NCBI GenBank assembly: GCA_900290245.1
Contig: OKRB01000086.1
Location: 142,645-206,644, forward strand
DNA: 64,000 nt
Source of the DNA: Candidatus Sulfuritelmatomonas gaucii
GTDB taxonomy: Bacteria > Acidobacteriota > Terriglobia > Terriglobales > Acidobacteriaceae
Direction: 5' to 3'
Shown: piece by piece, positions 1 to 64,000 of the stretch
Layout: every line of letters begins with the position of its first letter
Position numbering within the stretch: position 1 is the first letter of the stretch
Made by a program: the position numbers and the translations under genes
Notes under the pieces: generated by a model
The model's database searches: none
The model's input: only the letters and a program-made list of their open reading frames with translations
Told to the model about the DNA's origin: nothing

Positions 1-846
1 GTGCAGAGCGCCGGCAAAGCGCGTTCCGAATCGGGCAAGATCAACCAGATCGCGGCGGCAGTTCAGGAGATGACGGCAACGATCGGCGAGATCAGCCACA
101 ACGCCGAGAACGCGGCAAGCGCCAGCCGCGAGTCGGCGCAGACTGCAGAGCGGGGAGGGTCGGTGATGCAGGCCGCGGCCGCGACCATGGAGAAGATCGC
201 CGCGGCCACACAAACTGTTTCAGAGAAAATGACGTCGCTGGCTGACCGGTCGCAGGAGATCGGCAAAGTCGTGAATGTGATCCAGGAGATCAGTGAGCAA
301 ACCAACCTGCTGGCTCTGAATGCGGCGATTGAGGCGGCCCGGGCCGGCGAGCATGGGCGCGGGTTTGCCGTGGTAGCGGGTGAAGTGCGAAGGCTGGCGG
401 AACGCACCAAGAGCGCCACCGAGGAGATTGCGGGGACCATCCGCAGTATTCAGGAGGAGACACGCGAGACTCTGCAGGTGATGGACGACAGCCGTACCGC
501 GGTCGAATCGGGCATGCGAGAGACCTCGAATGCGCGACAGAGCCTCGAAGCGACGATTGAAGCTTCAAAGCGAGTGGAGCAGCAAATTGATTTGATCGCC
601 ACCGCAGCCACGGAACAAACTTCGGCTGCGGGAGAGATCTCGGACTCAGCGGGACAGATTTCGCAAATGGCGATTGAAAACACGCAAGCGGCCGAAGAAG
701 CGGTGCACGCGCTCGAGAATCTGACCTCGCTGGCGGCCGAACTCGACGGCATGATTCGCCAGTTCCGGCTTGAAAAGGAGAAGCTGGGCGATGCGCGATT
801 TGCCGGCAGCGCTCCGGCTACGCTGACCACGCTGCGCACAGCGTAG
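1..846 (+). CDS. Methyl-accepting chemotaxis protein, C-terminal part (5' end outside window)
   Basis: This is the cytoplasmic signalling half of a chemoreceptor, which controls a CheA kinase through CheW. The reading frame is already open at base 1, so sensor, membrane and HAMP regions lie outside the window. The visible 281 residues are almost entirely coiled coil. The conserved hairpin tip ([20 protein letters not shown] and [18 protein letters not shown]) lies at about residues 98-138. The C-terminus ends in LRTA with no CheR/CheB docking pentapeptide. Two strong hairpins follow the stop codon. The family is certain; the sensed ligand cannot be judged. Confidence 0.93.
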
Positions 847-906
847 GTTTGGCGGCGGGCGAGACCCGCACAGGATTGGTCCAGGCGGGAACCCCGGATC
901 TGCGTC

Positions 907-939
907 CTCCGGCGAGTGAACCCAAGTCTCTCGCCGGAG
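907..939 (+). terminator. Hairpin downstream of the chemoreceptor gene
   Basis: Perfect 10-bp inverted repeat, CTCCGGCGAG at 907-916 and CTCGCCGGAG at 930-939, with a 13-base loop, about 60 bases after the chemoreceptor stop. There is no clear T-run after it, so termination is inferred. Confidence 0.45.
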
Positions 940-957
940 CTCCCCGCCTGCTTTACC

Positions 958-983
958 CGGGCCGCGACACACAACGCGGCCCG
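958..983 (+). terminator. Second hairpin downstream of the chemoreceptor gene
   Basis: Perfect 9-bp stem CGGGCCGCG (958-966) and CGCGGCCCG (975-983) with an 8-base ACACACAA loop. It follows the 907-939 hairpin and separates the chemoreceptor from sthA. It lacks a T-tract, so it may be a Rho-assisted or structural terminator. Confidence 0.45.
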
Positions 984-1140
984 AGCCGCCAGGCCATCTT
1001 AACCAAACCTTAAGTTTTCATCTCTCCGGCGCGCGCCCCCATCCAGTTATTCTTGAAATGCAGTTGATTCGGCTGCGGAATTACCGGCCTATCGTTGCAG
1101 CAAGCCCTTAAAGTGCATCCTACGCGGGAGAGAGACACGC

Positions 1141-2547
1141 ATGAGCGCGATCGAGTATGACCTGGTGGTTATCGGCTCCGGGCCCGCTGGGCAGCGCGCC
1201 GCGGTGGCTGCTGCCAAAATGGGTAAGCGCGTGGTCGTGGTCGAGGCCCGTCAAGTGGTCGGCGGCGTCTGCATCAATACCGGCACCATTCCGTCCAAAA
1301 CGATGCGCGAAGCCGTGCTTCACCTTTCCGGTTACAACTACCGCAGCATCTATGGCGTGAACTACCGGGTGAAAGAAAAGATCACCATGGCCGACCTGGC
1401 CTTCCGGGTACAGGCGGTAATCAAGACCGAAGTGGACGTGACCGAGGCGCAACTTTCGCGCAACGGGATCGATATCGTCCACGGCATTGCACGCTTTGTC
1501 GATCCTCACAAGATCCACGTAGAAGGTTCGCAGACTGACATGACGCTCGAGGCGGGCCAGATCATCATCGCCGTGGGCACAAAGCCTGCCGTTTCAGACA
1601 AGGTTCCCGTCAACGGCAGAACCATTATCAACAGCGACCAAATCCTGGGGCTCGACGCTTTACCCAAGTCGATGATCGTCGTTGGGGGCGGCGTCATCGG
1701 CGTGGAATACACCTGCATGTTCGCGGTGCTGGGCATACGTGTCACCTTAATTGAAAAACGCAACCGGCTGCTCGAGTTCGCCGATCAGGAGATCGTCGAG
1801 GCGCTGAGTTATCACCTTCGCGACAGTCGCGTCACTTTGCGGCTGGGCGAAGAGGTGGAAAGCGTGGAGGAGCCGACGCCCGGTACAGTGGTGGCCAACC
1901 TGATGAGCAAGAAGAAAGTTTCCGGCGACGCTCTGCTTTACGCCGTCGGCCGCCAGGGGAACGTGGACGACCTGAACCTGGCGGCGGCAGGCCTGGAGGC
2001 AGACCAGCGCGGACGCATCGCCGTGGATGAGCACTACCAGACCAAAGTCGAACACATTTATGCCGCAGGCGATGTGGTGGGCTTTCCCTCGCTGGCCTCC
2101 GTTTCAATGGAGCAGGGGCGGATTGCAGCGCAACACGCTTTCGGCGACCACGATGCGAAGTCGAACCCCAGCTTTTATCCCTATGGCATTTATACGATCC
2201 CGGAGATCAGCTTCATCGGCAAGACAGAGGAGCAGCTCACAGGCGAGGACGTGCCGTACGAGGTGGGCATGGCCTACTATCGCGAGGTGGCGCGCGGCCA
2301 GATCCGCGGAGACACCACAGGGAGACTCAAGCTGATTTTTCACCGCGACACCCTCAAGGTGCTGGGAGTGCACGTGATTGGCGAGGGCGCAAGTGAGTTG
2401 GTACATATCGGGCAGGCGGTGATGACGCTGGACGGGACGATGGACTACTTCATCAACACCGTATTCAACTACCCCACGCTTGCCGAGTGTTACAAAGTGG
2501 CGGCGTTCAATGGCTTGGGACGTTTGCACCGGTACCAGTCGGAGTAA
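1141..2547 (+). CDS. sthA: Soluble pyridine nucleotide transhydrogenase
   Basis: A cytosolic FAD enzyme of the pyridine-nucleotide-disulfide oxidoreductase family that interconverts NADPH and NADH. The FAD-binding Rossmann motif GSGPAGQRAA is at about residues 12-21. A second dinucleotide fold, VVGGGVIGVEY, is near residue 180. The site GVCINTGTIPSK keeps Cys45 but has Thr50 where lipoamide dehydrogenases carry the second redox cysteine; this GTIPSK form is the signature of SthA. The length of 468 residues is normal. The ATG is preceded by GGGAGAG. It appears monocistronic, and the redox role is inferred from family membership. Confidence 0.93.
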   Translation: MSAIEYDLVVIGSGPAGQRAAVAAAKMGKRVVVVEARQVVGGVCINTGTIPSKTMREAVLHLSGYNYRSIYGVNYRVKEKITMADLAFRVQAVIKTEVDVTEAQLSRNGIDIVHGIARFVDPHKIHVEGSQTDMTLEAGQIIIAVGTKPAVSDKVPVNGRTIINSDQILGLDALPKSMIVVGGGVIGVEYTCMFAVLGIRVTLIEKRNRLLEFADQEIVEALSYHLRDSRVTLRLGEEVESVEEPTPGTVVANLMSKKKVSGDALLYAVGRQGNVDDLNLAAAGLEADQRGRIAVDEHYQTKVEHIYAAGDVVGFPSLASVSMEQGRIAAQHAFGDHDAKSNPSFYPYGIYTIPEISFIGKTEEQLTGEDVPYEVGMAYYREVARGQIRGDTTGRLKLIFHRDTLKVLGVHVIGEGASELVHIGQAVMTLDGTMDYFINTVFNYPTLAECYKVAAFNGLGRLHRYQSE

Positions 2548-2652
2548 GTGAACGTTGACAGCAGTTCACAAGGGTGCTCGATGGGCAAAACTGAGCGCCA
2601 ATTCCTGTTCGCTTTTTCATGCTTGTGATTTGCTCGTTGCCAGGAGGATGGA

Positions 2653-3564
2653 ATGACTACGGCGATCGGCGTCGTCATCACGGAACATGTTGTGAGCGGC
2701 AGGCTTCAGGATGAACGGCTGACTGGCAAGCTGCTTCGTTTTCCCAAAGATCCGGAAGCTCAGGATGCGCTCCCTGCGATGCCCGCAAGCGAACTGGTGG
2801 AGATCATTGCCGGGCATATCGACGTCTTGTCAAAGGCGGCGACCAGTGATGGCGCAGCAAGTGTGGGTGCGATCGGAGTGGCCGTGCCGGGTATCGTGCG
2901 GCACGGGGTGGTGGAAGAGTCTCCTAACCTTAAGCAATTGAAAGGCTTACGTTTGACAGAGAAACTGGCCATGGCGCTGGCGGAGCATGGAATCGAGGCG
3001 CCGGTTTACGTGGCCAATGACGCCGACGCCATCGCTGCAGGAGTGGCCGCGACGCGCGGGCGGCTTGATGAGCTCATCCGGGTGTGGACCATCGGCAACG
3101 GGATTGGATACGGCCGATGGCCATACATCGATGGTGTGTGGGAAGGCGGCCACATCACCGTAACCCTCGATCCCAAAGAACGCTATTGCGGTTGCGGCGG
3201 CGCGGGCCACCTGGAGGGCATCATGGGCTATCGCGCCATGCGCATGCGTTTTCTTGACCTAGAACCGGAGGAAATCTTCGCGAACGCGAAAAAAGGCGAT
3301 CTGCGCTGCCGCGAATTTGTCGATTTGTGGCATCGCGCGCTCGCTGCCGCAACCGCGTCATTCATCCACCTGGCTGGCCCGGGGCGATTCTACTTTACCG
3401 GGTACAACGTCGGCTTCCTGGAGCTGCCCCTGCTGCGCAGCCACCTGGAGAGCATGGTGAGGATGAGCCCACTCCAGAGCTTCTCTTTGGAAATCCTGCC
3501 ACCGGACGACGAAACCGCATTGATTGGTGCGGGGGTGAGTGCGGTGCGGGCGCTGGCTCGGTGA
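2653..3564 (+). CDS. ROK-family protein (sugar kinase-like)
   Basis: ROK proteins are glucose/N-acetylhexosamine kinases or sugar-responsive repressors. This 303-residue form has no N-terminal helix-turn-helix, so a kinase is more likely. The putative catalytic Asp lies in NDADA (about residue 119). The phosphate loop reads GNGIGYG instead of the usual GTGIGGG. The zinc site is CGCGGAGHLE, where the third cysteine of the CxCGxxGCxE consensus is His. An AGGAGG ribosome site lies 5 bases before the ATG. The substrate is unknown, and the altered loop leaves catalytic activity open. Confidence 0.82.
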   Translation: MTTAIGVVITEHVVSGRLQDERLTGKLLRFPKDPEAQDALPAMPASELVEIIAGHIDVLSKAATSDGAASVGAIGVAVPGIVRHGVVEESPNLKQLKGLRLTEKLAMALAEHGIEAPVYVANDADAIAAGVAATRGRLDELIRVWTIGNGIGYGRWPYIDGVWEGGHITVTLDPKERYCGCGGAGHLEGIMGYRAMRMRFLDLEPEEIFANAKKGDLRCREFVDLWHRALAAATASFIHLAGPGRFYFTGYNVGFLELPLLRSHLESMVRMSPLQSFSLEILPPDDETALIGAGVSAVRALAR

Positions 3565-3691
3565 GGAAGGAAAGAATCTGGCGGGACAGCAGGGATCGGC
3601 CATTGGTCCCGGACAGCTACATGGGTCAAGAATGAGTCTGGAAGTGACCAGCTTCCAGTCCCCGTTATCCAATCGTCTTTCGATGCCTCGG

Positions 3692-5011
3692 CTAGCGCTT
3701 GCGCAGGTAGGTGCCTGACAGCCGGTCGTGCCATGTGAGGTGGGTTTCGTCAAAGAGCGCCCAGATGAGCCCAAGGCCGACGGGCAGTACCGACAATGGA
3801 AGCGCCATGAGGCGCGCACAACGTTGCGCTCGGGTTGGACTTTGGCCGTCGAGAGTCCTGAGGCCGACGCCAGCGTAGATCATGCCGGGCGTACCGTTGC
3901 CTAAAGTGAAAAACAGGGCCTGATAAGCGGCCGCAATGGCCAACAATGCGAATGCGGCGACGAACTCAAGCGTGCGTGGCAACATCGGTTCTTTTCCATA
4001 GGTCACAGCCAGGGCGGCAGCGCCCACAAAAGCTGCGAGGGTCAGGCTTCCATCCACCACAAAAGCCATAAGTCGGCGATTCAGAGAGACTAGTTTGAAG
4101 GTGGCTGATTGCGGAATCTGCGGGGCAGGTTCTTCTTTCTCTAGAAGCTCCTGCTGCGGAGGCAGATTGGGTTCGAGGTTCGACCATTCCGTGCGCATCC
4201 AGTCTGGCGCTGCCGGCCCGTCGGCGACGGCCGTCGATGGCTGGGTCGAAACGGTTTCCGGGTCGACCTCGAAGATGCTGAGTTGGGAAGCGGAAGAGAA
4301 AGCAGCGAAGGGACCTTCTGCGCGCCGCGGACGCATTTTGCGGGTGGCAATTACCTCGCGCGGGAACTGGATGAGGTTGGCAAAGATCGGCTCAGCGACC
4401 TCGGCGGCAGGCGCGTCCTCGACGGCGGCTGCATCCAGCGCTGCCGAAAGCGAGTCGTGCTGAACGGTATCGGCGGTCGCATTCGAACTTTGGCGGCGTT
4501 TGCGGGATTTCGTCCGTGCGGGAGTGGCGCTCGGAGGCTGTACCGGCTGTTCAGGCGCCGGGCTGTCGGCGATCAGCGGCAATTCTTCGACAAGGGTCGG
4601 GCCAAAGGAATCCTGTGGCGTCGGCATCGTAGCAGCCGCGGTGTAAGAATCTGAAATTTGGCCGGCTTCAGCCCGCGAATCCCAGTCAGGGTCAGCCATG
4701 GAGACAGCCGACAGAACAGATTGCGCGGCGGCATGCGCCTCCTGCGCGGCCTTCGATGCGGCTTCCGCGGCCCGAGCGGCCGCTAGTGCCTCGCGGGCGA
4801 GCATTTCGCTGTAGCTGGGAGCGCTGGCAAAACGCGCGGCCACTCGCTGCGCGGCCTGCGCGGCGGGGCTGGCGGCGGACCCGCGGCTTTCTCTTGATGT
4901 GACGGGCTCTGCCGCAGTTTGCGCCTTGTGGCTCTTATGGGCTGCGACGCGCCGATTGACTTCCTGCTTCCACGATGGGGAAAGTGATGCCGTACTCAAT
5001 GCTGTACTCAA
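3692..5011 (-). CDS. RDD-family membrane protein with long Ala/Pro-rich N-terminus
   Basis: The last 130 residues are an RDD domain: it opens RRLMAFVVDGSL, has three predicted membrane segments and ends in WHDRLSGTYLRKR. The first 300 residues are low-complexity, rich in Ala, Pro and charged residues, with a helical Ala-rich stretch near residues 60-110. That part looks cytoplasmic and disordered. The frame opens with TTG at 5011 and a second in-frame TTG at 4999; an AAGGGAC/GGAG stretch precedes both, so the start is uncertain. RDD proteins are implicated in ion transport, but no function is assignable here. It is divergent from lptD. Confidence 0.75.
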   Translation of the reverse strand: MSTALSTASLSPSWKQEVNRRVAAHKSHKAQTAAEPVTSRESRGSAASPAAQAAQRVAARFASAPSYSEMLAREALAAARAAEAASKAAQEAHAAAQSVLSAVSMADPDWDSRAEAGQISDSYTAAATMPTPQDSFGPTLVEELPLIADSPAPEQPVQPPSATPARTKSRKRRQSSNATADTVQHDSLSAALDAAAVEDAPAAEVAEPIFANLIQFPREVIATRKMRPRRAEGPFAAFSSASQLSIFEVDPETVSTQPSTAVADGPAAPDWMRTEWSNLEPNLPPQQELLEKEEPAPQIPQSATFKLVSLNRRLMAFVVDGSLTLAAFVGAAALAVTYGKEPMLPRTLEFVAAFALLAIAAAYQALFFTLGNGTPGMIYAGVGLRTLDGQSPTRAQRCARLMALPLSVLPVGLGLIWALFDETHLTWHDRLSGTYLRKR

Positions 5012-5291
5012 AGCTCCGGTGTCCCTTCTGCTGCGGTATCAACACCGGCTTGCGGCATTGCGCAGCAAATATTCGCCGTGTCGAGCCCCACGACGCGCGC
5101 GGGATGACACAAGCACTGCTGTTGAACCAAGGAACGATGATCGCGGAGAAAAATCGGAGTAAGCACGGGACTGTGGCCCATGGGCGCGCGGTCGAGGCGA
5201 ATTTTATGAGTTACCAGAGCAGCGTGGTGCAAGTCCTAATCCATGCGGCTAGCTTTGCTATGCTGAGCCTTACAGCGGTGATGGTTCTGAG

Positions 5292-7832
5292 ATGCGTCCT
5301 CGCTATCTAGTGTTTATCACGCTGCTGGCCGTCTGTCACCTGCAACTGGGTGCGCAGACGTTGACCAATGCGGCACCCGCGGCGCAACGTGAGACGAACG
5401 GCGCCGCAGAGAGTCCCGCGACTCCCGATCAGGACACGTTGCCGGACGATCCCGGCCAGGAACTCGTTCCCGTCGCGGTTCCGGAGCCAGCGCCTTCGAG
5501 AGCGACGCCCTTGAAAGTGGAAGCTCAGCAGCAAAAGTGGGTGAGCAATACCGTCACGCTGACCGGCGAAGTCGTGTTTTACTATCAGGATTACGTGATT
5601 CGCGCCGACAAAGTGGTTTACAACCGCGAAACAACTGAGTTGGAAGCCGACGGGCACCTGCAGGTGACAGGCGGACCCAATGACGTGTTCATCAAGGCCA
5701 CGCAGGGCAATATGCGGCTGAACATGCACACGGCCCGCTTCTACAACGTGACCGGATCACAAGGCATACGCACCGTAGGACACACGGTCGTGTACTCGAC
5801 ACCGACCCCGCTTCTGTTCTCAGGCCGGGTGCTGCTGCAAACTGGCGAGGGCAACTACAAGGTGATCGACGGCTCGATGACCAACTGCCGGCTTCCTCAC
5901 CCCGACTGGCGGATCATCGCGCATACCATCAGCATGGATGACAGGAATGCGTCGACATCGAACGCCTTCTTCGAGTTTCTCGGGCTTCCGGTTTTCTATC
6001 TACCCTATTTGCACCACCCAACCAATGCGACAGGACGGGTGAGCGGGCTGCTGACGCCGGTGATCAGCAACGGGTCCTCGATCAAGGGCTACACCTTTGG
6101 TGAGCAGGTGTACTGGGCGATCAGCCGCAGCATGGATGCGGTGGTTGGCACGGAGTACTACAGCAAGCGCGGCTGGGCACCCAATGGCGACTTCCGCTAC
6201 AAGGGTCCGGGACTGGACCACGTAATCGCCCGCTGGAATGCGCTGCTCGACCGCGGCGTCGAAGAACCCACGACGAACGCGCAAACGGGCCAAGTCACCA
6301 ATCAGCTCGTAAATCAGGGCGGCGTCGACGTGTCGGTGCTGGGGCGGAAGGATCTGTCGCCAAAGACCCGCGTTGCCGGATCAGCGGAATACCTCTCGAG
6401 CTACGTCTACCGGCTGGTGTTCGACGACAACTATGCGCAGGCAATCAGCTCAGAAGTGTCGAGCGAGATCGTCATGACACACAACCGCAGCGGCATGATT
6501 CCATCGGTCTGGCTGGACCGCTTCCAGTCGTTTGCCAACACCACGAACGGCAACGAGGTGAAGATTCTGCGCTTGCCACTTCTCCGCTACGATGTGCTCG
6601 ACCGGCCGCTGGGCAGCTCGCCCCTCTATTGGGGCCTGCGGTCTTCACTCGGCTATCTCAACCGGTCAGAGCCGCTTTTTCATTCAAGAAACGTGGGCCG
6701 GCTTGATTTCTATCCGCATCTTTCCATGCCGATCAACGCCGGCGGATGGAGCATTGTTCCCGAGGCGGCGCTGCGCGATACCGCCTACACCATCAGCCAG
6801 GTCCCGACCTTGACGGGCCCGCTTCAGGTTCCAACTATCAGTCATGATCCGATCGACCGCAAAGACATCGAAGCTGCGATCGATATCCGGCCGCCGGCGC
6901 TGGAGCGCGATTTCGAACTCCCGCGCTGGCATCGTGAGCTGCGCCACGTGATCGAGCCCGAATTGAACTACCGGTACGTAACGGGAATTGGAACACAGGC
7001 GCGGAACGTACTTTTGTTCGATACCACTGACATCGCCACCAACGTGAACGAAGGCGGCTTCGCGCTCACGCAACGGTTTTATGTGCAGCCTACCGATGAG
7101 AAACCATGCAGCGATGACGACGCGGATGCAGAGAATGATGAGGCAACAACGAAGAATTGCCCCGCGCCACCTCGTGAGTGGGTGAGTTGGCGGATCGCGC
7201 AGGAGTATTTTATCGATCCCAATTTCGGCGGTGCGCTCATCCCGGGCCGCCGCAACGTCTTCGACGCTACGCTGGATTTGATGGCGCCAACGTTTCTGAC
7301 CTCGCCGCGCAACATCGCGCCGATCGACTCACGCATTCGTTTCGAAGCCATCGATAACCTGCGCGTCGAGTGGGATCTTGATTACGACACCATCGCCGGT
7401 AATTTCGCGGCCAATAATCTGTTCGCGGGTTACAGCTTTGGGCGCACGACCCTGGGGATTGGCCACGCTCTGCTGAACGCCCCCGATGAGACAGTAAGCA
7501 GCGGCGCGTCTTCGACGATCAAGAGCCAGCAGTTACAGCCGTTCCTCGAGATCGGAAAGTCCAGCGGAAACGGATTCAACCTGGCAATGAACGGCGGTTA
7601 CGACTTCGTTGAACACCAGTTGCAATACGGCGGCGTGCAGGCAGTCTACAACTGGAACTGCTGCGGCCTCACGGTGGGTTACCGCCGTTTTGAGCTGGGA
7701 ACCATCGGATCCACCAGCCGCGATGAGACCCAGTGGCTCTACAGTTTTACGCTCGCCAACTTCGGGGCGGTCGGGGATATTCGCCGCGCCAACTCGGTGT
7801 TTCGCGATCCGACGCTGCCGCCTGCGTATTAA
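5292..7832 (+). CDS. lptD: LPS-assembly outer-membrane protein LptD
   Basis: LptD forms the outer-membrane beta-barrel that inserts lipopolysaccharide into the outer leaflet. A signal peptide ends near residue 21 (LQLGAQ). An OstA-type beta-jellyroll follows (about residues 55-200, with VTLTGEVVFYYQDYVIRADK and YNRETTELEADGHLQVTGG). The rest is a long barrel rich in aromatic beta strands. Several cysteines are present (SMTNCRLPHP, ENDEATTKNCP, NWNCCG), but their pairing cannot be judged. The 846-residue length suits the family. The next two genes encode periplasmic folding-type lipoproteins, so this is an envelope-biogenesis cluster. Confidence 0.9.
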   Translation: MRPRYLVFITLLAVCHLQLGAQTLTNAAPAAQRETNGAAESPATPDQDTLPDDPGQELVPVAVPEPAPSRATPLKVEAQQQKWVSNTVTLTGEVVFYYQDYVIRADKVVYNRETTELEADGHLQVTGGPNDVFIKATQGNMRLNMHTARFYNVTGSQGIRTVGHTVVYSTPTPLLFSGRVLLQTGEGNYKVIDGSMTNCRLPHPDWRIIAHTISMDDRNASTSNAFFEFLGLPVFYLPYLHHPTNATGRVSGLLTPVISNGSSIKGYTFGEQVYWAISRSMDAVVGTEYYSKRGWAPNGDFRYKGPGLDHVIARWNALLDRGVEEPTTNAQTGQVTNQLVNQGGVDVSVLGRKDLSPKTRVAGSAEYLSSYVYRLVFDDNYAQAISSEVSSEIVMTHNRSGMIPSVWLDRFQSFANTTNGNEVKILRLPLLRYDVLDRPLGSSPLYWGLRSSLGYLNRSEPLFHSRNVGRLDFYPHLSMPINAGGWSIVPEAALRDTAYTISQVPTLTGPLQVPTISHDPIDRKDIEAAIDIRPPALERDFELPRWHRELRHVIEPELNYRYVTGIGTQARNVLLFDTTDIATNVNEGGFALTQRFYVQPTDEKPCSDDDADAENDEATTKNCPAPPREWVSWRIAQEYFIDPNFGGALIPGRRNVFDATLDLMAPTFLTSPRNIAPIDSRIRFEAIDNLRVEWDLDYDTIAGNFAANNLFAGYSFGRTTLGIGHALLNAPDETVSSGASSTIKSQQLQPFLEIGKSSGNGFNLAMNGGYDFVEHQLQYGGVQAVYNWNCCGLTVGYRRFELGTIGSTSRDETQWLYSFTLANFGAVGDIRRANSVFRDPTLPPAY

Positions 7833-7882
7833 GGACAGGGAGCAAGGGAGCGAAGGCACAAGGGAACAAGGAACCGGGAAGC
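7833..7882. repeat. GGGA-type intergenic repeat
   Basis: Directly after the lptD stop the sequence is built from imperfect units of the form AGGGAGCAAGGGAGC, then CAAGGGAACAAGGAACC. The same type of unit recurs at 17606-17640 and 56582-56660. It is non-coding. Confidence 0.6.
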
Positions 7883-8077
7883 GTGGAGCCGGCGGCTCGT
7901 GAATGAGATTGATAGCAAACCGCCAGCTCGCACCAATGGTTCGAAAAACCGTGGACAGTCGGGGTTGCTTTTCGCAGTGGCGCGCGTCCATCCATTACGA
8001 GCGACCGGGAAAACAGACGCCTTGAGAGGGCCGGCGATGTGGTCGCCTGGAGTATCCTTTCATAAGAGGAAATCACG

Positions 8078-9025
8078 TTGCCGCGAATTCGCATTGTGGC
8101 CGGACTGCTTGTTATGGTCGGCCTGACCGCGGGCTGCAAGGCGCAAAGCAGTACGCCTTCCGGGTCCGACCCCGTTCTTAACCGCCGGATTGAGGTTCTG
8201 GTTCGATCGCAATACGACGTGCCTCCGGATTACAGCGTGAGCATCGGGACACGGAAACCAAGCGAGTTTACGGGCTACGAATCCTTGCCCATCACCATCA
8301 CAAACGGGACAAAGTCCCAGGTAATCGACTTTCTCATCTCGCCAGATAATGCCAAGCTTGTGCATTTGGAAACGCTCGACCTGACCAAAGATCCGGCAAA
8401 CGCGATCCCAATCACGGGACGGCCCATCCGCGGCAACCCGGCAGCCAAGGTGACGGTGATCAATTTTGACGACCTGGAATGCCCGTTCTGCGCGCGCATG
8501 CATCAGGAGTTGTTCCCGGCGACCCTGGAGCGCTACAAGGACCTCGTGCGGTTCGTGTACAAAGACGATCCTCTTTCAGAGTTACACCCGTGGGCGGCGC
8601 ACGCAGCGGTAGATGCCAACTGCCTGGCCGCGCAGAATGGCGGGGTCTATTGGACCTACGTGGACTACCTGCACGCGCACTCGGAAGAGATTACGGGCGA
8701 AGATCGCGATCTGACAAAGAGCATTGCCGCATTGGACCGGATCGCCCGGCAGGAAGGCACGTTGGGCAAACTCGACGAGACACAGTTGAACGCTTGCATC
8801 GCGAAGCAGGACGAAACACAGATAAAGGCTTCGGCGAAAGAGGCAGAAAGCCTGGGGATCGACGGAACGCCCGCACTCTTTGTGAATGGCGAACGGATCA
8901 ACGGAGCGCTGCCGCAAGAGCAGGTGTGGCTGGCGATTGACCGCGCGTTGCGGGCCGAGGGCGAGCAGCCTCCTGCCCAGCAGGCGCAAGCGGCACCGGG
9001 CGCTTCGGCCGGCGGCGCCAAGTAG
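8078..9025 (+). CDS. DsbA/thioredoxin-fold lipoprotein
   Basis: An envelope thiol-disulfide oxidoreductase candidate. The TTG start is preceded by AAGAGGA. The N-terminus is a lipoprotein signal with lipobox LTAGC (Cys20). Residues 30-115 form an N-terminal domain without a recognised motif. The thioredoxin-like domain starts near residue 120 and carries the CPFC active site (Cys135, Cys138) after FDDLE, with GIDGTPALFVNGERI near the C-terminus (the cis-proline loop). The tail is Ala/Gln-rich. It sits between lptD and a parvulin-type lipoprotein, which suggests a role in oxidative folding of outer-membrane proteins; that role is inference. Confidence 0.85.
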   Translation: MPRIRIVAGLLVMVGLTAGCKAQSSTPSGSDPVLNRRIEVLVRSQYDVPPDYSVSIGTRKPSEFTGYESLPITITNGTKSQVIDFLISPDNAKLVHLETLDLTKDPANAIPITGRPIRGNPAAKVTVINFDDLECPFCARMHQELFPATLERYKDLVRFVYKDDPLSELHPWAAHAAVDANCLAAQNGGVYWTYVDYLHAHSEEITGEDRDLTKSIAALDRIARQEGTLGKLDETQLNACIAKQDETQIKASAKEAESLGIDGTPALFVNGERINGALPQEQVWLAIDRALRAEGEQPPAQQAQAAPGASAGGAK

Positions 9026-9109
9026 CGCGCCGGACACTTTTCGCGCATCCGTCGCGCGATTTATTCTTGAATGCCAGGGGCGATGGCCAACCCGATAGGA
9101 GAGACCCGC

Positions 9110-10183
9110 TTGCAAGTCGCATCGAATTTCCACGCGCATTTTAGTTTTGCTGCCCTGGTTCTTATTGGCGGCGCCTTGTTTCCTGCTCTAACCGGCTGCC
9201 ATCGTTCACCTTCGGCGGATGTGGTGGCCACGGTGAACGGCAAGGAAATTCTGCGCGCCGATCTGGAGAGAAACTACCAGATCAGCCTGGGAGACAACCC
9301 GCAGAAGCCCTCCCCGCAGGAGGCTGAGATCGGGCGGCTGAATGTCCTGCGCCAAATGATCCAGGAGGAAATCCTGGATCAGCAGGCGGCCAAGCTGAAC
9401 CTAACCGCCAGCGATGAGGATGTGAACGCGCGGCTTACTGAGATCAAAGCCCCTTATACCGAGGATCAGTTCTACAACATGCTCAAGCAGCGCAACCTGA
9501 CGCTGGACGAATTCAAGCACGACCTGCGGCGGCAGTTGACTGAGACCAAGCTGATCAACAAGGAAATTGAGTCGAAGATCAACATCACCGATAAGCAGAT
9601 TGCGGACTTTTATGAGCAGAACAAGGCCGGCTTCAACGTAGTTGAGCCGCAGTTTCACCTTGCGCAAATCGTAGTGGCGACCACGCCCTCGCAGCAGGCA
9701 GGGGGCCTCCAAGACAACAAGGCCACGAGCGAAGCGGACGCCAAGAAGAAGATCGACGCGCTCTACAGCCGCCTGGAGAGCGGCCAGGATTTCGCTAACG
9801 TGGCTATGCAGTTCTCAGAAGATCCGCGCACAGCCTCCAGCGGCGGCGACATGGGGATCGTAGCCGAGTCGACGCTGCGCTCGGATCCCGAAGTCTACAA
9901 CGCTATCGGTAAACTCAAGCCCGATCAGTTTACGGATATTCTCCCTATGTACGATTCGAGCCCCGGCCACAAGGTCGCCTATTATGCAATCTACAAATTG
10001 ATTGCGCGCGAACCGGCTGGACAAAGACTGCTGACCGATCCCAACGTGCGGCAGACGATACACCAGACCTTGCACGACGCCCAGAAGCAGCTTTTGCAAA
10101 CTGCTTACATCGAGAAACTGCAAGACGATGCGCGAGTCCACAATTATCTGGCCGAAGAGATTCTGAAGCAGGGCGGACAGTAG
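9110..10183 (+). CDS. Parvulin-type peptidylprolyl isomerase lipoprotein (SurA/PrsA-like)
   Basis: A periplasmic prolyl isomerase/chaperone. An ATG at 9071 is in frame, but the TTG at 9110 is preferred: AGGAGAG lies 6-7 bases upstream and the protein then begins with a proper signal ending in lipobox LTGC. A SurA-type helical N-domain follows (VVATVNGKEILRADLERNY onwards). The parvulin domain (FHLAQIVVAT through FANVAMQFSEDPRTASSGGD to the GKLKPDQFTDIL region) occupies about residues 175-290. Its position after lptD and a DsbA-like gene fits outer-membrane protein maturation. Confidence 0.88.
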   Translation: MQVASNFHAHFSFAALVLIGGALFPALTGCHRSPSADVVATVNGKEILRADLERNYQISLGDNPQKPSPQEAEIGRLNVLRQMIQEEILDQQAAKLNLTASDEDVNARLTEIKAPYTEDQFYNMLKQRNLTLDEFKHDLRRQLTETKLINKEIESKINITDKQIADFYEQNKAGFNVVEPQFHLAQIVVATTPSQQAGGLQDNKATSEADAKKKIDALYSRLESGQDFANVAMQFSEDPRTASSGGDMGIVAESTLRSDPEVYNAIGKLKPDQFTDILPMYDSSPGHKVAYYAIYKLIAREPAGQRLLTDPNVRQTIHQTLHDAQKQLLQTAYIEKLQDDARVHNYLAEEILKQGGQ

Positions 10184-10192
10184 AGTCCGCCC
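10171..10192. terminator. Hairpin between convergent genes
   Basis: Perfect 8-bp stem GGGCGGAC (10171-10178) and GTCCGCCC (10185-10192); the loop contains the stop codon of the parvulin gene. It lies between convergent stops (10183 and 10202), so a bidirectional terminator is plausible, though there is no strong T-run. Confidence 0.45.
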
Positions 10193-10201
10193 GCCGGGTT
10201 C

Positions 10202-12556
10202 TCAGAAGCTGGCCGCGATGCTTGCGCCGGAATACTGGATGGATTTGTCGGGCGCCGAAGTTGCTTCTCCTCCCACACCGTGGCCAGCCGACACAATCAC
10301 CACATTGAAGGTGTGGCCGGCAGTCATGCCGGGATAGCTGCCTTGACGCGCGCCCAAAGTGAGCCTGCGGGCTGCGTCATTCCAGTGAATCGAAATGGTG
10401 GAATGCGCGCCCCTTTCGTAGCTGTAGTTATCGCCCTCGTCCTCATACAGCGTAAAATCGCCATCGGCTCCGGGATAGACGCGCAGCTCGATGGGATCGG
10501 TGGCCTCACGGGTATACTCGATCGCCGGGCCGAGGGGCAGGATCGAACCCGCTCGCACCGCCAGCGGAATGCGATCGAGCGGCGCAGGCACTGTGACGGC
10601 GGAACCGCCTTCGGTGCGCTCGCCGGTCCAGAAGTCGTACCAATTTGCACCGGCGGGCAGATAAACCGACCGCGATGTAGCGTGCTCCTCAAGCACCGGG
10701 CTCACCAGCAGGGCAGGGCCAAAGAGAAACTCGTCGCCGATCTCCCAAGTGGCGGGATCCTGGCGGAAATCCATCACGAGCGGGCGCTGAATGGTGAAAT
10801 CCTCGCTGGTAACTCTCCACGCAAGCGAATAAACATAGGGCAAGAGCCGGTAGCGCAGCCGATCGATGGCGAGAAGTGTGGGAAAGACCTCTGGGTAGGT
10901 CCAGAGTTCGTTGTGGTCGCGATGCCCGTGGGTGCGGAAGACCGGGCAGAAGGCGCCGTACTCAAACCAGCGAGCGTAGAGCTCCTGATAGGCAGGCTGG
11001 TTGGCCTGGCCATTGAATAGCGCATGGTATCCCCCTATGTCCGTTGTCCAATAGGGATAGCCTGAGAGTGCAAAGTTGAGGCCTGCGGGAACCTGGCGGC
11101 GCAATGCCCACCAACTGCTGTATACGTCGCCGGACCAAACCGTGGCACCGTTGCGTTGCTGGCCCATGAAGGCGGAACGGGTGAGCAGGAAAACGCGCTT
11201 GTCGGGATTCGCCTGTCTCCAGCGTTCCTGAACGCTGGCGGTGTGCTCCAGGGGGAAGATATTCGTATATTCTAGGCCGCTGCCAATGTGAAGCATCTTA
11301 TAGCGAAGAATCGCGTCTCCGACATGCGGCCAGGCTTCTTCTGGTTCCGAGCTGTCGAGCCAGAACGCGTCCCACCCCTGGCCGAAAAGCTTGCCTACAA
11401 AACCGTTCCAGAAGAAGTCCTGCGCGGCGGGGTTGGTGGGATCGTAAACCTGCGCGCCGGGGATCTCAAAGCCCTTCTGGACCATGGTTTTGTAGTTTTG
11501 CGCGCTCGAGTCCATCATGGCCCAGGCGGAGATCATGGCATGGACGTGCTCGTCATGGAGGGTCTTAAGCTCGGTGGGAACGTCGGTGTAACCGGAGTTG
11601 AAAACCGGATCACCTTTGCCGCCTTGCTTCCACCAGAACCAGTCCTGCACGATCGCATCCAGCGGGATATGCCGTGTGCGATAACCGGCGGCGACGGAGA
11701 GAATCTCGTCCTGCGTGTTGTAGCGATCCTTGGATTGGAAGAAGCCGTAAGCCCACTCAGGGAAAAGCGGCACATGTCCGGTCATGGAGCGGTACTGATG
11801 AATGATGTCGTCCATTTGCGGGCCGTAGAGGACATAGTAGTCGATCTGGGGCGCCGCCATCGATTCCAGGTTCAGATCAAGGGGGAAGCGATTGTCCACG
11901 TAGCTGAAGGAGGCGGTGTTCCAAAGAATGGCGTATCCCTTGCTTGACACAAGAAGAGGGATGGCGACGTCGGTGTTGTTCTGGCCCAGCTCGACAACGC
12001 TGCCGCGGTAGTTGAACATGCCGCTCTGGTGTTGCCCGAGGCCATAGAGGGCCTCTGTGGCGTCCGGTGAGAAGCGGTCCTCGATATGGAAGAGGCCAGA
12101 TGCGTCAGAGCGCAGATAGGTGCGCGGCAGGTTGGGCCGCTCTCGCACCAGGGTTTCGCCCTGAAGAGTTTTGAAGACCAGGTTGCCGTCGCGCTCAGGC
12201 AGCGATACAGCAAGCCGCGACGCCGTAAGGGTGGCCGTTCCATTGGCGTCATTGAACTGGAAGGTTGCACCGGGACAGGCCCCTGCGTGCGACAACATCC
12301 ACGGCTGCGACTCCTGCGCCGCCGGCGCGTTCAGAGGCCGCGCCGTAACGTGAATGAGCGAATCGCCGCAGACGGTGACCTCGAGGACTTCATGATCGTT
12401 GCGAGCGGTGAACCCGGTGCTGGACTGCTGAACCTCCATCGCTGAAGGGTGAGGCACCTCTCCGGTAACCAATGGGTCCTGAGCGGAGACTGCGGCCAAG
12501 GGAAGACAGGCAACAAGGAACAGAAGATTGCGGGCAATGCGCGCGGGATGGATCAA
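10202..12556 (-). CDS. Glycoside hydrolase family 31 alpha-glycosidase, secreted
   Basis: GH31 enzymes remove alpha-linked glucose or xylose from oligosaccharides. The catalytic nucleophile Asp lies in FWLDSSEPE. Other family landmarks include GLGQHQSGMFNYRG, RTHGHRDHNELW and a C-terminal beta-sandwich with YTREATDPIELRVYPG. The frame extends upstream to 12637, but that part crosses a terminator. A TTG at 12556 with GAGGTG upstream starts a clean signal peptide (IARNLLFLVACLPLAAVSAQ). The mature enzyme is about 760 residues. Alpha-xylosidase and alpha-glucosidase cannot be separated from sequence alone. Confidence 0.88.
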   Translation of the reverse strand: MIHPARIARNLLFLVACLPLAAVSAQDPLVTGEVPHPSAMEVQQSSTGFTARNDHEVLEVTVCGDSLIHVTARPLNAPAAQESQPWMLSHAGACPGATFQFNDANGTATLTASRLAVSLPERDGNLVFKTLQGETLVRERPNLPRTYLRSDASGLFHIEDRFSPDATEALYGLGQHQSGMFNYRGSVVELGQNNTDVAIPLLVSSKGYAILWNTASFSYVDNRFPLDLNLESMAAPQIDYYVLYGPQMDDIIHQYRSMTGHVPLFPEWAYGFFQSKDRYNTQDEILSVAAGYRTRHIPLDAIVQDWFWWKQGGKGDPVFNSGYTDVPTELKTLHDEHVHAMISAWAMMDSSAQNYKTMVQKGFEIPGAQVYDPTNPAAQDFFWNGFVGKLFGQGWDAFWLDSSEPEEAWPHVGDAILRYKMLHIGSGLEYTNIFPLEHTASVQERWRQANPDKRVFLLTRSAFMGQQRNGATVWSGDVYSSWWALRRQVPAGLNFALSGYPYWTTDIGGYHALFNGQANQPAYQELYARWFEYGAFCPVFRTHGHRDHNELWTYPEVFPTLLAIDRLRYRLLPYVYSLAWRVTSEDFTIQRPLVMDFRQDPATWEIGDEFLFGPALLVSPVLEEHATSRSVYLPAGANWYDFWTGERTEGGSAVTVPAPLDRIPLAVRAGSILPLGPAIEYTREATDPIELRVYPGADGDFTLYEDEGDNYSYERGAHSTISIHWNDAARRLTLGARQGSYPGMTAGHTFNVVIVSAGHGVGGEATSAPDKSIQYSGASIAASF

Positions 12557-12592
12557 AGTGCACCTCGGAGGAATAAAGGATTCATTCCAAGA

Positions 12593-12625
12593 AAAACGGC
12601 CTCCGCTGATGGCAGAGGCCGTTTT
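12593..12625 (-). terminator. Rho-independent terminator of the tonB-exbBD-TPR operon
   Basis: Perfect 11-bp inverted repeat, AAAACGGCCTC (12593-12603) and GAGGCCGTTTT (12615-12625). Read on the minus strand it ends in a T-run. It lies 25 bases beyond the stop of the TPR lipoprotein and upstream of the GH31 start, which also supports the short GH31 start. Confidence 0.85.
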
Positions 12626-12649
12626 GTATTGACACAAAATCTCGAGCGC

Positions 12650-13483
12650 TTATTGCTCGCCACCGGTCCCCATGGTGATGCCACCGGGTTCCGCGTTTTT
12701 CTTCTGCTCGTTCGCCTTGCGCGCGCCCATCGCCTTCGTGGACCAGTCCTGAGCCTGCGCCAGATCCTGGTCTATTGCGGAATTGTTGCCGAAATCCACG
12801 TCGGCCTTCGCACGGTAAGCCAGGTTCATATAGACCATGGCATCGTCGTAGTTGGGGCGGTCGTCCACAGCCATGTTGAGATACTTCAGGCTCTCGTCGA
12901 CCAGAGGCGCATTCTGGGGAACCAGCGGCTCCATGACCTTCTTCGGCACCTTGACGTTTCCTTTGCCGTCGTCGTTGAAGCCTGCCGGCTGCAAGGCCGC
13001 AAGCAGATTCTTGTGCGCTTCAGTCCAATCAATCACGCCGATTGTGTAAGCAGCTTCGGCGTCCTTGGGATCCACGGCCATGACCTTCTTTTGCCAGGAC
13101 TTGGCATCTTCAAGCTGGTTGACGCTGAAGTAAATGCCCGCGATCTGCTTCATGCTGTTGACATCGTTGGGATTGGTAGCCAGAACGTCTTTGAAGATGT
13201 TGATGGCCTGATTGGCGTTCTTCAAGTTTTCAGGCGTCGTCATTCCGGGAACGACATTTTGAGCAAGAGCAGTGGCCAGATACGTCTTTGCCATCGGCAG
13301 ATTGGGATCGAGATCCGTTGCCTTCTGGAAGTGCTCAATTGCCTCGTCGTAGTGTGCGCTCTTGTAAGCGTCCACTCCCTTGTTCAACTGGTCACGGGCG
13401 GCAAGCTGGTTGCAACCACTCATGCCCACCGCCATCCCTGCCAGAGTCATCGCGAACACCCAAAAACGTGCGGGTCCATTCAT
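12650..13483 (-). CDS. TPR lipoprotein
   Basis: A tetratricopeptide-repeat lipoprotein, the last gene of the tonB operon. The ATG at 13483 (AAGGAGAAGGA upstream) gives a signal peptide with lipobox GMSGC. TPR units are seen in GVDAYKSAHYDEAIEHFQKA, in AINIFKDVLATNPNDVNS and in LKYLNMAVDDRPNYDDAM. The frame is open to 13576, but the extra residues are not signal-like. No enzymatic motif is present. It probably scaffolds protein interactions in the periplasm, perhaps with the TonB/ExbBD motor; this is inferred from the operon only. Confidence 0.82.
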   Translation of the reverse strand: MNGPARFWVFAMTLAGMAVGMSGCNQLAARDQLNKGVDAYKSAHYDEAIEHFQKATDLDPNLPMAKTYLATALAQNVVPGMTTPENLKNANQAINIFKDVLATNPNDVNSMKQIAGIYFSVNQLEDAKSWQKKVMAVDPKDAEAAYTIGVIDWTEAHKNLLAALQPAGFNDDGKGNVKVPKKVMEPLVPQNAPLVDESLKYLNMAVDDRPNYDDAMVYMNLAYRAKADVDFGNNSAIDQDLAQAQDWSTKAMGARKANEQKKNAEPGGITMGTGGEQ

Positions 13484-13631
13484 GTTCTTATCCTTCTCCT
13501 TCAGGTGGAGCCCCGCGGGCTGCACCTGGAATCTCTTGCCAACGGCCGCGCGCGGGATGAACCAAAGCCACGGCACGAAAAAATTGTTCTAATCTTCGTC
13601 TCCGGAGCAGTTGCTCGCGAAGACGGCCCAA

Positions 13632-14066
13632 CTATTGGCCTTGCTGAATCTTGGGCGTCATCAACCCGATATGGTCCACGTTGGCAGACTTCGCGATATC
13701 GATGACATCCGCGATAGAGGCAAAGTTCACGTTGTCGTCGCCCTTGACAAACATCACGCGTTCGGCGCGGTTGGCATAGATTTCGGTCAACCTGGCCAGC
13801 AACTCGCCATGCGCCACATCCGTCTCGTTGATCTTGTACGCAGGGGCTTGCCCGCCGCGATAGAGCACCTGAACCACGATGGTCCTGTCTTGCTGCTGCT
13901 GTTGCTGCGGATTCTTGGGCGGCTGGGGCACCAGCGCTTCAAGGCCGTGCGGCACCGTGGGCACGATCACCATGAAGATGATCAACAACACCAGCAAGAT
14001 GTCGATCATCGGCGTAACGTTGATCTCGGACATGTTGCCGCCCGCCGAACCCATAGACATTGCCAT
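13632..14066 (-). CDS. exbD: ExbD/TolR-family biopolymer transport protein (second copy)
   Basis: A proton-channel partner of ExbB that energises TonB. It has the usual short cytoplasmic N-terminus with SEINVTPMID, where the Asp is the proton-carrying residue, then one membrane segment (ILLVLLIIFMVIVP) and a periplasmic domain. A Gln-rich stretch (PQQQQQQD) follows near residue 50. GAGGAG precedes the ATG. It lies 52 bases downstream of another exbD, so the operon carries two non-identical copies, as is common in TonB systems with paired ExbD subunits. Confidence 0.9.
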   Translation of the reverse strand: MAMSMGSAGGNMSEINVTPMIDILLVLLIIFMVIVPTVPHGLEALVPQPPKNPQQQQQQDRTIVVQVLYRGGQAPAYKINETDVAHGELLARLTEIYANRAERVMFVKGDDNVNFASIADVIDIAKSANVDHIGLMTPKIQQGQ

Positions 14067-14118
14067 GGCTTAAACTCCTCTTTTCCTCAAACCGTTATAG
14101 GTACAATCCCGACGCGAG

Positions 14119-14559
14119 TTACTCGCCGCCTTCAAGATTGCCCTGGCGCCTCTCTGTCAACAAGTTCACTGTTTCCACACCGGCGGTACGGACATCGTCG
14201 ATGACATCTTCCACCGTGCGGAACTGCGAACGAGAATCTGCGCGGACATAGATTGTCTTGTCGGTTCTGTCCGCCAGCCTGTCGCGCACCTGGCTGCCGA
14301 TCTGACTGGGATCGATCCTGTCCTGGCCAAGGAACACCGCGCCGTCCCGAGTGACCGCGAGGACGATCGCGTCTGTCTTGTTGGCATCGGGCATGGCGAT
14401 CGCGTTATTCACGGTGACCATGTCGATCTGCACCTTGTTCATGAGCATGGGGGTGATCACCATAAAGATGATCAAAAGCACCAGCATCACGTCGACCATG
14501 GGGGTGACGTTGATGTTGGAATTGATCTTCGAACCTTCGTTACGAACTGCGATTCCCAT
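14119..14559 (-). CDS. exbD: ExbD/TolR-family biopolymer transport protein (first copy)
   Basis: A second ExbD-like subunit of the TonB motor. NINVTPMVDVMLVLLIIFMV holds the conserved Asp and the single membrane helix; the periplasmic part ends in VETVNLLTERRQG. It differs from the downstream copy over most of the periplasmic domain, so it is an old paralogue rather than a recent duplication. It is separated from exbB by about 150 bases that contain a strong hairpin. Confidence 0.9.
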   Translation of the reverse strand: MGIAVRNEGSKINSNINVTPMVDVMLVLLIIFMVITPMLMNKVQIDMVTVNNAIAMPDANKTDAIVLAVTRDGAVFLGQDRIDPSQIGSQVRDRLADRTDKTIYVRADSRSQFRTVEDVIDDVRTAGVETVNLLTERRQGNLEGGE

Positions 14560-14645
14560 TTTGGGGACTCCGTGCGTATTAAGTTTGTTTCGGATCTTCT
14601 CCGGTCTTGCGGAAAATCAAGCGCTCCGCGCGAACCTCAAATCGC

Positions 14646-14675
14646 GGGGCAGGAGAGATTCAACTCTCCCGCCCC
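14646..14675 (-). other. Intercistronic hairpin between exbB and exbD
   Basis: Nearly perfect stem GGGGC-A-GGAGAG (14646-14657) and CTCTCC-C-GCCCC (14664-14675) with loop ATTCAA, in the 151-base gap between exbB and the first exbD. With no T-run it may mark mRNA processing or partial termination that sets subunit ratios; this is inference. Confidence 0.4.
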
Positions 14676-14710
14676 ACGCAGTGTCTCGCTCGAGCCAAGC
14701 CGCTTCGCTC

Positions 14711-15451
14711 TTAGCGCTTGTGGCTCTGCTTGATGAAGTAGTCGATCAGTTCGCTCGAGGAGTTATCCATCTCCACGTCGAAAGCTTCGACACGTCCGGT
14801 GAAATAGTTGAAGGCCATGACAGCCGGGATGGCCACGAGGAGGCCGAACGCCGTGGTGACCAGCGCTTCAGCGATGCCGCCCGCGACCGCGCCGATGCCC
14901 GAAGTCTTCTGGGTTGCGATCTGCTGGAAGGCGTGCAGAATGCCGACCACGGTGCCGAACAACCCGACGAACGGGGCCGTGGCGCCGATGGTTGCCAGCA
15001 CCGAAAGCCCTCTCTTCAGCTTGGCGTGGACGATAGCCTCGGCCCGCTCGAGTGCCCGGCCTGAACTCTCAATGGTTTCCGCGGTGGCCGCGCCGGCAGA
15101 GATGCGGAACTCCTGAAGACCGGAGGTGACTACCTCGGCGAGGTGAGATTTCTTGCTGCGGTCGGCGATCTTGATGGCTTCTTCAAGCTTGTTTTCTTTC
15201 AGTGCGCCGGCTACTTTGGGCGCAAATTCGCGTGATTGCCTGCGCGCGGCGGAGAAATAGAGATACCGGTCGATCATAACGGCAAGGGACCAGACCGACT
15301 CAATAAACAGGATGATCGCCACGGAGCGAGCCAGCCACCCCATATGGTTCCAGAGGCCCAAGGGGCTGAAGCTGACCGTTTGCTCTTCCTGAAAAAGCGC
15401 CAGGCTGTTGACGGTGTGCGAAGCGAAGTGTGCGAGCTGAGCGAGAATCAC
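14711..15451 (-). CDS. exbB: ExbB/TolQ/MotA-family proton channel
   Basis: The inner-membrane stator subunit that couples proton flow to TonB. A first membrane segment lies near residues 30-50 (SVAIILFIESVWSLAVMIDR). The conserved MotA_TolQ_ExbB domain includes LSVLATIGATAPFVGLFGTV and IGAVAGGIAEALVTTAFGLL, the second and third membrane helices. The start is GTG with AGGAGG upstream. Length 246 is normal. It follows tonB with 142 bases between and precedes two exbD genes. Confidence 0.92.
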   Translation of the reverse strand: MILAQLAHFASHTVNSLALFQEEQTVSFSPLGLWNHMGWLARSVAIILFIESVWSLAVMIDRYLYFSAARRQSREFAPKVAGALKENKLEEAIKIADRSKKSHLAEVVTSGLQEFRISAGAATAETIESSGRALERAEAIVHAKLKRGLSVLATIGATAPFVGLFGTVVGILHAFQQIATQKTSGIGAVAGGIAEALVTTAFGLLVAIPAVMAFNYFTGRVEAFDVEMDNSSSELIDYFIKQSHKR

Positions 15452-15593
15452 TGAATCGTTCCTCCTAAGGAGATTCTTTTGAACTGGATTGAACCCGCCA
15501 GGGCGGGTGTTTCAGTGGAATGCGGTCCTTGCGAATTCGCATTCCGGTCAAAAAGCAACGCCCCCTACCAAAATCAGCAGGGAGCTAATACGT

Positions 15594-16313
15594 TTACCCA
15601 CCCAGGGTAAAGATAACGTTGACGGTGGTTTCAACCTCGACCGGCTCATTGTTGAGCAGGTAGGGCCGATAGCGCCATTGCCTCACGGCATCCTCCGCCG
15701 ACTGTTGTAGCATGGCGGGTCCGCTCACCACTTTAAGTCCTTCAATCGTTCCTGACTTGGAGATTGTGGCCTGGAGCACGACCGTGCCCTGCACGCGCGC
15801 GGCTTTGGCGATCGGCGGATAGACAGGTATGGTTTTTTGAATCAACATACCCACGGCCACGCCGGCCGAAATATTCACCTTCTTGGGAGGAGCCGCTTTG
15901 ACTTTGGGGCCGTTGCCTTCACCAAACAGGCTGCCCATGACGCCGGAGCCGCTGCCGCCCATGCCTTCCATGCCGGCCACGCCAAAGCTGGATGGCGGTG
16001 CTTCCTTCTGCGACACCATCTCAATGTTTTTCGGAATCCGCGTCGGAGCCGTCAGCTGATTGTTCATCATCTCTGACTGCACATGGACGATGTGCACTTC
16101 AGGCGGCGGAGGCGGTGGAGGCGGTGGGGGTGGAGGTGGTGGCAGGGTCAAGACCGTTGCCATCAACTCTGTTGGAAGCGCCTCAGGATAGATCAACGGA
16201 ATGAGAACCAAGAGAACGAGCACTGCAAAGTTAATGCCGCCTGTAAAAAGCATCCAACGGCCGCTCTTGGTTTTGATCCTTTTTCCGGATTCGAATGTGG
16301 AGTCTTCAAACAT
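15594..16313 (-). CDS. tonB: TonB-family energy transducer
   Basis: TonB spans the periplasm and transmits force from ExbBD to outer-membrane receptors. One N-terminal membrane segment (FAVLVLLVLIPLIYPEA) is followed by a run of about 14 consecutive prolines near residue 60. A Gly-rich linker comes next. The TonB C-terminal domain follows (PIAKAARVQGTVVLQATISKSGTIEGLKVVSGP to WRYRPYLLNNEPVEVETTV). It is the first gene of tonB-exbB-exbD-exbD-TPR, whose promoter should lie in 16314-16584. The receptor served is not in the window. Confidence 0.92.
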   Translation of the reverse strand: MFEDSTFESGKRIKTKSGRWMLFTGGINFAVLVLLVLIPLIYPEALPTELMATVLTLPPPPPPPPPPPPPPEVHIVHVQSEMMNNQLTAPTRIPKNIEMVSQKEAPPSSFGVAGMEGMGGSGSGVMGSLFGEGNGPKVKAAPPKKVNISAGVAVGMLIQKTIPVYPPIAKAARVQGTVVLQATISKSGTIEGLKVVSGPAMLQQSAEDAVRQWRYRPYLLNNEPVEVETTVNVIFTLGG

Positions 16314-16584
16314 AGCCAGCCTCTGGGATCGGGTTTGTTACTCCTATTTTAGACACCGGGGGAAAGGTAATTGTTCCCAGCGGCAAAATATTGCCGTCCA
16401 GGAGCGAAACAACCTTAACAGAACTCCGCGTCCCCTGCAAAAAGTGCTGCAAAACTGGTGCAATTCCCGGGCCCTTTCCACGCCTGCCCGACGCCTTCTT
16501 CCGCCCGGTTCTGCGCACGTCGGCCGGCGATTCTGGGAACCGGTTTCCGGTCGACCTTTCTGCGCATTTCGAGCTCATACTGTT

Positions 16585-17556
16585 TCAAGCCTTCCCGCGT
16601 CTCGCGGCTGGGAGCGAGGCAACCTTCCCCTTGCCCGCGCGGAACTGCTGCCAGGCAACGAGCATGGGTGAAGCCACCGCGATCGACGAATAGGTCCCAA
16701 TCAGAATCCCTATGACAAGAGCGAATGAGAAGCCGTTCAGCACCTGGCCGCCGAAGATGAACAGCGAGAGTACAGTGAGGAAGGTGAGGCCCGAAGTGAG
16801 CACGGTCCGGCTCAGCGTCTGGTTGATACTGCGATTGACAAGGTCGGGGAGTGGCTCGCGCCGGCTGATGCGTAGGTTTTCGCGGATGCGGTCAAACACC
16901 ACGATCGTGTCGTTCATCGAGTAGCCCACCAGGGTGAGAATGGCGGCAATGACGGTAAGGCTGATCTCACGGCCTGTAAGCGCGAAAGCGCCCACGGTGA
17001 TCAACGTGTCGTGGAAGCAGGCCACCACCGCGGCCACGCCGTAGATCAGCTGAAAACGAAACCAAAGATAGATCAGCATGCCCGCCATGGAATAAAGGGT
17101 GGCGAGGGTGGCCTGTTTCTCGAGTTGATGGCCCACTGTGGGCCCGACCACGTCCACTTTCACCCCGGTGGTGGGGTTGAAGTAATTGTTGTAGTGGGCC
17201 TGCAGCGCCGATTCGATCTGCGCGCGGCCTGCGTCGAGCGCCGCTTCGTTGCTCTGCTCCGGCAGGCTGATGAGGACTTCGTGATTCGCCGCTGCGCCGA
17301 AGATCTGCATCGTTGCGCCCTTGACGCCTGCGGCATCAATGGCATGGCGAATCGCATCGATGTCGGGCGGGTTCGAAAACTTCACGTCCACCTGCGTACC
17401 GCCCTGGAAATCGACGCCCAGCGGAACAGGGCTGCCGATATGCTGCCAATTCCAGCTCATCTTCACAATGCCGGCCACGCTAAAAACCATGGAAAAGGCA
17501 AGAAAGTACCACTTCCATCCCAACCAGTTCACATTTGGTCTGTGAAAGAATTCCAC
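16585..17556 (-). CDS. secF: Protein translocase subunit SecF
   Basis: SecF works with SecD to use the proton-motive force in late export steps. The protein has six predicted membrane segments. Diagnostic motifs are GVDFQGGTQVDVKFSNPP near the N-terminus and SMNDTIVVFDRIREN in the fourth-fifth helix region. The length of 323 is typical. The start is GTG, with AGGGAAGAG upstream. It is downstream of yajC-secD, separated by 84 bases of AGCT/GGGA repeat. Confidence 0.94.
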   Translation of the reverse strand: MEFFHRPNVNWLGWKWYFLAFSMVFSVAGIVKMSWNWQHIGSPVPLGVDFQGGTQVDVKFSNPPDIDAIRHAIDAAGVKGATMQIFGAAANHEVLISLPEQSNEAALDAGRAQIESALQAHYNNYFNPTTGVKVDVVGPTVGHQLEKQATLATLYSMAGMLIYLWFRFQLIYGVAAVVACFHDTLITVGAFALTGREISLTVIAAILTLVGYSMNDTIVVFDRIRENLRISRREPLPDLVNRSINQTLSRTVLTSGLTFLTVLSLFIFGGQVLNGFSFALVIGILIGTYSSIAVASPMLVAWQQFRAGKGKVASLPAARRGKA

Positions 17557-17576
17557 CGTTTCTCTTCCCTTCTCGT

Positions 17577-17640
17577 GAGCTGTCAGCTCTCAGCTTCCAG
17601 CTTCTATTCCCTTGTCCCTACGTCCGTTAGTCCCTCGTCC
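17577..17640. repeat. Composite AGCT/GGGA repeat between secD and secF
   Basis: The secD-secF spacer is almost wholly repetitive. 17577-17605 has four AGCT-centred units (AGCTGTCAGCTCTCAGCTTC and so on). 17606-17640 has CCCTTGTCCCTACGTCCGTT-like units, which on the minus strand read as GGGAC/AAGGGA units. Both types of the window's repeat family are joined here inside an operon. Confidence 0.65.
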
Positions 17641-19293
17641 CTAGATCGATACCATCTCGCCCGGCTTCAAGTTATTCAGATGCGCTTCAAAGATCACGCG
17701 CGAGACAAAAACCGCCGTGAACAGGTTGGCCGCCAAACCAACGGTCAGGGTAGTAGCAAATCCCTTGACCGGACCGGTGCCAAAGATGAATAGGATCGCC
17801 GCCGAGACAATGGTGGTAACGTGCGTATCAACAATCGTGACCCACGCACGGGCAAAGCCCTGGTCCACGGCTGCCGAAGCCGACTTGCCGGCGCGAATTT
17901 CTTCACGGATGCGCTCGAAAATCAGCACGTTCGAGTCAACGCCCATACCAATGGTGAGGATGACGCCGGCAATGCCCGGCAGCGTCAAGGTAAGAACCAG
18001 ACCGCCTCCACCACCAGCTGACGATATTGCACTGGATAGCCCCATGATGCCGAGCAGAATGATCAGATTCAGGACCAGCGCCAGGTCGGCGTTGATGCCT
18101 GAGCCACGGTAGTAGACGAGCATGAAAATCATGACGAGAACAAAGCCGACCACGGCGGCGGTAACGCCCTCGCGGATGGAATCAGCACCCAGCGTCGCAC
18201 CCACCGTGTTCTCGTCAATGTAGGTGAGGGATGCCGGGAGAGCGCCGGTGCGCAGCAGCTTGGAGAGTTCCATGACTTCGTTCTGGCTGAAGCTGCCCTC
18301 GATCAGTCCGCTGTCGCGAATCGCGCTCTTGATGACCGCTACTTCACGCACTGTCCCGCCCATCATCACGGCCATGTTGCGGCCAACATTGGCGCTGGTA
18401 AAGTTCCAGAATTTGTCACCGGCTTCGTCCGTCAGGGTGAAATTCACCTGTCTTTGACCGGTGTTTGAATTCACGCCGGGCTCGGCGGAACGGAAGTCGC
18501 TGCCTTCGACAACTGGAGTGCGCTCGAGAATGTAGTAGGCAGTGCCGCTCGTACCGGCCAGTTCGCCGGAACTCGGCAGAATCTCCTGCTCGGGCGGAAG
18601 TGCACCGTTCACACTGGCGAGGGCGGCATCCTGACTGGGGAACGGACCGCCTTCGACGGCATGAATCTCAAGCCTCGCCGTGGATTTGATGATGTTCTCC
18701 ACCTGGTCCAGGTCGCTGATGCCGGGCAGTTCGACGAGAATCTGGTTTGCGCCCAGGCCGTACTCCTGGATCAGCGGCTCGCTCACACCCAACGCATCCA
18801 CCCGGTCGCGAATGGTTTCGATCGCCTGGTCGACCGTCCTTTTGTCCAGATCGCTTTCGTAGATCGGCTTCATGGTAAGCGTCCAGGTATTGTTGGGGCC
18901 GCCGGAAAGGTCGTACTCGTTGGCATACTTGTTGCTCTGGAGCAGCGTGTTCACAGCGTCGGATTGCGCGGGGGCCGTGCCTTCGATCCGGATCACATCG
19001 GGCTTATTCGGATCAGGCTTGTAAACCTGCGAGAAGGTCAGGTTGGCCTTCTTCATGCTTTGCTGAATATCCTGCGCTGTGTTGTCGGTTTCATCGTTGA
19101 TGGCGTCGGCGACCTGCACCTTCAGGATCAGGTGCGCGCCCCCTTGCAGATCCAGGCCGAGGTGAATGCGGCTGGATATGGCGCTCAGCAAGGCTTTCCC
19201 GCTGAGGCCTGATGGAATTCCAAAGATGCCGTACAGGCAGAGCAAAAGAACGGCGATGATCAAGGCAATTTTGTTTTTGAGATTCTTTTTCAT
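17641..19293 (-). CDS. secD: Protein translocase subunit SecD
   Basis: SecD is an accessory Sec subunit that pulls substrates out of the channel. The N-terminal membrane helix (IALIIAVLLLCLYGIFGIP) is followed by IHLGLDLQGGAHLILKV, the large periplasmic domain, then five helices with MGVDSNVLIFERIREE. The frame continues to a TTG at 19320, but the ATG at 19293 starting MKKNLKNK is the natural start. Length is 550. It lies in yajC-secD-secF order. Confidence 0.94.
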   Translation of the reverse strand: MKKNLKNKIALIIAVLLLCLYGIFGIPSGLSGKALLSAISSRIHLGLDLQGGAHLILKVQVADAINDETDNTAQDIQQSMKKANLTFSQVYKPDPNKPDVIRIEGTAPAQSDAVNTLLQSNKYANEYDLSGGPNNTWTLTMKPIYESDLDKRTVDQAIETIRDRVDALGVSEPLIQEYGLGANQILVELPGISDLDQVENIIKSTARLEIHAVEGGPFPSQDAALASVNGALPPEQEILPSSGELAGTSGTAYYILERTPVVEGSDFRSAEPGVNSNTGQRQVNFTLTDEAGDKFWNFTSANVGRNMAVMMGGTVREVAVIKSAIRDSGLIEGSFSQNEVMELSKLLRTGALPASLTYIDENTVGATLGADSIREGVTAAVVGFVLVMIFMLVYYRGSGINADLALVLNLIILLGIMGLSSAISSAGGGGGLVLTLTLPGIAGVILTIGMGVDSNVLIFERIREEIRAGKSASAAVDQGFARAWVTIVDTHVTTIVSAAILFIFGTGPVKGFATTLTVGLAANLFTAVFVSRVIFEAHLNNLKPGEMVSI

Positions 19294-19341
19294 GGTTCCG
19301 ATTCCCTGGTCCGAGTCCAAAAGGCCAAAACGCGGAGGGCC

Positions 19342-19674
19342 CTATGAGTTCGAAGCATCCTCCTGAGTGGTGACCGAAGCGATCGCACTCTTGGATACTT
19401 CCAATTTCAGATTGTCGGGCGGGACGCGAATCACAATCGCGTCGTCTTTGATCGACATGATGGTTCCCCGGATGCCGCCGGCGGTGGTCACGCGGTCTCC
19501 GGATTTGATGCCCCCCATCATCTGCTGCCACTGCTTTTGCCGCTTCTGCTGCGGACGGATCAACAGCAGGTAAAACAGCGGGATCAACAGCAAAATGGGA
19601 AGCAGCATGGAAAAGCCGTTTGCCGCTCCAGGGGCAGGCGTCGCCCACAATGCAAAACTCGTAACTGCGTTCAT
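19342..19674 (-). CDS. yajC: Preprotein translocase subunit YajC
   Basis: A small accessory protein of the SecDF complex with one membrane helix (SMLLPILLLIPLFYLLLIRP), then QQKRQKQWQQMM and a cytosolic domain with GDRVTTAGGIRGTI. The ATG at 19674 gives 110 residues, the usual family size; the frame is open 72 bases further upstream without support. It heads the secDF operon. Confidence 0.93.
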   Translation of the reverse strand: MNAVTSFALWATPAPGAANGFSMLLPILLLIPLFYLLLIRPQQKRQKQWQQMMGGIKSGDRVTTAGGIRGTIMSIKDDAIVIRVPPDNLKLEVSKSAIASVTTQEDASNS

Positions 19675-19746
19675 GTTTGGTTCGCGTCCTTCACTCGCCC
19701 CCGCGTCCGGCGCTGCCCGGCTTGGGGCGCAGGCACACCCGGCCAT

Positions 19747-20005
19747 TTTGCCGGCACCTGAAAAGAAGATTTGTCTCCGGGAAATGTCCTCAGGCCTCAG
19801 TCATCTCCGGCCCAGGCTCTGGAGGAGGGTTGGGCTGCGCAAACCGGAAACCAGGAATCCCTGCCCGCTTGCGCTTCTTCACCCTACTGCCGCCAGCTTC
19901 CTTTTCGACATAGCAGTTCTCTCGCAATCCAGACCGAAGAAAACCGGCTTACACCACCCCGGTCCTGCCTGGGTTGCCAAGAAAGAATGCCTAACTAGAT
20001 AAGAA
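19747..20005. other. Upstream region of yajC without recognisable genes
   Basis: No frame here has convincing coding character, and no tRNA or known RNA motif is seen. It should contain the yajC-secDF promoter. The 578-base gap between yajC and fmdE also holds a possible SRAP-like remnant (20006-20209) and a possible small membrane-protein gene (20200-20355), listed separately. Confidence 0.4.
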
Positions 20006-20209
20006 ATGTGCGGCCGGTTCGGTGTCAAGGTACCGGAAGAGCCAGCCGATAGCTTCGGCCGAGCACTCGTCGGTTTATATAGCCCTTATGAATTGGCTAC
20101 TCCTCCTTCATTGCGAGAGGCGTGGACTGGATGCATGCGGTCTTCCTGCGTGGATCGACGGATGTTGCCCGCAGGGCGGCGGAAAGGGGCATCGTTGCCA
20201 TGGCGGTAG
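20006..20209 (+). pseudogene. Possible N-terminal remnant of an SRAP-type (YedK/HMCES-like) protein
   Basis: The ATG at 20006 opens with MCGRF and continues VKVPEEPADSFG. SRAP proteins, which shield abasic sites in DNA, begin with Met-Cys-Gly-Arg-Phe/Tyr, Cys2 being the residue that bonds to DNA, and usually have a Pro-x-Glu and a Phe-Gly at similar spacing. After about 25 residues the resemblance ends, and the frame closes after 67 codons. No other frame resumes an SRAP sequence. This is either a decayed gene start or a chance match. Confidence 0.25.
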
Positions 20210-20355
20210 ATGTTCGTCCCGAAGGCCTCTTGCTCATCCCAGCGGCCTTTGCCATCTGCTTCATGTTGTGGGGTGCTTTGGCACTGGTGGAAGGAAGAAA
20301 AGCGCCAACGCTTTACGGACGACCTCAATCCTCGTGCGCGGTTGGATCCCAGTAG
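20200..20355 (+). CDS. Possible small single-pass membrane protein
   Basis: A 51-residue frame from the ATG at 20200, with AAGGGG about 11 bases upstream. It has one clear hydrophobic segment (GLLLIPAAFAICFMLWGALA) and a polar tail. It overlaps the 3' end of the convergent FmdE gene by 31 bases. No homologue is recognised. The hydrophobic helix in an otherwise gene-free gap is the only support. Confidence 0.3.
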   Translation: MAVDVRPEGLLLIPAAFAICFMLWGALALVEGRKAPTLYGRPQSSCAVGSQ

Positions 20356-20927
20356 GGCAACTCGGGATGACCGCAGGTAAGACACAGCCGTTCACCATTG
20401 ACAAGAACAACTCGGCCAAAACTTACACCTTCGCCACAGCGCTGGCATACCACGCGATCTCCTGAAGCGCCGGGCAAGTCGGCGGGTTTGATGGCGACTC
20501 GCACCCATTGTTCACGAAAGAGTTGAGAATCGGCCAGTTCCCGGTAGGCCTGCATCTGTTTCCGGCTCTTCGAGTCCAGATGAGGATAATGCCGCTCAGC
20601 CAACTCGCGCGCGTCTTCGAGGGCGACGATTCTTACGGCCCGTCCTGATTGCAAATCAACGAACGTCGCCGCCATCTTGCCCCAGTCGCGAAACTTGAGC
20701 GCACGTCTGCCCAGGCGGCAGCCGGTGACCAGCGAGATGGCATCGGTGGCGCAGCGATCGATTTCGACGTAGGTGACGAGGCGCTTGCGATCGGGCCCCT
20801 GCGGGCGGCCTTCGAATCCCAGACGCCGCAACCCGAGCAGGGCCATGCGCACACCCAGAATCTGCCCCGCGCAAAGGTGCCCGTGCACGGCCTCAGCCTG
20901 CCGCAATAGTTCGTCGAACGGCTCCAT
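20325..20927 (-). CDS. FmdE-domain protein (formylmethanofuran dehydrogenase subunit E-like)
   Basis: The N-terminal half has the FmdE signature HGHLCAGQILGVRMALLGL, with later CATDAISLVTGCRLG and LKFRDWGKMAATFVD. The C-terminus carries a zinc-ribbon-like pair CQRCG and CLTCG. In methanogens FmdE belongs to a molybdenum/tungsten formylmethanofuran dehydrogenase; bacterial versions occur without that pathway and their role is uncertain, possibly metal or molybdopterin related. No other methanofuran gene is present. The ATG at 20927 is preferred over the frame opening at 20948. It lies last after gatC-gatA and a secreted protein. Confidence 0.8.
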   Translation of the reverse strand: MEPFDELLRQAEAVHGHLCAGQILGVRMALLGLRRLGFEGRPQGPDRKRLVTYVEIDRCATDAISLVTGCRLGRRALKFRDWGKMAATFVDLQSGRAVRIVALEDARELAERHYPHLDSKSRKQMQAYRELADSQLFREQWVRVAIKPADLPGASGDRVVCQRCGEGVSFGRVVLVNGERLCLTCGHPELPYWDPTAHED

Positions 20928-20986
20928 ACTGTCCGCTTTCCTGCGCACTGTCCGAGGAATTGCAATTCAGCCGACCTGCTAACCCA

Positions 20987-21727
20987 CTATTTCGCGGTGG
21001 GCGGATCGGGGGTTTCCTCTTCATCGCCCGTGTCTTCCACCAGCATCGCCGAGCCGGGAACGAAATTGTAGCTCACGGCATCTTTGCCCGCGGGATGAAA
21101 GGTGATTCGCAGGGGGTCGCGCTGCCAGTCAGGCGGGGCGCAGACCGGTTCAGGGTGATTTTCAGCGTCGAAGGCCGCGAGTTTCCTGGCCAGAGCCGGC
21201 TTGCGCACAGCCACCTGCGCCACCACGGCGTACATACTCTTGCCGGTTGCCGTTACGCCGCAATAGGCAGCATAGTCCCGAAACCAGCTTACCTGGCTGA
21301 CGCCTGGGTCGTAGTCGGGCAACTTCAGCGCGACGATGTGGCCGCTCACGCGATCCACAAGCAGCCATGGGCCGCGCTGCCACACCCATCGACCCGCCGC
21401 GGGTGGCTTTTCGCCGGAGCCCGGCTTATCCGTCGGCAGCAGGTCGTTCAGACGAATCACGCGCCGGACAACCAAGCTGCGATCCGTGACATCGTGCGCG
21501 TCACCGGTCGTCCACTCCCTGAGCAGGCCATCGACAAGGAGCGCACGGATATTGAGTGTATTCTCGCCGGCAGCTGCACCGGCCGGATCGCCCGCCTGGG
21601 AGTACGGCACGTGCTTCACCGCTCCGAGTACCACGCTGTGCGTCTTGCGCGGGGCGCTATACGCAAAGCCCGAAAAACTCAAAAATGATAGCGAAATGAC
21701 AATCGCAAAACCCGTACGCTTATTCAT
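20987..21727 (-). CDS. Secreted protein of unknown function
   Basis: I do not recognise this family. It starts with a clear signal peptide (FAIVISLSFLSFSGFAYSAP). The mature part of about 220 residues has beta-rich segments (GRWVWQRGPWLLVDRVSG, MYAVVAQVAVRK, DPLRITFHPAG) and two cysteines (AAYCGV, EPVCAP). The tail is acidic (VEDTGDEEETPDPP). It begins 12 bases after gatA ends, so it is probably co-transcribed with it, though no functional link is evident. Confidence 0.7.
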   Translation of the reverse strand: MNKRTGFAIVISLSFLSFSGFAYSAPRKTHSVVLGAVKHVPYSQAGDPAGAAAGENTLNIRALLVDGLLREWTTGDAHDVTDRSLVVRRVIRLNDLLPTDKPGSGEKPPAAGRWVWQRGPWLLVDRVSGHIVALKLPDYDPGVSQVSWFRDYAAYCGVTATGKSMYAVVAQVAVRKPALARKLAAFDAENHPEPVCAPPDWQRDPLRITFHPAGKDAVSYNFVPGSAMLVEDTGDEEETPDPPTAK

Positions 21728-21739
21728 GGCCCTTTGCTC

Positions 21740-23206
21740 CTAGATCTTCGCCTCTTCTATAGCGCGTCCCACGCGGAAGGCCGTGCTTTCGCGCAGGTGG
21801 CTTGCCAGGATCTGCATGCCGACCGGGAGACCTGCGCTGGTGGCGCCACATGGCACGGAAACGCCGCAAATGCCCGCCAGACTGGCGGTGACCGTGTAAA
21901 TATCGGCCAGGTACATGGCGAGCGGATCGTCGGCCCTTTCACCCAGCTTGAAAGCAGGGAAAGGCGAAGTGGGCGTCACGATGGCATCGACTTCGGCAAA
22001 TGCACGCAAAAACTCCTCCGCCAGGAGGCGGCGAACCTGCTGGGCTTTCAGATAATAGGCGTCGTAGTATCCGGCCGAGAGCGCATACGTGCCGAGGAAG
22101 ATGCGGCGCTTGACCTCGGCGCCGAATCCCTCGTCGCGCGAGTGCGAATACATATCAGACAGCGTTGCGGAGTTGGGGGAGCGATAGCCGTAGCGCACGC
22201 CGTCAAAACGGGCGAGGTTGGCGCTGGCTTCCGCCGTGGCCACCAAATAGTACGTGGGAACGGCGTACCGGGTGTGCGGCAGGCTGACGGGTTTCACCTG
22301 GCAGCCGGCGGCCTTCAATGCCTCAATTCCCTTTTCAATGCCTGCGCCGACCTCGGGATCGAGCCCTTCGTCAAAATATTCGGCCGGCACGCCGATGCGC
22401 AGGCCCGCCGCAGGCTTGTCGCTGGCGGCGGCATAATCCTCCACCGGAGCCGGAGAGCTGGTCGCGTCTTTGGGATCGTGGCCGGCGATGATGCTGAGCA
22501 TCGAGGCGGCATCGCGGACGTTCGCAGCAAGCGGGCCGATGCGATCGAGTGAAGAAGCAAAGGCGATGAGGCCGTAACGCGAGACGCGGCCGTAGGTGGG
22601 CAGGACGCCGACAACACCGCAGAAGCTTGCCGGCTGGCGCACGGAGCCGCCGGTGTCAGTTCCCAGCGTAGCCACGGCCAGGTTGGCGGCGACCGCTGCG
22701 GCTGAGCCGCCGCTGGAACCACCCGGGACGCGCTCAGGATCGACAGGATTGCGCACCGGCCCGTAGACCGAGTTCTCGTTCGACGAGCCCATGGCAAACT
22801 CGTCGCAGTTGAGTTTGCCCAGCAGCATCGCGCCGGCAGCTTCAAGCCTGGCCACGGCCGTGCAATCGTAGGGGGGCTGGTAGCCTTGGAGGATTTTCGA
22901 TCCGGCCGTCGCCGGAGCGCCCCGCATGATCAGCACATCTTTGATGCCCACCGGAATACCGGCGAGCGGAGGAAGCGGATCGCCTTTCGTTGCCAAATCG
23001 TCGACACGCGCGGCCTGCGCCAGAGCTCGGTCTTTGGTCAGGCTCAGGTAGACATTGAGCTGCGGATTGATCTTCTCGATCCGCTGGTAGTAGCTGGCGG
23101 CGAGATCGGAAGCTTTCACGCGGCGCGCGGCGATCTCCGCGCGCAACTCGCCAAACGTCTTCGGCTTCGCGACAAAGGATCCAGCGGTCTGGGTCTCGGT
23201 TGCCAA
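21740..23206 (-). CDS. gatA: Aspartyl/glutamyl-tRNA amidotransferase subunit A
   Basis: GatA is the amidase of GatCAB, which converts Glu-tRNA(Gln) and Asp-tRNA(Asn) to Gln- and Asn-tRNA using ammonia from glutamine. The Ser-cisSer-Lys triad is visible: Lys in PVGIKDVL, Ser in the GGSSGGSAAAVAA amidase signature and Ser in DTGGSVRQPA. Length 488 is standard. The start is TTG with AAAGGCAG upstream. It lies 17 bases after gatC; gatB is not in the window. Confidence 0.96.
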   Translation of the reverse strand: MATETQTAGSFVAKPKTFGELRAEIAARRVKASDLAASYYQRIEKINPQLNVYLSLTKDRALAQAARVDDLATKGDPLPPLAGIPVGIKDVLIMRGAPATAGSKILQGYQPPYDCTAVARLEAAGAMLLGKLNCDEFAMGSSNENSVYGPVRNPVDPERVPGGSSGGSAAAVAANLAVATLGTDTGGSVRQPASFCGVVGVLPTYGRVSRYGLIAFASSLDRIGPLAANVRDAASMLSIIAGHDPKDATSSPAPVEDYAAASDKPAAGLRIGVPAEYFDEGLDPEVGAGIEKGIEALKAAGCQVKPVSLPHTRYAVPTYYLVATAEASANLARFDGVRYGYRSPNSATLSDMYSHSRDEGFGAEVKRRIFLGTYALSAGYYDAYYLKAQQVRRLLAEEFLRAFAEVDAIVTPTSPFPAFKLGERADDPLAMYLADIYTVTASLAGICGVSVPCGATSAGLPVGMQILASHLRESTAFRVGRAIEEAKI

Positions 23207-23223
23207 TTGATCTGCCTTTTCAG

Positions 23224-23535
23224 TTATCGGTCAATCACCTTCGGAACTTTGAAGAAGGACCGGTCGGATTCCGGGGCCTGGGTCATCACGGCGTCACGCT
23301 TCAGCGAAGGTTCAAGCCGGTCTGCGCGCGGCGCGCTGGGCCCGCCGACATCGCCGAGCTCGCTCACTTGCGCCAGGGGCACGACGCCCATCGTATCCAG
23401 TTCATTCAGTTCGGCCACGTAGTCGAGAATCGCGTTCAGATCGCGCAGCATGCGTCCCGTCTCTTCAGGCGCAAGCTCCAGATGCGCTAGCTCGGCGACG
23501 CGCTCCATGTCTTTTTCAGTAACTTTGGCAAGCAT
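23224..23535 (-). CDS. gatC: Aspartyl/glutamyl-tRNA amidotransferase subunit C
   Basis: GatC is the small belt subunit that stabilises GatA-GatB. Typical features are VAELAHLELAPEETGRMLRDLNAILDYV at the N-terminus and a C-terminal MTQAPESDRSFFKVPKVIDR. Length 103 is normal. It is first in gatC-gatA, with the promoter expected in 23536-23663. Confidence 0.95.
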   Translation of the reverse strand: MLAKVTEKDMERVAELAHLELAPEETGRMLRDLNAILDYVAELNELDTMGVVPLAQVSELGDVGGPSAPRADRLEPSLKRDAVMTQAPESDRSFFKVPKVIDR

Positions 23536-23663
23536 TCGCTGGTTCTCTCCACAACGCCGTCGCTACGAATTTCGGCGCGAATTCCGCTCCTGATTCCCGA
23601 AGCTCAAGTATAGCTGGTCATCGATTTCCTCTCCGCTTGCACGCCTGTCCCCGATGATGGCGC

Positions 23664-25028
23664 TCAGTCGACCGTCAACGTGACGCTGAACGAATGCGTA
23701 ATGCCGGTGGACGTGACGTTCACAGGAATGGTGTAAGTTCCGGTCGGCGTCCCGGACCCGCCACCCTGGCCGCTGGAACCGCCTCCGCCTCCGGAACTGG
23801 CACAACTTGTGACGCCTATCGTCAGGATTGCCGCCAGCAAAACAGGCAGAAAAACTCTGCGCCGTCTACGAACCGCGAACGGCAGCAGGATCAGCCCGCA
23901 GGCCAACGGCAAGCTCCGCCAAAACAATGGCCGCTCTGCGCGGACCTGGGAACCGTTGGCCGTGGAGATTTGCACTGCAACGTTGCCCTGAACTCCGGCA
24001 CCCAGCGACTCCGTGGTTGGGTTGAAGAAACAAAGCGCATTCGAAGGTAGCGTTCCGCAGGTAAAGGTGAATGCCCCACTGGTGCCGCTTGGCGAGATGA
24101 CCATCGTGTACGTTGCCTGCTGCCCGCGAGCCACGGTCAGGCTGGAGGGGCCGGAGACGGAAACAGCGAAGTCGAAGCCGGTGCCTGAGAGGGCGACCGT
24201 TGCCGGCGCGCCAACGGAAGCTGAAGTTACGGTCAACGCGCCGGATGCCGAGCCGCCGGCACCGGGCTGAAATACCACCGAAGCTGTGCAATTTGCGCCT
24301 GCTGCCATGGCACCAGTGCACGTGTTTTGCGTGATGCTGAATGGCGCTGCGGCCGCGACCGTGACCGAGCTGATGGCATAGTTTGACGAGTTGGTGACGG
24401 TGACCGCCTGCGCGGTGCTGGATTGGCCTGCGGCCACGACAGGAAACGTCAGTTGCGAGGGATTCGTGGCCAGACCCGAAGCGAGCTGCCCGGATCCGTT
24501 CAATGGAACTGAAATCGCGGTGACACCAAATGTGGAAGAGGAGATGGCGAGCGTGGCGGCGATGGCACCCGTAGCGCCCGGCGTAAAAACGATTTGAACG
24601 GTACAACTGGTTCCGCTCGCTAAGAGCGCACCGCAGGTGGTGGCGGCGAGGGAGTAGCTGGCTGCAGCGGCGCCTGTGATCTGGAAGCCGATATTGGCCA
24701 TCGACGCGCCGCCGCTGTTGGTAATGGTAAGCGTCTGCGGCGTGCTGGGCACTCCTGGCTGCTGGTTGGTGAAGGTCAGGCTGGTTGGATTCGCAATGAA
24801 GGCGGGCGGCGCCAGTCCGGTTCCGCTCAGCGCCACGGTTTGGGTTCGAAGGGCATCCGAAATGGTCAGAGTGCCGCTGATCGCACCGACTTGCGTTGGA
24901 GCAAATTGCACGCTGATGGTACAGACCGCACCCGCTGCCAGTTGTGTGCCGCAGGTGCTCGACTCCTGAAACTGCGCGGTCGCCGAAATCGAAATCGAGG
25001 TGAGCGGCAAGCCGCCGGTATTGGTGAT
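23664..25028 (-). pseudogene. C-terminal fragment of secreted choice-of-anchor-D (ASH/HYDIN-like) repeat protein
   Basis: About 455 residues of tandem immunoglobulin-like ASH repeats of roughly 100 residues. The recurring pattern is LTITNSGGASMANIGFQITG then a Cys-containing turn (CGALLASGTSCTVQIVF) and an ATLAIS strand. The last unit is followed by a hydrophobic segment (LACGLILLPFAVRRRRRV) that resembles a sorting or membrane anchor, and a Gly-rich end. No real start codon lies here: the frame begins inside a repeat (ITNTGGLPLTSISIS) exactly where an inverted segment abuts. This is the 3' part of a larger minus-strand gene. Confidence 0.75.
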
Positions 25029-25886
25029 GTGTGGATGGCGAACAATGCTGCAGTTTCAACACCCGCGTCCATCGTCTTCACTCCGCTCACTGACAACGTG
25101 GCGGCCCTCGGCGGAGCCCCCGACGCGTCTATCAGTATCGGTGCGCTCACGGTGCAGCCCGGCGGGACAGGTGTCATCCTCGCCGGCACCGGCGACCCCA
25201 ACGACGTTCTCGATTCCTACTATGGGGCCGGCATTCTGCGCTCCGTCGACGGCGGCAACACCTGGAGTCTGATCCGGAAGACGGCGAATAAGGAAGACAG
25301 CCTGAGCGCCGAGGACTATTACTTCGCCGGCAACGGTTTTGCCGGGTTTGCATGGAGCACAGTCAATCCACAAGTCGTCGTTGCGGCGGTTTCCCAGGCC
25401 TATGAAGCCACCCAGGTCGACGCGAATCGCGCGAATGCGAGTTACGAGGGTCTCAATTGTTCCTCCGACAGCGGCGCGACGTGGCACCTGGCCACGATCA
25501 CCGATGGCGGCGGCAATGACGTGCAGGGCCCGCTCGATACCTTCCGGTCGCCAAACGGCAACGCCGCCACGGCTGTGATCTGGAACCCGGTTCGGCAGTT
25601 ATTTGTAGCAGCCGTCCGCTTTCATGGCTACTACCAATCGTCCGACGGCGTCACTTGGACGCGCATCGCGGCGCAACCCGGTTATGGCCTCACGCCGAAA
25701 ATGTGCCCTAGCAACACGGGCAGCACAGGTTCTATTGCCTGCCCCATCTACCGGGGAACTCTCGCCGTAAATCCGCAAACCGGCGACACCTTTGCCTGGA
25801 CCGTGGACCTGAACAATCAGGACCAGGGGCTATGGCAGGATCAATGCGCCATCAGCGGCGGCCCGCCGCCCGTGGTTCCAATGTAA
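25029..25886 (+). pseudogene. Inverted middle fragment of the secreted BNR-like/ASH protein
   Basis: On the plus strand, from GTG at 25029 (VWMANNAAVS) to about 25862 (DQCAISGG), this encodes about 278 residues of a beta-propeller-like domain with BNR/sialidase-type repeats (GILRSVDGGNTWSL, NCSSDSGATWHLATITDGGG, GYYQSSDGVTWTRIA). It lacks a start and signal, ends abruptly after CAISGG with a few foreign codons, and is oriented against both flanking fragments. The N-terminal fragment ends at GTTGGG, which normally continues into a VWxxNN sequence, so this segment belongs directly after it in the opposite orientation. Confidence 0.75.
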
Positions 25887-26383
25887 AGGCGATTTCCGGT
25901 CGCATCGGATGGGTCGAGCGCGAGCGCGGCGACACGGCCGGTCACGAGGCCGAAGTCAGGGCTTTCGACAGCCGTGGGTCCGAGGGGTTGCCAGGTAGCG
26001 CTTGGTACTGTCCTCAAGGCGGGTTGAGCCTGCGCTGCCGGGTCGGCTGCGATACCCGAAAACTGACTGGCCGATCTGGGAAGAGCAGTCACTCGCGGGG
26101 TTACGCGATGACCCGGAGCGAGTCCACGCTGAAGAAGAAAACGCTGCGCGTCAGTGACACGTGGAGGAATTTGGCGAAACTGAGACTCGTGCTGCGGTTG
26201 AGTTTGCGCGTCGGGCAGGAGTTGCTGCCCGATGGCCGGCGGGTTGAGCGGGAATTGCGTCAGAAGCCAAGCTGCGAGCGCCAGACCCGGGCACGCGCGG
26301 CGGTACGCTCGCCTGAGCGCAGGAAAAATGCGGCGGCCTGCGCCGGCGTTACAAAAGGGGCCCTTGTCTTTCCGATCGTGCAT
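25841..26383 (-). pseudogene. N-terminal fragment of the secreted BNR-like/ASH protein
   Basis: From an ATG at 26383 this encodes a long basic signal-like N-terminus (RRACPGLALAAWLLTQFPLN). A Gln/Ala-rich linker follows, then the start of a propeller domain: TWQPLGPTAVESPDFGLVTG, AALALDPSDATGNRLYIGTT. It ends at GTTGGG (about base 25862), after which six unrelated codons lead to a stop. The expected continuation is found inverted at 25029-25862. The start codon is uncertain because the frame is open to 26476. Confidence 0.65.
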
Positions 26384-26781
26384 TGGATTCGTGATGTGTA
26401 TCCGGAAACCGATTCCGTCCTCCCCATTCGTGAAAATCTTCCAATGGGGATGAGCGCAGAATCCACCGAATAACACTCAACGAAACACGCAACTTCCGGG
26501 AATGAGATTGTCGCCCATTATAGGACAGCGCGGAATAGGAAAAAGTGTGATGCCGGATACAAGGCGTTGACAAGAGGCAGCGGCGCACCACTGCGCGGGG
26601 TCGTCGACCAACGTGGCGCGAGCTGCAGGGAGATGCGCATGGCTTGATGGGGATCACGTAAGTGCGGCCTCCCGCTCTATTCTCAACGAGTCGGCCGCCA
26701 TTTAGGATGATTACGTTACCCTGAGGCAAGGCGCCTCTTCCCTCGATTCCATCACGTCAAACTTCGCAGCCAAGGTTTTGC
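26384..26781. other. Divergent intergenic region
   Basis: 398 bases between the BNR-like fragment (minus) and the esterase gene (plus). No coding frame, tRNA or clear hairpin terminator is seen. It should contain divergent promoters, but none is distinct enough to mark. Confidence 0.35.
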
Positions 26782-28467
26782 ATGAGACCATTTCTGCTCT
26801 CTCTTCTGCTGATCTCTGCGGCGATCGCTTTGCCCGCCCAGGAATACACGCTCGGCCCTGATTCGCAGCCGCAAGACGGCACTCCCAAGGGCACGGTAAT
26901 CAAGTTCGTGCTCCCGCCGGGAAAGTACTATCCGGGAACACCGCACAACTGCGCCGTGTATGTGCCCGCGCAGTTCGACCCGAGCAAGCCCACGCCATTC
27001 ATGATTTTCCTGGACGGAGGCCAGGCGCTGGGAAGCTCGATGCGGGTGCCGGTGGTCTTCGACAACCTGATCGCCAGGCACGAAATCCCCGCAATGATCG
27101 GCATCTTCGTCGATCCCGGTATTCTGCCTGTTGTTTCCGATACGGACCAGAACCGCTACAACCGCATCTACGAATACGACTCGATGACGCCGCGGTTTGC
27201 CGACTTTCTTCTTAATGAACTCATTCCCGCGGTGGCGAAGAGCTATAACCTCTCTAAGAGCCCTGACGACCGCGGTCTGAGCGGCGTCAGCACCGGCGCG
27301 GTAGGCGCGTTCATGGCGGCGTGGAACCGGCCTGACCAGTTTCATCGCGTGCTGAGCTTCATCGGCACGTATGTTGCGATGAAAGGCGCGGATCGATTGC
27401 CGGCACTGGTGCGCAGGACAGAACCGAAGCCGATCCGCATTTTCATGCAGGACGGAACCAACGATCACATTGTGCCCACCCAGACTTATGGGACATCGTT
27501 TGCCGGAAGCTGGCCGATCAACAACCAGGTCATGTACGAGGCGCTCGAGTTCGAGGGCTACGACGTGAAGCTGGTGATGGGCACGGAGGGCCATAACCTG
27601 AAGCAGGGCGGCGCGATTTTGCCCGATGCGCTGCGCTGGCTGTGGCGCGACTATCCGCAGCCGGTCGTGGTGCATGAGCCCGCCGCGGTGCACGAGCCAG
27701 ACTGGGATCCGGTCGCAAAGGTCTTTTCGACAATCTATGTGGACAAGCCATGGCAGCAAATCGGCGGCGAGTTTCATTCGATCTACAGCCTGACCGCCGA
27801 TCGCAATGGGAATGTCTATTTCCCGGATCCGGTAGCGGGATGCGTTGATCGTGTGGACGCGACGGGCAAGGTGACACACTTTACCGAGCCGCCAGACTAC
27901 GCGTCGATCGTGCGCATGGGCGTCGGTGATCAGCTTTACACTTACGAACCATCGACCGCCGACATTGTTGCTTCGAGCACGCTGACCGCCGTGGCGAGCG
28001 GCGAACGGACGATCATCAGGAACCTCGCCGGTGTGAAGGATTTTGCCGTTACGCAGAAAGGAGCGATCTACTTCATTGATGGTTCGTCGGCGACGATCGG
28101 GTTCATCGATTCTGCCGGTGAGGCGAAGACCGCGTTACGCTGGGCCGATCTGGACGGGGAGATGACCTTACCGCATGGGCTGACTCTCTCGCCCGACCAA
28201 TCGATGCTGGTGGTGAGCGATGGGGTTTCTCGCTATAGCTGGTCGTTCCAGATTGCACCCGATGGCTCACTCGAAAACGGCGAGCCGTTTTACAGGATGG
28301 AATTGCCCGAGACGACCATGCTGCCATGGCAGAGCGGAACTCGAGGCGCGATGGAGGACACAGCCGGCATGGTGTATTTCGCCACGCCCCTCGGCATTCA
28401 AATCTGCATGGAAAACGGACGAGTCGCCGAGATTTTGAATTGCCGGCGCCGGGCGCCGAGCCGCTGA
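26782..28467 (+). CDS. Secreted esterase / SMP-30-like (gluconolactonase-type) fusion, frameshifted near the 3' end
   Basis: A signal peptide (FLLSLLLISAAIALPAQ) precedes an alpha/beta-hydrolase of the enterochelin-esterase/putative-esterase type at about residues 40-290. PFMIFLDGGQALG is there, and a nucleophile Ser lies in GLSGVSTGAVGAFM. TEGHNLKQGG may supply the His. Residues 310-560 form a six-bladed propeller of the SMP-30/gluconolactonase type (SIYSLTADRNGNVYFPDP, LPHGLTLSPDQSMLVVSDG). The frame ends in CRRRAPSR instead of the usual last blade; that blade is found in another frame (28440-28604). The substrate is unknown. Confidence 0.8.
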   Translation: MRPFLLSLLLISAAIALPAQEYTLGPDSQPQDGTPKGTVIKFVLPPGKYYPGTPHNCAVYVPAQFDPSKPTPFMIFLDGGQALGSSMRVPVVFDNLIARHEIPAMIGIFVDPGILPVVSDTDQNRYNRIYEYDSMTPRFADFLLNELIPAVAKSYNLSKSPDDRGLSGVSTGAVGAFMAAWNRPDQFHRVLSFIGTYVAMKGADRLPALVRRTEPKPIRIFMQDGTNDHIVPTQTYGTSFAGSWPINNQVMYEALEFEGYDVKLVMGTEGHNLKQGGAILPDALRWLWRDYPQPVVVHEPAAVHEPDWDPVAKVFSTIYVDKPWQQIGGEFHSIYSLTADRNGNVYFPDPVAGCVDRVDATGKVTHFTEPPDYASIVRMGVGDQLYTYEPSTADIVASSTLTAVASGERTIIRNLAGVKDFAVTQKGAIYFIDGSSATIGFIDSAGEAKTALRWADLDGEMTLPHGLTLSPDQSMLVVSDGVSRYSWSFQIAPDGSLENGEPFYRMELPETTMLPWQSGTRGAMEDTAGMVYFATPLGIQICMENGRVAEILNCRRRAPSR

Positions 28468-28604
28468 GCGCGATCACCTTTTCCGGCGCAGGCGATGCAG
28501 ACTGGATCTACGCCGCGCAGGGCGGCAAGCTGTACCGGCGGCCGGTGAAGGTGACCGGAGCGAATGCATGGACGGTGATGAAGCCGCCAAAGCCGACGCT
28601 TTAA
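28440..28604 (+). pseudogene. Frameshifted C-terminal blade of the esterase/SMP-30 fusion
   Basis: Read one frame back from 28440, the sequence gives LPAPGAEPLSAITFSGAGDA, then DWIYAAQGGKLYRRPVK and a TAA stop at 28602-28604. This is the expected last propeller blade of an SMP-30-like domain. One missing base near 28440 (AAT-[N]TG-CCG) would restore a 607-residue protein. Confidence 0.7.
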
Positions 28605-28656
28605 AGCACGGAAAAGGCGCCATGAAAAAGGTCCTCAATCAGATTGCGCAAAATCT

Positions 28657-28680
28657 AAGGGCCGCCCACAGGCGGTCCTT
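28657..28680 (-). terminator. Probable terminator of the ACIII-cytochrome oxidase operon
   Basis: Inverted repeat AAGGGCCGCC (28657-28666) and GGCGGTCCTT (28671-28680) with a CACA loop and one wobble pair. On the minus strand it is followed by AGATTTTGCG. It lies about 40 bases beyond the ctaF stop. Confidence 0.55.
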
Positions 28681-28716
28681 CAAGCTAAAGGCTAAGAGCT
28701 AACGGCCATTAGCTGC
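28681..28716. repeat. AGCT-type intergenic repeat
   Basis: CAAGCTAAAGGCTAAGAGCT followed by AACGGCCATTAGCTGCTC, made of GCTAA/AGCT units and including AGCTAA(N6)TTAGCT (28697-28714). It is adjacent to the putative operon terminator and belongs to the same repeat family as 17577-17605 and 50056-50216. Confidence 0.5.
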
Positions 28717-28720
28717 TCTT

Positions 28721-29068
28721 CTACCAGCGCCCCCAAGCGCGGCTCATGTAGTCCGTGAGCGTCATGCTGATGAGCACGAGGAACATGAAGAAGCCCGAAG
28801 CGACAGTCAGCTTGGTAAGCCTGCGGCTGTACTTGACATGCATGAAGAACAACACCACGAGGATCATCTTGGTGGAAGCGATGGCCAGCGCGGCAACCGG
28901 ATTCCAGAAAATAGTGACGCCATGCGCGATATGCCACTCACCGAGGTCGAAGTAGGAGGCGAGCACAGTAAGCGCCGTGCCCGTCAGCAACGCCAAGAGA
29001 ATGATCACATAGGTGAAAGGGCTTACGATGTGGTGTTCCTGCTCGTGTTGTTGATGCTGTTCGCTCAT
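28721..29068 (-). CDS. ctaF: Cytochrome c oxidase subunit IV (small membrane subunit)
   Basis: Small accessory subunit of the haem-copper oxidase, 115 residues from the ATG at 29068, which has AGGGGA about 9 bases upstream. Three membrane segments are visible: FTYVIILLALLTGTALTVLA, VAALAIASTKMILVVLFFMH and FFMFLVLISMTLTDYM. The MILVVLFFMHVKYS motif is characteristic of bacterial COX4/CyoD proteins. It is the last gene of the operon, 13 bases after ctaE. Confidence 0.88.
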   Translation of the reverse strand: MSEQHQQHEQEHHIVSPFTYVIILLALLTGTALTVLASYFDLGEWHIAHGVTIFWNPVAALAIASTKMILVVLFFMHVKYSRRLTKLTVASGFFMFLVLISMTLTDYMSRAWGRW

Positions 29069-29081
29069 GCGCTTCAATCCC

Positions 29082-29834
29082 CTAGTGCCTGCTGATCAAA
29101 TACAACAGGGCGAAGAGATAAATCCAGATGATATCGACGAAGTGCCAGTAGAGCCCGAAGTTTTCGACAAACGTTACGTGTCCTGATGTGTAGGCGCCAT
29201 GCTTCGCGCGGATTATCATGAACACAAGGATCGAGACGCCAATCAACATGTGCAGCGCATGCATGCCGGTCATGGCGAAGTAGAGAAAGAAATACTCCTG
29301 TGTCTTCTGGGCCATATCCGGAGACAATGGCTGGTCGTGGTATTCCTTGTAGACTTCAGGGTCTGAGGCAGGATTGAGAAAGGCCTGTTCGCTGTAACGC
29401 AGGCCGGGAACGTGGAACTTTTCCCATTTTTCGTGCCACTCAATACCCTTGATGCCAAGGAAGACGAGGCCGAACAGGAAGGTGAGGCAGAGAAAAAGAA
29501 GCAACAGCCCTTTGCGGCGCACCTCTGCGGACCATACGGACATGGCCATAGTGAAGCTGGAGATAATAAGGACCGCGGTGTTGGCCGTACCCCAGAAGAT
29601 GCTTAATTGGTGCGAGCCTTCGACGAAGGCAGGGTAATACCAGTTGCGCATGATCATGTAGGCGACGAACAGGCCGCCAAAGAACATGATCTCGGTGAGC
29701 AGGAAGAGCCACATGGCGAAGTTCGTGGCGTCGAACTGCTGGTCGACCGTCTCGAAGTGATGGCGCTGGTACGACGGATGTTCGTGGTGCTCTTCCGCCA
29801 GCGCGTTGTTGGCAACTGTGGTGCTATCCGACAC
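29082..29834 (-). CDS. ctaE: Cytochrome c oxidase subunit III
   Basis: Membrane subunit III of the caa3-type oxidase, with an N-terminal His-rich cytosolic part (EEHHEHPSYQRHHF). Conserved membrane motifs are ATNFAMWLFLLTEIMFFGG and MTGMHALHMLIGVSILVFM, ending in VENFGLYWHFVDIIWIYLFA. The true start is GTG at 29834, which shares its G with the ctaD stop (TAGTG) and has AGAGGTGG upstream; the longer frame to 29885 would overlap ctaD. Translational coupling to ctaD is likely. Confidence 0.93.
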   Translation of the reverse strand: MSDSTTVANNALAEEHHEHPSYQRHHFETVDQQFDATNFAMWLFLLTEIMFFGGLFVAYMIMRNWYYPAFVEGSHQLSIFWGTANTAVLIISSFTMAMSVWSAEVRRKGLLLLFLCLTFLFGLVFLGIKGIEWHEKWEKFHVPGLRYSEQAFLNPASDPEVYKEYHDQPLSPDMAQKTQEYFFLYFAMTGMHALHMLIGVSILVFMIIRAKHGAYTSGHVTFVENFGLYWHFVDIIWIYLFALLYLISRH

Positions 29835-31507
29835 TAAACCACCTCTTCCTGCTGCTGACGGGCGCGATTCTGTTTTTCCAGCCACTCGTAGTCGTAGGCT
29901 TCGTGGTCCATGATGGGGATCTCAGCAAAGTTCTCGGTCAGCGGCGGAGACTGCGTCTGCCACTCGAGCCCGGTTGCCTGCCAGGGATTGTCCCCGGCGA
30001 TGGCGCCATACTTCAGCGACCAGGTCAGATAAAGAATCGGCAGAAGGTATCCGACGCCGAGAACCGTCGCGCCTGCGGTCGAGAAGACGTTGAGCACCTG
30101 GAACTCCGGCGGATACGCCGCATAGCGCCGGGGCATGCCCAGTGTGCCCAGGATGAACTGCGGGAAGAAGGTGAGATTGAATCCGATGAACGTGATCAAC
30201 GCCGCGAGCTGCGAGATTTTTTCCGGGTACATGCGGCCCGTCCATTTTGGCCACCAGAAGTGGATGCCGGAAAGGAAGGCCATCAACATGCCGCCCACCA
30301 TGACGAAATGGAAATGGGCCACGACAAAGTAGGTCTCGGTGAGATGGATGTCGGTGCCTGTCGATCCGAGAAAGACGCCCGTCATGCCGCCGATGGTGAA
30401 CAGACCCATGAAGCCGATGGAATAGAGCATCGGCGTCTCAAAGGTAACGGATCCCTTGTAGAGGGTGAACGACCAGTTGAAGATCTTGATGGCCGATGGG
30501 ACCGCGACCATCATGGTGAGCAGCGAGAAGACCAGGGCTGCGTAATTCGAGATGCCCATGATGAACATGTGATGGGCCCAGACAAAGAAGGCGAAGACCG
30601 CAATCGCCACTGAAGAAAATGCGACAGCGGTATAGCCAAAGACACGCTTGCGGCTGAAGGTCGAGACGACTTCTGAGATCACCCCGAAGCCGGGCAGGAT
30701 CATGATGTAGACCGCGGGATGGGAGTAGAACCAGAACAGGTGCTGGAAAAGGAGCGGGTCGCCGCCAAAGGCAGGATCGAAAACACCGATGTGAAAGACG
30801 CGCTCAAGTGCGACAAGCGTCAGGGTGATGGCCAGCACCGGCGTGCCCAGAACCATGAGAATGGCGGCTGCGTAGTTCGACCACAGAAACAGCGGCAACC
30901 GAAACCACGTCATGCCCGGGCAGCGCATCTTGTGGATGGTGACGATGAAGTTAAGCCCGGTAAGGATCGAACTGAAACCGGCCACGAACACCGACAGGGC
31001 CGCGGAAACGACATGAGTGTTCAGATAGTGCGTGGAAAGTGGGGTGGTGAAGGTCCAGCCTGTATCCACGCCGCCGACGGCCATCGTATAGATCATCATG
31101 ATGCCGGCAATGACATAGAGATACCAGCTCAGTAGATTGATCTTGGGCAATGCCAGGTCCTTGGCCCCGACCATCATGGGGACAAGGAAATTTCCGATGG
31201 TGGCCGGCACCGATGGCACCAGGAAGAAGAACACCATGATGAGGCCGTGCATCGAGAACACCTTGTTATAGGTGTCTGCGGCCATCAGGTCGCTTTGCGG
31301 CGTTAGAAGCTCGAGCCGGATGAGTCCTGCGAGAGCTCCGCCGATAAAGAAGAAGAATGTAATCGAAATCAGGTACAGCGTCGCGATCCGCTTGTGATCG
31401 CTGGTCAACAGCCAGCTCAGCAAGCCATTCTCCTTCGTGATGAAGTTCATCTTGGGAATCCTGGCTGTGGACTGATCGGGAAGACTCAGAATGGTGGCAG
31501 CGCTCAT
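29834..31507 (-). CDS. ctaD: Cytochrome c oxidase subunit I
   Basis: The catalytic subunit with haem a and the haem a3-CuB centre, 557 residues and about twelve helices. Diagnostic motifs include the low-spin haem ligand in [14 protein letters not shown], the CuB/cross-linked His-Tyr helix in [17 protein letters not shown], the CuB His pair in AHHMFIMG, and [13 protein letters not shown] for the last haem ligands. It overlaps ctaC by ATGA and ctaE by one base, so the three are coupled. Confidence 0.97.
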
Positions 31508-32574
31508 GGCTTGACCTCCTTCTGCGCCGCAGGTTTCTGGCCCGGGGATGGCGCGGTTTCATTCGGTGGAATATCGGTAGTGTTCAGCGTCTCCTGGACG
31601 CGATAGTCGGAGTCAAGATTTTTGATGTATTCAACGAGAGCAATCACGCCTTCTTCGCTGACCTGCCCTTGATAGGTTGGCATGATGGGCGAGTAGCCCT
31701 GAGTGATGTTCTGCGAGGGGTTCAAAATGGCCTGACGCAGGTAGGCGTCGTCGGCGGTCACCGTCTGGCCCGTGGAGAGCGTCAGGCTGGAGTCGTAGAC
31801 GTTGACTAGGTTCGGCCCCCGCGCATCGGGCCGGGAATTATGGCATGCATTGCAGCTCAGGCTCGCGAAAAGGCGCTCGCCATCCATCGCCAGCGAGTTT
31901 CCGCTCGTTGAGCCGGCCAGCCACTTCTTGAAATCGTCCGGCGTCATCACGACGACCTCGCCGATCATCTGCGAGTGATTGGTGCCGCAGTATTGGGTAC
32001 AGAACAGGTGATAGGTGCCGGGCGTGGTGGCTTCAAACCAGGCCGACGTATACCGGCCGGGAATGGCTTCGCGCTTCACGCGGAAGGCCGGAATCGAAAA
32101 ACTGTGAAACACATCCTGCGAGATGATCGTCAACTGGATCGGCTGACCCGTGGGGATGTGGAGCGCATTGATCTCATGCTGTCCGCCGGGATGCTCGATC
32201 TTCCACATCCACTGCTTGCCGACCACATAGATGTTCATGGCATTGGCGGGCGGCGTGTAGATGCGGAAATACAACAGCGCGCCCCAGACGAAGATGACCA
32301 GGAAAATGCCGAGCGGAATGATGGTCCAGGTAGCTTCAAGAAGCGTTGAGCCCTCGATTTGAACGGCATGAGGATGGCGCTTCTTGTTGTAAAGGATAGA
32401 AAAAGCCACGATCAGCAGCGTCACTATCGTGAGACCGACAAGGCTCACCAGAACCATGAAGAAGTAGAGCGCATCCATTTGCGGCGCGATCTTCGACGCC
32501 TCCGGTGGATAGAGCTGGAAGTGCTCCAACCACTTGTCAAGAAATTGCCAAAGTACTGGGCTGATGTGGTCCAT
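31504..32574 (-). CDS. ctaC: Cytochrome c oxidase subunit II with fused cytochrome c domain (caa3 type)
   Basis: Subunit II accepts electrons. Two membrane helices (about residues 38-60 and 82-105) precede a cupredoxin domain with CuA ligands His157, Cys192, Cys196, His200 and Met203 ([13 protein letters not shown]). A C-terminal cytochrome c domain has CNACH (Cys241, Cys244, His245) and an axial Met candidate in [15 protein letters not shown]. The fused haem makes this caa3-type. It starts 5 bases after the Sco gene ends. Confidence 0.95.
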
Positions 32575-32578
32575 TCCT

Positions 32579-33529
32579 TTATCCGTTCACTCTCTTTGGT
32601 GCCCCGTGGGGCCCCGTTCCCAATGCATGATCATGCCGTGCGTCGCGGCGAAACATCATCAGCATGAAACCGCCCAGGAGCACAAGCGTCACCAGTCCTC
32701 CGAGCTGCACCACCCGCGAAATGATAAGGTCGTGCGTGTTCGACGCAGGGTTGTAGTGGTAGCAGTAGGTCAGAATATTGTCGACCGGCGAACCGATCTT
32801 GTTTGACGACGCCTCATCGAGACCCAGCAACATGTCCTTGGGCGAATACTCAACTCCCATGTAGTACTGCGCCAGTTTGCCCTGTGGCGTGACAATTTGA
32901 ATCGAGCTGGCGTGCGCATACTGTGTGAGGTCGCTGCCGGGCACCTTGAGCTTGACGTAGCGGAAACCAACAGCCTGCGTGAGGGCGTCGATGTTGGCCT
33001 GCGTCCCGGTGAGGAAGTGCCACCCGTCCGCCGTCTCCGGATGGCCGTAGCGCTTGAGATAGGTGCGCTTCTTTTCAGCGGCCAGATCGGTTCCTTCAGT
33101 GGGGTCGATGCTGACCACGACGATATTGAAATCCTTGCCGGGCACGAAGCGCACCATCTCGAGAGCGCTCGTCAAACCATCAAGCTCTTCAGAGCAGAGC
33201 ATCGGGCAGCGGTAGTACACCAGCGCGAGGATGGCCGGCTTTTTGCCGAAGTAGCTGCCCAGCGCAACCTGCCTGCCGGCATCGTCAGTAAAGGTGAGAT
33301 TGAGCGGCAACTGTGTGTTGAGGTGCTGGTCGATTCCTACGCCGTTGAGGATCGCGGGCGGCTGGTCATTCGACGGCGCGGGCTGGGTGTTTGAAGCAGG
33401 GAGCCCTTTATCGCCGTAATTCGATGCCTGTGCCGCGGCGAGCGTGGCGCCAAGGATGAGCACAATCATGCCCGCCGTGGCCACCGCCGCGCCGCGCCGG
33501 CATTTCCGGATTGTGCTTCTCAACTGCAT
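32579..33529 (-). CDS. SCO1/SenC-family copper chaperone for CuA assembly
   Basis: A thioredoxin-fold protein that delivers copper to oxidase subunit II. An N-terminal signal/anchor helix (GMIVLILGATLAAAQ) precedes the domain. The copper ligands are Cys108 and Cys112 in RCPMLC and His206 in TQYAHASS. A C-terminal membrane helix (about residues 278-296, VVQLGGLVTLVLLGGFMLMM) gives a second anchor, which is less common in Sco proteins but seen in ACIII-linked operons. It lies directly upstream of ctaC, as expected for its client. Confidence 0.9.
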   Translation of the reverse strand: MQLRSTIRKCRRGAAVATAGMIVLILGATLAAAQASNYGDKGLPASNTQPAPSNDQPPAILNGVGIDQHLNTQLPLNLTFTDDAGRQVALGSYFGKKPAILALVYYRCPMLCSEELDGLTSALEMVRFVPGKDFNIVVVSIDPTEGTDLAAEKKRTYLKRYGHPETADGWHFLTGTQANIDALTQAVGFRYVKLKVPGSDLTQYAHASSIQIVTPQGKLAQYYMGVEYSPKDMLLGLDEASSNKIGSPVDNILTYCYHYNPASNTHDLIISRVVQLGGLVTLVLLGGFMLMMFRRDARHDHALGTGPHGAPKRVNG

Positions 33530-33620
33530 GATGCAATCTCCTTCGAGCTAAAGCCCTGACCCGTCGTACGCCGTTGCAAACTCGGAATCCTAATCCCGGG
33601 AGGGATCCTGTTCCCTGTCT

Positions 33621-34253
33621 TTACTGCTCACCGCGCTGTGCCTTGAGCGCCTCTTCGTGTTCCTCTTCCTGCTCGAACGCGGTGCGCGCAAATCCATCGG
33701 TCAGCGGCATGACGACCACCGGCCGGTTGTCGCCCGTCATGGGCGGCTGCACCTGTGCGGGCGGCGCTACCTGCAATCCCTGCTGAGCAATCAGTTCCAT
33801 CGCGCGATCGATGGGAATCCTCACCGTACCCTTCGATTGATCGATCCAGGTGTAGTTGTCGAGCAACAAGTCCTCGCGCGCGTGCAGTTCAGCGATATCC
33901 TGGTTGCCGTCATCGAACTGTAGCCGCGGCGCCGGGAAGCTCTGCGTAAGCGTCGCGATCTTGTTCTGCAGTTCTGGGTTCGAAGGCAAGTTGCCGAGCT
34001 GGCGCACATCCACCGTCTTGGTCCACTTGGTGTTCGGCCCGTCTTCCTTATTCATATGGGCATTGATGACCTTGCCAATTCCGTAGCAAACCAGGCCCGT
34101 GACCGCGGCAAAGATGGCAAGCGCGGTCAGGAACACAACAATTCCCGTGATGCTCGCATCGGTCCGCTCGTATCCGGCCGATGCGTCAACTTCATGCTTT
34201 TCCGGCTCGTGCCCCTGTGACGGATCTCGATCGGGATGGTTATGCGTGGGCAT
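33621..34253 (-). CDS. Uncharacterised membrane-anchored protein in the ACIII-oxidase operon
   Basis: No recognised domain. A His/Asp/Glu-rich cytosolic N-terminus (about 35 residues) is followed by one membrane helix (ITGIVVFLTALAIFAAVTGL) and a periplasmic part of about 150 residues. Notable segments are APRLQFDDGNQDIAELHARE and TWIDQSKGTVRIPIDRAMEL. It has no Cys and no haem motif. Its start overlaps the actF stop by 14 bases, so it is translationally coupled to ACIII, and Sco follows. It is an assembly factor or accessory subunit candidate; this rests on position only. Confidence 0.75.
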   Translation of the reverse strand: MPTHNHPDRDPSQGHEPEKHEVDASAGYERTDASITGIVVFLTALAIFAAVTGLVCYGIGKVINAHMNKEDGPNTKWTKTVDVRQLGNLPSNPELQNKIATLTQSFPAPRLQFDDGNQDIAELHAREDLLLDNYTWIDQSKGTVRIPIDRAMELIAQQGLQVAPPAQVQPPMTGDNRPVVVMPLTDGFARTAFEQEEEHEEALKAQRGEQ

Positions 34254-35550
34254 GTTCAGGCTCCAGAATCTCCTTGAGATGCGGATCGTTCACCTGCACC
34301 AGCGGCCTGGTCTTCAGGCGCGTGCAGAAATAGGCAATCCAAAAGGCCGTCATGGCCACGGGCACCGCGATGTACTCGAGAATCCCCCAACTGAGATGCA
34401 GGTTGCGCGCGGCATCTTTGAAGCTCGGCTCGATAAGCCAGAACTGGTTCAATGCCACGGCGAAGATCATGATCTGGCAGACCAGGATCAGGCGCCGCTT
34501 GTTGCGTTTCAGGTCTCGCGACAGCAGCATCGTGAACGGAACCAGCCAGTGGAAGAGGAAATCGAGGGTAATGATGACGCCCCAGCCGCCCCGGATGCGG
34601 TCGAGGTACCAGTTGATTTCATTGGGCAGGTTTCCCGACCAGATGATGAGGAACTGCCCGAAGTTCAAATAAATATTGAGCATGACAAAGGCAAACGTAA
34701 GCTTGCCCAGGTCATGCTGTTCGGTCTGGCGCAGGATGGTTTTGAACGGCTCGGCCTTGGCGAGCGAAAGCGCAACAATGATGCCGAGCGCGAGCACCTG
34801 GAAACCCTGCTCGACAAGGAACAGCAGGCCGTAGACCGTCGAGAACCAGGTAACATCGATCGACATCACCCAGTAGATCGCCGCGGCGGTCATGGTCGCG
34901 GAGTAGATCACAATTCCAAGGCCGCTGACGTTCTCGAACTTCTTGATCCAGTACGGCGTGGTTTCCGGTCCTTGCGCATCGCGCTGCAATGCCAGCGCGT
35001 TCAGCCGCCACGCGTACAAGCCCCAGATGGCAAAACAGAGCAGACCGACCCAGAGGAACGCAAAAGGGTTCAACATCGGCCGCTTGAAGTTGAGGCAGTG
35101 CGCCTCGATCTCTGTAATCAGGCCAGCTTTCAACCCTGCCGCGGTAGCGCTGACGCTGGTGTAGTTCGCCCACAGGTAAAGCCGCTTCATGAAAATCGCG
35201 ATCACCACCCAGTAGACGAAGACCAATGGCAGGGTGCGGCTCATGGCCTCGAGCGGCCGGCGCAACAGCAAGCCCCACTTGCCTCCCGAGCAGTACTGCA
35301 CCATGAGCAGAGTCAGCCCGCCAACGGCAAATCCCCAGGTGATCACCGTACCCAGCGTCCAGGCGCGCAGGAAATGATCCCAACCCAGGTGGTCCTGCGA
35401 CTGGCCGAGGAACGCCAGAATCAAGGCGATCACCGAGAAAACAACCCCGGTCATCAGCGCGCGATTTCTCCAGCCGTCGACAAAGGCGGGTGCGCCGAGC
35501 TCCGCGGGGAGCGTCTTGGCGTGCGATGATGCGTGCGAGTCGTTAGCCAT
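34240..35550 (-). CDS. actF: Alternative Complex III quinol-interacting membrane subunit ActF
   Basis: A large integral membrane subunit of ACIII, related to ActC and the NrfD/PsrC family, with about ten predicted helices in 436 residues. Segments include WTLGTVITWGFAVGGLTLLM, YWVMSIDVTWFSTVYGLLFL and LDFLFHWLVPFTMLLSRD. ACIII oxidises menaquinol and reduces cytochrome c. It lies 12 bases after actE. There is no actG-like gene after it; the next gene is the uncharacterised 33621-34253 protein. Confidence 0.92.
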   Translation of the reverse strand: MANDSHASSHAKTLPAELGAPAFVDGWRNRALMTGVVFSVIALILAFLGQSQDHLGWDHFLRAWTLGTVITWGFAVGGLTLLMVQYCSGGKWGLLLRRPLEAMSRTLPLVFVYWVVIAIFMKRLYLWANYTSVSATAAGLKAGLITEIEAHCLNFKRPMLNPFAFLWVGLLCFAIWGLYAWRLNALALQRDAQGPETTPYWIKKFENVSGLGIVIYSATMTAAAIYWVMSIDVTWFSTVYGLLFLVEQGFQVLALGIIVALSLAKAEPFKTILRQTEQHDLGKLTFAFVMLNIYLNFGQFLIIWSGNLPNEINWYLDRIRGGWGVIITLDFLFHWLVPFTMLLSRDLKRNKRRLILVCQIMIFAVALNQFWLIEPSFKDAARNLHLSWGILEYIAVPVAMTAFWIAYFCTRLKTRPLVQVNDPHLKEILEPEHAHA

Positions 35551-35562
35551 TCCTAAGCGTCC

Positions 35563-36390
35563 TTACTTCTGGGCCGCGGGGGCCGGTTTGCTTGCGGGTA
35601 TCGAAATCTTCGGATTCGCGGGATAAGCCGGGGCCATCCCCGGCGTTCCCTCGCCGGCGACGGGCGCGGTTGCCTGAATCGCGGTTGCCGGCATGGGCCA
35701 CGGCTGCGCGTATTCAGGGTGGTCTTCAGCCGCGGCAAGATCTTTCAGCTTCTCGATCTGTACTCCCGCAGGAACATCCTTCGCCGGCGCGTCCTGGCTG
35801 AGCTGGAGCGCGCGGATGTACGCCGCCACCGCCCAGCGGTCGGCCGGAGTCAATTGCGACGAGTAATCGGGCATCGCGCCGTATCCGTGCGTCATCACGT
35901 AAAAGTAGTGCGACAGGGGCTGCGATACGCGCACCTGGTCATTCAAATTGGCGGCCGGCTTGAAGCCGCGCTGCACAATCTCGCCCAGTCCGTTGCCGAC
36001 GCGGGAATGGCAGGGCGTGCAATAGATGTTGAAGCGCTCCTGCCCGCGTTTGAGCACTTCCATCGTGACCGGGATCTCGGAGGGCATCGTGTTTAGCTCT
36101 TGCTTGTAGCCGTTCGGTCCCTGGACCACGCCGGTGTAAAAGTAGGAGTCCTCATGCAACTGGCCGCGGGCGACGGTGTCGAGCACCTGCGGACGCGCCC
36201 CGCGATGATCGGCGAAGAGCTCGGAGCCGCGCTGCGGGATCATTTTGGGCTCATTGTGCATGTCCTGGCGGCAGCCGGCGACGAGCAGCATAGCGAAAAC
36301 GCCGGCAGCAGCCACACAGCGATGCGCGAGCCGCCGCGCGAAGCCAGTGGCTGAGGACTGACGGCTGAAAACTGAAAACTGCGCGCGCAT
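35563..36390 (-). CDS. actE: Alternative Complex III monohaem cytochrome c lipoprotein ActE
   Basis: The monohaem subunit that hands electrons to the oxidase. The haem site is CTPCH (Cys124, Cys127, His128) and MPDYSSQL probably carries the axial Met. A lipobox LVAGC (Cys40) gives a lipid anchor. The ATG overlaps the actD stop (TGATG), so the genes are coupled. The first dozen codons (AQFSVFSRQSSA) are spelled by a TCAG-rich low-complexity repeat (36347-36382) that looks like the window's intergenic repeats. The C-terminus is a Pro/Ala-rich tail. Confidence 0.9.
   Translation of the reverse strand: MRAQFSVFSRQSSATGFARRLAHRCVAAAGVFAMLLVAGCRQDMHNEPKMIPQRGSELFADHRGARPQVLDTVARGQLHEDSYFYTGVVQGPNGYKQELNTMPSEIPVTMEVLKRGQERFNIYCTPCHSRVGNGLGEIVQRGFKPAANLNDQVRVSQPLSHYFYVMTHGYGAMPDYSSQLTPADRWAVAAYIRALQLSQDAPAKDVPAGVQIEKLKDLAAAEDHPEYAQPWPMPATAIQATAPVAGEGTPGMAPAYPANPKISIPASKPAPAAQK
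36347..36382. repeat. Low-complexity repeat inside the actE 5' end
   Basis: GTGGCTGAGGACTGACGGCT then GAAAACTGAAAACTGC, made of GCTGA/ACTGA units, similar in style to the AGCT-type intergenic repeats. It is translated as the first residues of ActE before the hydrophobic part of the signal. Confidence 0.4.
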
Positions 36391-36932
36391 CAGTAATTCA
36401 CCTCCACCACGGAATTCGGCTTGAATTCCCCGAGATACGCCTTGGTCTCGTGAAGATCGAATTTTGGGTCAAGTGCTTCGAGGCACAGAAAGAACTTGTC
36501 GGTGGTCGCGCCGTCGCGGAAGTTCGGCGCGTTAAAGAGCGGATGGTAGAGCGCGGGGAGCCCGCAAAGCGCCAGCATCCCGAATCCCGCGGAGAGTCCT
36601 GCCCAGAGAATGGTCCACTCGTATGCCGGCACAATGAAGGCCGGCCACGAATACGTCGGGCGGCCTGCGATATTGAGCGGATAGGCGAGCACAGAGATCC
36701 ATGTTTCCAGGCCAAACATGGCCGCGCCACCAAGCAAACCACCGATGAGGGTGATGAGCGGCACCTTGTTGCGGTGGAAGCCGATGGCTTCGGCCGCTTC
36801 CTCTACCGGATAGGGCGTATAGCAGTCCATACGCCGCCAGCCGTCCTGGTGCGCCTGCCGCGCGGCCCGCACCAGATCTCCCGGAGTTTCGAATTCGGCC
36901 AGAAGGCCATAGGTTCCTTCGCGCGCGGGCAT
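36390..36932 (-). CDS. actD: Alternative Complex III subunit ActD (DUF3341)
   Basis: ActD has two membrane helices and matches the family well: YGLLAEFETPGDLVRAARQA, then GWRRMDCYTPYPVEEAAEAI, then a hairpin of helices (PLITLIGGLLGGAAMFGLET and EWTILWAGLSAGFGMLALCG). Length 180 is normal. Its ATG is one base after the stop of the restored actC frame (TGAGATG), and it overlaps actE, showing tight coupling of the whole act series. Confidence 0.92.
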   Translation of the reverse strand: MPAREGTYGLLAEFETPGDLVRAARQAHQDGWRRMDCYTPYPVEEAAEAIGFHRNKVPLITLIGGLLGGAAMFGLETWISVLAYPLNIAGRPTYSWPAFIVPAYEWTILWAGLSAGFGMLALCGLPALYHPLFNAPNFRDGATTDKFFLCLEALDPKFDLHETKAYLGEFKPNSVVEVNY

Positions 36933-36933
36933 C

Positions 36934-37273
36934 TCAGTCTCCAGCCTCCACTGCAGCCTTGGGCTTGATCTTGGCTCCCGGTAACAACATGCGGATTTCG
37001 TTCATGGGGATCATAGGCAGGAAGCGAACGAACAACAGGAACATGAACACGAAGAACGCTACCGTGCCAAAGAAGGTCATGTAGTCCCACTTGGTCGCGC
37101 GATATGTGCCCCAGGCCGACGGCAGAAAGTCGCGAGTGAGACTGGTAACGATAATGACGAAGCGCTCAAACCACATGCCCGTGTTCACCACTATAGAGAG
37201 GATGAACATGTAGGTGATGTTGGTTCGCAGCTTGCGCGACCAAAGCGTAGTGAGCGGAATGACCAGATTGAGC
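36934..37273 (-). pseudogene. actC: Frameshifted C-terminal part of ActC
   Basis: In a frame one base off from the upstream actC reading, the codons give [20 protein letters not shown], a membrane helix with [20 protein letters not shown], a last helix (FFGTVAFFVFMFLLFVRFLP) and a charged tail, ending one base before the actD ATG. This is the expected C-terminus of ActC. The spacing to actD shows it is the original stop of the gene. Confidence 0.8.
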
Positions 37274-38275
37274 GGAGTACCAGGCCATGAAGGCTTCCAT
37301 GCCGTAGCCGTAGGCGACGATGAAGCCGGTGACCAGCATGATCTTGCCCATGTTGTCGATGTGGCGCTCGGTAACGAGCTGTTCAAGGTGATAAAACTTG
37401 CGCAGCGGAATGGCCAGCGAAAGCACCATGGCGAAGCCCGAGTAAATGGCGCCGGCAACGAAGTATGGCGGGAAGATGGTGGTATGCCAGCCGGGGAGAA
37501 CGGCGACAGCAAAATCGAAACTAATGACCGTGTGTACTGAGAGCACCAGCGGCGTGGCCAGGCCGGCCAGCAGCAACGACGCGGTTTCGTAGCGCATCCA
37601 GTGGCGCGCCGAGCCGCGCCAGCCAACGCTCATGATGCCGTAGAAGTATTGCGCAATCTTTGATTGCGAGCGGTCACGCAGGGTGCCGAGGTCGGGCACC
37701 ATTCCGATGTACCAGAAGACCACTGAGATGGTGGCGTAGGTTGAGACCGCGAAGACGTCCCACATGAGCGGGGAGCGGAACTGCGGCCACACCGTCATGG
37801 TGAAGGGCAGCGGCAGCATCCAGTAACCCAGCCAGGGACGGCCGACGTGAATGAGCGGGAACATCGCCGCGCACATGACAGCGAAGATGGTCATGGCCTC
37901 GGCGAAGCGGCTGATGGCGTTGCGCCAGCCCTGCTTGAAAAGCAAAAGAATTGCCGAGATGAGCGTGCCGGCGTGGCCGATGCCGATCCACCAGACGAAG
38001 TTGATGATGGCAAAGCCCCAGGCCACCGGCTGCGTGATACCCCAAATACCGACGCCCTTCAGAAAGAGCCACGTCAGTGCCACCATCAACATCACGCTGC
38101 CGCCGCCGGCGATGGCGAAGATGCCGAACCACCCCAGTGGCGTGTGCGGCGTAAGCACGATGTGTGCAATCTTCTCGGTGATCGACCGGAAGGTCTGTCC
38201 CGGGCCTATGACCCGGAATTCTCCGGTTGCGGGATCGATCCCGGGATCGTTGGGTTTTACTTCCCTGGTTGCCAT
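37166..38275 (-). CDS. actC: Alternative Complex III membrane subunit ActC (NrfD/PsrC-like), truncated by frameshift
   Basis: ActC is the quinol-binding, NrfD-like core of ACIII. Intact helices run from [20 protein letters not shown] to [20 protein letters not shown]. At about 37273 (AWYS) the frame changes. The remaining 36 codons ([20 protein letters not shown] and on) are foreign, while the true C-terminus continues in another frame to 36934. ActC homologues usually have about 25-30 more residues between the AWYS and RKLRTN motifs, so a deletion of that size, not a multiple of three, is inferred. As written, ActC lacks its last two helices. Confidence 0.88.
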
Positions 38276-38282
38276 CGTGAAT

Positions 38283-41200
38283 TCAACCCTTTGCCGGTTC
38301 GTGCGTCACCGGCGTCTCTTCAAGTTCCTGGTTCGGATTCAAAACCTCTGCCACATAAGTGGTTCGCGGACGCGTGTTGATGTCTGCGATCACCTGGTAA
38401 GCGCGCTGTTGAGCGCGCAGCTTCGAAACCCTGCTGTTCGGATCGTTCTTGTTGCCGAAGACGATCGCCTGTGCCGGGCACGCCTGCTGGCACGCTGTCA
38501 CAATCTCGCCGTCGCGGACGTTGCGGTTTTCTTTGTCGGCTTCGATCTTCGCGGCCTGAATGCGTTGCACACAGTAATTGCATTTCTCCATTACGCCGCG
38601 CGAGCGCACCGTCACATCGGGGTTGCGCATCAGCTTCAGGCTCTCGGTCTCGTAATCGGAGAAGAGCAGGAAGTTGAAGCGGCGCACCTTGTAAGGGCAG
38701 TTATTGGAGCAGTAGCGCGTACCCACGCAGCGGTTGTAGACCATCATGTTCAGGCCTTCCGGCGTGTGCACAGTGGCGCCTACCGGGCAAACCTGTTCGC
38801 AGGGAGCGTTCTCGCACTGCTGGCAATTCATCGGCTGGAAGTGCGCGCGTGGCGAGGCCAGATCGCCTTCGAAGTAGGTATCGATCCGGAGCCACTGCAT
38901 GTTGCGGCCGATCCGTACTTCCTGCTTTCCGACCACGGGGATGTTGTTCTCGGCGTAGCAGCTCACAATGCATGCATTGCAGGCCGTACAGCTGTTCATG
39001 TCGATCGACAGGGCCCATGCATAGGCTTCGTTGTACGGCCAGTTGGGGAAGAGTGATGTGTCGAGGCTCGGCGTCTCGTGCGTGTCGCCCTCGTGTGCAA
39101 AATTCGGATTCGCCTTGAATTCGTCGAGCGTGGCATAGCGGATGATTCCGCGCGGTCCAAGCGCCTCGTCAGCTTCGAGCGAATTGTCGCCGCTTCCCTG
39201 CCCCAGCAGGGATTTCGCGCGGTGGTCCTGGTAGTGGCTCTTGGTGATGGCGATGCCCCACTTGCCTTCCAACTTGCGCAACGATCCGGTTGCGTAGAAC
39301 GGCGCCCAAGCGTTGCGAATGACGTATGCGCTGAAGCCCTGGCCCGAACCAACGCGCCCGGCAAACTCGCGACCATAACCGAGATACACCGTGATCGACT
39401 CGTCAGGATGACCCGGCGCCACCATCACGGGCGCCTTCACCCTGCCTTTGCCGACACATAGTTCAACGATGTCGTCTTCTTCGAGGTTGTATTTGACCAG
39501 TGTTGCGCCGCTCATGATGGCCGCGTTGTCCCAGCTCAGGCTGGTGACGGGCTTGGGCAGCTCCTGCAGCCAGCCCACGTTATTCCAGCGGCCGTCGTAG
39601 ATATTCGGATCAGGCCGGAAGATGATTTCGAGCGAGTCTTTCGGTGTCGGCGTGGGAACCTTCGGAATCGACGGTCCGCCAGGCCGGGCTTTGTCTTGCC
39701 GCGCGTACGCCGTGTCCGCGATCCAGCCGTCGTGCAGTGCCTTGCGCCAGCCCTCTTCGAAATCGCCCTTGATATTGGCCTTCTGCGTCTCACGCACCGC
39801 CGCATAGGCGCTCAGCATCGGCTCATTCAGCAGCGCCTGGAATACATCGTGCGCGGTGTGGCCGCCATAAAGCGGATCGATCATCGGCTGGACGATCGAA
39901 ACGGTGCCGTCGTAGGCGCGCGCATCCGACCACGACTCAAGATAGTGCGCCGCGGGAATGTGCCAGTGGGCCTGGTGGCCGGTCTCGTCGTAATGCGAGC
40001 CGAGATGCGCCACGATTTTGGCCTGGTTGAACGCGTCCGCGAAATCAAGGTCGGCGGGAGCGTCGTAGATGGGATTGGCGTTGAGAATGATGAGCCAATC
40101 CACTTTGCCCGCATTGAGATCGGCAACGAGCGCTTTGAAATCGCCAAACTGATCGCTGGGCAGCGGGATTACGGAATCAGACGAGACGAAGACCGTTTTG
40201 CCGACGTTCGCCAGAAGATTGTTGATAGCCAGCGTAAGCGCAGCCAGTGCCGGATCGTGATAAACGCCCGGAAGCACGGCGCTCTTGCCCGCATTCGCTT
40301 TCAGATCCTTGGCCAGAGCGGCCAGGAACTTCTGCTGCTCGTCGGTCCATGAATAGGATGGCGGGTTAACTCCGGCAACGCCCACAGCCTGCGCCAGTGC
40401 GGCGGTGAATGCAGGAATCTCGCTGGCGCGAAGACCGAGGCGGTGCTCTGCCTTCATGCCGGTCGTGGTCGGCGTGCTTTCGACCACGTAAAGCCGATTC
40501 ATGCCGTTCTCTGGCTGCCGCCGCCGGTCTGCATAGTCGCGCACAAGCCGGTGGAAGCCGGGATACGAAGCGCCGGAAAGAAAATCGGCATCGAGCGAAA
40601 CGATGACATCGGCGCCGGTCAGGTCGTAGCGGACGTTCATTCCGCTCGCGAGCACCGTTCCAGCCAGCGCCGGGTCGTACTGTACGAGCTTCGCCTTCGG
40701 ATAAGCCTTCTGCACTTCCTGCCATTGCCTCGCAAGGGTCGGCGAAGTGAAGGTCGCGCTCAGAAAGTAGATGCCCGAGCCATCCTTCGTCGAGGCCACT
40801 TTCCCGCGAAATGCTTCGGCAAACTCCGCCCACTCCCGCCCATCGCCTTCGAACGTCACATGCTGCGAACGGTCGGGATCGTAGAGATCGAGCAGAGTGC
40901 CCTGCGAATACGGATCAGAACCGCCCTGGTTATACGAGTGTTCAGGGTTGCCGTCGATCTTGATGGGACGAAATTCGTCGCTCTTCACCAGCACCGGCAC
41001 GCCGCCCGTCGAGAACGGGTGCATGGTGGCAAAGTACATCGGCTTGCCGAGAATCAGATCTTCCGGCGACTTGATGTAGGGATAAATGATCTCGTCGGGC
41101 TGCTTGGTGCAACCGGCCATTCCGGCCAGCGCCAGCGAAGCTCCCATCAATTTCAAGAATCCACGGCGCGAAACCGGATCCACCCACTCCTGGGCCATCG

Positions 41201-41438
41201 AAGGGAATTCGCGCTCAACCGCAGCCTGAAATTCGGGCGTGTTGGCCAGCTCGTCCAGCGACCGCCAGTACTTCTTGCCTTTTGCGCCCTTCAGTTCCTG
41301 GCGCACGGCTTCGAGCGACATCGGCGCGGAATCTGCATTCTCTGCAGCGAGGGTCTTGCTCGCGTTCTGCTTCGCGTTGCTCACTTCGCTCCCCATCGGT
41401 TTCTCCACCGCCCGAGAGTTCTCAGGGTTTGCGCTCAT
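38283..41438 (-). CDS. actB: Alternative Complex III iron-sulfur / molybdopterin-like subunit ActB
   Basis: A large peripheral subunit fusing a molybdopterin-oxidoreductase-like domain (no molybdenum in characterised ACIII) to a ferredoxin-like domain. The N-terminus has a twin-arginine motif [11 protein letters not shown] followed by GMAGC, which could be a lipidation site. Iron-sulfur cysteines cluster near the C-terminus: [45 protein letters not shown] and CQQACP. The ATG at 41438 overlaps the actA stop (ATGA) and is preferred over the frame opening at 41456. Length is 1051 residues. Confidence 0.94.
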
Positions 41439-42310
41439 CGGTGGCACACCTCGCAACTGGTCAAATCTTTCGGCGTGCGAATCTTGTAATTCACCAGCAG
41501 GAAATTCCCCAGCGCGTCCTGATCGGTGAACTTTCGATAAGCCGGCGCGGCCGGCGGCACCGTTGCCGCGGCAACATCAGCTGTCAATCCTTTTGCACTG
41601 TCCACGACGGGCCGCAACGACGCCATCTCGGCGCCCGGCGCTTGCGCCTGGCCCGGATCCCGCGTTGTGCAGCTCACGCTTTGCGCCGTCGGCACTTCCA
41701 GCCGATTCGGCACGGAGGTGCACCAGACAGGCCGTACGTCGGTCGGGGCGTCCCATGCCATGTTGTAAATCTCGCTCGTCGGCCGCAGGTTCTTGGCCGG
41801 ATTGCGATGGCAGTCGAGACACCACTCCATCTGCAGCGTGTTCTGCTCGTACATCAAAGGCATCTCGTTCACCTGCCCGTGGCAGCTTTCGCAGCCGATG
41901 CCTTTATTCACGTGAATCTCATGGTTGAAGTAGACGAAGTCAGGAAGGTCGTGCACCTTGATCCATGGAATCGAGTCGCCGGTGTACCAGCTTTGCCGCA
42001 CCGGCTCGAGCAGCTGCGCATTGGTCCAGATCTGCGCGTGGCAGTTCATGCACGTGCGCGTGGGAGGAATGCCGGCGTAGCTTGATTTCTCTACGGACGT
42101 GTGGCAGTACTGGCACTGCAGGCCCAGGCCTTCCACGTGATGTTTATGGCTGAAGGGTATCGGCTGGCCCGGTCGCTGCCCTTGCCGCGTGACCCACGGC
42201 GAACGCTGCAGCTGATCCAACGTCACTCCCAGGGCAATCACAATCAGCCCCGTCAACACCAAACTCATGCGAGCCAGTGCATTGGAGCTGCGGTCGAAAA
42301 TTTGCGCCAT
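41435..42310 (-). CDS. actA: Alternative Complex III pentahaem cytochrome c ActA
   Basis: The multihaem subunit of ACIII and first gene of the operon. Five haem c sites are visible: CQYCH (66-70), CMNCH (87-91), CESCH (140-144), CLDCH (164-168) and CEVCH (286-290). One N-terminal membrane helix (RMSLVLTGLIVIALGVTLDQ) anchors it. PFSHKHHVEGLGLQ before the first haem supplies likely axial His ligands. Length 291 is slightly longer than usual. The promoter should lie in 42311-42765. Confidence 0.95.
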   Translation of the reverse strand: MAQIFDRSSNALARMSLVLTGLIVIALGVTLDQLQRSPWVTRQGQRPGQPIPFSHKHHVEGLGLQCQYCHTSVEKSSYAGIPPTRTCMNCHAQIWTNAQLLEPVRQSWYTGDSIPWIKVHDLPDFVYFNHEIHVNKGIGCESCHGQVNEMPLMYEQNTLQMEWCLDCHRNPAKNLRPTSEIYNMAWDAPTDVRPVWCTSVPNRLEVPTAQSVSCTTRDPGQAQAPGAEMASLRPVVDSAKGLTADVAAATVPPAAPAYRKFTDQDALGNFLLVNYKIRTPKDLTSCEVCHR

Positions 42311-42765
42311 GAACGATTCCCGGTTTGACTTTCGTCATTTGTATGCGCCGCTGTGCCCGCGGTCACATAGGTTATGTACAAGAAACGCTCGTCGGTAGAA
42401 TTCAGGTGCTGGGGCGGGGAAGCCCGAAATTTCAATATAGCAGCCCTCGCCGGGCGCGCAATACGCGTCGAACGCAAAAATCTCACAAAATTCCGTGGGA
42501 AACCAGTTTTGCAACCCTCTGAAAACAAAATTGATTGTGATAAGAGCGAATGTCGGGAAGCCACCACCGTTCCCCTAGAGGATTGCATGCCAGAGGTCGG
42601 TGTTCTGCCGAATAAAATATCACTTCTGAGCCACGTTGCGCCACTATGCGAGATGCTCGTGAACTGAGCGAGTTGCTGGTTGTCCCGAAATCCGTTCCTA
42701 CCGCGGCGTCGCCCATCCACTCCAGAACTCCACTGGAAGGCCGCCAAATGGCTCTTATTCTGTAC
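42311..42765. other. Leader region of the ACIII-caa3 operon
   Basis: 455 bases with no convincing gene on either strand. It includes an AT-rich stretch (around 42500-42545) and another at 42605-42625. It presumably carries the operon promoter and a long 5' leader. I cannot point to a specific promoter or known RNA element. Confidence 0.4.
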
Positions 42766-43191
42766 TCATTGGACTGACCTGGCTCTCCGCCGTTCTTCTT
42801 CGCCTTGAGCGAAAAGGCTGTCTTTCGAAGCGGGCGGCCAACCTGAGATCACAAGGAATACATCGAGGACAAAAAGTCCGATCGCGATGTCGTTGAACAA
42901 CGTCGCCTCGGGCAACCTGGGCCAGAACTGGTTCGCCGCCCAGAACAGAAAGGCAGCCGCCAACAGGATCGCCTTGGCCATTTCCATGGACGCTGACCGA
43001 CGCGCAAACTGGAAGACCAGGTAGGCGGTTGCGATCATCGCCAGCGAAAATGCGGCCAGAAGATCATGGCTGGCCGGAGGAAAGAGGCGCGGAACCGCAT
43101 CCTGAACAAACAGCAACACCACGCTGGCAAGCGTAATAACGCCGAGAACCAGCGGAAGAATCGCGTGCGAACGGTGAAGACGAATGCTCAC
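42766..43191 (-). CDS. Small four-helix membrane protein of unknown function
   Basis: 141 residues with four predicted membrane helices: ILPLVLGVITLASVVLLFVQ, LLAAFSLAMIATAYLVFQFA, MAKAILLAAAFLFWAANQFW and FNDIAIGLFVLDVFLVISGW. It ends in a charged tail (EGEERRRARSV-like composition). There are no catalytic motifs and the family is not recognised. It is transcribed in the same direction as the ACIII operon but 455 bases away, so it is probably separate. Confidence 0.65.
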   Translation of the reverse strand: MSIRLHRSHAILPLVLGVITLASVVLLFVQDAVPRLFPPASHDLLAAFSLAMIATAYLVFQFARRSASMEMAKAILLAAAFLFWAANQFWPRLPEATLFNDIAIGLFVLDVFLVISGWPPASKDSLFAQGEEERRRARSVQ

Positions 43192-43430
43192 GAGCCATTA
43201 TTTTCCGGCCCATGAAAGGAATCTATAAAGGCCCATTGGATGCTCCCACACTGTGAACCTGCGCATGGACGGCGCCGGTGCCGGCGCGGTTTCGTGAATG
43301 CATTAGAATTCGTGAAGGAATTTCGTTCGTTTCTTCCCTGTCTCAGAATCCCCGCAACGCGGGCCTGTTCCATTGGTTTTGAAGATCGGGCGCTAACCTC
43401 ATCTGACTCTGATTCGGAAAAGGAAAGACC

Positions 43431-43613
43431 ATGAAGTATGCCGGACTGCTGGTGATGCCTGCCGGATTTTTTTTGACAATCGCCGCGCTGGTCCTGTTTC
43501 CCGATCCGGCGCGAAGGGCGTTGTTTGTGATTTGTGGACTCGCGGTGGAGGGCCTGGGGCTTGTTGTTGCGGTGCGTGGCCACATGTTGCGGCGCGGGGC
43601 AAGCCGCCCATGA
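43431..43613 (+). CDS. Small two-helix membrane protein, coupled to an Amt-like gene
   Basis: 60 residues with two hydrophobic segments (GLLVMPAGFFLTIAALVLFP and ALFVICGLAVEGLGLVVAV) and a basic tail. The ribosome site AAAGGAAAG is well placed. Its stop overlaps the ATG of the following transporter gene (ATGA), so the two are translated together. No family is recognised; it could be a transporter-associated small protein. Confidence 0.65.
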   Translation: MKYAGLLVMPAGFFLTIAALVLFPDPARRALFVICGLAVEGLGLVVAVRGHMLRRGASRP

Positions 43614-44932
43614 ATCCGATTGCTCCCATCCCGTCCGCGCCGGTTCCCCCGATGGGCGAGGGCGTTTTCGCGCTTGTGTTCGCGTTGCTGCTGCTTGCGC
43701 CGTTGGCCATTGCCGGTGTTGCGCTTATCAATAACGGGCTGGGCCGGTCGCGTTCGGCAGCCCAGGCACTGCTGGGCAATCTGGCCATCATCGCCATCGG
43801 CGCGATTGTTTTCGCGCTCGTAGGCGCAACCCTGACCGGAAGCTTGCCTGGCTCCTCGGGCAGTGCAGGATTCAGCTTCAGCGCGGCAGGAAAGTCGTGG
43901 AACTGGCTCGGCGCCGGCTCGTTTCTGCTTCACGGACTTGGCAGCGCCGCACCGCAAATGCAGCTTGAATTGCTTTTTGAATTTCTGAGTGTGGCCATGG
44001 CCGTCCTGCTCCCCTGGGGCTCCGGAGCGGATCGTTTTCGGCTCGCAGCCGGCTGCGCTTCTGCCGTGATTCTGTCCGCATTTGTGTTTCCGCTTGTGGC
44101 GCACTGGATCTGGGCAGGCGGATGGCTTGCTTCGCTGGGTGTAAATTTTTCGCTTGGCTCCGGGTTTCTGGACTTTGGCGGAGCCGCCACCGTCCACGCG
44201 CTCGGCGGATTGAGCGCGCTGGCCGTGGTGTGGATTGCCGGACCGCGTCGCGCCAAATTCCCCAAAGAAGGCCTTTCAACCGCGATGCCCGGCCACAACG
44301 CTGCGTACGTGTTGTTCGGCTGCATGCTGGCTCTGGTTGGCTGGCTGGCCTGGAATGCAGCGGGAGCGATCCTGTGGCTGCACGCGCCTCTCACCGCGCT
44401 GCCCGGCACCGCGATCAACACGCTGCTCTCCGCCTCGGCTGCGATTGTGGCTACGTTGGTTTTGACCCGCGTTCGCTTTGGCAAGCCCGATGCCAGCCTT
44501 TGCGCGAACGGCTGGCTTGCCGGCCTAGTGGCGTCGAGTGCCTGTGCCGCCATCGTGACACCAGGTGAGTCCATCCTTGTTGGCGGCCTCGCCGGAATCT
44601 TCACTCCCCTGCTGGTTGAGGTGCTGGAGCTCGCGCTTTCGATCGACGATCCTTCAGGCGCCATCACCGTGCACGGCGCCGCTGCCCTTTGGGGGCTGTT
44701 CGCCGCTGGCCTCTTCGCATCGCAACCCGGGCAGCTCCTGGCGCAACTGGTGGGTATCGCCGCGCTGCTTGGAGTGATTCTTCCGCTCGTGTATCTTCTC
44801 TTCGCGCTGCTCAACCGTGTCGTTCCATTCCGCGTGGATCCCGACGGCGAGCGCATGGGAATGGATCTGCACGAGCTCGGCGGGGGCGCATACCCCGAGT
44901 TCGTCATCCATCGCGACGAGTCATACCGGTAA
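43610..44932 (+). CDS. Divergent ammonium transporter family (Amt-like) protein
   Basis: An integral membrane protein with about eleven helices. The Amt fold is shown by DFGGAATVHALGG, which keeps the Asp and first pore His of Amt, and by SIDDPSGAITVHGAAALWGL, which keeps the second pore His. The tail RMGMDLHELGGGAYPEF is typical. It differs at the ammonium recruitment site: WLAWNAAG stands where Amt proteins have a WFGFNxGS-like sequence, so the outer Phe and Ser are replaced. The ATG at 43610 is chosen by overlap with the small upstream gene. The substrate is uncertain; no GlnK gene is next to it. Confidence 0.8.
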   Translation: MNPIAPIPSAPVPPMGEGVFALVFALLLLAPLAIAGVALINNGLGRSRSAAQALLGNLAIIAIGAIVFALVGATLTGSLPGSSGSAGFSFSAAGKSWNWLGAGSFLLHGLGSAAPQMQLELLFEFLSVAMAVLLPWGSGADRFRLAAGCASAVILSAFVFPLVAHWIWAGGWLASLGVNFSLGSGFLDFGGAATVHALGGLSALAVVWIAGPRRAKFPKEGLSTAMPGHNAAYVLFGCMLALVGWLAWNAAGAILWLHAPLTALPGTAINTLLSASAAIVATLVLTRVRFGKPDASLCANGWLAGLVASSACAAIVTPGESILVGGLAGIFTPLLVEVLELALSIDDPSGAITVHGAAALWGLFAAGLFASQPGQLLAQLVGIAALLGVILPLVYLLFALLNRVVPFRVDPDGERMGMDLHELGGGAYPEFVIHRDESYR

Positions 44933-44980
44933 CGAAAATCTCTCCTCCGCGACCCGGGCCCACATTAGGATGGAAGGCGC

Positions 44981-45718
44981 ATGGGATTTCTAGGTTCGTT
45001 GTTCTACCCGTGGGGACTGCTCCTTGAAGCGGCGGCGATCATTCATTTCATCCGCCGCCGTCCCGACACGTATTGGATCTTCATCATCATCTTTCTCGGC
45101 CCGCTCGGCGCGCTGATTTATCTTTTTGCCGAGGCCCTGCCCGATCTCGGAATTCTGCGGCAATCCTTCAAGACATTTCCGCGGCGGAAGCGCATCGCGC
45201 AACTGCTGTTGGAGATTCATGACAATCCATCGGCGGGAAATTATGAAGAGCTCGGCGACCTGTATATGGATGAGGGCAAGCTGCAACCGGCCCGCGAGGC
45301 CTTCGACAAAGCCATCGCCGCGCGTTCCGATACCCTCGATTGCTTCTACCGGCGCGGCATTTGCGCGCTGCTGCTTGGTGACGCCGCCGCTGCTTTGCCC
45401 GACCTCGAAATGGCCGTGCGGGAGGATGCCGGCCACGACTTCTATCGCGCGGCAGGGCTGCTTGCCCATGCCTACGCCCAAACCGGGCAAGCGGAAAAAG
45501 CGGACGCGATGTTCCGGCAGGCCGTAGAACGATCCACCCTATCTGAAACGTATTTGAACTATGCGGATTTTCTGGCATCGGCCGGGCGCAACGCTGAGGC
45601 GCGCCAATGGGCACAGAAGGTGCTCGACAAAAAGCCGACCATGCCCGGCTACCTGCGCCGGCGCGAACGCCCATGGTTTCGCCGCGCGAGCGCCACCCTC
45701 AAGCGCGTGCCCGCCTGA
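44981..45718 (+). CDS. Membrane-anchored TPR protein
   Basis: Two N-terminal membrane helices (WGLLLEAAAIIHFI and TYWIFIIIFLGPLGALIYLF) resemble the short anchor seen in cardiolipin-synthase N-terminal domains. A cytosolic TPR array follows: NYEELGDLYMDEGKLQPARE, CFYRRGICALLLGDAAAALP, LLAHAYAQTGQAEKADAMFR and YADFLASAGRNAEARQWAQK. It is probably an adaptor for a membrane complex. The stop codon abuts the convergent next gene. Confidence 0.75.
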   Translation: MGFLGSLFYPWGLLLEAAAIIHFIRRRPDTYWIFIIIFLGPLGALIYLFAEALPDLGILRQSFKTFPRRKRIAQLLLEIHDNPSAGNYEELGDLYMDEGKLQPAREAFDKAIAARSDTLDCFYRRGICALLLGDAAAALPDLEMAVREDAGHDFYRAAGLLAHAYAQTGQAEKADAMFRQAVERSTLSETYLNYADFLASAGRNAEARQWAQKVLDKKPTMPGYLRRRERPWFRRASATLKRVPA

Positions 45719-46297
45719 TCAAGGTTTCGGCGTCTTGCTCGCAGCCTGGATCGGGTAATCGTGCTCCACTCCATCCTTCAGTTGTTTGAAGAGAGTGAGC
45801 TCGGGATGGTCGAGGCCATCGGCAAGGGTGCGCTCCCAGAGGAGCGTGCCGTGACTGCCGTCGTTTGCGTTGGACGAGTAGACCTCAAGGAAATCATCTG
45901 GAGGGCCCACTTCGCCGCCTACCCCGACTCCGTGAGATGGCCCGGGTGCGCCCGCAGGCTGGGGACCCCTTTGCGGGCCGGTACTCACCAGGACGCCAAC
46001 ACGCCCCTCAGCCAACCGGCCTTTGCGGACGACAAAAATCAGGTCAGCCTGGTCGCGCCGCGTCGTGATCACATAGCGGTGCCAATCGTAAAGAGCTTTA
46101 TATACGTCGGCGATGGCCTGGCGATCCTCCGGAATCAAACTTGGGTCAAATTCCTGACCCGCGACCGCTTCCACCCAGACGTACTGTGCCTGGTTAAACA
46201 TCGCCGGCAGCTTACAGGGCTTTTTTGTCTTGGCCTGCAGCGGGATGAGTGCGGGCACCAACACGAGCATCAAAGTGATCGTCTTCAGCAGTTTCAT
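45719..46297 (-). CDS. Secreted protein of unknown function
   Basis: From the ATG at 46297 a signal peptide (LLKTITLMLVLVPALIPLQA) leads into about 170 residues. The core has RQAIADVYKALYDWHRYVIT and QADLIFVVRKGRLAEG, then a Gly/Pro-rich stretch, then DFLEVYSSN and LWERTLADGLDHPELTLFKQ. The pattern (DLIFVVRKG, LLWE) resembles small acidobacterial secreted proteins, but I recognise no named family. The convergent stop lies directly against the TPR gene stop. Confidence 0.65.
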   Translation of the reverse strand: MKLLKTITLMLVLVPALIPLQAKTKKPCKLPAMFNQAQYVWVEAVAGQEFDPSLIPEDRQAIADVYKALYDWHRYVITTRRDQADLIFVVRKGRLAEGRVGVLVSTGPQRGPQPAGAPGPSHGVGVGGEVGPPDDFLEVYSSNANDGSHGTLLWERTLADGLDHPELTLFKQLKDGVEHDYPIQAASKTPKP

Positions 46298-46417
46298 CGG
46301 GCACCCCGGTGCGCGACTGCGCAACCATTTGACAGGCAAATCGGGCGAACGCAATCAGACTACCCGCTTTTTGCATGGATGGAGTCTATTTTCCGGGGTC
46401 TTGGTTCGACCGGAAGA

Positions 46418-47398
46418 TCAGCGTTTTGCCAGCAACCACATCACGACAAAGAGCACCACGGGCACCAGCGCCAGGCCGGCATAAAGCAGCATCTTTCGGC
46501 CGCCACGCAAAAACCGCCTGCGCAGTGCCGGGCGGCGCCCCGTATTATCGACGCCCACCAGTTCCTGATGCTCGAGTTCCCATGCCATCTCCGCAGCCGT
46601 CGAGTAGCGATGGTGGGGGTCGCGCTCCAATGCGCGAAACAGAATCTCTTCGACTTCGGGCGCAATCTCCGGGTTCAGTTCACGTGCCGGCGCGGGGTCG
46701 TGTAACAAGCGCTCGTTCATCACGGCCAGCGGGTTCGGTCCAACGAATGGCGGTTGGCCTGTCAGCATCTCGTAGAGCATGGCGCCGAGCGCGTACACGT
46801 CGCTGCGTTGGTCGCCGCGCTGGCCTTTCACCTGTTCGGGCGAGATGTAGTCGGGCGTGCCCAGAGCGGGCGTCAACGTGGCGTGGGTGATGCGCCGCGC
46901 ATCTTCCTTCAAGGCGATGCCGAAATCGATAATCTTGACGCGGTCTTGCGCATCGACCATGATGTTTTCCGGTTTCAGGTCGCGATGCACAACGCCATGC
47001 TTGTGCATGGTGTCGAGCGCGTCGCAGATGGCCAGCGTCAGCGCGACGGCACGGTCTACCGGCAGCTTCCTTTCAGCATTTAATATCGACCGCAGCAACT
47101 GGCCGTCGACCCATTCGATCACCATGTAACGCCGGCTGCGCTCTTCGCCGTCGTAGGTTTTTACGATTCCGGGGTGATCGATCTCCTGGCCGATCTCCTC
47201 CTCGCGACGGAACCGTTCGAGCAGGATGGGGTCGGCCTCCATCTCCGGATGCGGCACCTTCACGGCCACCTGTCGCCCGGTGCGCAGATCGGTGGCGCGG
47301 AACAGGGTCGCCATGCCGCTGCGCGCAACCTCCGCATCCAGACGGTAATGGTCCAGGGTCTCTCCGGCCGCGAGTTTGGTGGTCACAGAAGCCTGCAT
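46418..47398 (-). CDS. Eukaryotic-type Ser/Thr protein kinase with C-terminal membrane anchor
   Basis: A Hanks-type kinase: the ATP lysine in VAVKVPHP, the catalytic loop VVHRDLKPENIM, DFG in IIDFGIAL and SPEQ for the APE motif. The glycine-rich loop is degenerate (ARSGMATLF, one Gly). A C-terminal basic stretch and one helix (LLYAGLALVPVVLFVVMWLL) place the kinase in the cytosol, with almost no extracytoplasmic sensor. The ATG at 47398 is preferred over the frame opening at 47479. It is divergent from an esterase gene; targets are unknown. Confidence 0.9.
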   Translation of the reverse strand: MQASVTTKLAAGETLDHYRLDAEVARSGMATLFRATDLRTGRQVAVKVPHPEMEADPILLERFRREEEIGQEIDHPGIVKTYDGEERSRRYMVIEWVDGQLLRSILNAERKLPVDRAVALTLAICDALDTMHKHGVVHRDLKPENIMVDAQDRVKIIDFGIALKEDARRITHATLTPALGTPDYISPEQVKGQRGDQRSDVYALGAMLYEMLTGQPPFVGPNPLAVMNERLLHDPAPARELNPEIAPEVEEILFRALERDPHHRYSTAAEMAWELEHQELVGVDNTGRRPALRRRFLRGGRKMLLYAGLALVPVVLFVVMWLLAKR

Positions 47399-47505
47399 CG
47401 CATTTTCGATTGTTTCATGCAAATTGTAAGAAATGTGCAAGGAAAGGCCAACGATGCAAGAAAGAGCCGGGCCCGACATTGGAACTCATTATGATGGAAG
47501 CATCA

Positions 47506-48678
47506 ATGTCCCGATGGCTCAAATCTGTTGCCGCCTGGCTGGTGCTGGCATCCGCACAATCGCCCGGCGTGGCGCGCGGAATCGTTTCCAAGTCGCATCG
47601 CCCACCGCCTGCTCCGCCGCAGGATACTGGGTTCCTGAACCGCAGGATTGAATTGCACGGAATCGGCTATCGATTCCAGGTGTACCTGCCGGAGGACTGG
47701 CGGCGCGACGACGGCAAGCAGTGGCCCATCATTCTTTTTCTGCATGGCCGCGGCGAGCGAGGCTCAGAGGGCATGTGGCAAACGCAGATCGGCATCGCCC
47801 AGGCTGTGCGCAACCACCCCGACCGGTGGCCGTTTGTCATTGTGATGCCGCAGTGCCCGCAGAACGCGCACTGGACCGATCCCGCCCTGTTGGAGCTGGC
47901 CATGGCTACGCTCGATCAGGAGTCTGCGGAATTCCACGGTGATCCCGCGCGCACCTATCTCACCGGGCTTTCGATGGGCGGCTACGGCGCATGGGAACTG
48001 GCGCGCCTTCATCCGCATCGTTGGGCCGGGATTGTGATTGCAGCCAGCGGCGTGTTCTGGAGTTACGAGCCGGAGCGCTGGCAGGAGTCTACGATTTTGC
48101 CCGCCGATTACGCGCATGCCGTGGGACATACGCCGGTGTGGCTTTTTCATGGCAGCCTCGACCCGGTGGTCGCACCGCGCCAGAGCGAGCTGATGTTCGA
48201 CGCCTTCAAGGCCGCCCAGGGAAACATCCGCCTTTGGATGTACCAGGGACTGAAGCATGATTGCTGGACCCGCGCTTACGATGAGCCGGATTTGCCGCGA
48301 TGGCTGCTCGCGCAGCGTATTCCGGAGGCTCCGGAAGTGATGGCGGAGCGCATCGTTGTTCCGCTACATGCTCCGACGATCAAGCTGTCAACGGCGCAAC
48401 TTGACGCGCTGGCCGGCGAGTACCGCGAGCCCAACGGTAAGGCCATTACAACCATCCTCCGGCAGGGCGACCAGCTTTCTCAAAGGAGCCCGAGCGGCGA
48501 AGTGACCGGGTTGGAGGCGGAGACTGCCGATACGTTTTTCCGTCCCAGCGAGACTGCCGGCGCGCTAGCCACTCATCTGACGTTCGAGCGCGATGCCCAG
48601 GGGCGAGTGACCGGCTATGTGCTCCGCGACAGCCGGCATGAGGAGCGATGGCTGAAGTTGGCGGCAGGCGGGCGATAG
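47506..48678 (+). CDS. Secreted alpha/beta-hydrolase (esterase/peptidase-like)
   Basis: A signal peptide (WLKSVAAWLVLASAQSPGVA) leads to an alpha/beta-hydrolase: oxyanion region PIILFLHGRGERGSEGMW, nucleophile Ser in GLSMGGYGAWELA, Asp in FHGSLDPVVAP and His in GLKHDCW. This layout matches bacterial putative phospholipase/carboxylesterase proteins with prolyl-oligopeptidase resemblance. A C-terminal domain (LAGEYREPNGKAITTILRQG) resembles DUF3471-like beta domains. ATGs at 47491, 47494 and 47506 are all possible; 47506 has GGAAG at good spacing. The substrate is unknown. Confidence 0.82.
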   Translation: MSRWLKSVAAWLVLASAQSPGVARGIVSKSHRPPPAPPQDTGFLNRRIELHGIGYRFQVYLPEDWRRDDGKQWPIILFLHGRGERGSEGMWQTQIGIAQAVRNHPDRWPFVIVMPQCPQNAHWTDPALLELAMATLDQESAEFHGDPARTYLTGLSMGGYGAWELARLHPHRWAGIVIAASGVFWSYEPERWQESTILPADYAHAVGHTPVWLFHGSLDPVVAPRQSELMFDAFKAAQGNIRLWMYQGLKHDCWTRAYDEPDLPRWLLAQRIPEAPEVMAERIVVPLHAPTIKLSTAQLDALAGEYREPNGKAITTILRQGDQLSQRSPSGEVTGLEAETADTFFRPSETAGALATHLTFERDAQGRVTGYVLRDSRHEERWLKLAAGGR

Positions 48679-48727
48679 CCGGCGCTCATTGCGCCCATAA
48701 CAAGTTGGCAATCGAACCCTTCACCGT

Positions 48728-49444
48728 TCATGCAACCCGCAATCCCTTGAATACCGTCACGGGAGATCCTTCGGCCAGGAATGCAGAGTCTGGCGGACGC
48801 TTCAGCACGTTGCCGAGTTCATCGCCGTAGAACCGCGCCGCATCTCCTGAAAACCCGGCGTTCTTTGCCGTCCTGACAAGCCACCGTTGATGTTGCACTT
48901 CATATTCGATGCACCCGCCGCCTTTCTGCGCAGCGTATCCCCAGTAGTGTTCTGTGATGAATTGGGCCAGCGAGGCTTCGGCGGGAAGAAATGCGGGTCC
49001 CGCGGTTTCAATCCGCATGGAGCACCGGCTCAAGCCTCTTCCCCAGGAGTATTCCGCTTCCGTGAGTCCTTTTTCCGGACCTGCGTTGAACTGATGGGAC
49101 ATTGGCACACGAGAATAATTCTCACCAAACGCAAGTCTGGCCACCGCAGCGACCGCAAGCTTTGGGACTAGCTCCCGTATGAACACCACACCGCGTCGTT
49201 GTTGGCGCTTCACGTAGAAGCGGAGATTCACCTCCTCGAAGGAACGGTGAAAAGGGATGGAGAAGCCGGCGAGGCGCGTACTGCCAAACACGAAACCGAC
49301 GAGACTGACGAACGTTCGCTCTTCGAAGGTGTCCAGCTCCGTACCTTTGGGGAGGAATCGCCGAACCAGGCCGGGATCGACCGAGTAGTTCAGCATCAGC
49401 AGGTTACGCCACTCCGCAGTCAGGAACACGCCCGGGTGCTTCAC
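48728..49444 (-). CDS. YqjF/DUF2071-family protein
   Basis: About 239 residues with hallmarks of the DUF2071 family: FLTAEWRNLLMLNYSVDPGL, then FLPKGTELDTFEERTFVSLV and IPFHRSFEEVNLRFYVK, then GVVFIRELVPKLAV and a C-terminal FITEHYWGYA with VFKGLRV. The function of the family is unknown; it has an acetoacetate-decarboxylase-like fold. The GTG at 49444 has a GGGAGGGA ribosome site and begins VKHPGVF; the frame runs on to 49840, but that part overlaps the divergent neighbour. Confidence 0.82.
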   Translation of the reverse strand: MKHPGVFLTAEWRNLLMLNYSVDPGLVRRFLPKGTELDTFEERTFVSLVGFVFGSTRLAGFSIPFHRSFEEVNLRFYVKRQQRRGVVFIRELVPKLAVAAVARLAFGENYSRVPMSHQFNAGPEKGLTEAEYSWGRGLSRCSMRIETAGPAFLPAEASLAQFITEHYWGYAAQKGGGCIEYEVQHQRWLVRTAKNAGFSGDAARFYGDELGNVLKRPPDSAFLAEGSPVTVFKGLRVA

Positions 49445-49557
49445 ACATCCCTCCCCTCTTGCCGAGCATACCCTTGGCCGCCGGTCTTCCTGCGACGATC
49501 TTCCGGAACATTCCGCCTGGCGTTTGCGTATCTGAATCTCGGACATCAGGAGGCGCC

Positions 49558-50055
49558 ATGTATTGCAGCGGTTGTGGTCAGGCAATGGAGCCAGGGCAGG
49601 GATTCTGTCCGAAATGCGGGCGCGCGATTTCGCCGATGGTTTTCCCCATGCCCGACCCCCAGTTCGTTTTGGCGAGTTACGCCAGCAAAGTAAGGGTGCT
49701 TGGCATCCTGTGGCTCGTTTACGCCGGATTATCGTTGATTCTTGGCTTCGCCGGGCTGGCCTTCGCGAACGCGTTTCTGTCGGGAGCCTTCGGCACCTGG
49801 ATGCACGGCCCCATGCCGCCGACCTGGGTTTTTCCGGCAATCCTGCACTTTGCCTGGCTGATGCTGGCGCTGCGCGGGATCCTGGCGGCCGTGGCTGGAT
49901 GGGGCCTGCTGGAGCGCACAGAGTGGGGGCGCATCGTGGCGATCATTGCCGCTATTGTGAGCCTGATCAAGATTCCCTTCGGGACGGCGCTGGGTGTTGC
50001 CACGCTGATCATCCTGCTCGGCTACCGGAACAGCATGCTCTACGAGCAGCTGTAA
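49558..50055 (+). CDS. Zinc-ribbon membrane protein
   Basis: 165 residues. The N-terminus is a zinc ribbon CSGCGQAMEPGQGFCPKCG, followed by three or four membrane helices (VLGILWLVYAGLSLILGFAG, FPAILHFAWLMLALRGILAA, IVAIIAAIVSLIKIPFG and GVATLIILLGYRN). AGGAGG lies 7 bases before the ATG at 49558. Such zinc-ribbon plus membrane proteins are common and uncharacterised. Confidence 0.78.
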   Translation: MYCSGCGQAMEPGQGFCPKCGRAISPMVFPMPDPQFVLASYASKVRVLGILWLVYAGLSLILGFAGLAFANAFLSGAFGTWMHGPMPPTWVFPAILHFAWLMLALRGILAAVAGWGLLERTEWGRIVAIIAAIVSLIKIPFGTALGVATLIILLGYRNSMLYEQL

Positions 50056-50093
50056 GAGCAGCTCTCAGCTCCCAGCCTCCAGCTTCTAGCTGG
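50056..50093. repeat. AGCT-type intergenic repeat
   Basis: GAGCAGCTCTCAGCTCCCAG then CCTCCAGCTTCTAGCTGG, five AGCT-centred units immediately after the zinc-ribbon gene stop. A related unit is at 50192-50216 upstream of hemB, in partly inverted orientation. Confidence 0.55.
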
Positions 50094-50191
50094 TGTGCTT
50101 GGGGACTGTCCGAATCTGTATCGACAGCCTCATCTTTTAACGGATTGGAACAGGCTCTCATCCAGCGTTCAGATCGAGCGGCCCTCCGCAC

Positions 50192-50216
50192 GAGCTAGCT
50201 AGGAGCTAGAAGCTCT
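50192..50216. repeat. AGCT-type intergenic repeat upstream of hemB
   Basis: GAGCTAGCTAGGAGCTAGAA then GCTCT, four AGCT/GCTAG units ending 17 bases before the hemB ATG. It could pair with 50056-50093 in an RNA spanning both. Confidence 0.5.
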
Positions 50217-50232
50217 CGTCTACAATCGTTCC

Positions 50233-51222
50233 ATGGCCTTCCCAGTCAGCCGGATGCGTCGTTTGCGCAGGAGTGAATCATTGCGCGCGCTGGTGCGCGA
50301 GACCACGCTGGAGCCCGGGGACCTGGTCTATCCGCTGTTCATCTGCCCCGGCAAAGGCGTGCGCACGCCCGTCGGATCCATGCCCGGCGTCTTCAATCTC
50401 TCCGTCGACGAAGCGGTGCGCGAGGCGGAAGAGGTGGCGAAACTCGGGATCGCCGGGCTACTGCTCTTCGGACTACCTGAGTCGAAGGATGACCAGGGCA
50501 CCGGCGCATGGGAAGAAAACGGAATCGTTCAGCAGGCGTTACGCGCCATCAAGCAATCCGAAGCTGCGAAAAAGCTGGTTCTCATCGCTGATGTCTGCCT
50601 GTGCGAGTACACAAGCCACGGCCACTGCGGCGTGGTGGTCAAATCGGGCGAGAGTTTTGATGTCGACAACGATCCCACGCTCGAGTTGCTGGCTCGCACC
50701 GCCGTCAGCCAGGCGAAAGCCGGCGCTGACGTGGTCGCTCCCAGCGACATGATGGACGGCCGGGTGGCCGCGATTCGCAAGGCGCTCGACGCTGCAGGGC
50801 TCGCGCAGACGCCCATCTTGAGCTACGCCTCGAAGTTCGCATCGGCTTTCTATGGGCCGTTTCGCGAAGCGGCCGACTCGGCGCCGCAGTTCGGCGACCG
50901 CAGAAGCTATCAAATGGATGGCGCCAACCTCCGCGAAGCGATGCGCGAGATCGAACTCGACCTCGGAGAGGGCGCGGACATGATCCTGATGAAGCCAGCC
51001 ATGCCCTACCTCGATGTCATTCGCGCGGCCCGCGAGCGCTTCGGCGTGCCCATGGGCGCCTACCAGGTCTCCGGCGAGTACTCCATGCTTCACGCTGCGT
51101 TTCAAAAAGGCTGGCTCGATCAGAATCGCGCGATGCTCGAGTCACTGGTGGGCATTCGCCGCTCCGGCGCCGATTTCATCGTGACCTATTTCGCCAAAGA
51201 CGCGGCCAAGCTGCTGGCCTAG
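50233..51222 (+). CDS. hemB: Delta-aminolevulinic acid dehydratase (porphobilinogen synthase)
   Basis: HemB condenses two 5-aminolevulinates to porphobilinogen in haem synthesis, in the cytosol. Zinc-site cysteines are in [14 protein letters not shown] (C-x-C-x7-C), indicating the zinc-dependent type. The Schiff-base lysines are in [15 protein letters not shown] and [12 protein letters not shown]. Length 329 is normal. No good ribosome site precedes the ATG; AGCT repeats end 17 bases upstream. Haem supply matches the multihaem ACIII operon elsewhere in the window. Confidence 0.96.
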
Positions 51223-51482
51223 CGCGCATTTCTGCCAAGCCACGCGGCAATGTCAATACCCCCAGAACCGCCGGCCCCCGCAACCAACTGAAAACAGATC
51301 GCAAATAGATCGCGGGAAAGTGCAGAGAATCTCTCTGACGTCGCTATCCTGATGTCGGATGAGCGAAAAAGTGTTCCAGCCCGGCTCGAGTTGCGAATGG
51401 AGCGACGATTGGAATCACTTCTGTCTCGAGAGGGATTAGCACTCGAAACCTGACTCAGCCTGCAAGTCTTTTGATTTCAGGA

Positions 51483-51506
51483 TTTTCAGTTATAAATGAC
51501 TGAAAA
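51483..51506. terminator. AT-rich hairpin downstream of hemB
   Basis: Perfect 8-bp stem TTTTCAGT (51483-51490) and ACTGAAAA (51499-51506) with loop TATAAATG. It is low in GC and 260 bases after the hemB stop, so termination is uncertain. Confidence 0.3.
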
Positions 51507-51673
51507 ATAAGGTATTTGGGCGAGAACTGTAGTTCTTAACTCATTCCGCGGGAAGACTTTGTGCAAAATAGCCCCGGGGGGGATGGGGGGGCACCCCGGT
51601 ACTCAAAGGTAAATAGTCCGCTGCCGGCATCGCTCCGTTCAGAAATCAAGCCTACGTAGAAAGCTGGCTTGCG

Positions 51674-51802
51674 ATACAGCCTTCGAGTATAGCGAAACCA
51701 GAGTGGCTGTATACCGAAAGTACCTCGTTCAAGTCGACGCGACCAACAGGGAGCGGCGACCTTGCGCAAAACTCAACAGGCCACACCAACTCTGGTTTCG
51801 CT
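51674..51802 (+). promoter_or_regulatory. Interlocked inverted repeats (pseudoknot-like) upstream of NCS2 permease
   Basis: An 8-bp perfect stem ATACAGCC (51674-51681) / GGCTGTAT (51705-51712) encloses the 14-mer AGCGAAACCAGAGT (51691-51704). That 14-mer is perfectly complementary to ACTCTGGTTTCGCT (51789-51802). The two pairings interlock, giving a pseudoknot or two alternative folds, ending 65 bases before the permease start. It may be a cis-regulatory RNA or the remains of a small mobile element. Confidence 0.4.
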
Positions 51803-51867
51803 CTAGCAGCTTGGCTTGAAGTTGGGGTTTGTGTTTTCCTTACTAGAACTCCCGCAAGTGCCCACCC

Positions 51868-53175
51868 ATGCTCAAGAAACTCGAAGCCTACTTTGAATTC
51901 GCCCGCCTGGGTACCAACTGGCGCACCGAGATTTTGGCCGGCGCGACCACCTTTGTCACCATGGCTTACATCGTGTTGGTGAATCCGGCCATCCTGGCCG
52001 ATGCCGGCGTGCCCGAGCAGGCGGTCACCGCCGCAACGTGCATCTCGGCTGCCTTCGGCTCCATTCTGATGGGCATTGTCGCGCGGTATCCCATCGCGCT
52101 GGCGCCGGGCATGGGCCTGAACGCCTACTTCACCTACACCGTTTGCCTGAAGATGCACGTGCCCTGGCAAACGGCCCTGGGCGCGGTCTTTCTTTCCGGC
52201 GTGATCTTTCTCGCCATTACCGCCCTCGGCATCCGGCAGATGATTCTGCGCGCCATCCCCCATCAGCTCTACGCAGCAGTGGCCGGTGGCATTGGCCTTT
52301 TCATCGCATTCATCGGATTCCAGCATGCCGGCCTGGTAGTGGGCGACCCGCACACCCTCGTCAGCATGGGCAGCGTCCGCAACCCGACAGCCTATCTCGC
52401 GCTTTTAGGGCTGATCCTGATGGTGGCGCTGGAAATCAGGAAAGTGAAAGGCTCGATCCTTATCGGCGTGCTGGCCGTGACCGGCATTGCCTGGGCGATG
52501 CACCTTGTGCATTGGACGCCTTCGGCGGGCGGAATTCATGCGCTGGCGGCAACCGCGTTCAAGCTGGACATCAGGGGCGCAGTGAACACGGGCCTGCTCG
52601 AGATCATCTTCGTCTTCTTCTTCGTCGATCTCTTTGACAACCTCGGCACGCTGGTGGCCGTCACCAAGCGGGCGGGTTTGATCCAGTCTGATCACTCGAT
52701 TCCGCGGTTGAACCGGATCCTCTTCGCTGACGCCACAGCAACTGTCTTCGGCTCGTTTACGGGAACCTCGACCGTGACCAGTTACGTGGAGTCCACGGCA
52801 GGTGTGGCGGCCGGAGGAAGATCGGGTGTGACCGCGATCGTGACCGGCCTGCTTTTTCTATGCGCGATCGTGGCCGCGCCGTTTATTGGGATTGTGCCTC
52901 CGGCAGCCACTGCCCCCGCGCTCATCCTGGTCGGATGCCTCATGCTGGCCGCCATCAACGAAATCCAGTGGAACGATCCGCTGGTTGCCGTGCCCGCGTT
53001 TCTCACGCTGGTGCTCATTCCTCTCACCTATTCCATTGCCAACGGCCTTGGCTTCGGCATCATCGCGTGGGCGGTTCTGCACCTGTTGGCCCCGAGAGTA
53101 AGGCGGCAGGACTGGCTGCTCTATCTGATTGCAGCGCTCTTCCTGGCCCGCTTTATCTACCTCGGCACAAATTAG
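51868..53175 (+). CDS. NCS2-family permease, adenine/guanine/hypoxanthine (AzgA/PbuG-like) type
   Basis: An inner-membrane proton-coupled nucleobase transporter with 12-14 helices. Family landmarks: RTEILAGATTFVTMAYIVLV and NPAILADAGVP at the N-terminus, IALAPGMGLNAYFTYTV, FFFVDLFDNLGTLVAVTKRA and GSFTGTSTVTSYVESTAGVA. The last motif and the N-terminal signature are typical of the AzgA/PbuG purine subfamily rather than uracil permeases. The 435-residue length is normal. Its long structured leader is noted separately. Confidence 0.9.
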   Translation: MLKKLEAYFEFARLGTNWRTEILAGATTFVTMAYIVLVNPAILADAGVPEQAVTAATCISAAFGSILMGIVARYPIALAPGMGLNAYFTYTVCLKMHVPWQTALGAVFLSGVIFLAITALGIRQMILRAIPHQLYAAVAGGIGLFIAFIGFQHAGLVVGDPHTLVSMGSVRNPTAYLALLGLILMVALEIRKVKGSILIGVLAVTGIAWAMHLVHWTPSAGGIHALAATAFKLDIRGAVNTGLLEIIFVFFFVDLFDNLGTLVAVTKRAGLIQSDHSIPRLNRILFADATATVFGSFTGTSTVTSYVESTAGVAAGGRSGVTAIVTGLLFLCAIVAAPFIGIVPPAATAPALILVGCLMLAAINEIQWNDPLVAVPAFLTLVLIPLTYSIANGLGFGIIAWAVLHLLAPRVRRQDWLLYLIAALFLARFIYLGTN

Positions 53176-53217
53176 AACCTGCTACCATGTTGGCCGATCA
53201 TCAAAAAGGGGCCCACG

Positions 53218-53541
53218 ATGCACTGGTACAACTATCTGGCTTACTTCTTCGGTGGCGCATTTTTCGCCAACACGCTTCCTCACCTCATCAATGGCGTCTC
53301 CGGCAGGCCATTCCAAAGCCCGTTCGCCAAGCCGCCGGGCAAGGGCCTGTCCTCCTCGACTGTGAATGTTTTGTGGGGATTCTTCAATCTCATCGTCGCT
53401 TATTTGTTAATCCTATGCGTCGGCAACTTCAGCATTCACGACATAGGTCAGGTGGCTGCAGTGGGCGCGGGCGTTCTGACGATGTCAGTCATGCTTGCCC
53501 GTACTTTCGGGCGATTCCATGGCGGCCTGCTCAAAAAGTGA
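53218..53541 (+). CDS. Small membrane protein of unknown function
   Basis: 107 residues with helices at YNYLAYFFGGAFFANTLPHL, VLWGFFNLIVAYLLILCVG and GQVAAVGAGVLTMSVMLART. The start MHWYNYLAYFFGG with a Pro-His and GRPFQSPFAKPPG loop looks like a conserved small family, but no function is known to me. It is 42 bases after the permease stop with a GGGG/AAAGGGG stretch upstream, so it may share its transcript. Confidence 0.75.
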   Translation: MHWYNYLAYFFGGAFFANTLPHLINGVSGRPFQSPFAKPPGKGLSSSTVNVLWGFFNLIVAYLLILCVGNFSIHDIGQVAAVGAGVLTMSVMLARTFGRFHGGLLKK

Positions 53542-53675
53542 TTGACAAGTTCGCTAACCGGCGGCGAGGTTCGTGTCGTGCTCATCGCTGACTTGCAACT
53601 AACAAGCAATCCACCCGTCCAAAGAAGAGTGGCCGACGATGCCTGGCCAGTAAATTAGACTCAGTGGATTCGCTG

Positions 53676-54470
53676 ATGCGCATTTCTTCTTCCTGTCGCA
53701 ACTTGCTCGCTTTCATCAGCGTCGCGGCGGCAACCCACGCCTTCGCGGCAGATGGTTACCGCATTATCCAAACCTATCCCCACGATCCTGGGGCTTATAC
53801 GCAGGGCCTTGTCTACGTGGACGGTCATCTCTACGAGAGCACCGGTTTGAATGGGCGATCGTCGCTGCGCATGGATGACCTGGAAACCGGGCGCGTACTG
53901 CAGTCGGCGCCCCTGTCGGACAAATACTTTGGCGAGGGGCTTGCCGCATGGGGCAGTACGCTGGTTCAGCTCACGTGGCAAGCGAAGATTGCCTTCGTCT
54001 ACGACCGCTTCAGCTTCCGCCTGCTGCGCACTTTTCATTACGACGGCGAAGGCTGGGGATTGACGCAGAATGGACGTAACCTGATTTTGAGCGACGGCAC
54101 AGCCACTCTCCGGTTTTTCGATCCGCAGACTTTTCGCGAGGTCAGGCGCATTGTGGTCAAGGATCAAGGGGCGCCGGTGACTCAACTCAACGAACTCGAA
54201 TACGTACGCGGAGAGATTTACGCCAACGTCTGGCACACCGACCACATCGCCCGCATCTCGCCGGCCACAGGCAGCGTCCTTGGCTGGATCGACCTCACCG
54301 GCCTTCTGCCACAAGATGAGCGCTCCGACCCCGAGGCCGTGCTCAATGGCATCGCCTACGACGCGGCACACGACCGGCTCTTCGTGACCGGGAAGCTTTG
54401 GCCCAAGCTGTTTGAGATCAAGGTCGTCCCGGAACAGGCCAAACTCGCCCCTGCCCACCACGCCAAATAG
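53676..54470 (+). CDS. Glutaminyl-peptide cyclotransferase (beta-propeller type), secreted
   Basis: This family cyclises N-terminal glutamine to pyroglutamate. A signal peptide (RISSSCRNLLAFISVAAATH to AFA) is followed by a five-bladed propeller: YPHDPGAYTQGLVYVDGHLY, STGLNGRSSLRMDDLETG, GEGWGLTQNGRNLILSDGTA and LNELEYVRGEIYANVW, then VLNGIAYDAAHDRLFVTGKL. All expected blade motifs are present and the length is normal. A GTG at 53664 is also in frame; the ATG at 53676 gives the better signal. Confidence 0.88.
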   Translation: MRISSSCRNLLAFISVAAATHAFAADGYRIIQTYPHDPGAYTQGLVYVDGHLYESTGLNGRSSLRMDDLETGRVLQSAPLSDKYFGEGLAAWGSTLVQLTWQAKIAFVYDRFSFRLLRTFHYDGEGWGLTQNGRNLILSDGTATLRFFDPQTFREVRRIVVKDQGAPVTQLNELEYVRGEIYANVWHTDHIARISPATGSVLGWIDLTGLLPQDERSDPEAVLNGIAYDAAHDRLFVTGKLWPKLFEIKVVPEQAKLAPAHHAK

Positions 54471-54564
54471 CATTTTGGAATTCCCTGCCCGCGGAGCGAT
54501 GGTCGTCACAGTACGGCTTTCCTTTGACCGCGTATACTTTCCGGCTAGTTAGAGTGATCGCACT

Positions 54565-55170
54565 ATGGACGCCATAGATCCTTCATCATTCCTGAGCTCG
54601 AGCACACTGCAGAACGCGGCTGTGCTCACGATCGTGTTGGCATTCGCCGGTTACCTTGTCACCTTTATGAGCAATCGCATGATGGCGCGCCACGCTGACC
54701 GGCTGCGCCTGGTGAACCAGCGCCTGAATGAGTTCTATGGCCCCCTCTACGTGGCCACGGTCGCGGGCAACATTGCCTACAATGCGCTGCTCAAAAAGCA
54801 GGGCAAAACGCAGTGCCATCCCATTCGCGACGAGGACCTGAAGGAGTGGATGCTGTGGATGAAGGCCATCTTCATGCCGCTCAATGATGTCCGCGAGAAA
54901 CTCATCATCGAGAATGCTCACCTGATCGTCGAGGAGCAAATGCCGCAGTGTCTTCTTGACTTTGTGACCCACGTGGTCGGCTACAAGGCGCTGCTCCTGA
55001 AGTGGGCCGACGAAGATTACACCGAACGGCGTTCGATGATCGGCTGGCCGCCCGAGTTCGATGTCTACGTTACCAACTCCTACCAGGCCCTGAAAGCCCA
55101 GCAGACGCGCCTTTTGCACAGCGCGTTGTGGCGGCTTTGGCATCGGGCGAACGGGCGCAAAGGCAAGTAG
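54565..55170 (+). CDS. Membrane-associated protein of unknown function
   Basis: 201 residues with one N-terminal helix (AAVLTIVLAFAGYLVTFMSN) and then an all-alpha cytosolic part: RHADRLRLVNQRLNEFYGPL, then LKEWMLWMKAIFMPLNDVRE, then KALLLKWADEDYTERRSMIG. The RLNEFYGPLY pattern recurs in bacterial hypothetical proteins, but I know no function. It stands alone, convergent with the next gene. Confidence 0.7.
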   Translation: MDAIDPSSFLSSSTLQNAAVLTIVLAFAGYLVTFMSNRMMARHADRLRLVNQRLNEFYGPLYVATVAGNIAYNALLKKQGKTQCHPIRDEDLKEWMLWMKAIFMPLNDVREKLIIENAHLIVEEQMPQCLLDFVTHVVGYKALLLKWADEDYTERRSMIGWPPEFDVYVTNSYQALKAQQTRLLHSALWRLWHRANGRKGK

Positions 55171-55188
55171 CTGCTGCGGCACGAACAC

Positions 55189-55599
55189 TCACACTGTCAT
55201 CACAGGATTCAGCGATGTGACCTGCGCCACGGCCTTCGTCAGGCGCGCCTCGTGCGGGCGGCAGCCTCTATATTCTGCGCGCGTGTAGATATGCTCGACT
55301 CTCTCGACAAGGTAGGCGCCGGCAAGAAACTCTTCGGTGTCATTCCCCGGCAGCAGGATCACGTCTCCTGCGTGCGGCAGAGAATGCAGCCTCTCCAGGG
55401 GTACGAGGTTGATGCAGGTTCCGTCTCCGGCCACGAATTCCACGCAGTTCAGGCTGTGCAGCTCTCCCTCGCGCGCCCTCCGCGCCTCGCGCCGCGCCTT
55501 GAACGATTCATAATAGGCTCCCGCCATGACGGGCAGCCCGATCATGAAGCCGACGACGCTCGCGTACTGCGCAATGATTGAGAACCAATGGTGGTTCAT
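55189..55599 (-). CDS. Small membrane-anchored protein of unknown function
   Basis: 136 residues from the ATG at 55599, which has GGAGG 11 bases upstream. One N-terminal helix (IIAQYASVVGFMIGLPVMAG) is followed by a basic stretch (SFKARREARRAREGE) and a small beta-rich domain with VEFVAGDGTCINLVPL and AGDVILLPGNDTEEFLAGAY, then VERVEHIYTR. No family is recognised. Confidence 0.65.
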   Translation of the reverse strand: MNHHWFSIIAQYASVVGFMIGLPVMAGAYYESFKARREARRAREGELHSLNCVEFVAGDGTCINLVPLERLHSLPHAGDVILLPGNDTEEFLAGAYLVERVEHIYTRAEYRGCRPHEARLTKAVAQVTSLNPVMTV

Positions 55600-55719
55600 G
55601 TCGCACAACGCCTCCAGAACGAAGTTACGTCAATTCCCGGATGACTCAAGAGTAACCGGAAAGCGTGTGCCCGGTATCGCAGGTCTGGCTATTGCCCGAC
55701 CGCTCGAGGTTGGCTCCCC

Positions 55720-56577
55720 TTATGCGGGCACACTCAGCGCAAGGCTCTTCCACAGCCGCAGCGAAGGGCTGGACTGATTGATGGTGTAGAAGTGCAGCCC
55801 GGGCGCGCCGTTCTTGAGCAGGGTCTCGCACAGGCGCGTCACCACGCTTAGCCCGAAGTCGAGAAGTGCCGCCTTATCGTCCTGCAGTTCTTCGAGGCGC
55901 AACCGCACCCACCGCGGCAGGTCGGCTCCGCAGCCGTTACAAAAGCGCATCGTGTTGGCGTGGCTGGTGATGGGCATGATCCCAGGCACGATCGGAATCG
56001 TGATGCCGGCCTTCGCGCAACGCTCAATGAAGTCGAAATAGGCGTCTGCGTTATAGAAGAGCTGCGTGAGCGCCGCGTCGGCGCCCGCCTCCACTTTGCG
56101 GCGGAAATTATCGAAGTCTTCGCTGGGACGATTGGCCTGCGGGTGCATCTCGGGATAGGCGGCCACTTCGATTTTGAAGGCGTTGCCGTGCTCGGCGCGA
56201 ATAAAACGGACCAGCTCGTTGGCGTAGTGGAATTCGCCGGGAGCTGAGGCACTCATAGCCGTGGCTGGCAAATCGCCGCGCAGGGCGACGATGCGCTTGA
56301 CACCCGCTTCGCGATAACGTTGAAGCTGAGCGGCGATGTTGGCGTGAGTGGAACCAACGCACGTGAGGTGTGGCGCGACTTCGACGCCGGTGTGCTCCAA
56401 AACTGTTAACAGCGTCTCGTAGGTGCCTTCCTGGCCGGAACCGCCCGCGCCGTGGGTGACGGAAAAATAGTCGGGCCGCACTGCGGCGAGCTGCGCGACA
56501 GTTGACGGCAGCTTCGCTTGTGCCTCCGGCGTGCGCGGCGGAAAAAGCTCGAACGAAAATGTGAGCGGCGAACTCAT
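55720..56577 (-). CDS. metF: 5,10-Methylenetetrahydrofolate reductase
   Basis: MetF makes 5-methyl-tetrahydrofolate for methionine synthesis. It is a TIM-barrel flavoenzyme: FSFELFPPRTPEAQAKL carries the catalytic Glu region, and VTHGAGGSGQEGTYETL, PHLTCVGST and VALRGDLP follow, with DAALTQLFYNADAYFDFIER. Length 285 is normal for the bacterial single-domain form. It lies 86 bases downstream of ahcY across a GGGA repeat, so the two probably form a methyl-cycle operon. Confidence 0.94.
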   Translation of the reverse strand: MSSPLTFSFELFPPRTPEAQAKLPSTVAQLAAVRPDYFSVTHGAGGSGQEGTYETLLTVLEHTGVEVAPHLTCVGSTHANIAAQLQRYREAGVKRIVALRGDLPATAMSASAPGEFHYANELVRFIRAEHGNAFKIEVAAYPEMHPQANRPSEDFDNFRRKVEAGADAALTQLFYNADAYFDFIERCAKAGITIPIVPGIMPITSHANTMRFCNGCGADLPRWVRLRLEELQDDKAALLDFGLSVVTRLCETLLKNGAPGLHFYTINQSSPSLRLWKSLALSVPA

Positions 56578-56581
56578 AATT

Positions 56582-56660
56582 CAGGGACCAAGGGACCAAG
56601 AGAACGAGGGACTGAGGATGCTTTCTTGTTCCCTGGGTCCCTCGCTCCCTTGTTCCCTGC
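56582..56660. repeat. GGGA-type repeat able to form a long hairpin between ahcY and metF
   Basis: On the plus strand, CAGGGACCAAGGGACCAAGA is followed by ACGAGGGACT and later TTCCCTGGGTCCCTCGCTCC and CTTGTTCCCTG. The two halves are inverted copies (for example GAGGGAC with GTCCCTC, and CAGGGACCAAGGGAC with its near complement). An ahcY-metF transcript would carry a long imperfect hairpin in the 86-base spacer. Confidence 0.6.
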
Positions 56661-56663
56661 CTT

Positions 56664-58109
56664 TTAGTATCTGTAATTCTCGGCCTTGAACGGACCATCC
56701 ACAGGCACGCCAATGTAGTCGGCCTGCTTCTCAGTGAGCTTCGTCAGCTTCACGCCGATCTTTTCGAGATGCAGCCGCGCAACTTCTTCGTCCAGCTTTT
56801 TGGACAACGTGTAAACGGCCACCTTGTAGCTATCCCGATTCTTCCAGAGGTCGATTTGCGCCAGCGTCTGGTTGGCGAAGCTGTTCGACATGACGAAGCT
56901 GGGATGGCCGGTCGCGCAGCCCAGGTTCACCAGTCTGCCCTCGGCCAGGATGAAAATTGCGTGTCCGTCGGGGAACGTGTACTTGTCCACCTGCGGCTTG
57001 ATGTTCGTCCTGGTCACGCCCGGCGCACCGTTCAGCCGGTCGATCTGAATTTCGTTGTCGAAGTGGCCGATGTTACAGACAATGGCCTGGTCCTTCATCT
57101 TCTGCATGTGTTCGAGGGTGATGATGTCGGTGTTGCCCGTGCAGCTCACATAGATATCGCCGCGGCCCAGCGTGTCTTCGACCGTGGTGACCTCGAAGCC
57201 TTCCATCGCCGCCTGTAGCGCGTTGATGGGGTCGATCTCTGTGATCACTACGCGCGCACCCATGCCGCGCAGCGAGTGGCTGGAACCCTTGCCCACGTCG
57301 CCGTAGCCGCAGATCACTGCAACCTTTCCCGCCACCATCACGTCAGTAGCGCGCTTGATGCCGTCGGCCAGCGACTCACGGCAGCCATAAAGGTTGTCGA
57401 ACTTCGACTTGGTTACTGAGTCGTTCACGTTGATGGCAGGAACCAGCAGCTTGCCTTGCTCCATCATCTTGTAGAGCCTGTGCACGCCGGTGGTGGTCTC
57501 TTCGGAGACGCCGCGCCAGTCTCTTACAACGTCGTGCCAGTGCTGCTTGTCCTCGGCAAACACTTTCTTCAGCAGGTCCTTGATCACCTGCTCTTCGTGA
57601 TTGCCTGAGGGTGTGTCGACCCACTTGTCGCCGTTCTCAAGTTCATAGCCCTTGTGGATGAGCAGCGTTGCGTCGCCGCCGTCATCAACCACGAGTTGCG
57701 GCCCCTTGCCGCCTTTGTGCGTCAGCGCGCGATAGGTGCTCTCCCAGTAGTCCTCGAGCGACTCGCCCTTCCAGGCGAAGACCGGAACACCCGCCGCCGC
57801 AATTGCCGCTGCCGCGTGGTCCTGCGTGGAGAAGATATTGCAGCTAGCCCAGCGCACTTCGGCGCCCAGGCTCGCGAGGGTCTCGATCAGCACCGCTGTC
57901 TGAATGGTCATGTGCAGCGACCCGGTGATTCGCACACCGGCCAACGGCTTCTCCGCCGCGTACTTGTTGCGGATCGCCATCAGGCCCGGCATCTCCTGTT
58001 CGGCGATGATGATTTCCTTTCGGCCCCAATCGGCCAGGCTCAGGTCGGCTACTTTGTACTCGATCTCAGGCTTGCCGGTTTTCGTTCCTTCCAGGGTTGC
58101 TGTTGCCAT
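56664..58109 (-). CDS. ahcY: S-adenosylhomocysteine hydrolase
   Basis: Splits S-adenosylhomocysteine into adenosine and homocysteine, using bound NAD; cytosolic. The NAD fold [10 protein letters not shown], the segments [20 protein letters not shown] and [18 protein letters not shown], and the C-terminal KAENYRY are all present. The ATG at 58109 lies 6 bases after GAGGAG; the ATG at 58115 would leave no spacing. Length is 481. It is divergent from an ArsR-methyltransferase fusion and precedes metF. Confidence 0.97.
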
Positions 58110-58165
58110 GAACATCTCCTCATATCGACGTATCGTGATATATTGATGTTTACCAGAAGTTCGTT
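58110..58165. promoter_or_regulatory. Divergent promoter/operator between ahcY and the ArsR fusion
   Basis: 56 bases, conspicuously AT-rich for this window. They contain CATATCGACGTATCGTGATA then TATTGATG: ATATC and GATAT form an inverted pair 10 bases apart, and TATCG/TATCGTGATAT units repeat in tandem. This is the natural place for the ArsR-type regulator to bind and control both directions. The exact operator is inferred. Confidence 0.5.
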
Positions 58166-59095
58166 ATGTCGTCAATCGTCAGAACGTTAAAGGTCGTCGC
58201 CGATCAAAACCGGCTCCGTATCTTATTGCTTCTAAAGAGCGAAGAGCTCTCTGTCGCCGAACTGCAGGAGATTCTGGCGATGGGCCAGAGCACGATTTCC
58301 ACGCACCTGTCGCAGCTCAAGCAGGCAGAACTGGTCGAGGATCGGCGCATCGGCAAGAACAATCTGTATCGCCTGAGTACCTCCAGCACGGTTGAGCTTT
58401 TGGACGAGCTGCTCGCCTTAGCGACAGCCGAGATTCCCGAAGCCGCCGCCGACCAGTCCGCCATGCGCCGCGTGGTGAAAAAGCGGCAGGACAGGACGCG
58501 TGCGTTTTTCGACAGCATCGCCGGCCGCCTGGGTAAGGATCACGTTCCAGGGAAATCGTGGAAGAGCCTGGCCGAGGCGATGCTGCACCTGATGCCGCCG
58601 ATGGTCGTCGCCGATCTGGGCGCAGGCGAGGGCGCCTTTGCTTTGCTGCTCGCACAGCGGGTCAAGAGAGTGATCGCCGTTGACTCCTCTGCCAAGATGA
58701 TCGAGGTGGGCCGCGAGCTTGCCGCGCGCCACGGCGTGAAAAACATTGATTACCGACTGGGCGACATGGAGGAGATTCCGATCGCTGCGGGCGAAGTCGA
58801 TCTCGTCTTCTTTTCGCAATCACTCCACCACGCGCTGCATCCCGGTCGCGCGCTTACAGAGGCCGCGCGAATTCTCGCGCCCGGCGGTCGAGTCGTCGTC
58901 CTCGATCTGCTGAAGCACCGCTTTGAAGAGGCGCGCGAGCTTTATGCCGATGAGTGGCTCGGCTTCAGCGAAGCGGAGCTCGAAGCAATGCTTCAGGGCG
59001 CCGGCTTCGCCAATGTCGAAGCTATGGTCGTGGACAAAGAACCGGAGACGCCGGAGTTTCAGACGCTGCTCGCTGTTGCGAATATGCCAGCGTGA
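58166..59095 (+). CDS. ArsR-family regulator fused to a SAM-dependent methyltransferase
   Basis: Residues 1-95 are an ArsR winged helix: VVADQNRLRILLLLKSEELS, then LQEILAMGQSTISTHLSQLK and NLYRLSTSS. No metal-binding Cys pair of the ArsR/SmtB type is present. Residues 145-300 are a class I methyltransferase with the SAM loop VADLGAGEGAFALLLAQRV and the acidic VIAVDSSAKMIEVG. It is divergent from ahcY, 56 bases away. ArsR regulators that sense S-adenosylhomocysteine (SahR) are known in Proteobacteria; here the methyltransferase domain could sense SAM/SAH. That is inference. Confidence 0.88.
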   Translation: MSSIVRTLKVVADQNRLRILLLLKSEELSVAELQEILAMGQSTISTHLSQLKQAELVEDRRIGKNNLYRLSTSSTVELLDELLALATAEIPEAAADQSAMRRVVKKRQDRTRAFFDSIAGRLGKDHVPGKSWKSLAEAMLHLMPPMVVADLGAGEGAFALLLAQRVKRVIAVDSSAKMIEVGRELAARHGVKNIDYRLGDMEEIPIAAGEVDLVFFSQSLHHALHPGRALTEAARILAPGGRVVVLDLLKHRFEEARELYADEWLGFSEAELEAMLQGAGFANVEAMVVDKEPETPEFQTLLAVANMPA

Positions 59096-59172
59096 ACGCC
59101 TGGCGTGTCGCGGCAGTGGAACGCTAATCGTTTCCTAAACAGCTGCTCCAGTTTTGCCTGAAGCGCGCGGCC

Positions 59173-60246
59173 CTACGCCCTGGCTTCGTACACGATGTTG
59201 AAGGGCGTTTCGGTAGCCCGCCTGAACCTTGAAAAACCCGCCGCGGTAATTACGTCGTGAATCCTCGCTTCACCAGCCTGTGCGCCGAGGCAGAGCCCAA
59301 CTTCCTGAGATCTCGAGCAGGGCGTGCAGAGGAGCGTCGAAAACGAGTAGTAGACTCGCCCAACAGGATTCAGGTTGTCCTTGAGCTCATCGTTGGCAAA
59401 AGGCTCGACGATCATCCAGGTACCGCCCGGAGCCAATGACTGATGCACATGCTTTGCTGCCCCAACCGGGTCACCCATATCATGCAGACAATCGAAGACC
59501 GCGACAAAGTCGTATCCCTTGCCGGGAAATTCTTTAGCCTTCGCTATATCGAAGGTGACGCGGCCGGTGAGACCTTCTTTCTTCGCCTTTTCGCGCGCGG
59601 CCTCAACCGATTTGTCGTGATAGTCAAAGCCAAAAAATTCAGACTTGGGAAAAGCTTTGGCCATGAGCAGCGTTGACGATCCGGTACCACATCCCACATC
59701 CGCGACGCGCGCACCGCTTTCCAGTTTCCCCTGCACGCCATCGAGAGCCGGAATCCAGGTACTCACCAGATTCGCGGCATAACCTGGCCGGAAGAACTTC
59801 TCACACCCGTGAAAGACGCCATCTGCGTGTTCGTGCCAGCCCATCCCAGCGCCTGTGCGGAACGACTCGGCAATCCGCGGAACCGCGGCGAGGGATCCGA
59901 GCGCCAGCTCAAAGGCGCCAGGCAAATAGGCAGGACTATCTTCCGAGGCGAGCGTAAACGCCTGTTCGGGCGTAAGGCTGAATCGGTGCGTGGTTTCGTC
60001 GTAAGTGATGTATCCCCCGGCCGCCTGAGACGCCAACCACTCGCGCAGATACCGCTCGTCGGTTCCCGTTTTCTTCGACAATTCTGCGGAGGTTGTCGGA
60101 CCCTCGGCAAGGGCCTTGTACAAACCCAGTTTTTCGCCAATGACGACCATCCCGGCATGAACAGATGCGCCGAGATCGCCAACAAATTTCCCCAGGAATG
60201 CGTTCAATTGATCCATGTTGATGGTGGGAGCTTGCGCAGTGCTCAT
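59173..60246 (-). CDS. Winged-helix SAM-dependent methyltransferase
   Basis: 357 residues from the ATG at 60246, with a strong GAGGAGG site; the frame opens at 60345. The N-terminus is a winged helix (VHAGMVVIGEKLGLYKALAE, LSKKTGTDERYLREWLASQA) like O-methyltransferase dimerisation domains. The methyltransferase domain has VADVGCGTGSSTLLMA and FDCLHDMGDPVGAAKH, then LAPGGTWMIVEPFANDELKD. It resembles the Rv2258c-like family of unknown substrate. It is unrelated in orientation to the ArsR fusion and convergent with it. Confidence 0.85.
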   Translation of the reverse strand: MSTAQAPTINMDQLNAFLGKFVGDLGASVHAGMVVIGEKLGLYKALAEGPTTSAELSKKTGTDERYLREWLASQAAGGYITYDETTHRFSLTPEQAFTLASEDSPAYLPGAFELALGSLAAVPRIAESFRTGAGMGWHEHADGVFHGCEKFFRPGYAANLVSTWIPALDGVQGKLESGARVADVGCGTGSSTLLMAKAFPKSEFFGFDYHDKSVEAAREKAKKEGLTGRVTFDIAKAKEFPGKGYDFVAVFDCLHDMGDPVGAAKHVHQSLAPGGTWMIVEPFANDELKDNLNPVGRVYYSFSTLLCTPCSRSQEVGLCLGAQAGEARIHDVITAAGFSRFRRATETPFNIVYEARA

Positions 60247-60450
60247 AACGACCTCCTCGTTTTGCGATTTCAAAAGACCCCGGAACGGGCGCGGGCGGGG
60301 AAGAGACTTGCCCTCGTTCCATAAGATCGTAATTTTCTGACGCAAATATTGTGAAAGTCAAGCGCAAATCGTTACATCGACGTAAGGGGTGTTACAACAT
60401 TCAGATCGCGCTTCAACTCCCCATACGGGGGTCCCGCGCATCCACAAAGC

Positions 60451-62010
60451 TCAATACCAGAACTTGAGCCGCGGCCAATCGGCGGCGAACGAGCGCTTCC
60501 GGCCGCGAAGCCAGAAATAGTGCTTGTGCTCGTAGTTCATCGTCCATGGCGCGTCAAACGGGCCCAGGTCAATCACTTCGGCGTAATCGTTGGTGTATTC
60601 TTCTCGACTGCTGCCTAGGGTGAGCACCGACTCGCCGGTATAACCGTTCCATCTCCAGTAGAAGTAATTATTATGGCCGCTGATTGCCGTGGGCAGGCCG
60701 TATTTGCGGCCGAGAATGTTCAAGGCGCTTGCCTCGCCGTAGTTGTCACAGAAAATCGCCGTATGTGCGCGGACGGCGGGAGGCAGAGCGTCGTATCGGT
60801 CGGCAAAGCCTTCGACCATCTGCGGCCAACCGAAGCGGTCGGAGAGAATCTGCGGCAGCGGGCTGGTGAACTTTTCCATCCTCGCCGAATCGGGCGCGAC
60901 GGGTGCGGTGTAGACGTTGTATTTATCCGGCGGCAGGATGGTCAGTGTGATGGGGCCCGTAGCGAAGATCGCCACCCCGACAACAATTGTATAGGTAGTC
61001 ACCAGCCAGGAGCGGCGGACGAGTTGGGCGAAGCCGGCAGCGCCCCCCGCGAACAGAACCGGGTAGATGGGTGCGAGGTAATAATGCTTGGCGTGCATGG
61101 CCATCATCATCCCGAGGAAGAACAGGTAAGTGAGGGGGACGAAGCGCCAGGCGCGAGCCTTCGCAGAGAAACCGAGCCAGACAAGTCCGCCGATCCAGAG
61201 CGGAGCGGCGGAATAGAGCAGCACCTGGACCTGCTGGAAGAGGAAGACCGGCGGCGAATGCTGAAGGTTTTTGTCGGTGTGTGAAACGGTGTTGAGAAAC
61301 TCGTAGGTGGGAAAGTGATGGGCCCACTCCCACACAAAATTTGGAAGGGCGATAAGAATCAGGACAGCAACACCGCCAGCGCAGGCACGAGACCAGAGGA
61401 TGCGGCGCTGCTGGCTGAGCAGCAAACCGGCGAGAAGCGCAATGAGGAAAAATACAGTCGAGTGTTTGTTCTCGATACCCAGCCCTGCCAGCAGTCCGAA
61501 GAGCAGCCAGGCGCTGGGCCTGGCAGAGCCATCGGCCATGCGCAGGACAAAGAAAAGCGCGCCCATCCAGAAACAGGGCTCAAAAGAGTTCATCGAGAGG
61601 TAATTCGATGTGCCCAGGAAGACTGGAGCTACCAGCACGCAAGTCATGGCCAGGATTTGCGCAGGCCTGCGGCCGCCAAACTGCCAGGTGAGCAGGCCGG
61701 TGAGCCCGACTGTGACGCCGGCCGCCAGGAAGCTGAAGACGCGATCGCCGGTGGGCGAGATGCCAAAAAGCAGCTCGGCCAGCCGGGCCTGCAGCGCTAC
61801 CATCGGCGGCTGATCGACGTAGCCCCAAGCGAGATGATGGCCGCAGACGAGAAAATACATCTCATCGCGGAAAAAGCCATACCCGAGATGGGCGCCCCAC
61901 AGAGAGCTTCCCAGATGGACGAGGAAGGTGAGCGCAACAAAAATGCCGGCGGGCGCCAGCGCTGCGTTCGAAGGCATTCTGTTGGCGATTTGCAGCTCAG
62001 TTTGCGCCAA
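60451..62010 (-). CDS. ArnT-like family 39 glycosyltransferase
   Basis: A membrane glycosyltransferase using a lipid-linked sugar donor. About eleven helices are predicted. The catalytic acidic motif is seen in GYGFFRDEMYFLVCGHHLAW, followed by YVDQPPMVALQARLAELLFG and FGLLAGLGIENKHSTVFFLI, with a periplasmic C-terminal domain. The TTG at 62010 has GAGGAGG 8 bases upstream and is preferred over the ATG at 62127. The acceptor (lipid A, protein or other glycan) cannot be told. Confidence 0.85.
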   Translation of the reverse strand: MAQTELQIANRMPSNAALAPAGIFVALTFLVHLGSSLWGAHLGYGFFRDEMYFLVCGHHLAWGYVDQPPMVALQARLAELLFGISPTGDRVFSFLAAGVTVGLTGLLTWQFGGRRPAQILAMTCVLVAPVFLGTSNYLSMNSFEPCFWMGALFFVLRMADGSARPSAWLLFGLLAGLGIENKHSTVFFLIALLAGLLLSQQRRILWSRACAGGVAVLILIALPNFVWEWAHHFPTYEFLNTVSHTDKNLQHSPPVFLFQQVQVLLYSAAPLWIGGLVWLGFSAKARAWRFVPLTYLFFLGMMMAMHAKHYYLAPIYPVLFAGGAAGFAQLVRRSWLVTTYTIVVGVAIFATGPITLTILPPDKYNVYTAPVAPDSARMEKFTSPLPQILSDRFGWPQMVEGFADRYDALPPAVRAHTAIFCDNYGEASALNILGRKYGLPTAISGHNNYFYWRWNGYTGESVLTLGSSREEYTNDYAEVIDLGPFDAPWTMNYEHKHYFWLRGRKRSFAADWPRLKFWY

Positions 62011-62226
62011 CGTGCTTGCCTCCTCGGCTGACTGGTATGCGGCCCCTCGCAGGCGCACAGCGAGGCAATAAGCGAATGGATAGGAGGGCCAATCGCCGGA
62101 AATTGGTAAAATCTGCTTCAACCCCATATTCTAAACGGGGTTCTCCACGGGCGAAGTGGAAGCTGTTGGATTCACCGGCTGCACGCTCTCCATCAATCCG
62201 AATTCAAAAGGACCTTGATCGGCTGC

Positions 62227-63360
62227 ATGGCCCCCACACTCACGTTTACGGGATTTGTATGGAAGAATCTGCAACGGCGGCGGCTCAGGACTTTCCTGAC
62301 GCTATGCGGAATCGGCATGGCTGTCGGCGCGTTTGTGGGCCTAGTAGGCTTTTCTCGCGCATTCGAACAGCAGTGGATGCGGATCTACTCCTCGAGCGGC
62401 ATCGACATCACCGTCATCCGGGGAACCTTTGTGAATACTTCGCTGAACGAATCTGCAGCGGCAAAGATTCGCAGCATGCCAGAGGTAGCTGAGGCCGCGC
62501 CCATGATCTTTAACGTAATGGATCTGACTCCGGATGTGACGGCTCTGGTTTACGGCTGGAAGGCCGATTCCTTCGAATTCAGTTCGCTGCAGATTCTCTC
62601 AGGGAAGCGCTTTAGTGACGGAGATTCCGAGGTGATGCTCGGCGATTTGTTGGCTCAGGATCTGAAAAAGAAGCCAGGAGACACGCTTGAGATTCAGGGC
62701 ACGCCTTTTACTGTGTCCGGCATCTACCACGGCGCATCCTCGCTTGAAGCGGATGCGCTCATCATGCCTCTGGACCAATTGCAGCAACTGACCAGTTTGC
62801 AGGGCAAGGCGTCAACGATTCATGTGCGGCTGCGACCGGCTCCGCGCGGGGAATCGTGGGATCAGTATATGAAACACACGGAGGCTGAGATCGACGCCGC
62901 CGCCCCGGGGCTCCGTGCTGTTCCAGCGGCAGAGCGCGCCAGTGACAATCAGATTGTGAAGATGGCCCACGCTTCCGCATGGGGAACCTCTGCGCTTGCC
63001 ATCATCATCGGTATTCTGGGCATCGCAAATACCATGGTGATGTCGGTCTTCGAGCGCACCAAGGAGATCGGCGTCCTCCGCGCCATAGGTTGGAAGCGGT
63101 GGCAGGTGCTGGTGCTCATCCAGCTTGAAGCAGCCATGCTCGGCCTGTGCGGGGGAGTTCTAGGCATCATCGTGGGATGGTGCGCGCTGCGTGTGCTGTC
63201 GGCTTTGCCCCAGACTGCAAGCTTGATCTCACCTTCACTGCGATGGCCGCTGCTCGTGGAAGCAATGGGAATCGCAGTGCTTGCCGGCTTGATTGCCGGG
63301 GCGCTGCCGGCATGGCGCGCCGGGCGCCTTTCTCCGATGGAGGCACTTCGGCACGACTAG
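62227..63360 (+). CDS. MacB/FtsX-type ABC transporter permease
   Basis: Four membrane helices with a large periplasmic domain between the first and second: FLTLCGIGMAVGAFVGLVG at the start, then MacB-type periplasmic sequence (VAEAAPMIFNVMDLTPDVTA) and the FtsX core ALAIIIGILGIANTMVMSVF with ERTKEIGVLRAIGWKRWQVL. The tail LPAWRAGRLSPMEALRHD is typical. No ATPase gene is beside it in the window. A TTG at 62215 with AAAAGG just upstream is an alternative start. The substrate is unknown. Confidence 0.85.
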   Translation: MAPTLTFTGFVWKNLQRRRLRTFLTLCGIGMAVGAFVGLVGFSRAFEQQWMRIYSSSGIDITVIRGTFVNTSLNESAAAKIRSMPEVAEAAPMIFNVMDLTPDVTALVYGWKADSFEFSSLQILSGKRFSDGDSEVMLGDLLAQDLKKKPGDTLEIQGTPFTVSGIYHGASSLEADALIMPLDQLQQLTSLQGKASTIHVRLRPAPRGESWDQYMKHTEAEIDAAAPGLRAVPAAERASDNQIVKMAHASAWGTSALAIIIGILGIANTMVMSVFERTKEIGVLRAIGWKRWQVLVLIQLEAAMLGLCGGVLGIIVGWCALRVLSALPQTASLISPSLRWPLLVEAMGIAVLAGLIAGALPAWRAGRLSPMEALRHD

Positions 63361-63378
63361 ATATGCCAGGATCTTCAG

Positions 63379-64000
63379 CTAGCTTTGCTCCGCCTCCAGC
63401 AATCTCTCCTTACGGTCCACTCCCCAACGGTAGCCGGTGAGCGATGCGTCAACGCCCACGACGCGATGGCAGGGTACGAGAATAGCCACGCGATTGGTGG
63501 CACAGGCGCGGGCGACGGCACGTGTAGCTTTGGGATTGCCCATCTCGCGAGCTAATTGGCTGTAACTGCGAGTCTCGCCGCGGGGAATCTGCCTGAGCGC
63601 CTGCCACACGCGAAGCTGAAACACGGTGCCACGCAAGTCAAGCCGCTCCGTGGGCACCTGCGGCGCGGCAGGCTTTCGAACCAGGTCGTTGCCTTCGCGG
63701 ACGCTCGCGAGCGCCGTATCAATCCAACGTGAAATCGACGGATCGCGGCGAGTGGTGGCAGAAGGAAACTCGGCGAGCAGCGTGGATTCGGCCTCGGCCC
63801 TTGTGGCTGCAAGCGAAAGCCAGCAGAGGCCGCGCTCCGTCGCCCCGACAATCATCCAGCCGAATGGAGTGCGCGCGGAGGCGTAGCCGATGCGCTCTCC
63901 TTTGCCGCCCTGCGCAAAACGTGCAGGAGTCATCCCAAGTTGGTTTCCTTCATAGGCGCGGCTCGACGAGCCGAAGCCGGCTCGATAAATCGCATCGGTC
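63379..64000 (-). CDS. ada: Ada-type methylated-DNA-[protein]-cysteine methyltransferase, partial at window edge
   Basis: Repairs O6-alkylguanine by transferring the alkyl group to its own Cys in ILVPCHRVVG; AREMGNPKATRAVARA forms the DNA-recognition helix and RGTVFQLRVWQALRQIPRGE is family-typical. The frame runs off the right end of the window without a start. Its upstream residues, AGFGSSSRAYEGNQLGMTPA, are the end of an AraC-type helix-turn-helix as in Ada, so this is the transcriptional-activator fusion rather than a stand-alone Ogt. Confidence 0.9.
   Translation of the reverse strand, partial: TDAIYRAGFGSSSRAYEGNQLGMTPARFAQGGKGERIGYASARTPFGWMIVGATERGLCWLSLAATRAEAESTLLAEFPSATTRRDPSISRWIDTALASVREGNDLVRKPAAPQVPTERLDLRGTVFQLRVWQALRQIPRGETRSYSQLAREMGNPKATRAVARACATNRVAILVPCHRVVGVDASLTGYRWGVDRKERLLEAEQS

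What the first reader, a model, noticed from the sequence alone, without database searches (positions are those of the whole stretch)
25029..25862. A central segment of a secreted repeat protein is inverted inside its own gene
Seen: the minus-strand N-terminal fragment stops making sense at GTTGGG (base 25862). The minus-strand C-terminal fragment begins inside an ASH repeat at base 25028. The sequence expected to follow the N-terminal part (VWMANNAAVS onward) reads on the plus strand from 25029 to 25862. Short inverted identities lie at the ends (GATGGCG 25034-25040 with CGCCATC 25847-25853), and the right junction is a GGCGG-C-CCGCC foldback. Even after re-inversion the propeller ends at CAISGG, where relatives as I know them continue for several hundred residues, so material is also missing. 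This is a real rearrangement, a phase-variable switch, or a foldback chimera from assembly or amplification.
Basis: partly seen in the sequence, partly recalled or inferred. Interest (0 to 1): 0.72.

Follow-up and report, generated by a model that had tools for sequence, protein, structure and literature searches.

The report
Gene broken by inversion and deletion
In this assembled soil-bacterium genome one large gene for a predicted secreted protein has an 834-base piece lying backwards inside it and about 2,200 bases missing beside it; this is likely a one-off DNA break or copying accident, possibly an assembly error, and it is unlikely to be a genetic switch.

Summary
Window 25029-25862 (+) encodes 278 residues that sit inside one long frame in relatives, mostly about 1,600-1,900 codons; here its start and end fragments lie on the minus strand. 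In 21 of 22 related ORFs the start fragment runs straight into the flipped piece (the 22nd is cut by its contig), so that breakpoint is balanced to about one base. About 740 codons (2.2 kb) that should follow the flipped piece are absent, also from the readable genome. None of 68 homologous loci (56 distinct) shows such a flip. It does not look like an invertible switch: no inverted repeat at the breakpoints, neither of two recombinase families within about 95 kb, and DNA is lost. Junction overlaps are at most about 1 nt, but the right junction is a palindrome with 7-nt arms (p about 0.004), because GCGGCGG lies at two breakpoints. The genome has Ku and LigD. Best explanation: a single repeat-poor inversion-deletion in this lineage (0.52). 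A local assembly error is close behind (0.40): the assembly has other out-of-frame lesions, one in the only close copy of an NrfD-type gene, and N gaps with unmerged overlaps. Reads would decide. Low interest.

The parts
23664..25028 (-). C-terminal fragment (454 aa + stop): ASH/choice-of-anchor-D repeats and, by homology to the G013 protein, a C-terminal anchoring tail; begins mid-repeat at ITNTGG
   Evidence: Pfam ASH/Cep192_D4 hits; aligns to residues 1197-1657 of the G013 protein at 71%; followed by gatC and gatA as in many relatives
25029..25862 (+). Inverted central segment S, 278 codons of the first propeller
   Evidence: aligns to S in relatives at 64-78%; 262/276 identical to P0168
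25862..26476 (-). N-terminal fragment N (205 codons), ends at TGGG; base 25862 could belong to N or S
   Evidence: aligns contiguously before S in 21 of 22 related ORFs
25028..25029 (.). Left junction J2 (C fragment to start of S); about 2.2 kb (about 740 codons, M) is missing in gene order between the end of S and C
   Evidence: no close match to M elsewhere in the readable own genome
25855..25869 (.). Right junction J1: 15-nt palindrome GCGGCGG-C-CCGCCGC across 25862/25863
   Evidence: P = 0.0038 for arms of 7 nt or more at random inversion junctions in a composite of this gene
25034..25040 (+). GATGGCG, short inverted identity with 25847-25853, inside the segment and not at the breakpoints
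25847..25853 (+). CGCCATC, partner of 25034-25040
24840..25886 (+). Hybrid ORF: antisense of the ASH repeats, then S, then antisense of N; made by the rearrangement, unlikely to be a gene
   Evidence: the only one of 353 queries with an antisense match inside the gene at E 1e-6
25841..26476 (-). Truncated N ORF (211 aa) that ends in six antisense codons PPLMAH
   Evidence: in the listed 120 of 128 hits only the window's own copy (P0240) is close, the next is 47%

Best explanation
In this assembly an 834-base piece of the gene for a large predicted secreted propeller protein lies backwards within its own gene and about 2.2 kilobases that relatives carry next to it are missing, likely because a one-off DNA break or copying error, not a switch, hit this bacterium's lineage. 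Shown: the order N-S-M-C in relatives, the window's order N-inverted S-C, balance to about one base at N|S, loss of M, three otherwise open fragments. Inferred: the DNA was probably cut at N|S and at S|M, next to GCGGCGG repeats; the freed 834-bp piece was rejoined backwards; 2.2 kb of the right-hand end was lost before joining. Ku/LigD end joining would do this without homology; replication template switching between the GC-rich repeats is an equal alternative. The result would be a dead gene. That it happened in the cell and not in the assembly is the weakest step.
For: No strand flip in 68 of 68 homologous loci; they hold 56 distinct sequences, 65 span N|S, 68 span S|M and 59 run from N to the start of C in one alignment. 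N|S contiguous in 21 of 22 ORFs. The N|S breakpoint is balanced to about 1 nt, which a physically flipped fragment gives and two independent false joins would give only by chance. Flanks are syntenic on both sides: an esterase-like gene upstream as in five of the relatives, gatC and gatA downstream as in many. Both junctions are gapless, while the scaffold joins that can be recognised (13 in 778 kb) carry 10 Ns. One copy only, so no foldback duplication. Ku and LigD genes side by side on C13. The gene is sometimes lost in relatives: in-frame stops in G014 (L038/L075) and L077 and a frame change in G017 (L051). P0168, about 95% identical, keeps S-M-C in normal order but is itself truncated at both ends, which fits a dispensable gene. 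Changes at conserved columns between window and P0168 are somewhat in excess (4 of 20 against 86 of 1323 in control pairs, p = 0.04), though 3 of the 4 lie on the P0168 side.
Against: No read evidence. The window's fragments are otherwise ordinary: 1 of 56 invariant S columns and 1 of 30 in C violated, within the range of relatives; S hits 1 of 101 conserved columns, rank 21 of 56, while the window's gatA hits 9 of 303, rank 2 of 27. So a real event must be very recent. The same assembly has other single lesions in conserved frames: 5 in 160 kb tested, this inversion included, against 1 (strict) to 3 (lenient) in 312 kb of four control genomes; p = 0.02 to 0.09, or 0.05 to 0.18 if the doubtful C66 site is dropped. 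One is an out-of-frame deletion of about 76 nt in the only close copy of an NrfD-type gene. Three of the 13 N gaps sit between exact unmerged overlaps of 29-49 nt and a fourth shares 43 nt two bases off, the mark of assemblers suspected of local errors (PMC7111523). P0168's truncations may themselves be sequencing errors. Inversions without inverted repeats are rare in bacteria (recalled).
Confidence: 0.52

Rival explanations
1. Local assembly error: the assembler placed an 834-bp piece backwards between two neighbouring contigs and dropped the 2.2-kb stretch between; the bacterium's gene would be intact.
For: Other out-of-frame lesions in conserved genes of this assembly, including the only close copy of an NrfD-type gene. 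Scaffold gaps with unmerged overlaps, described for IDBA-UD and CLC assemblies together with local errors that lack read support (PMC7111523, section 9 read). The window fragments show no decay. No other locus examined has the flip. The 2.2-kb M could lie in an unbinned or masked contig: three of the small contigs sampled read entirely as N.
Against: No N run at either junction although recognisable joins in the assembly carry 10 Ns. Overlap at the junctions is at most about 1 nt, too little for a k-mer overlap join. Flush balance at N|S. The base-level consensus of neighbouring housekeeping genes looks sound: mostly conservative, scattered differences.
Confidence: 0.4
2. Amplification or library chimera: strand switching in vitro (for example MDA) made an inverted molecule that entered the assembly.
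For: 406 of 475 MDA chimeras (85%) in one study were inversions, and these tended to join segments under 10 kb apart (PMC1855051, abstract and Results read). J1 is a foldback-like palindrome.
Against: In that study complementary bases at the priming site were found in 93.5% of inverted chimeras under 10 kb; here overlap is at most about 1 nt. Two switches with a balanced N|S would be needed, and the chimera would have to outnumber normal molecules in a 93.8%-complete, 0.38%-contaminated genome.
Confidence: 0.06
3. Phase-variable intragenic inversion: a recombinase flips S to switch the surface protein on and off.
For: The gene encodes a large predicted surface or secreted repeat protein, a usual kind of cargo (recalled); a 7-nt inverted identity and a 21-nt, 76% complementary pair (25004-25024 / 25849-25869) lie near the ends.
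Against: Breakpoints are not inside either repeat in mirror positions: the mirror of 25028/25029 under the 21-nt pair falls 18 nt from 25862/25863. M is lost, so flipping back cannot restore the gene. Of the two recombinase families searched, PF00239 has no member on C158 and the only PF00589 member on this scaffold is about 95 kb from the segment; other recombinase or transposase families were not searched. Relatives show only the native order.
Confidence: 0.02

Closest known systems
Collinear Terracidiphilus/Acidobacteriaceae BNR-propeller plus choice-of-anchor-D protein (e.g. the 1,657-codon ORF in G013/palsa_249; P0121, P0128)
   Same: All three fragments are orthologous to it (N 47%, S 78%, C 71% to G013); P0168 is 95% identical over S, the next listed database proteins 82-87%
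   Different: Relatives have one frame, mostly about 1,600-1,900 codons; the window has S inverted and about 740 codons missing
GH74 xyloglucanases (e.g. PDB 7kn8, 5fkq)
   Same: The AlphaFold model of the propeller region of G013 (821 aa, pLDDT 72) has these as its top PDB matches
   Different: 12-15% identity, TM about 0.24-0.43 in the top 18, catalytic residues not tested; a fold likeness only, and the window copy is broken
Invertons / phase-variable invertible segments
   Same: An internal segment of a predicted surface-protein gene lies in reverse orientation
   Different: No inverted repeats at the breakpoints, no member of two recombinase families near, adjacent DNA lost, single state seen
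MDA inversion chimeras (Lasken and Stockwell 2007, PMC1855051)
   Same: Local inversion with neighbouring deletion
   Different: Two junctions, balanced breakpoint, at most about 1 nt overlap, sole version in the assembly
Local assembly errors in metagenome-assembled genomes (Chen et al. 2020, PMC7111523)
   Same: Same assembly shows unmerged overlaps at N gaps and several out-of-frame lesions
   Different: Both junctions here are gapless and the segment is inverted with a balanced edge

Membership tests
Pseudogene by inversion-deletion of the BNR/choice-of-anchor-D gene | Fragments orthologous to one collinear gene in relatives | tested here: met
Pseudogene by inversion-deletion of the BNR/choice-of-anchor-D gene | Rearranged order present in the living genome | not testable with these tools
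   no reads; no conspecific DNA found in the collections searched
Pseudogene by inversion-deletion of the BNR/choice-of-anchor-D gene | Relaxed selection after inactivation | tested here: inconclusive
   1/56 and 1/30 invariant columns hit, ordinary; S rank 21 of 56; 4/20 against 86/1323 changes at conserved columns, p = 0.04, but only 1 of the 4 on the window side
Inverton / phase-variable segment | Inverted repeats at both breakpoints | tested here: not met
Inverton / phase-variable segment | Conserved content in both orientations, no loss | tested here: not met
   about 740 codons missing
Inverton / phase-variable segment | Both orientations in a population | not testable with these tools
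   no reads
MDA chimera | Complementary priming bases at the junction (2-21 nt in over 70% of cases) | tested here: not met
   at most about 1 nt overlap, judged from relatives' N|S, S|M and M|C sequences since the window's own M is gone; definition from PMC1855051
Choice-of-anchor D / ASH repeat protein | Hits to NF012200 or PF15780 above cut-off | tested here: met
   window C fragment PF15780 61 bits against cut-off 27; G013 protein NF012200 217.9 against 45
GH74-like double propeller | Fold match | tested here: inconclusive
   top Foldseek PDB hits but low TM and mid-confidence model; single weak sequence hit to a BNR hydrolase, E 0.0017

The most novel reading that the evidence does not exclude
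Gly-Gly codon runs (GGCGGC) in these giant propeller genes act as template-switch hotspots in living cells: strand switching between the repeats at N|S, S|M and just inside C would flip and delete whole propeller sections in one step, a repeat-poor route to local inversion in bacteria.
Probability: 0.07. Interest if true: 0.45.

Novelty: new member of a known kind. Interest (0 to 1): 0.18.

Why it matters
If real, it is a clean example of a local, nearly homology-free inversion-deletion in a bacterium with Ku/LigD, a class seldom caught because most bacterial inversions use repeats (recalled). If an artefact, it warns that this public assembly contains locally scrambled genes, and that an apparent inverted gene segment should not be read as a phase switch without reads.

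Tried and rejected
Phase-variable switch: rejected (no repeats at the breakpoints, loss of M, no member of PF00239 on the scaffold and the only PF00589 member about 95 kb away). Inter-genome chimera: disfavoured, since both flanks are syntenic with relatives and all three fragments are orthologous to one gene. S as an independent gene: rejected; its ORF starts in antisense of the ASH repeats, and of the 352 database proteins held (the listed best of three capped searches, one of them the window's own truncated N ORF) none has an antisense match inside the gene at E 1e-6, a test that would miss short tails. Similar flips elsewhere in the family: none in 68 loci. Viral collection: no relative. 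Shared breakpoint with P0168: it starts at the third codon of S, but the last start-like codon of N is 27 codons before S, and 5 of 305 S-containing proteins start within 6 residues of S, so this start says only that N is broken somewhere upstream; no close N fragment of 116-369 aa was among the listed 120 of 128 hits besides the window's own. The end of P0168 reads like a frameshift, by comparison with the window DNA. Relaxed-selection tests were weak or negative for the window. One search stopped with an error at the tenth gene; nine had printed. In one search one NrfD piece was read in the wrong frame and gave nothing. Not counted as lesions: three 10-N gaps (C158, C118, L196), a gene fused only in G002 (also flagged in three controls), and one site supported by a single 56-61% reference. 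Literature: searches found no paper holding all their terms; some searches gave listings; of the papers listed I read the abstract and Results of PMC1855051, passages and section 9 of PMC7111523 and passages of PMC11892184.

Full report
What is there. The window lies in contig C158 (269,762 bp) of a genome of 5.29 Mb in 162 contigs, 93.8% complete and 0.38% contaminated. Named relatives that carry the gene are Acidobacteriaceae, including Terracidiphilus. Around 25 kb, three open frames belong to one protein: a minus-strand N fragment ending at codon 25862-25864, a plus-strand segment S at 25029-25862 (278 codons), and a minus-strand C fragment from 25028 to 23664.

Homology. In same-genus relatives the three are parts of one frame, mostly about 1,600-1,900 codons. 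N ends and S begins on adjacent residues in 21 of 22 ORFs (the 22nd is cut by its contig). S is 64-78% identical over at least its residues 1-274 to 21 of the 22; the other aligned over 93 residues at 83%. Between S and C relatives have about 740 residues (736-755 in 13 of 20 ORFs). The window lacks them, and a search of the readable own genome with the G013 protein found no other close match. A DNA search found only one copy of the region. In tblastn with the G013 protein none of 68 other loci had matches on both strands; only the window was mixed. The 68 hold 56 distinct sequences; 65 span N|S, 68 span S|M and 59 run from N to the start of C in one alignment. Not every relative is whole: G014 (L038/L075) and L077 have in-frame stops inside the alignment, L043/L083 has one too, near or outside its ORF start as far as I can tell, and L051 (G017) changes frame. 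A search of 80 same-genus genomes found S in 74, the best outside the own genome at 76% DNA identity; that search does not test orientation.

A close allele. Database protein P0168 (1,313 aa) is 95% identical to S (262/276) and to the first 294 residues of C (279/294) and has M between them. So the native order exists in near kin. P0168 lacks N and the last 160 residues of C. Its start at the third codon of S and its end, which reads like a frameshift when set beside the window DNA, suggest it is broken too, by sequencing error or by decay.

Junctions. The window joins N to the reverse complement of S with at most one shared base (25862), and the reverse complement of S to C with none or one, judged against the relatives' N|S, S|M and M|C sequences. 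The N|S edge is balanced: no base lost or doubled as far as the alignment can tell. The right junction forms GCGGCGG-C-CCGCCGC (25855-25869) because GCGGCGG ends both N and S. Arms of 7 nt or more occurred in 0.38% of 20,000 random inversions in a composite of this gene. A 21-nt, 76% complementary pair (25004-25024 / 25849-25869) also exists, but the two breakpoints are not mirror images under it (18 nt off), so it is unlikely to be the recombination site. Its chance expectation was not tested.

Switch or not. A switch needs repeats at the breakpoints, an enzyme and both states. Resolvase-family recombinases (PF00239) are on C91 and C66 only, and the one PF00589 integrase on C158 is about 95 kb away; other enzyme families were not searched. 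With M gone, flipping S back would not restore the gene.

Real or artefact. For a real event: gapless junctions in an assembly whose recognisable joins carry 10 Ns (13 gaps in 778 kb), the balanced edge, no duplication, Ku and LigD side by side on C13, stops or frame changes in a few relatives, a truncated close allele, and a weak excess of changes at conserved columns (4/20 against 86/1323, p = 0.04), of which only 1 of 10 window-side changes and 3 of 10 P0168-side changes count. For an artefact: the window's own fragments look normal, and there are out-of-frame lesions elsewhere in the same assembly. These are an esterase-like gene frameshift near 28440, an out-of-frame deletion of about 76 nt at 37268/37269 in the only close copy of an NrfD-type gene, a 14-nt tandem duplication near C158:72.6 kb, and a possible frameshift at C66:19.3 kb. 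With the inversion that makes 5 in 160 kb of tested coding sequence against 1 to 3 in 312 kb from four control genomes (p = 0.019 to 0.094; 0.048 to 0.18 without the C66 site). Three of the 13 N gaps sit between exact unmerged overlaps (29, 33 and 49 nt) and a fourth shares 43 nt two bases off, a fault described for IDBA-UD and CLC assemblies together with unsupported local errors (PMC7111523, section 9). The NrfD lesion is not decisive, since the genome also has cytochrome b genes. Neighbouring housekeeping genes show mostly conservative differences, so base-level accuracy looks good, although gatA has more changes at conserved columns than most relatives (9 of 303, rank 2 of 27). I put the real event at 0.52 and the assembly error at 0.40.

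Mechanism. Two breaks, at N|S and S|M, would free the 834-bp piece; backward rejoining after loss of 2.2 kb of the right-hand end gives exactly this map. End joining by Ku/LigD needs no homology (recalled). Template switching between the GGCGGC runs would also fit the palindrome. Both are inferred.

What the gene would make. The G013 protein has a predicted propeller region whose best PDB fold matches are GH74 xyloglucanases (low TM, model pLDDT 72), then ASH/choice-of-anchor-D repeats and a lipo-invert C-terminal tail. The divergent neighbour is a putative esterase, found beside the gene in five relatives; gatC and gatA follow it in many. A role outside the cell on polysaccharides is a guess. 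In the window, most of the first propeller would be inverted and the second, with the first ASH repeats, is gone.

Comparison with known things. It works like an ordinary rearranged pseudogene. It fails the inverton tests that could be run, and it lacks the priming overlaps typical of MDA inversions (PMC1855051).

Noticed in passing
window 26782-28604: Esterase-like gene (PF00756) next to the broken gene has a frameshift near 28440; relatives run through, e.g. a 618-codon ORF in G013.
   Followed up: partly
window 36937-38287: NrfD-type gene, 88-90% identical to G013 over its first part, has an out-of-frame deletion of about 76 nt at 37268/37269; no other close copy in the genome.
   Followed up: partly
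window end 64000; G000:C158:206645-206654: The window ends exactly at a 10-N scaffold gap whose flanks share 33 identical bases.
   Followed up: yes
G000:C158 about 72.57-72.60 kb: A 14-nt tandem duplication shifts the frame of a gene that is one frame in G002.
   Followed up: partly
window 25455-25460: S residues 143-144 read NC where nearly all relatives have YY (95 and 115 of 118), a clustered multi-base change.
   Followed up: no
G000:C13:1252-2957: Ku and LigD genes lie side by side.
   Followed up: no
G000 contigs C2, C8, C15: These small contigs read entirely as N, so absence of M from the genome holds only for the readable part.
   Followed up: no
L077; L038/L075 (G014); L051 (G017): The same propeller gene carries in-frame stops or a frame change in these relatives, so it may be dispensable.
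   Followed up: no
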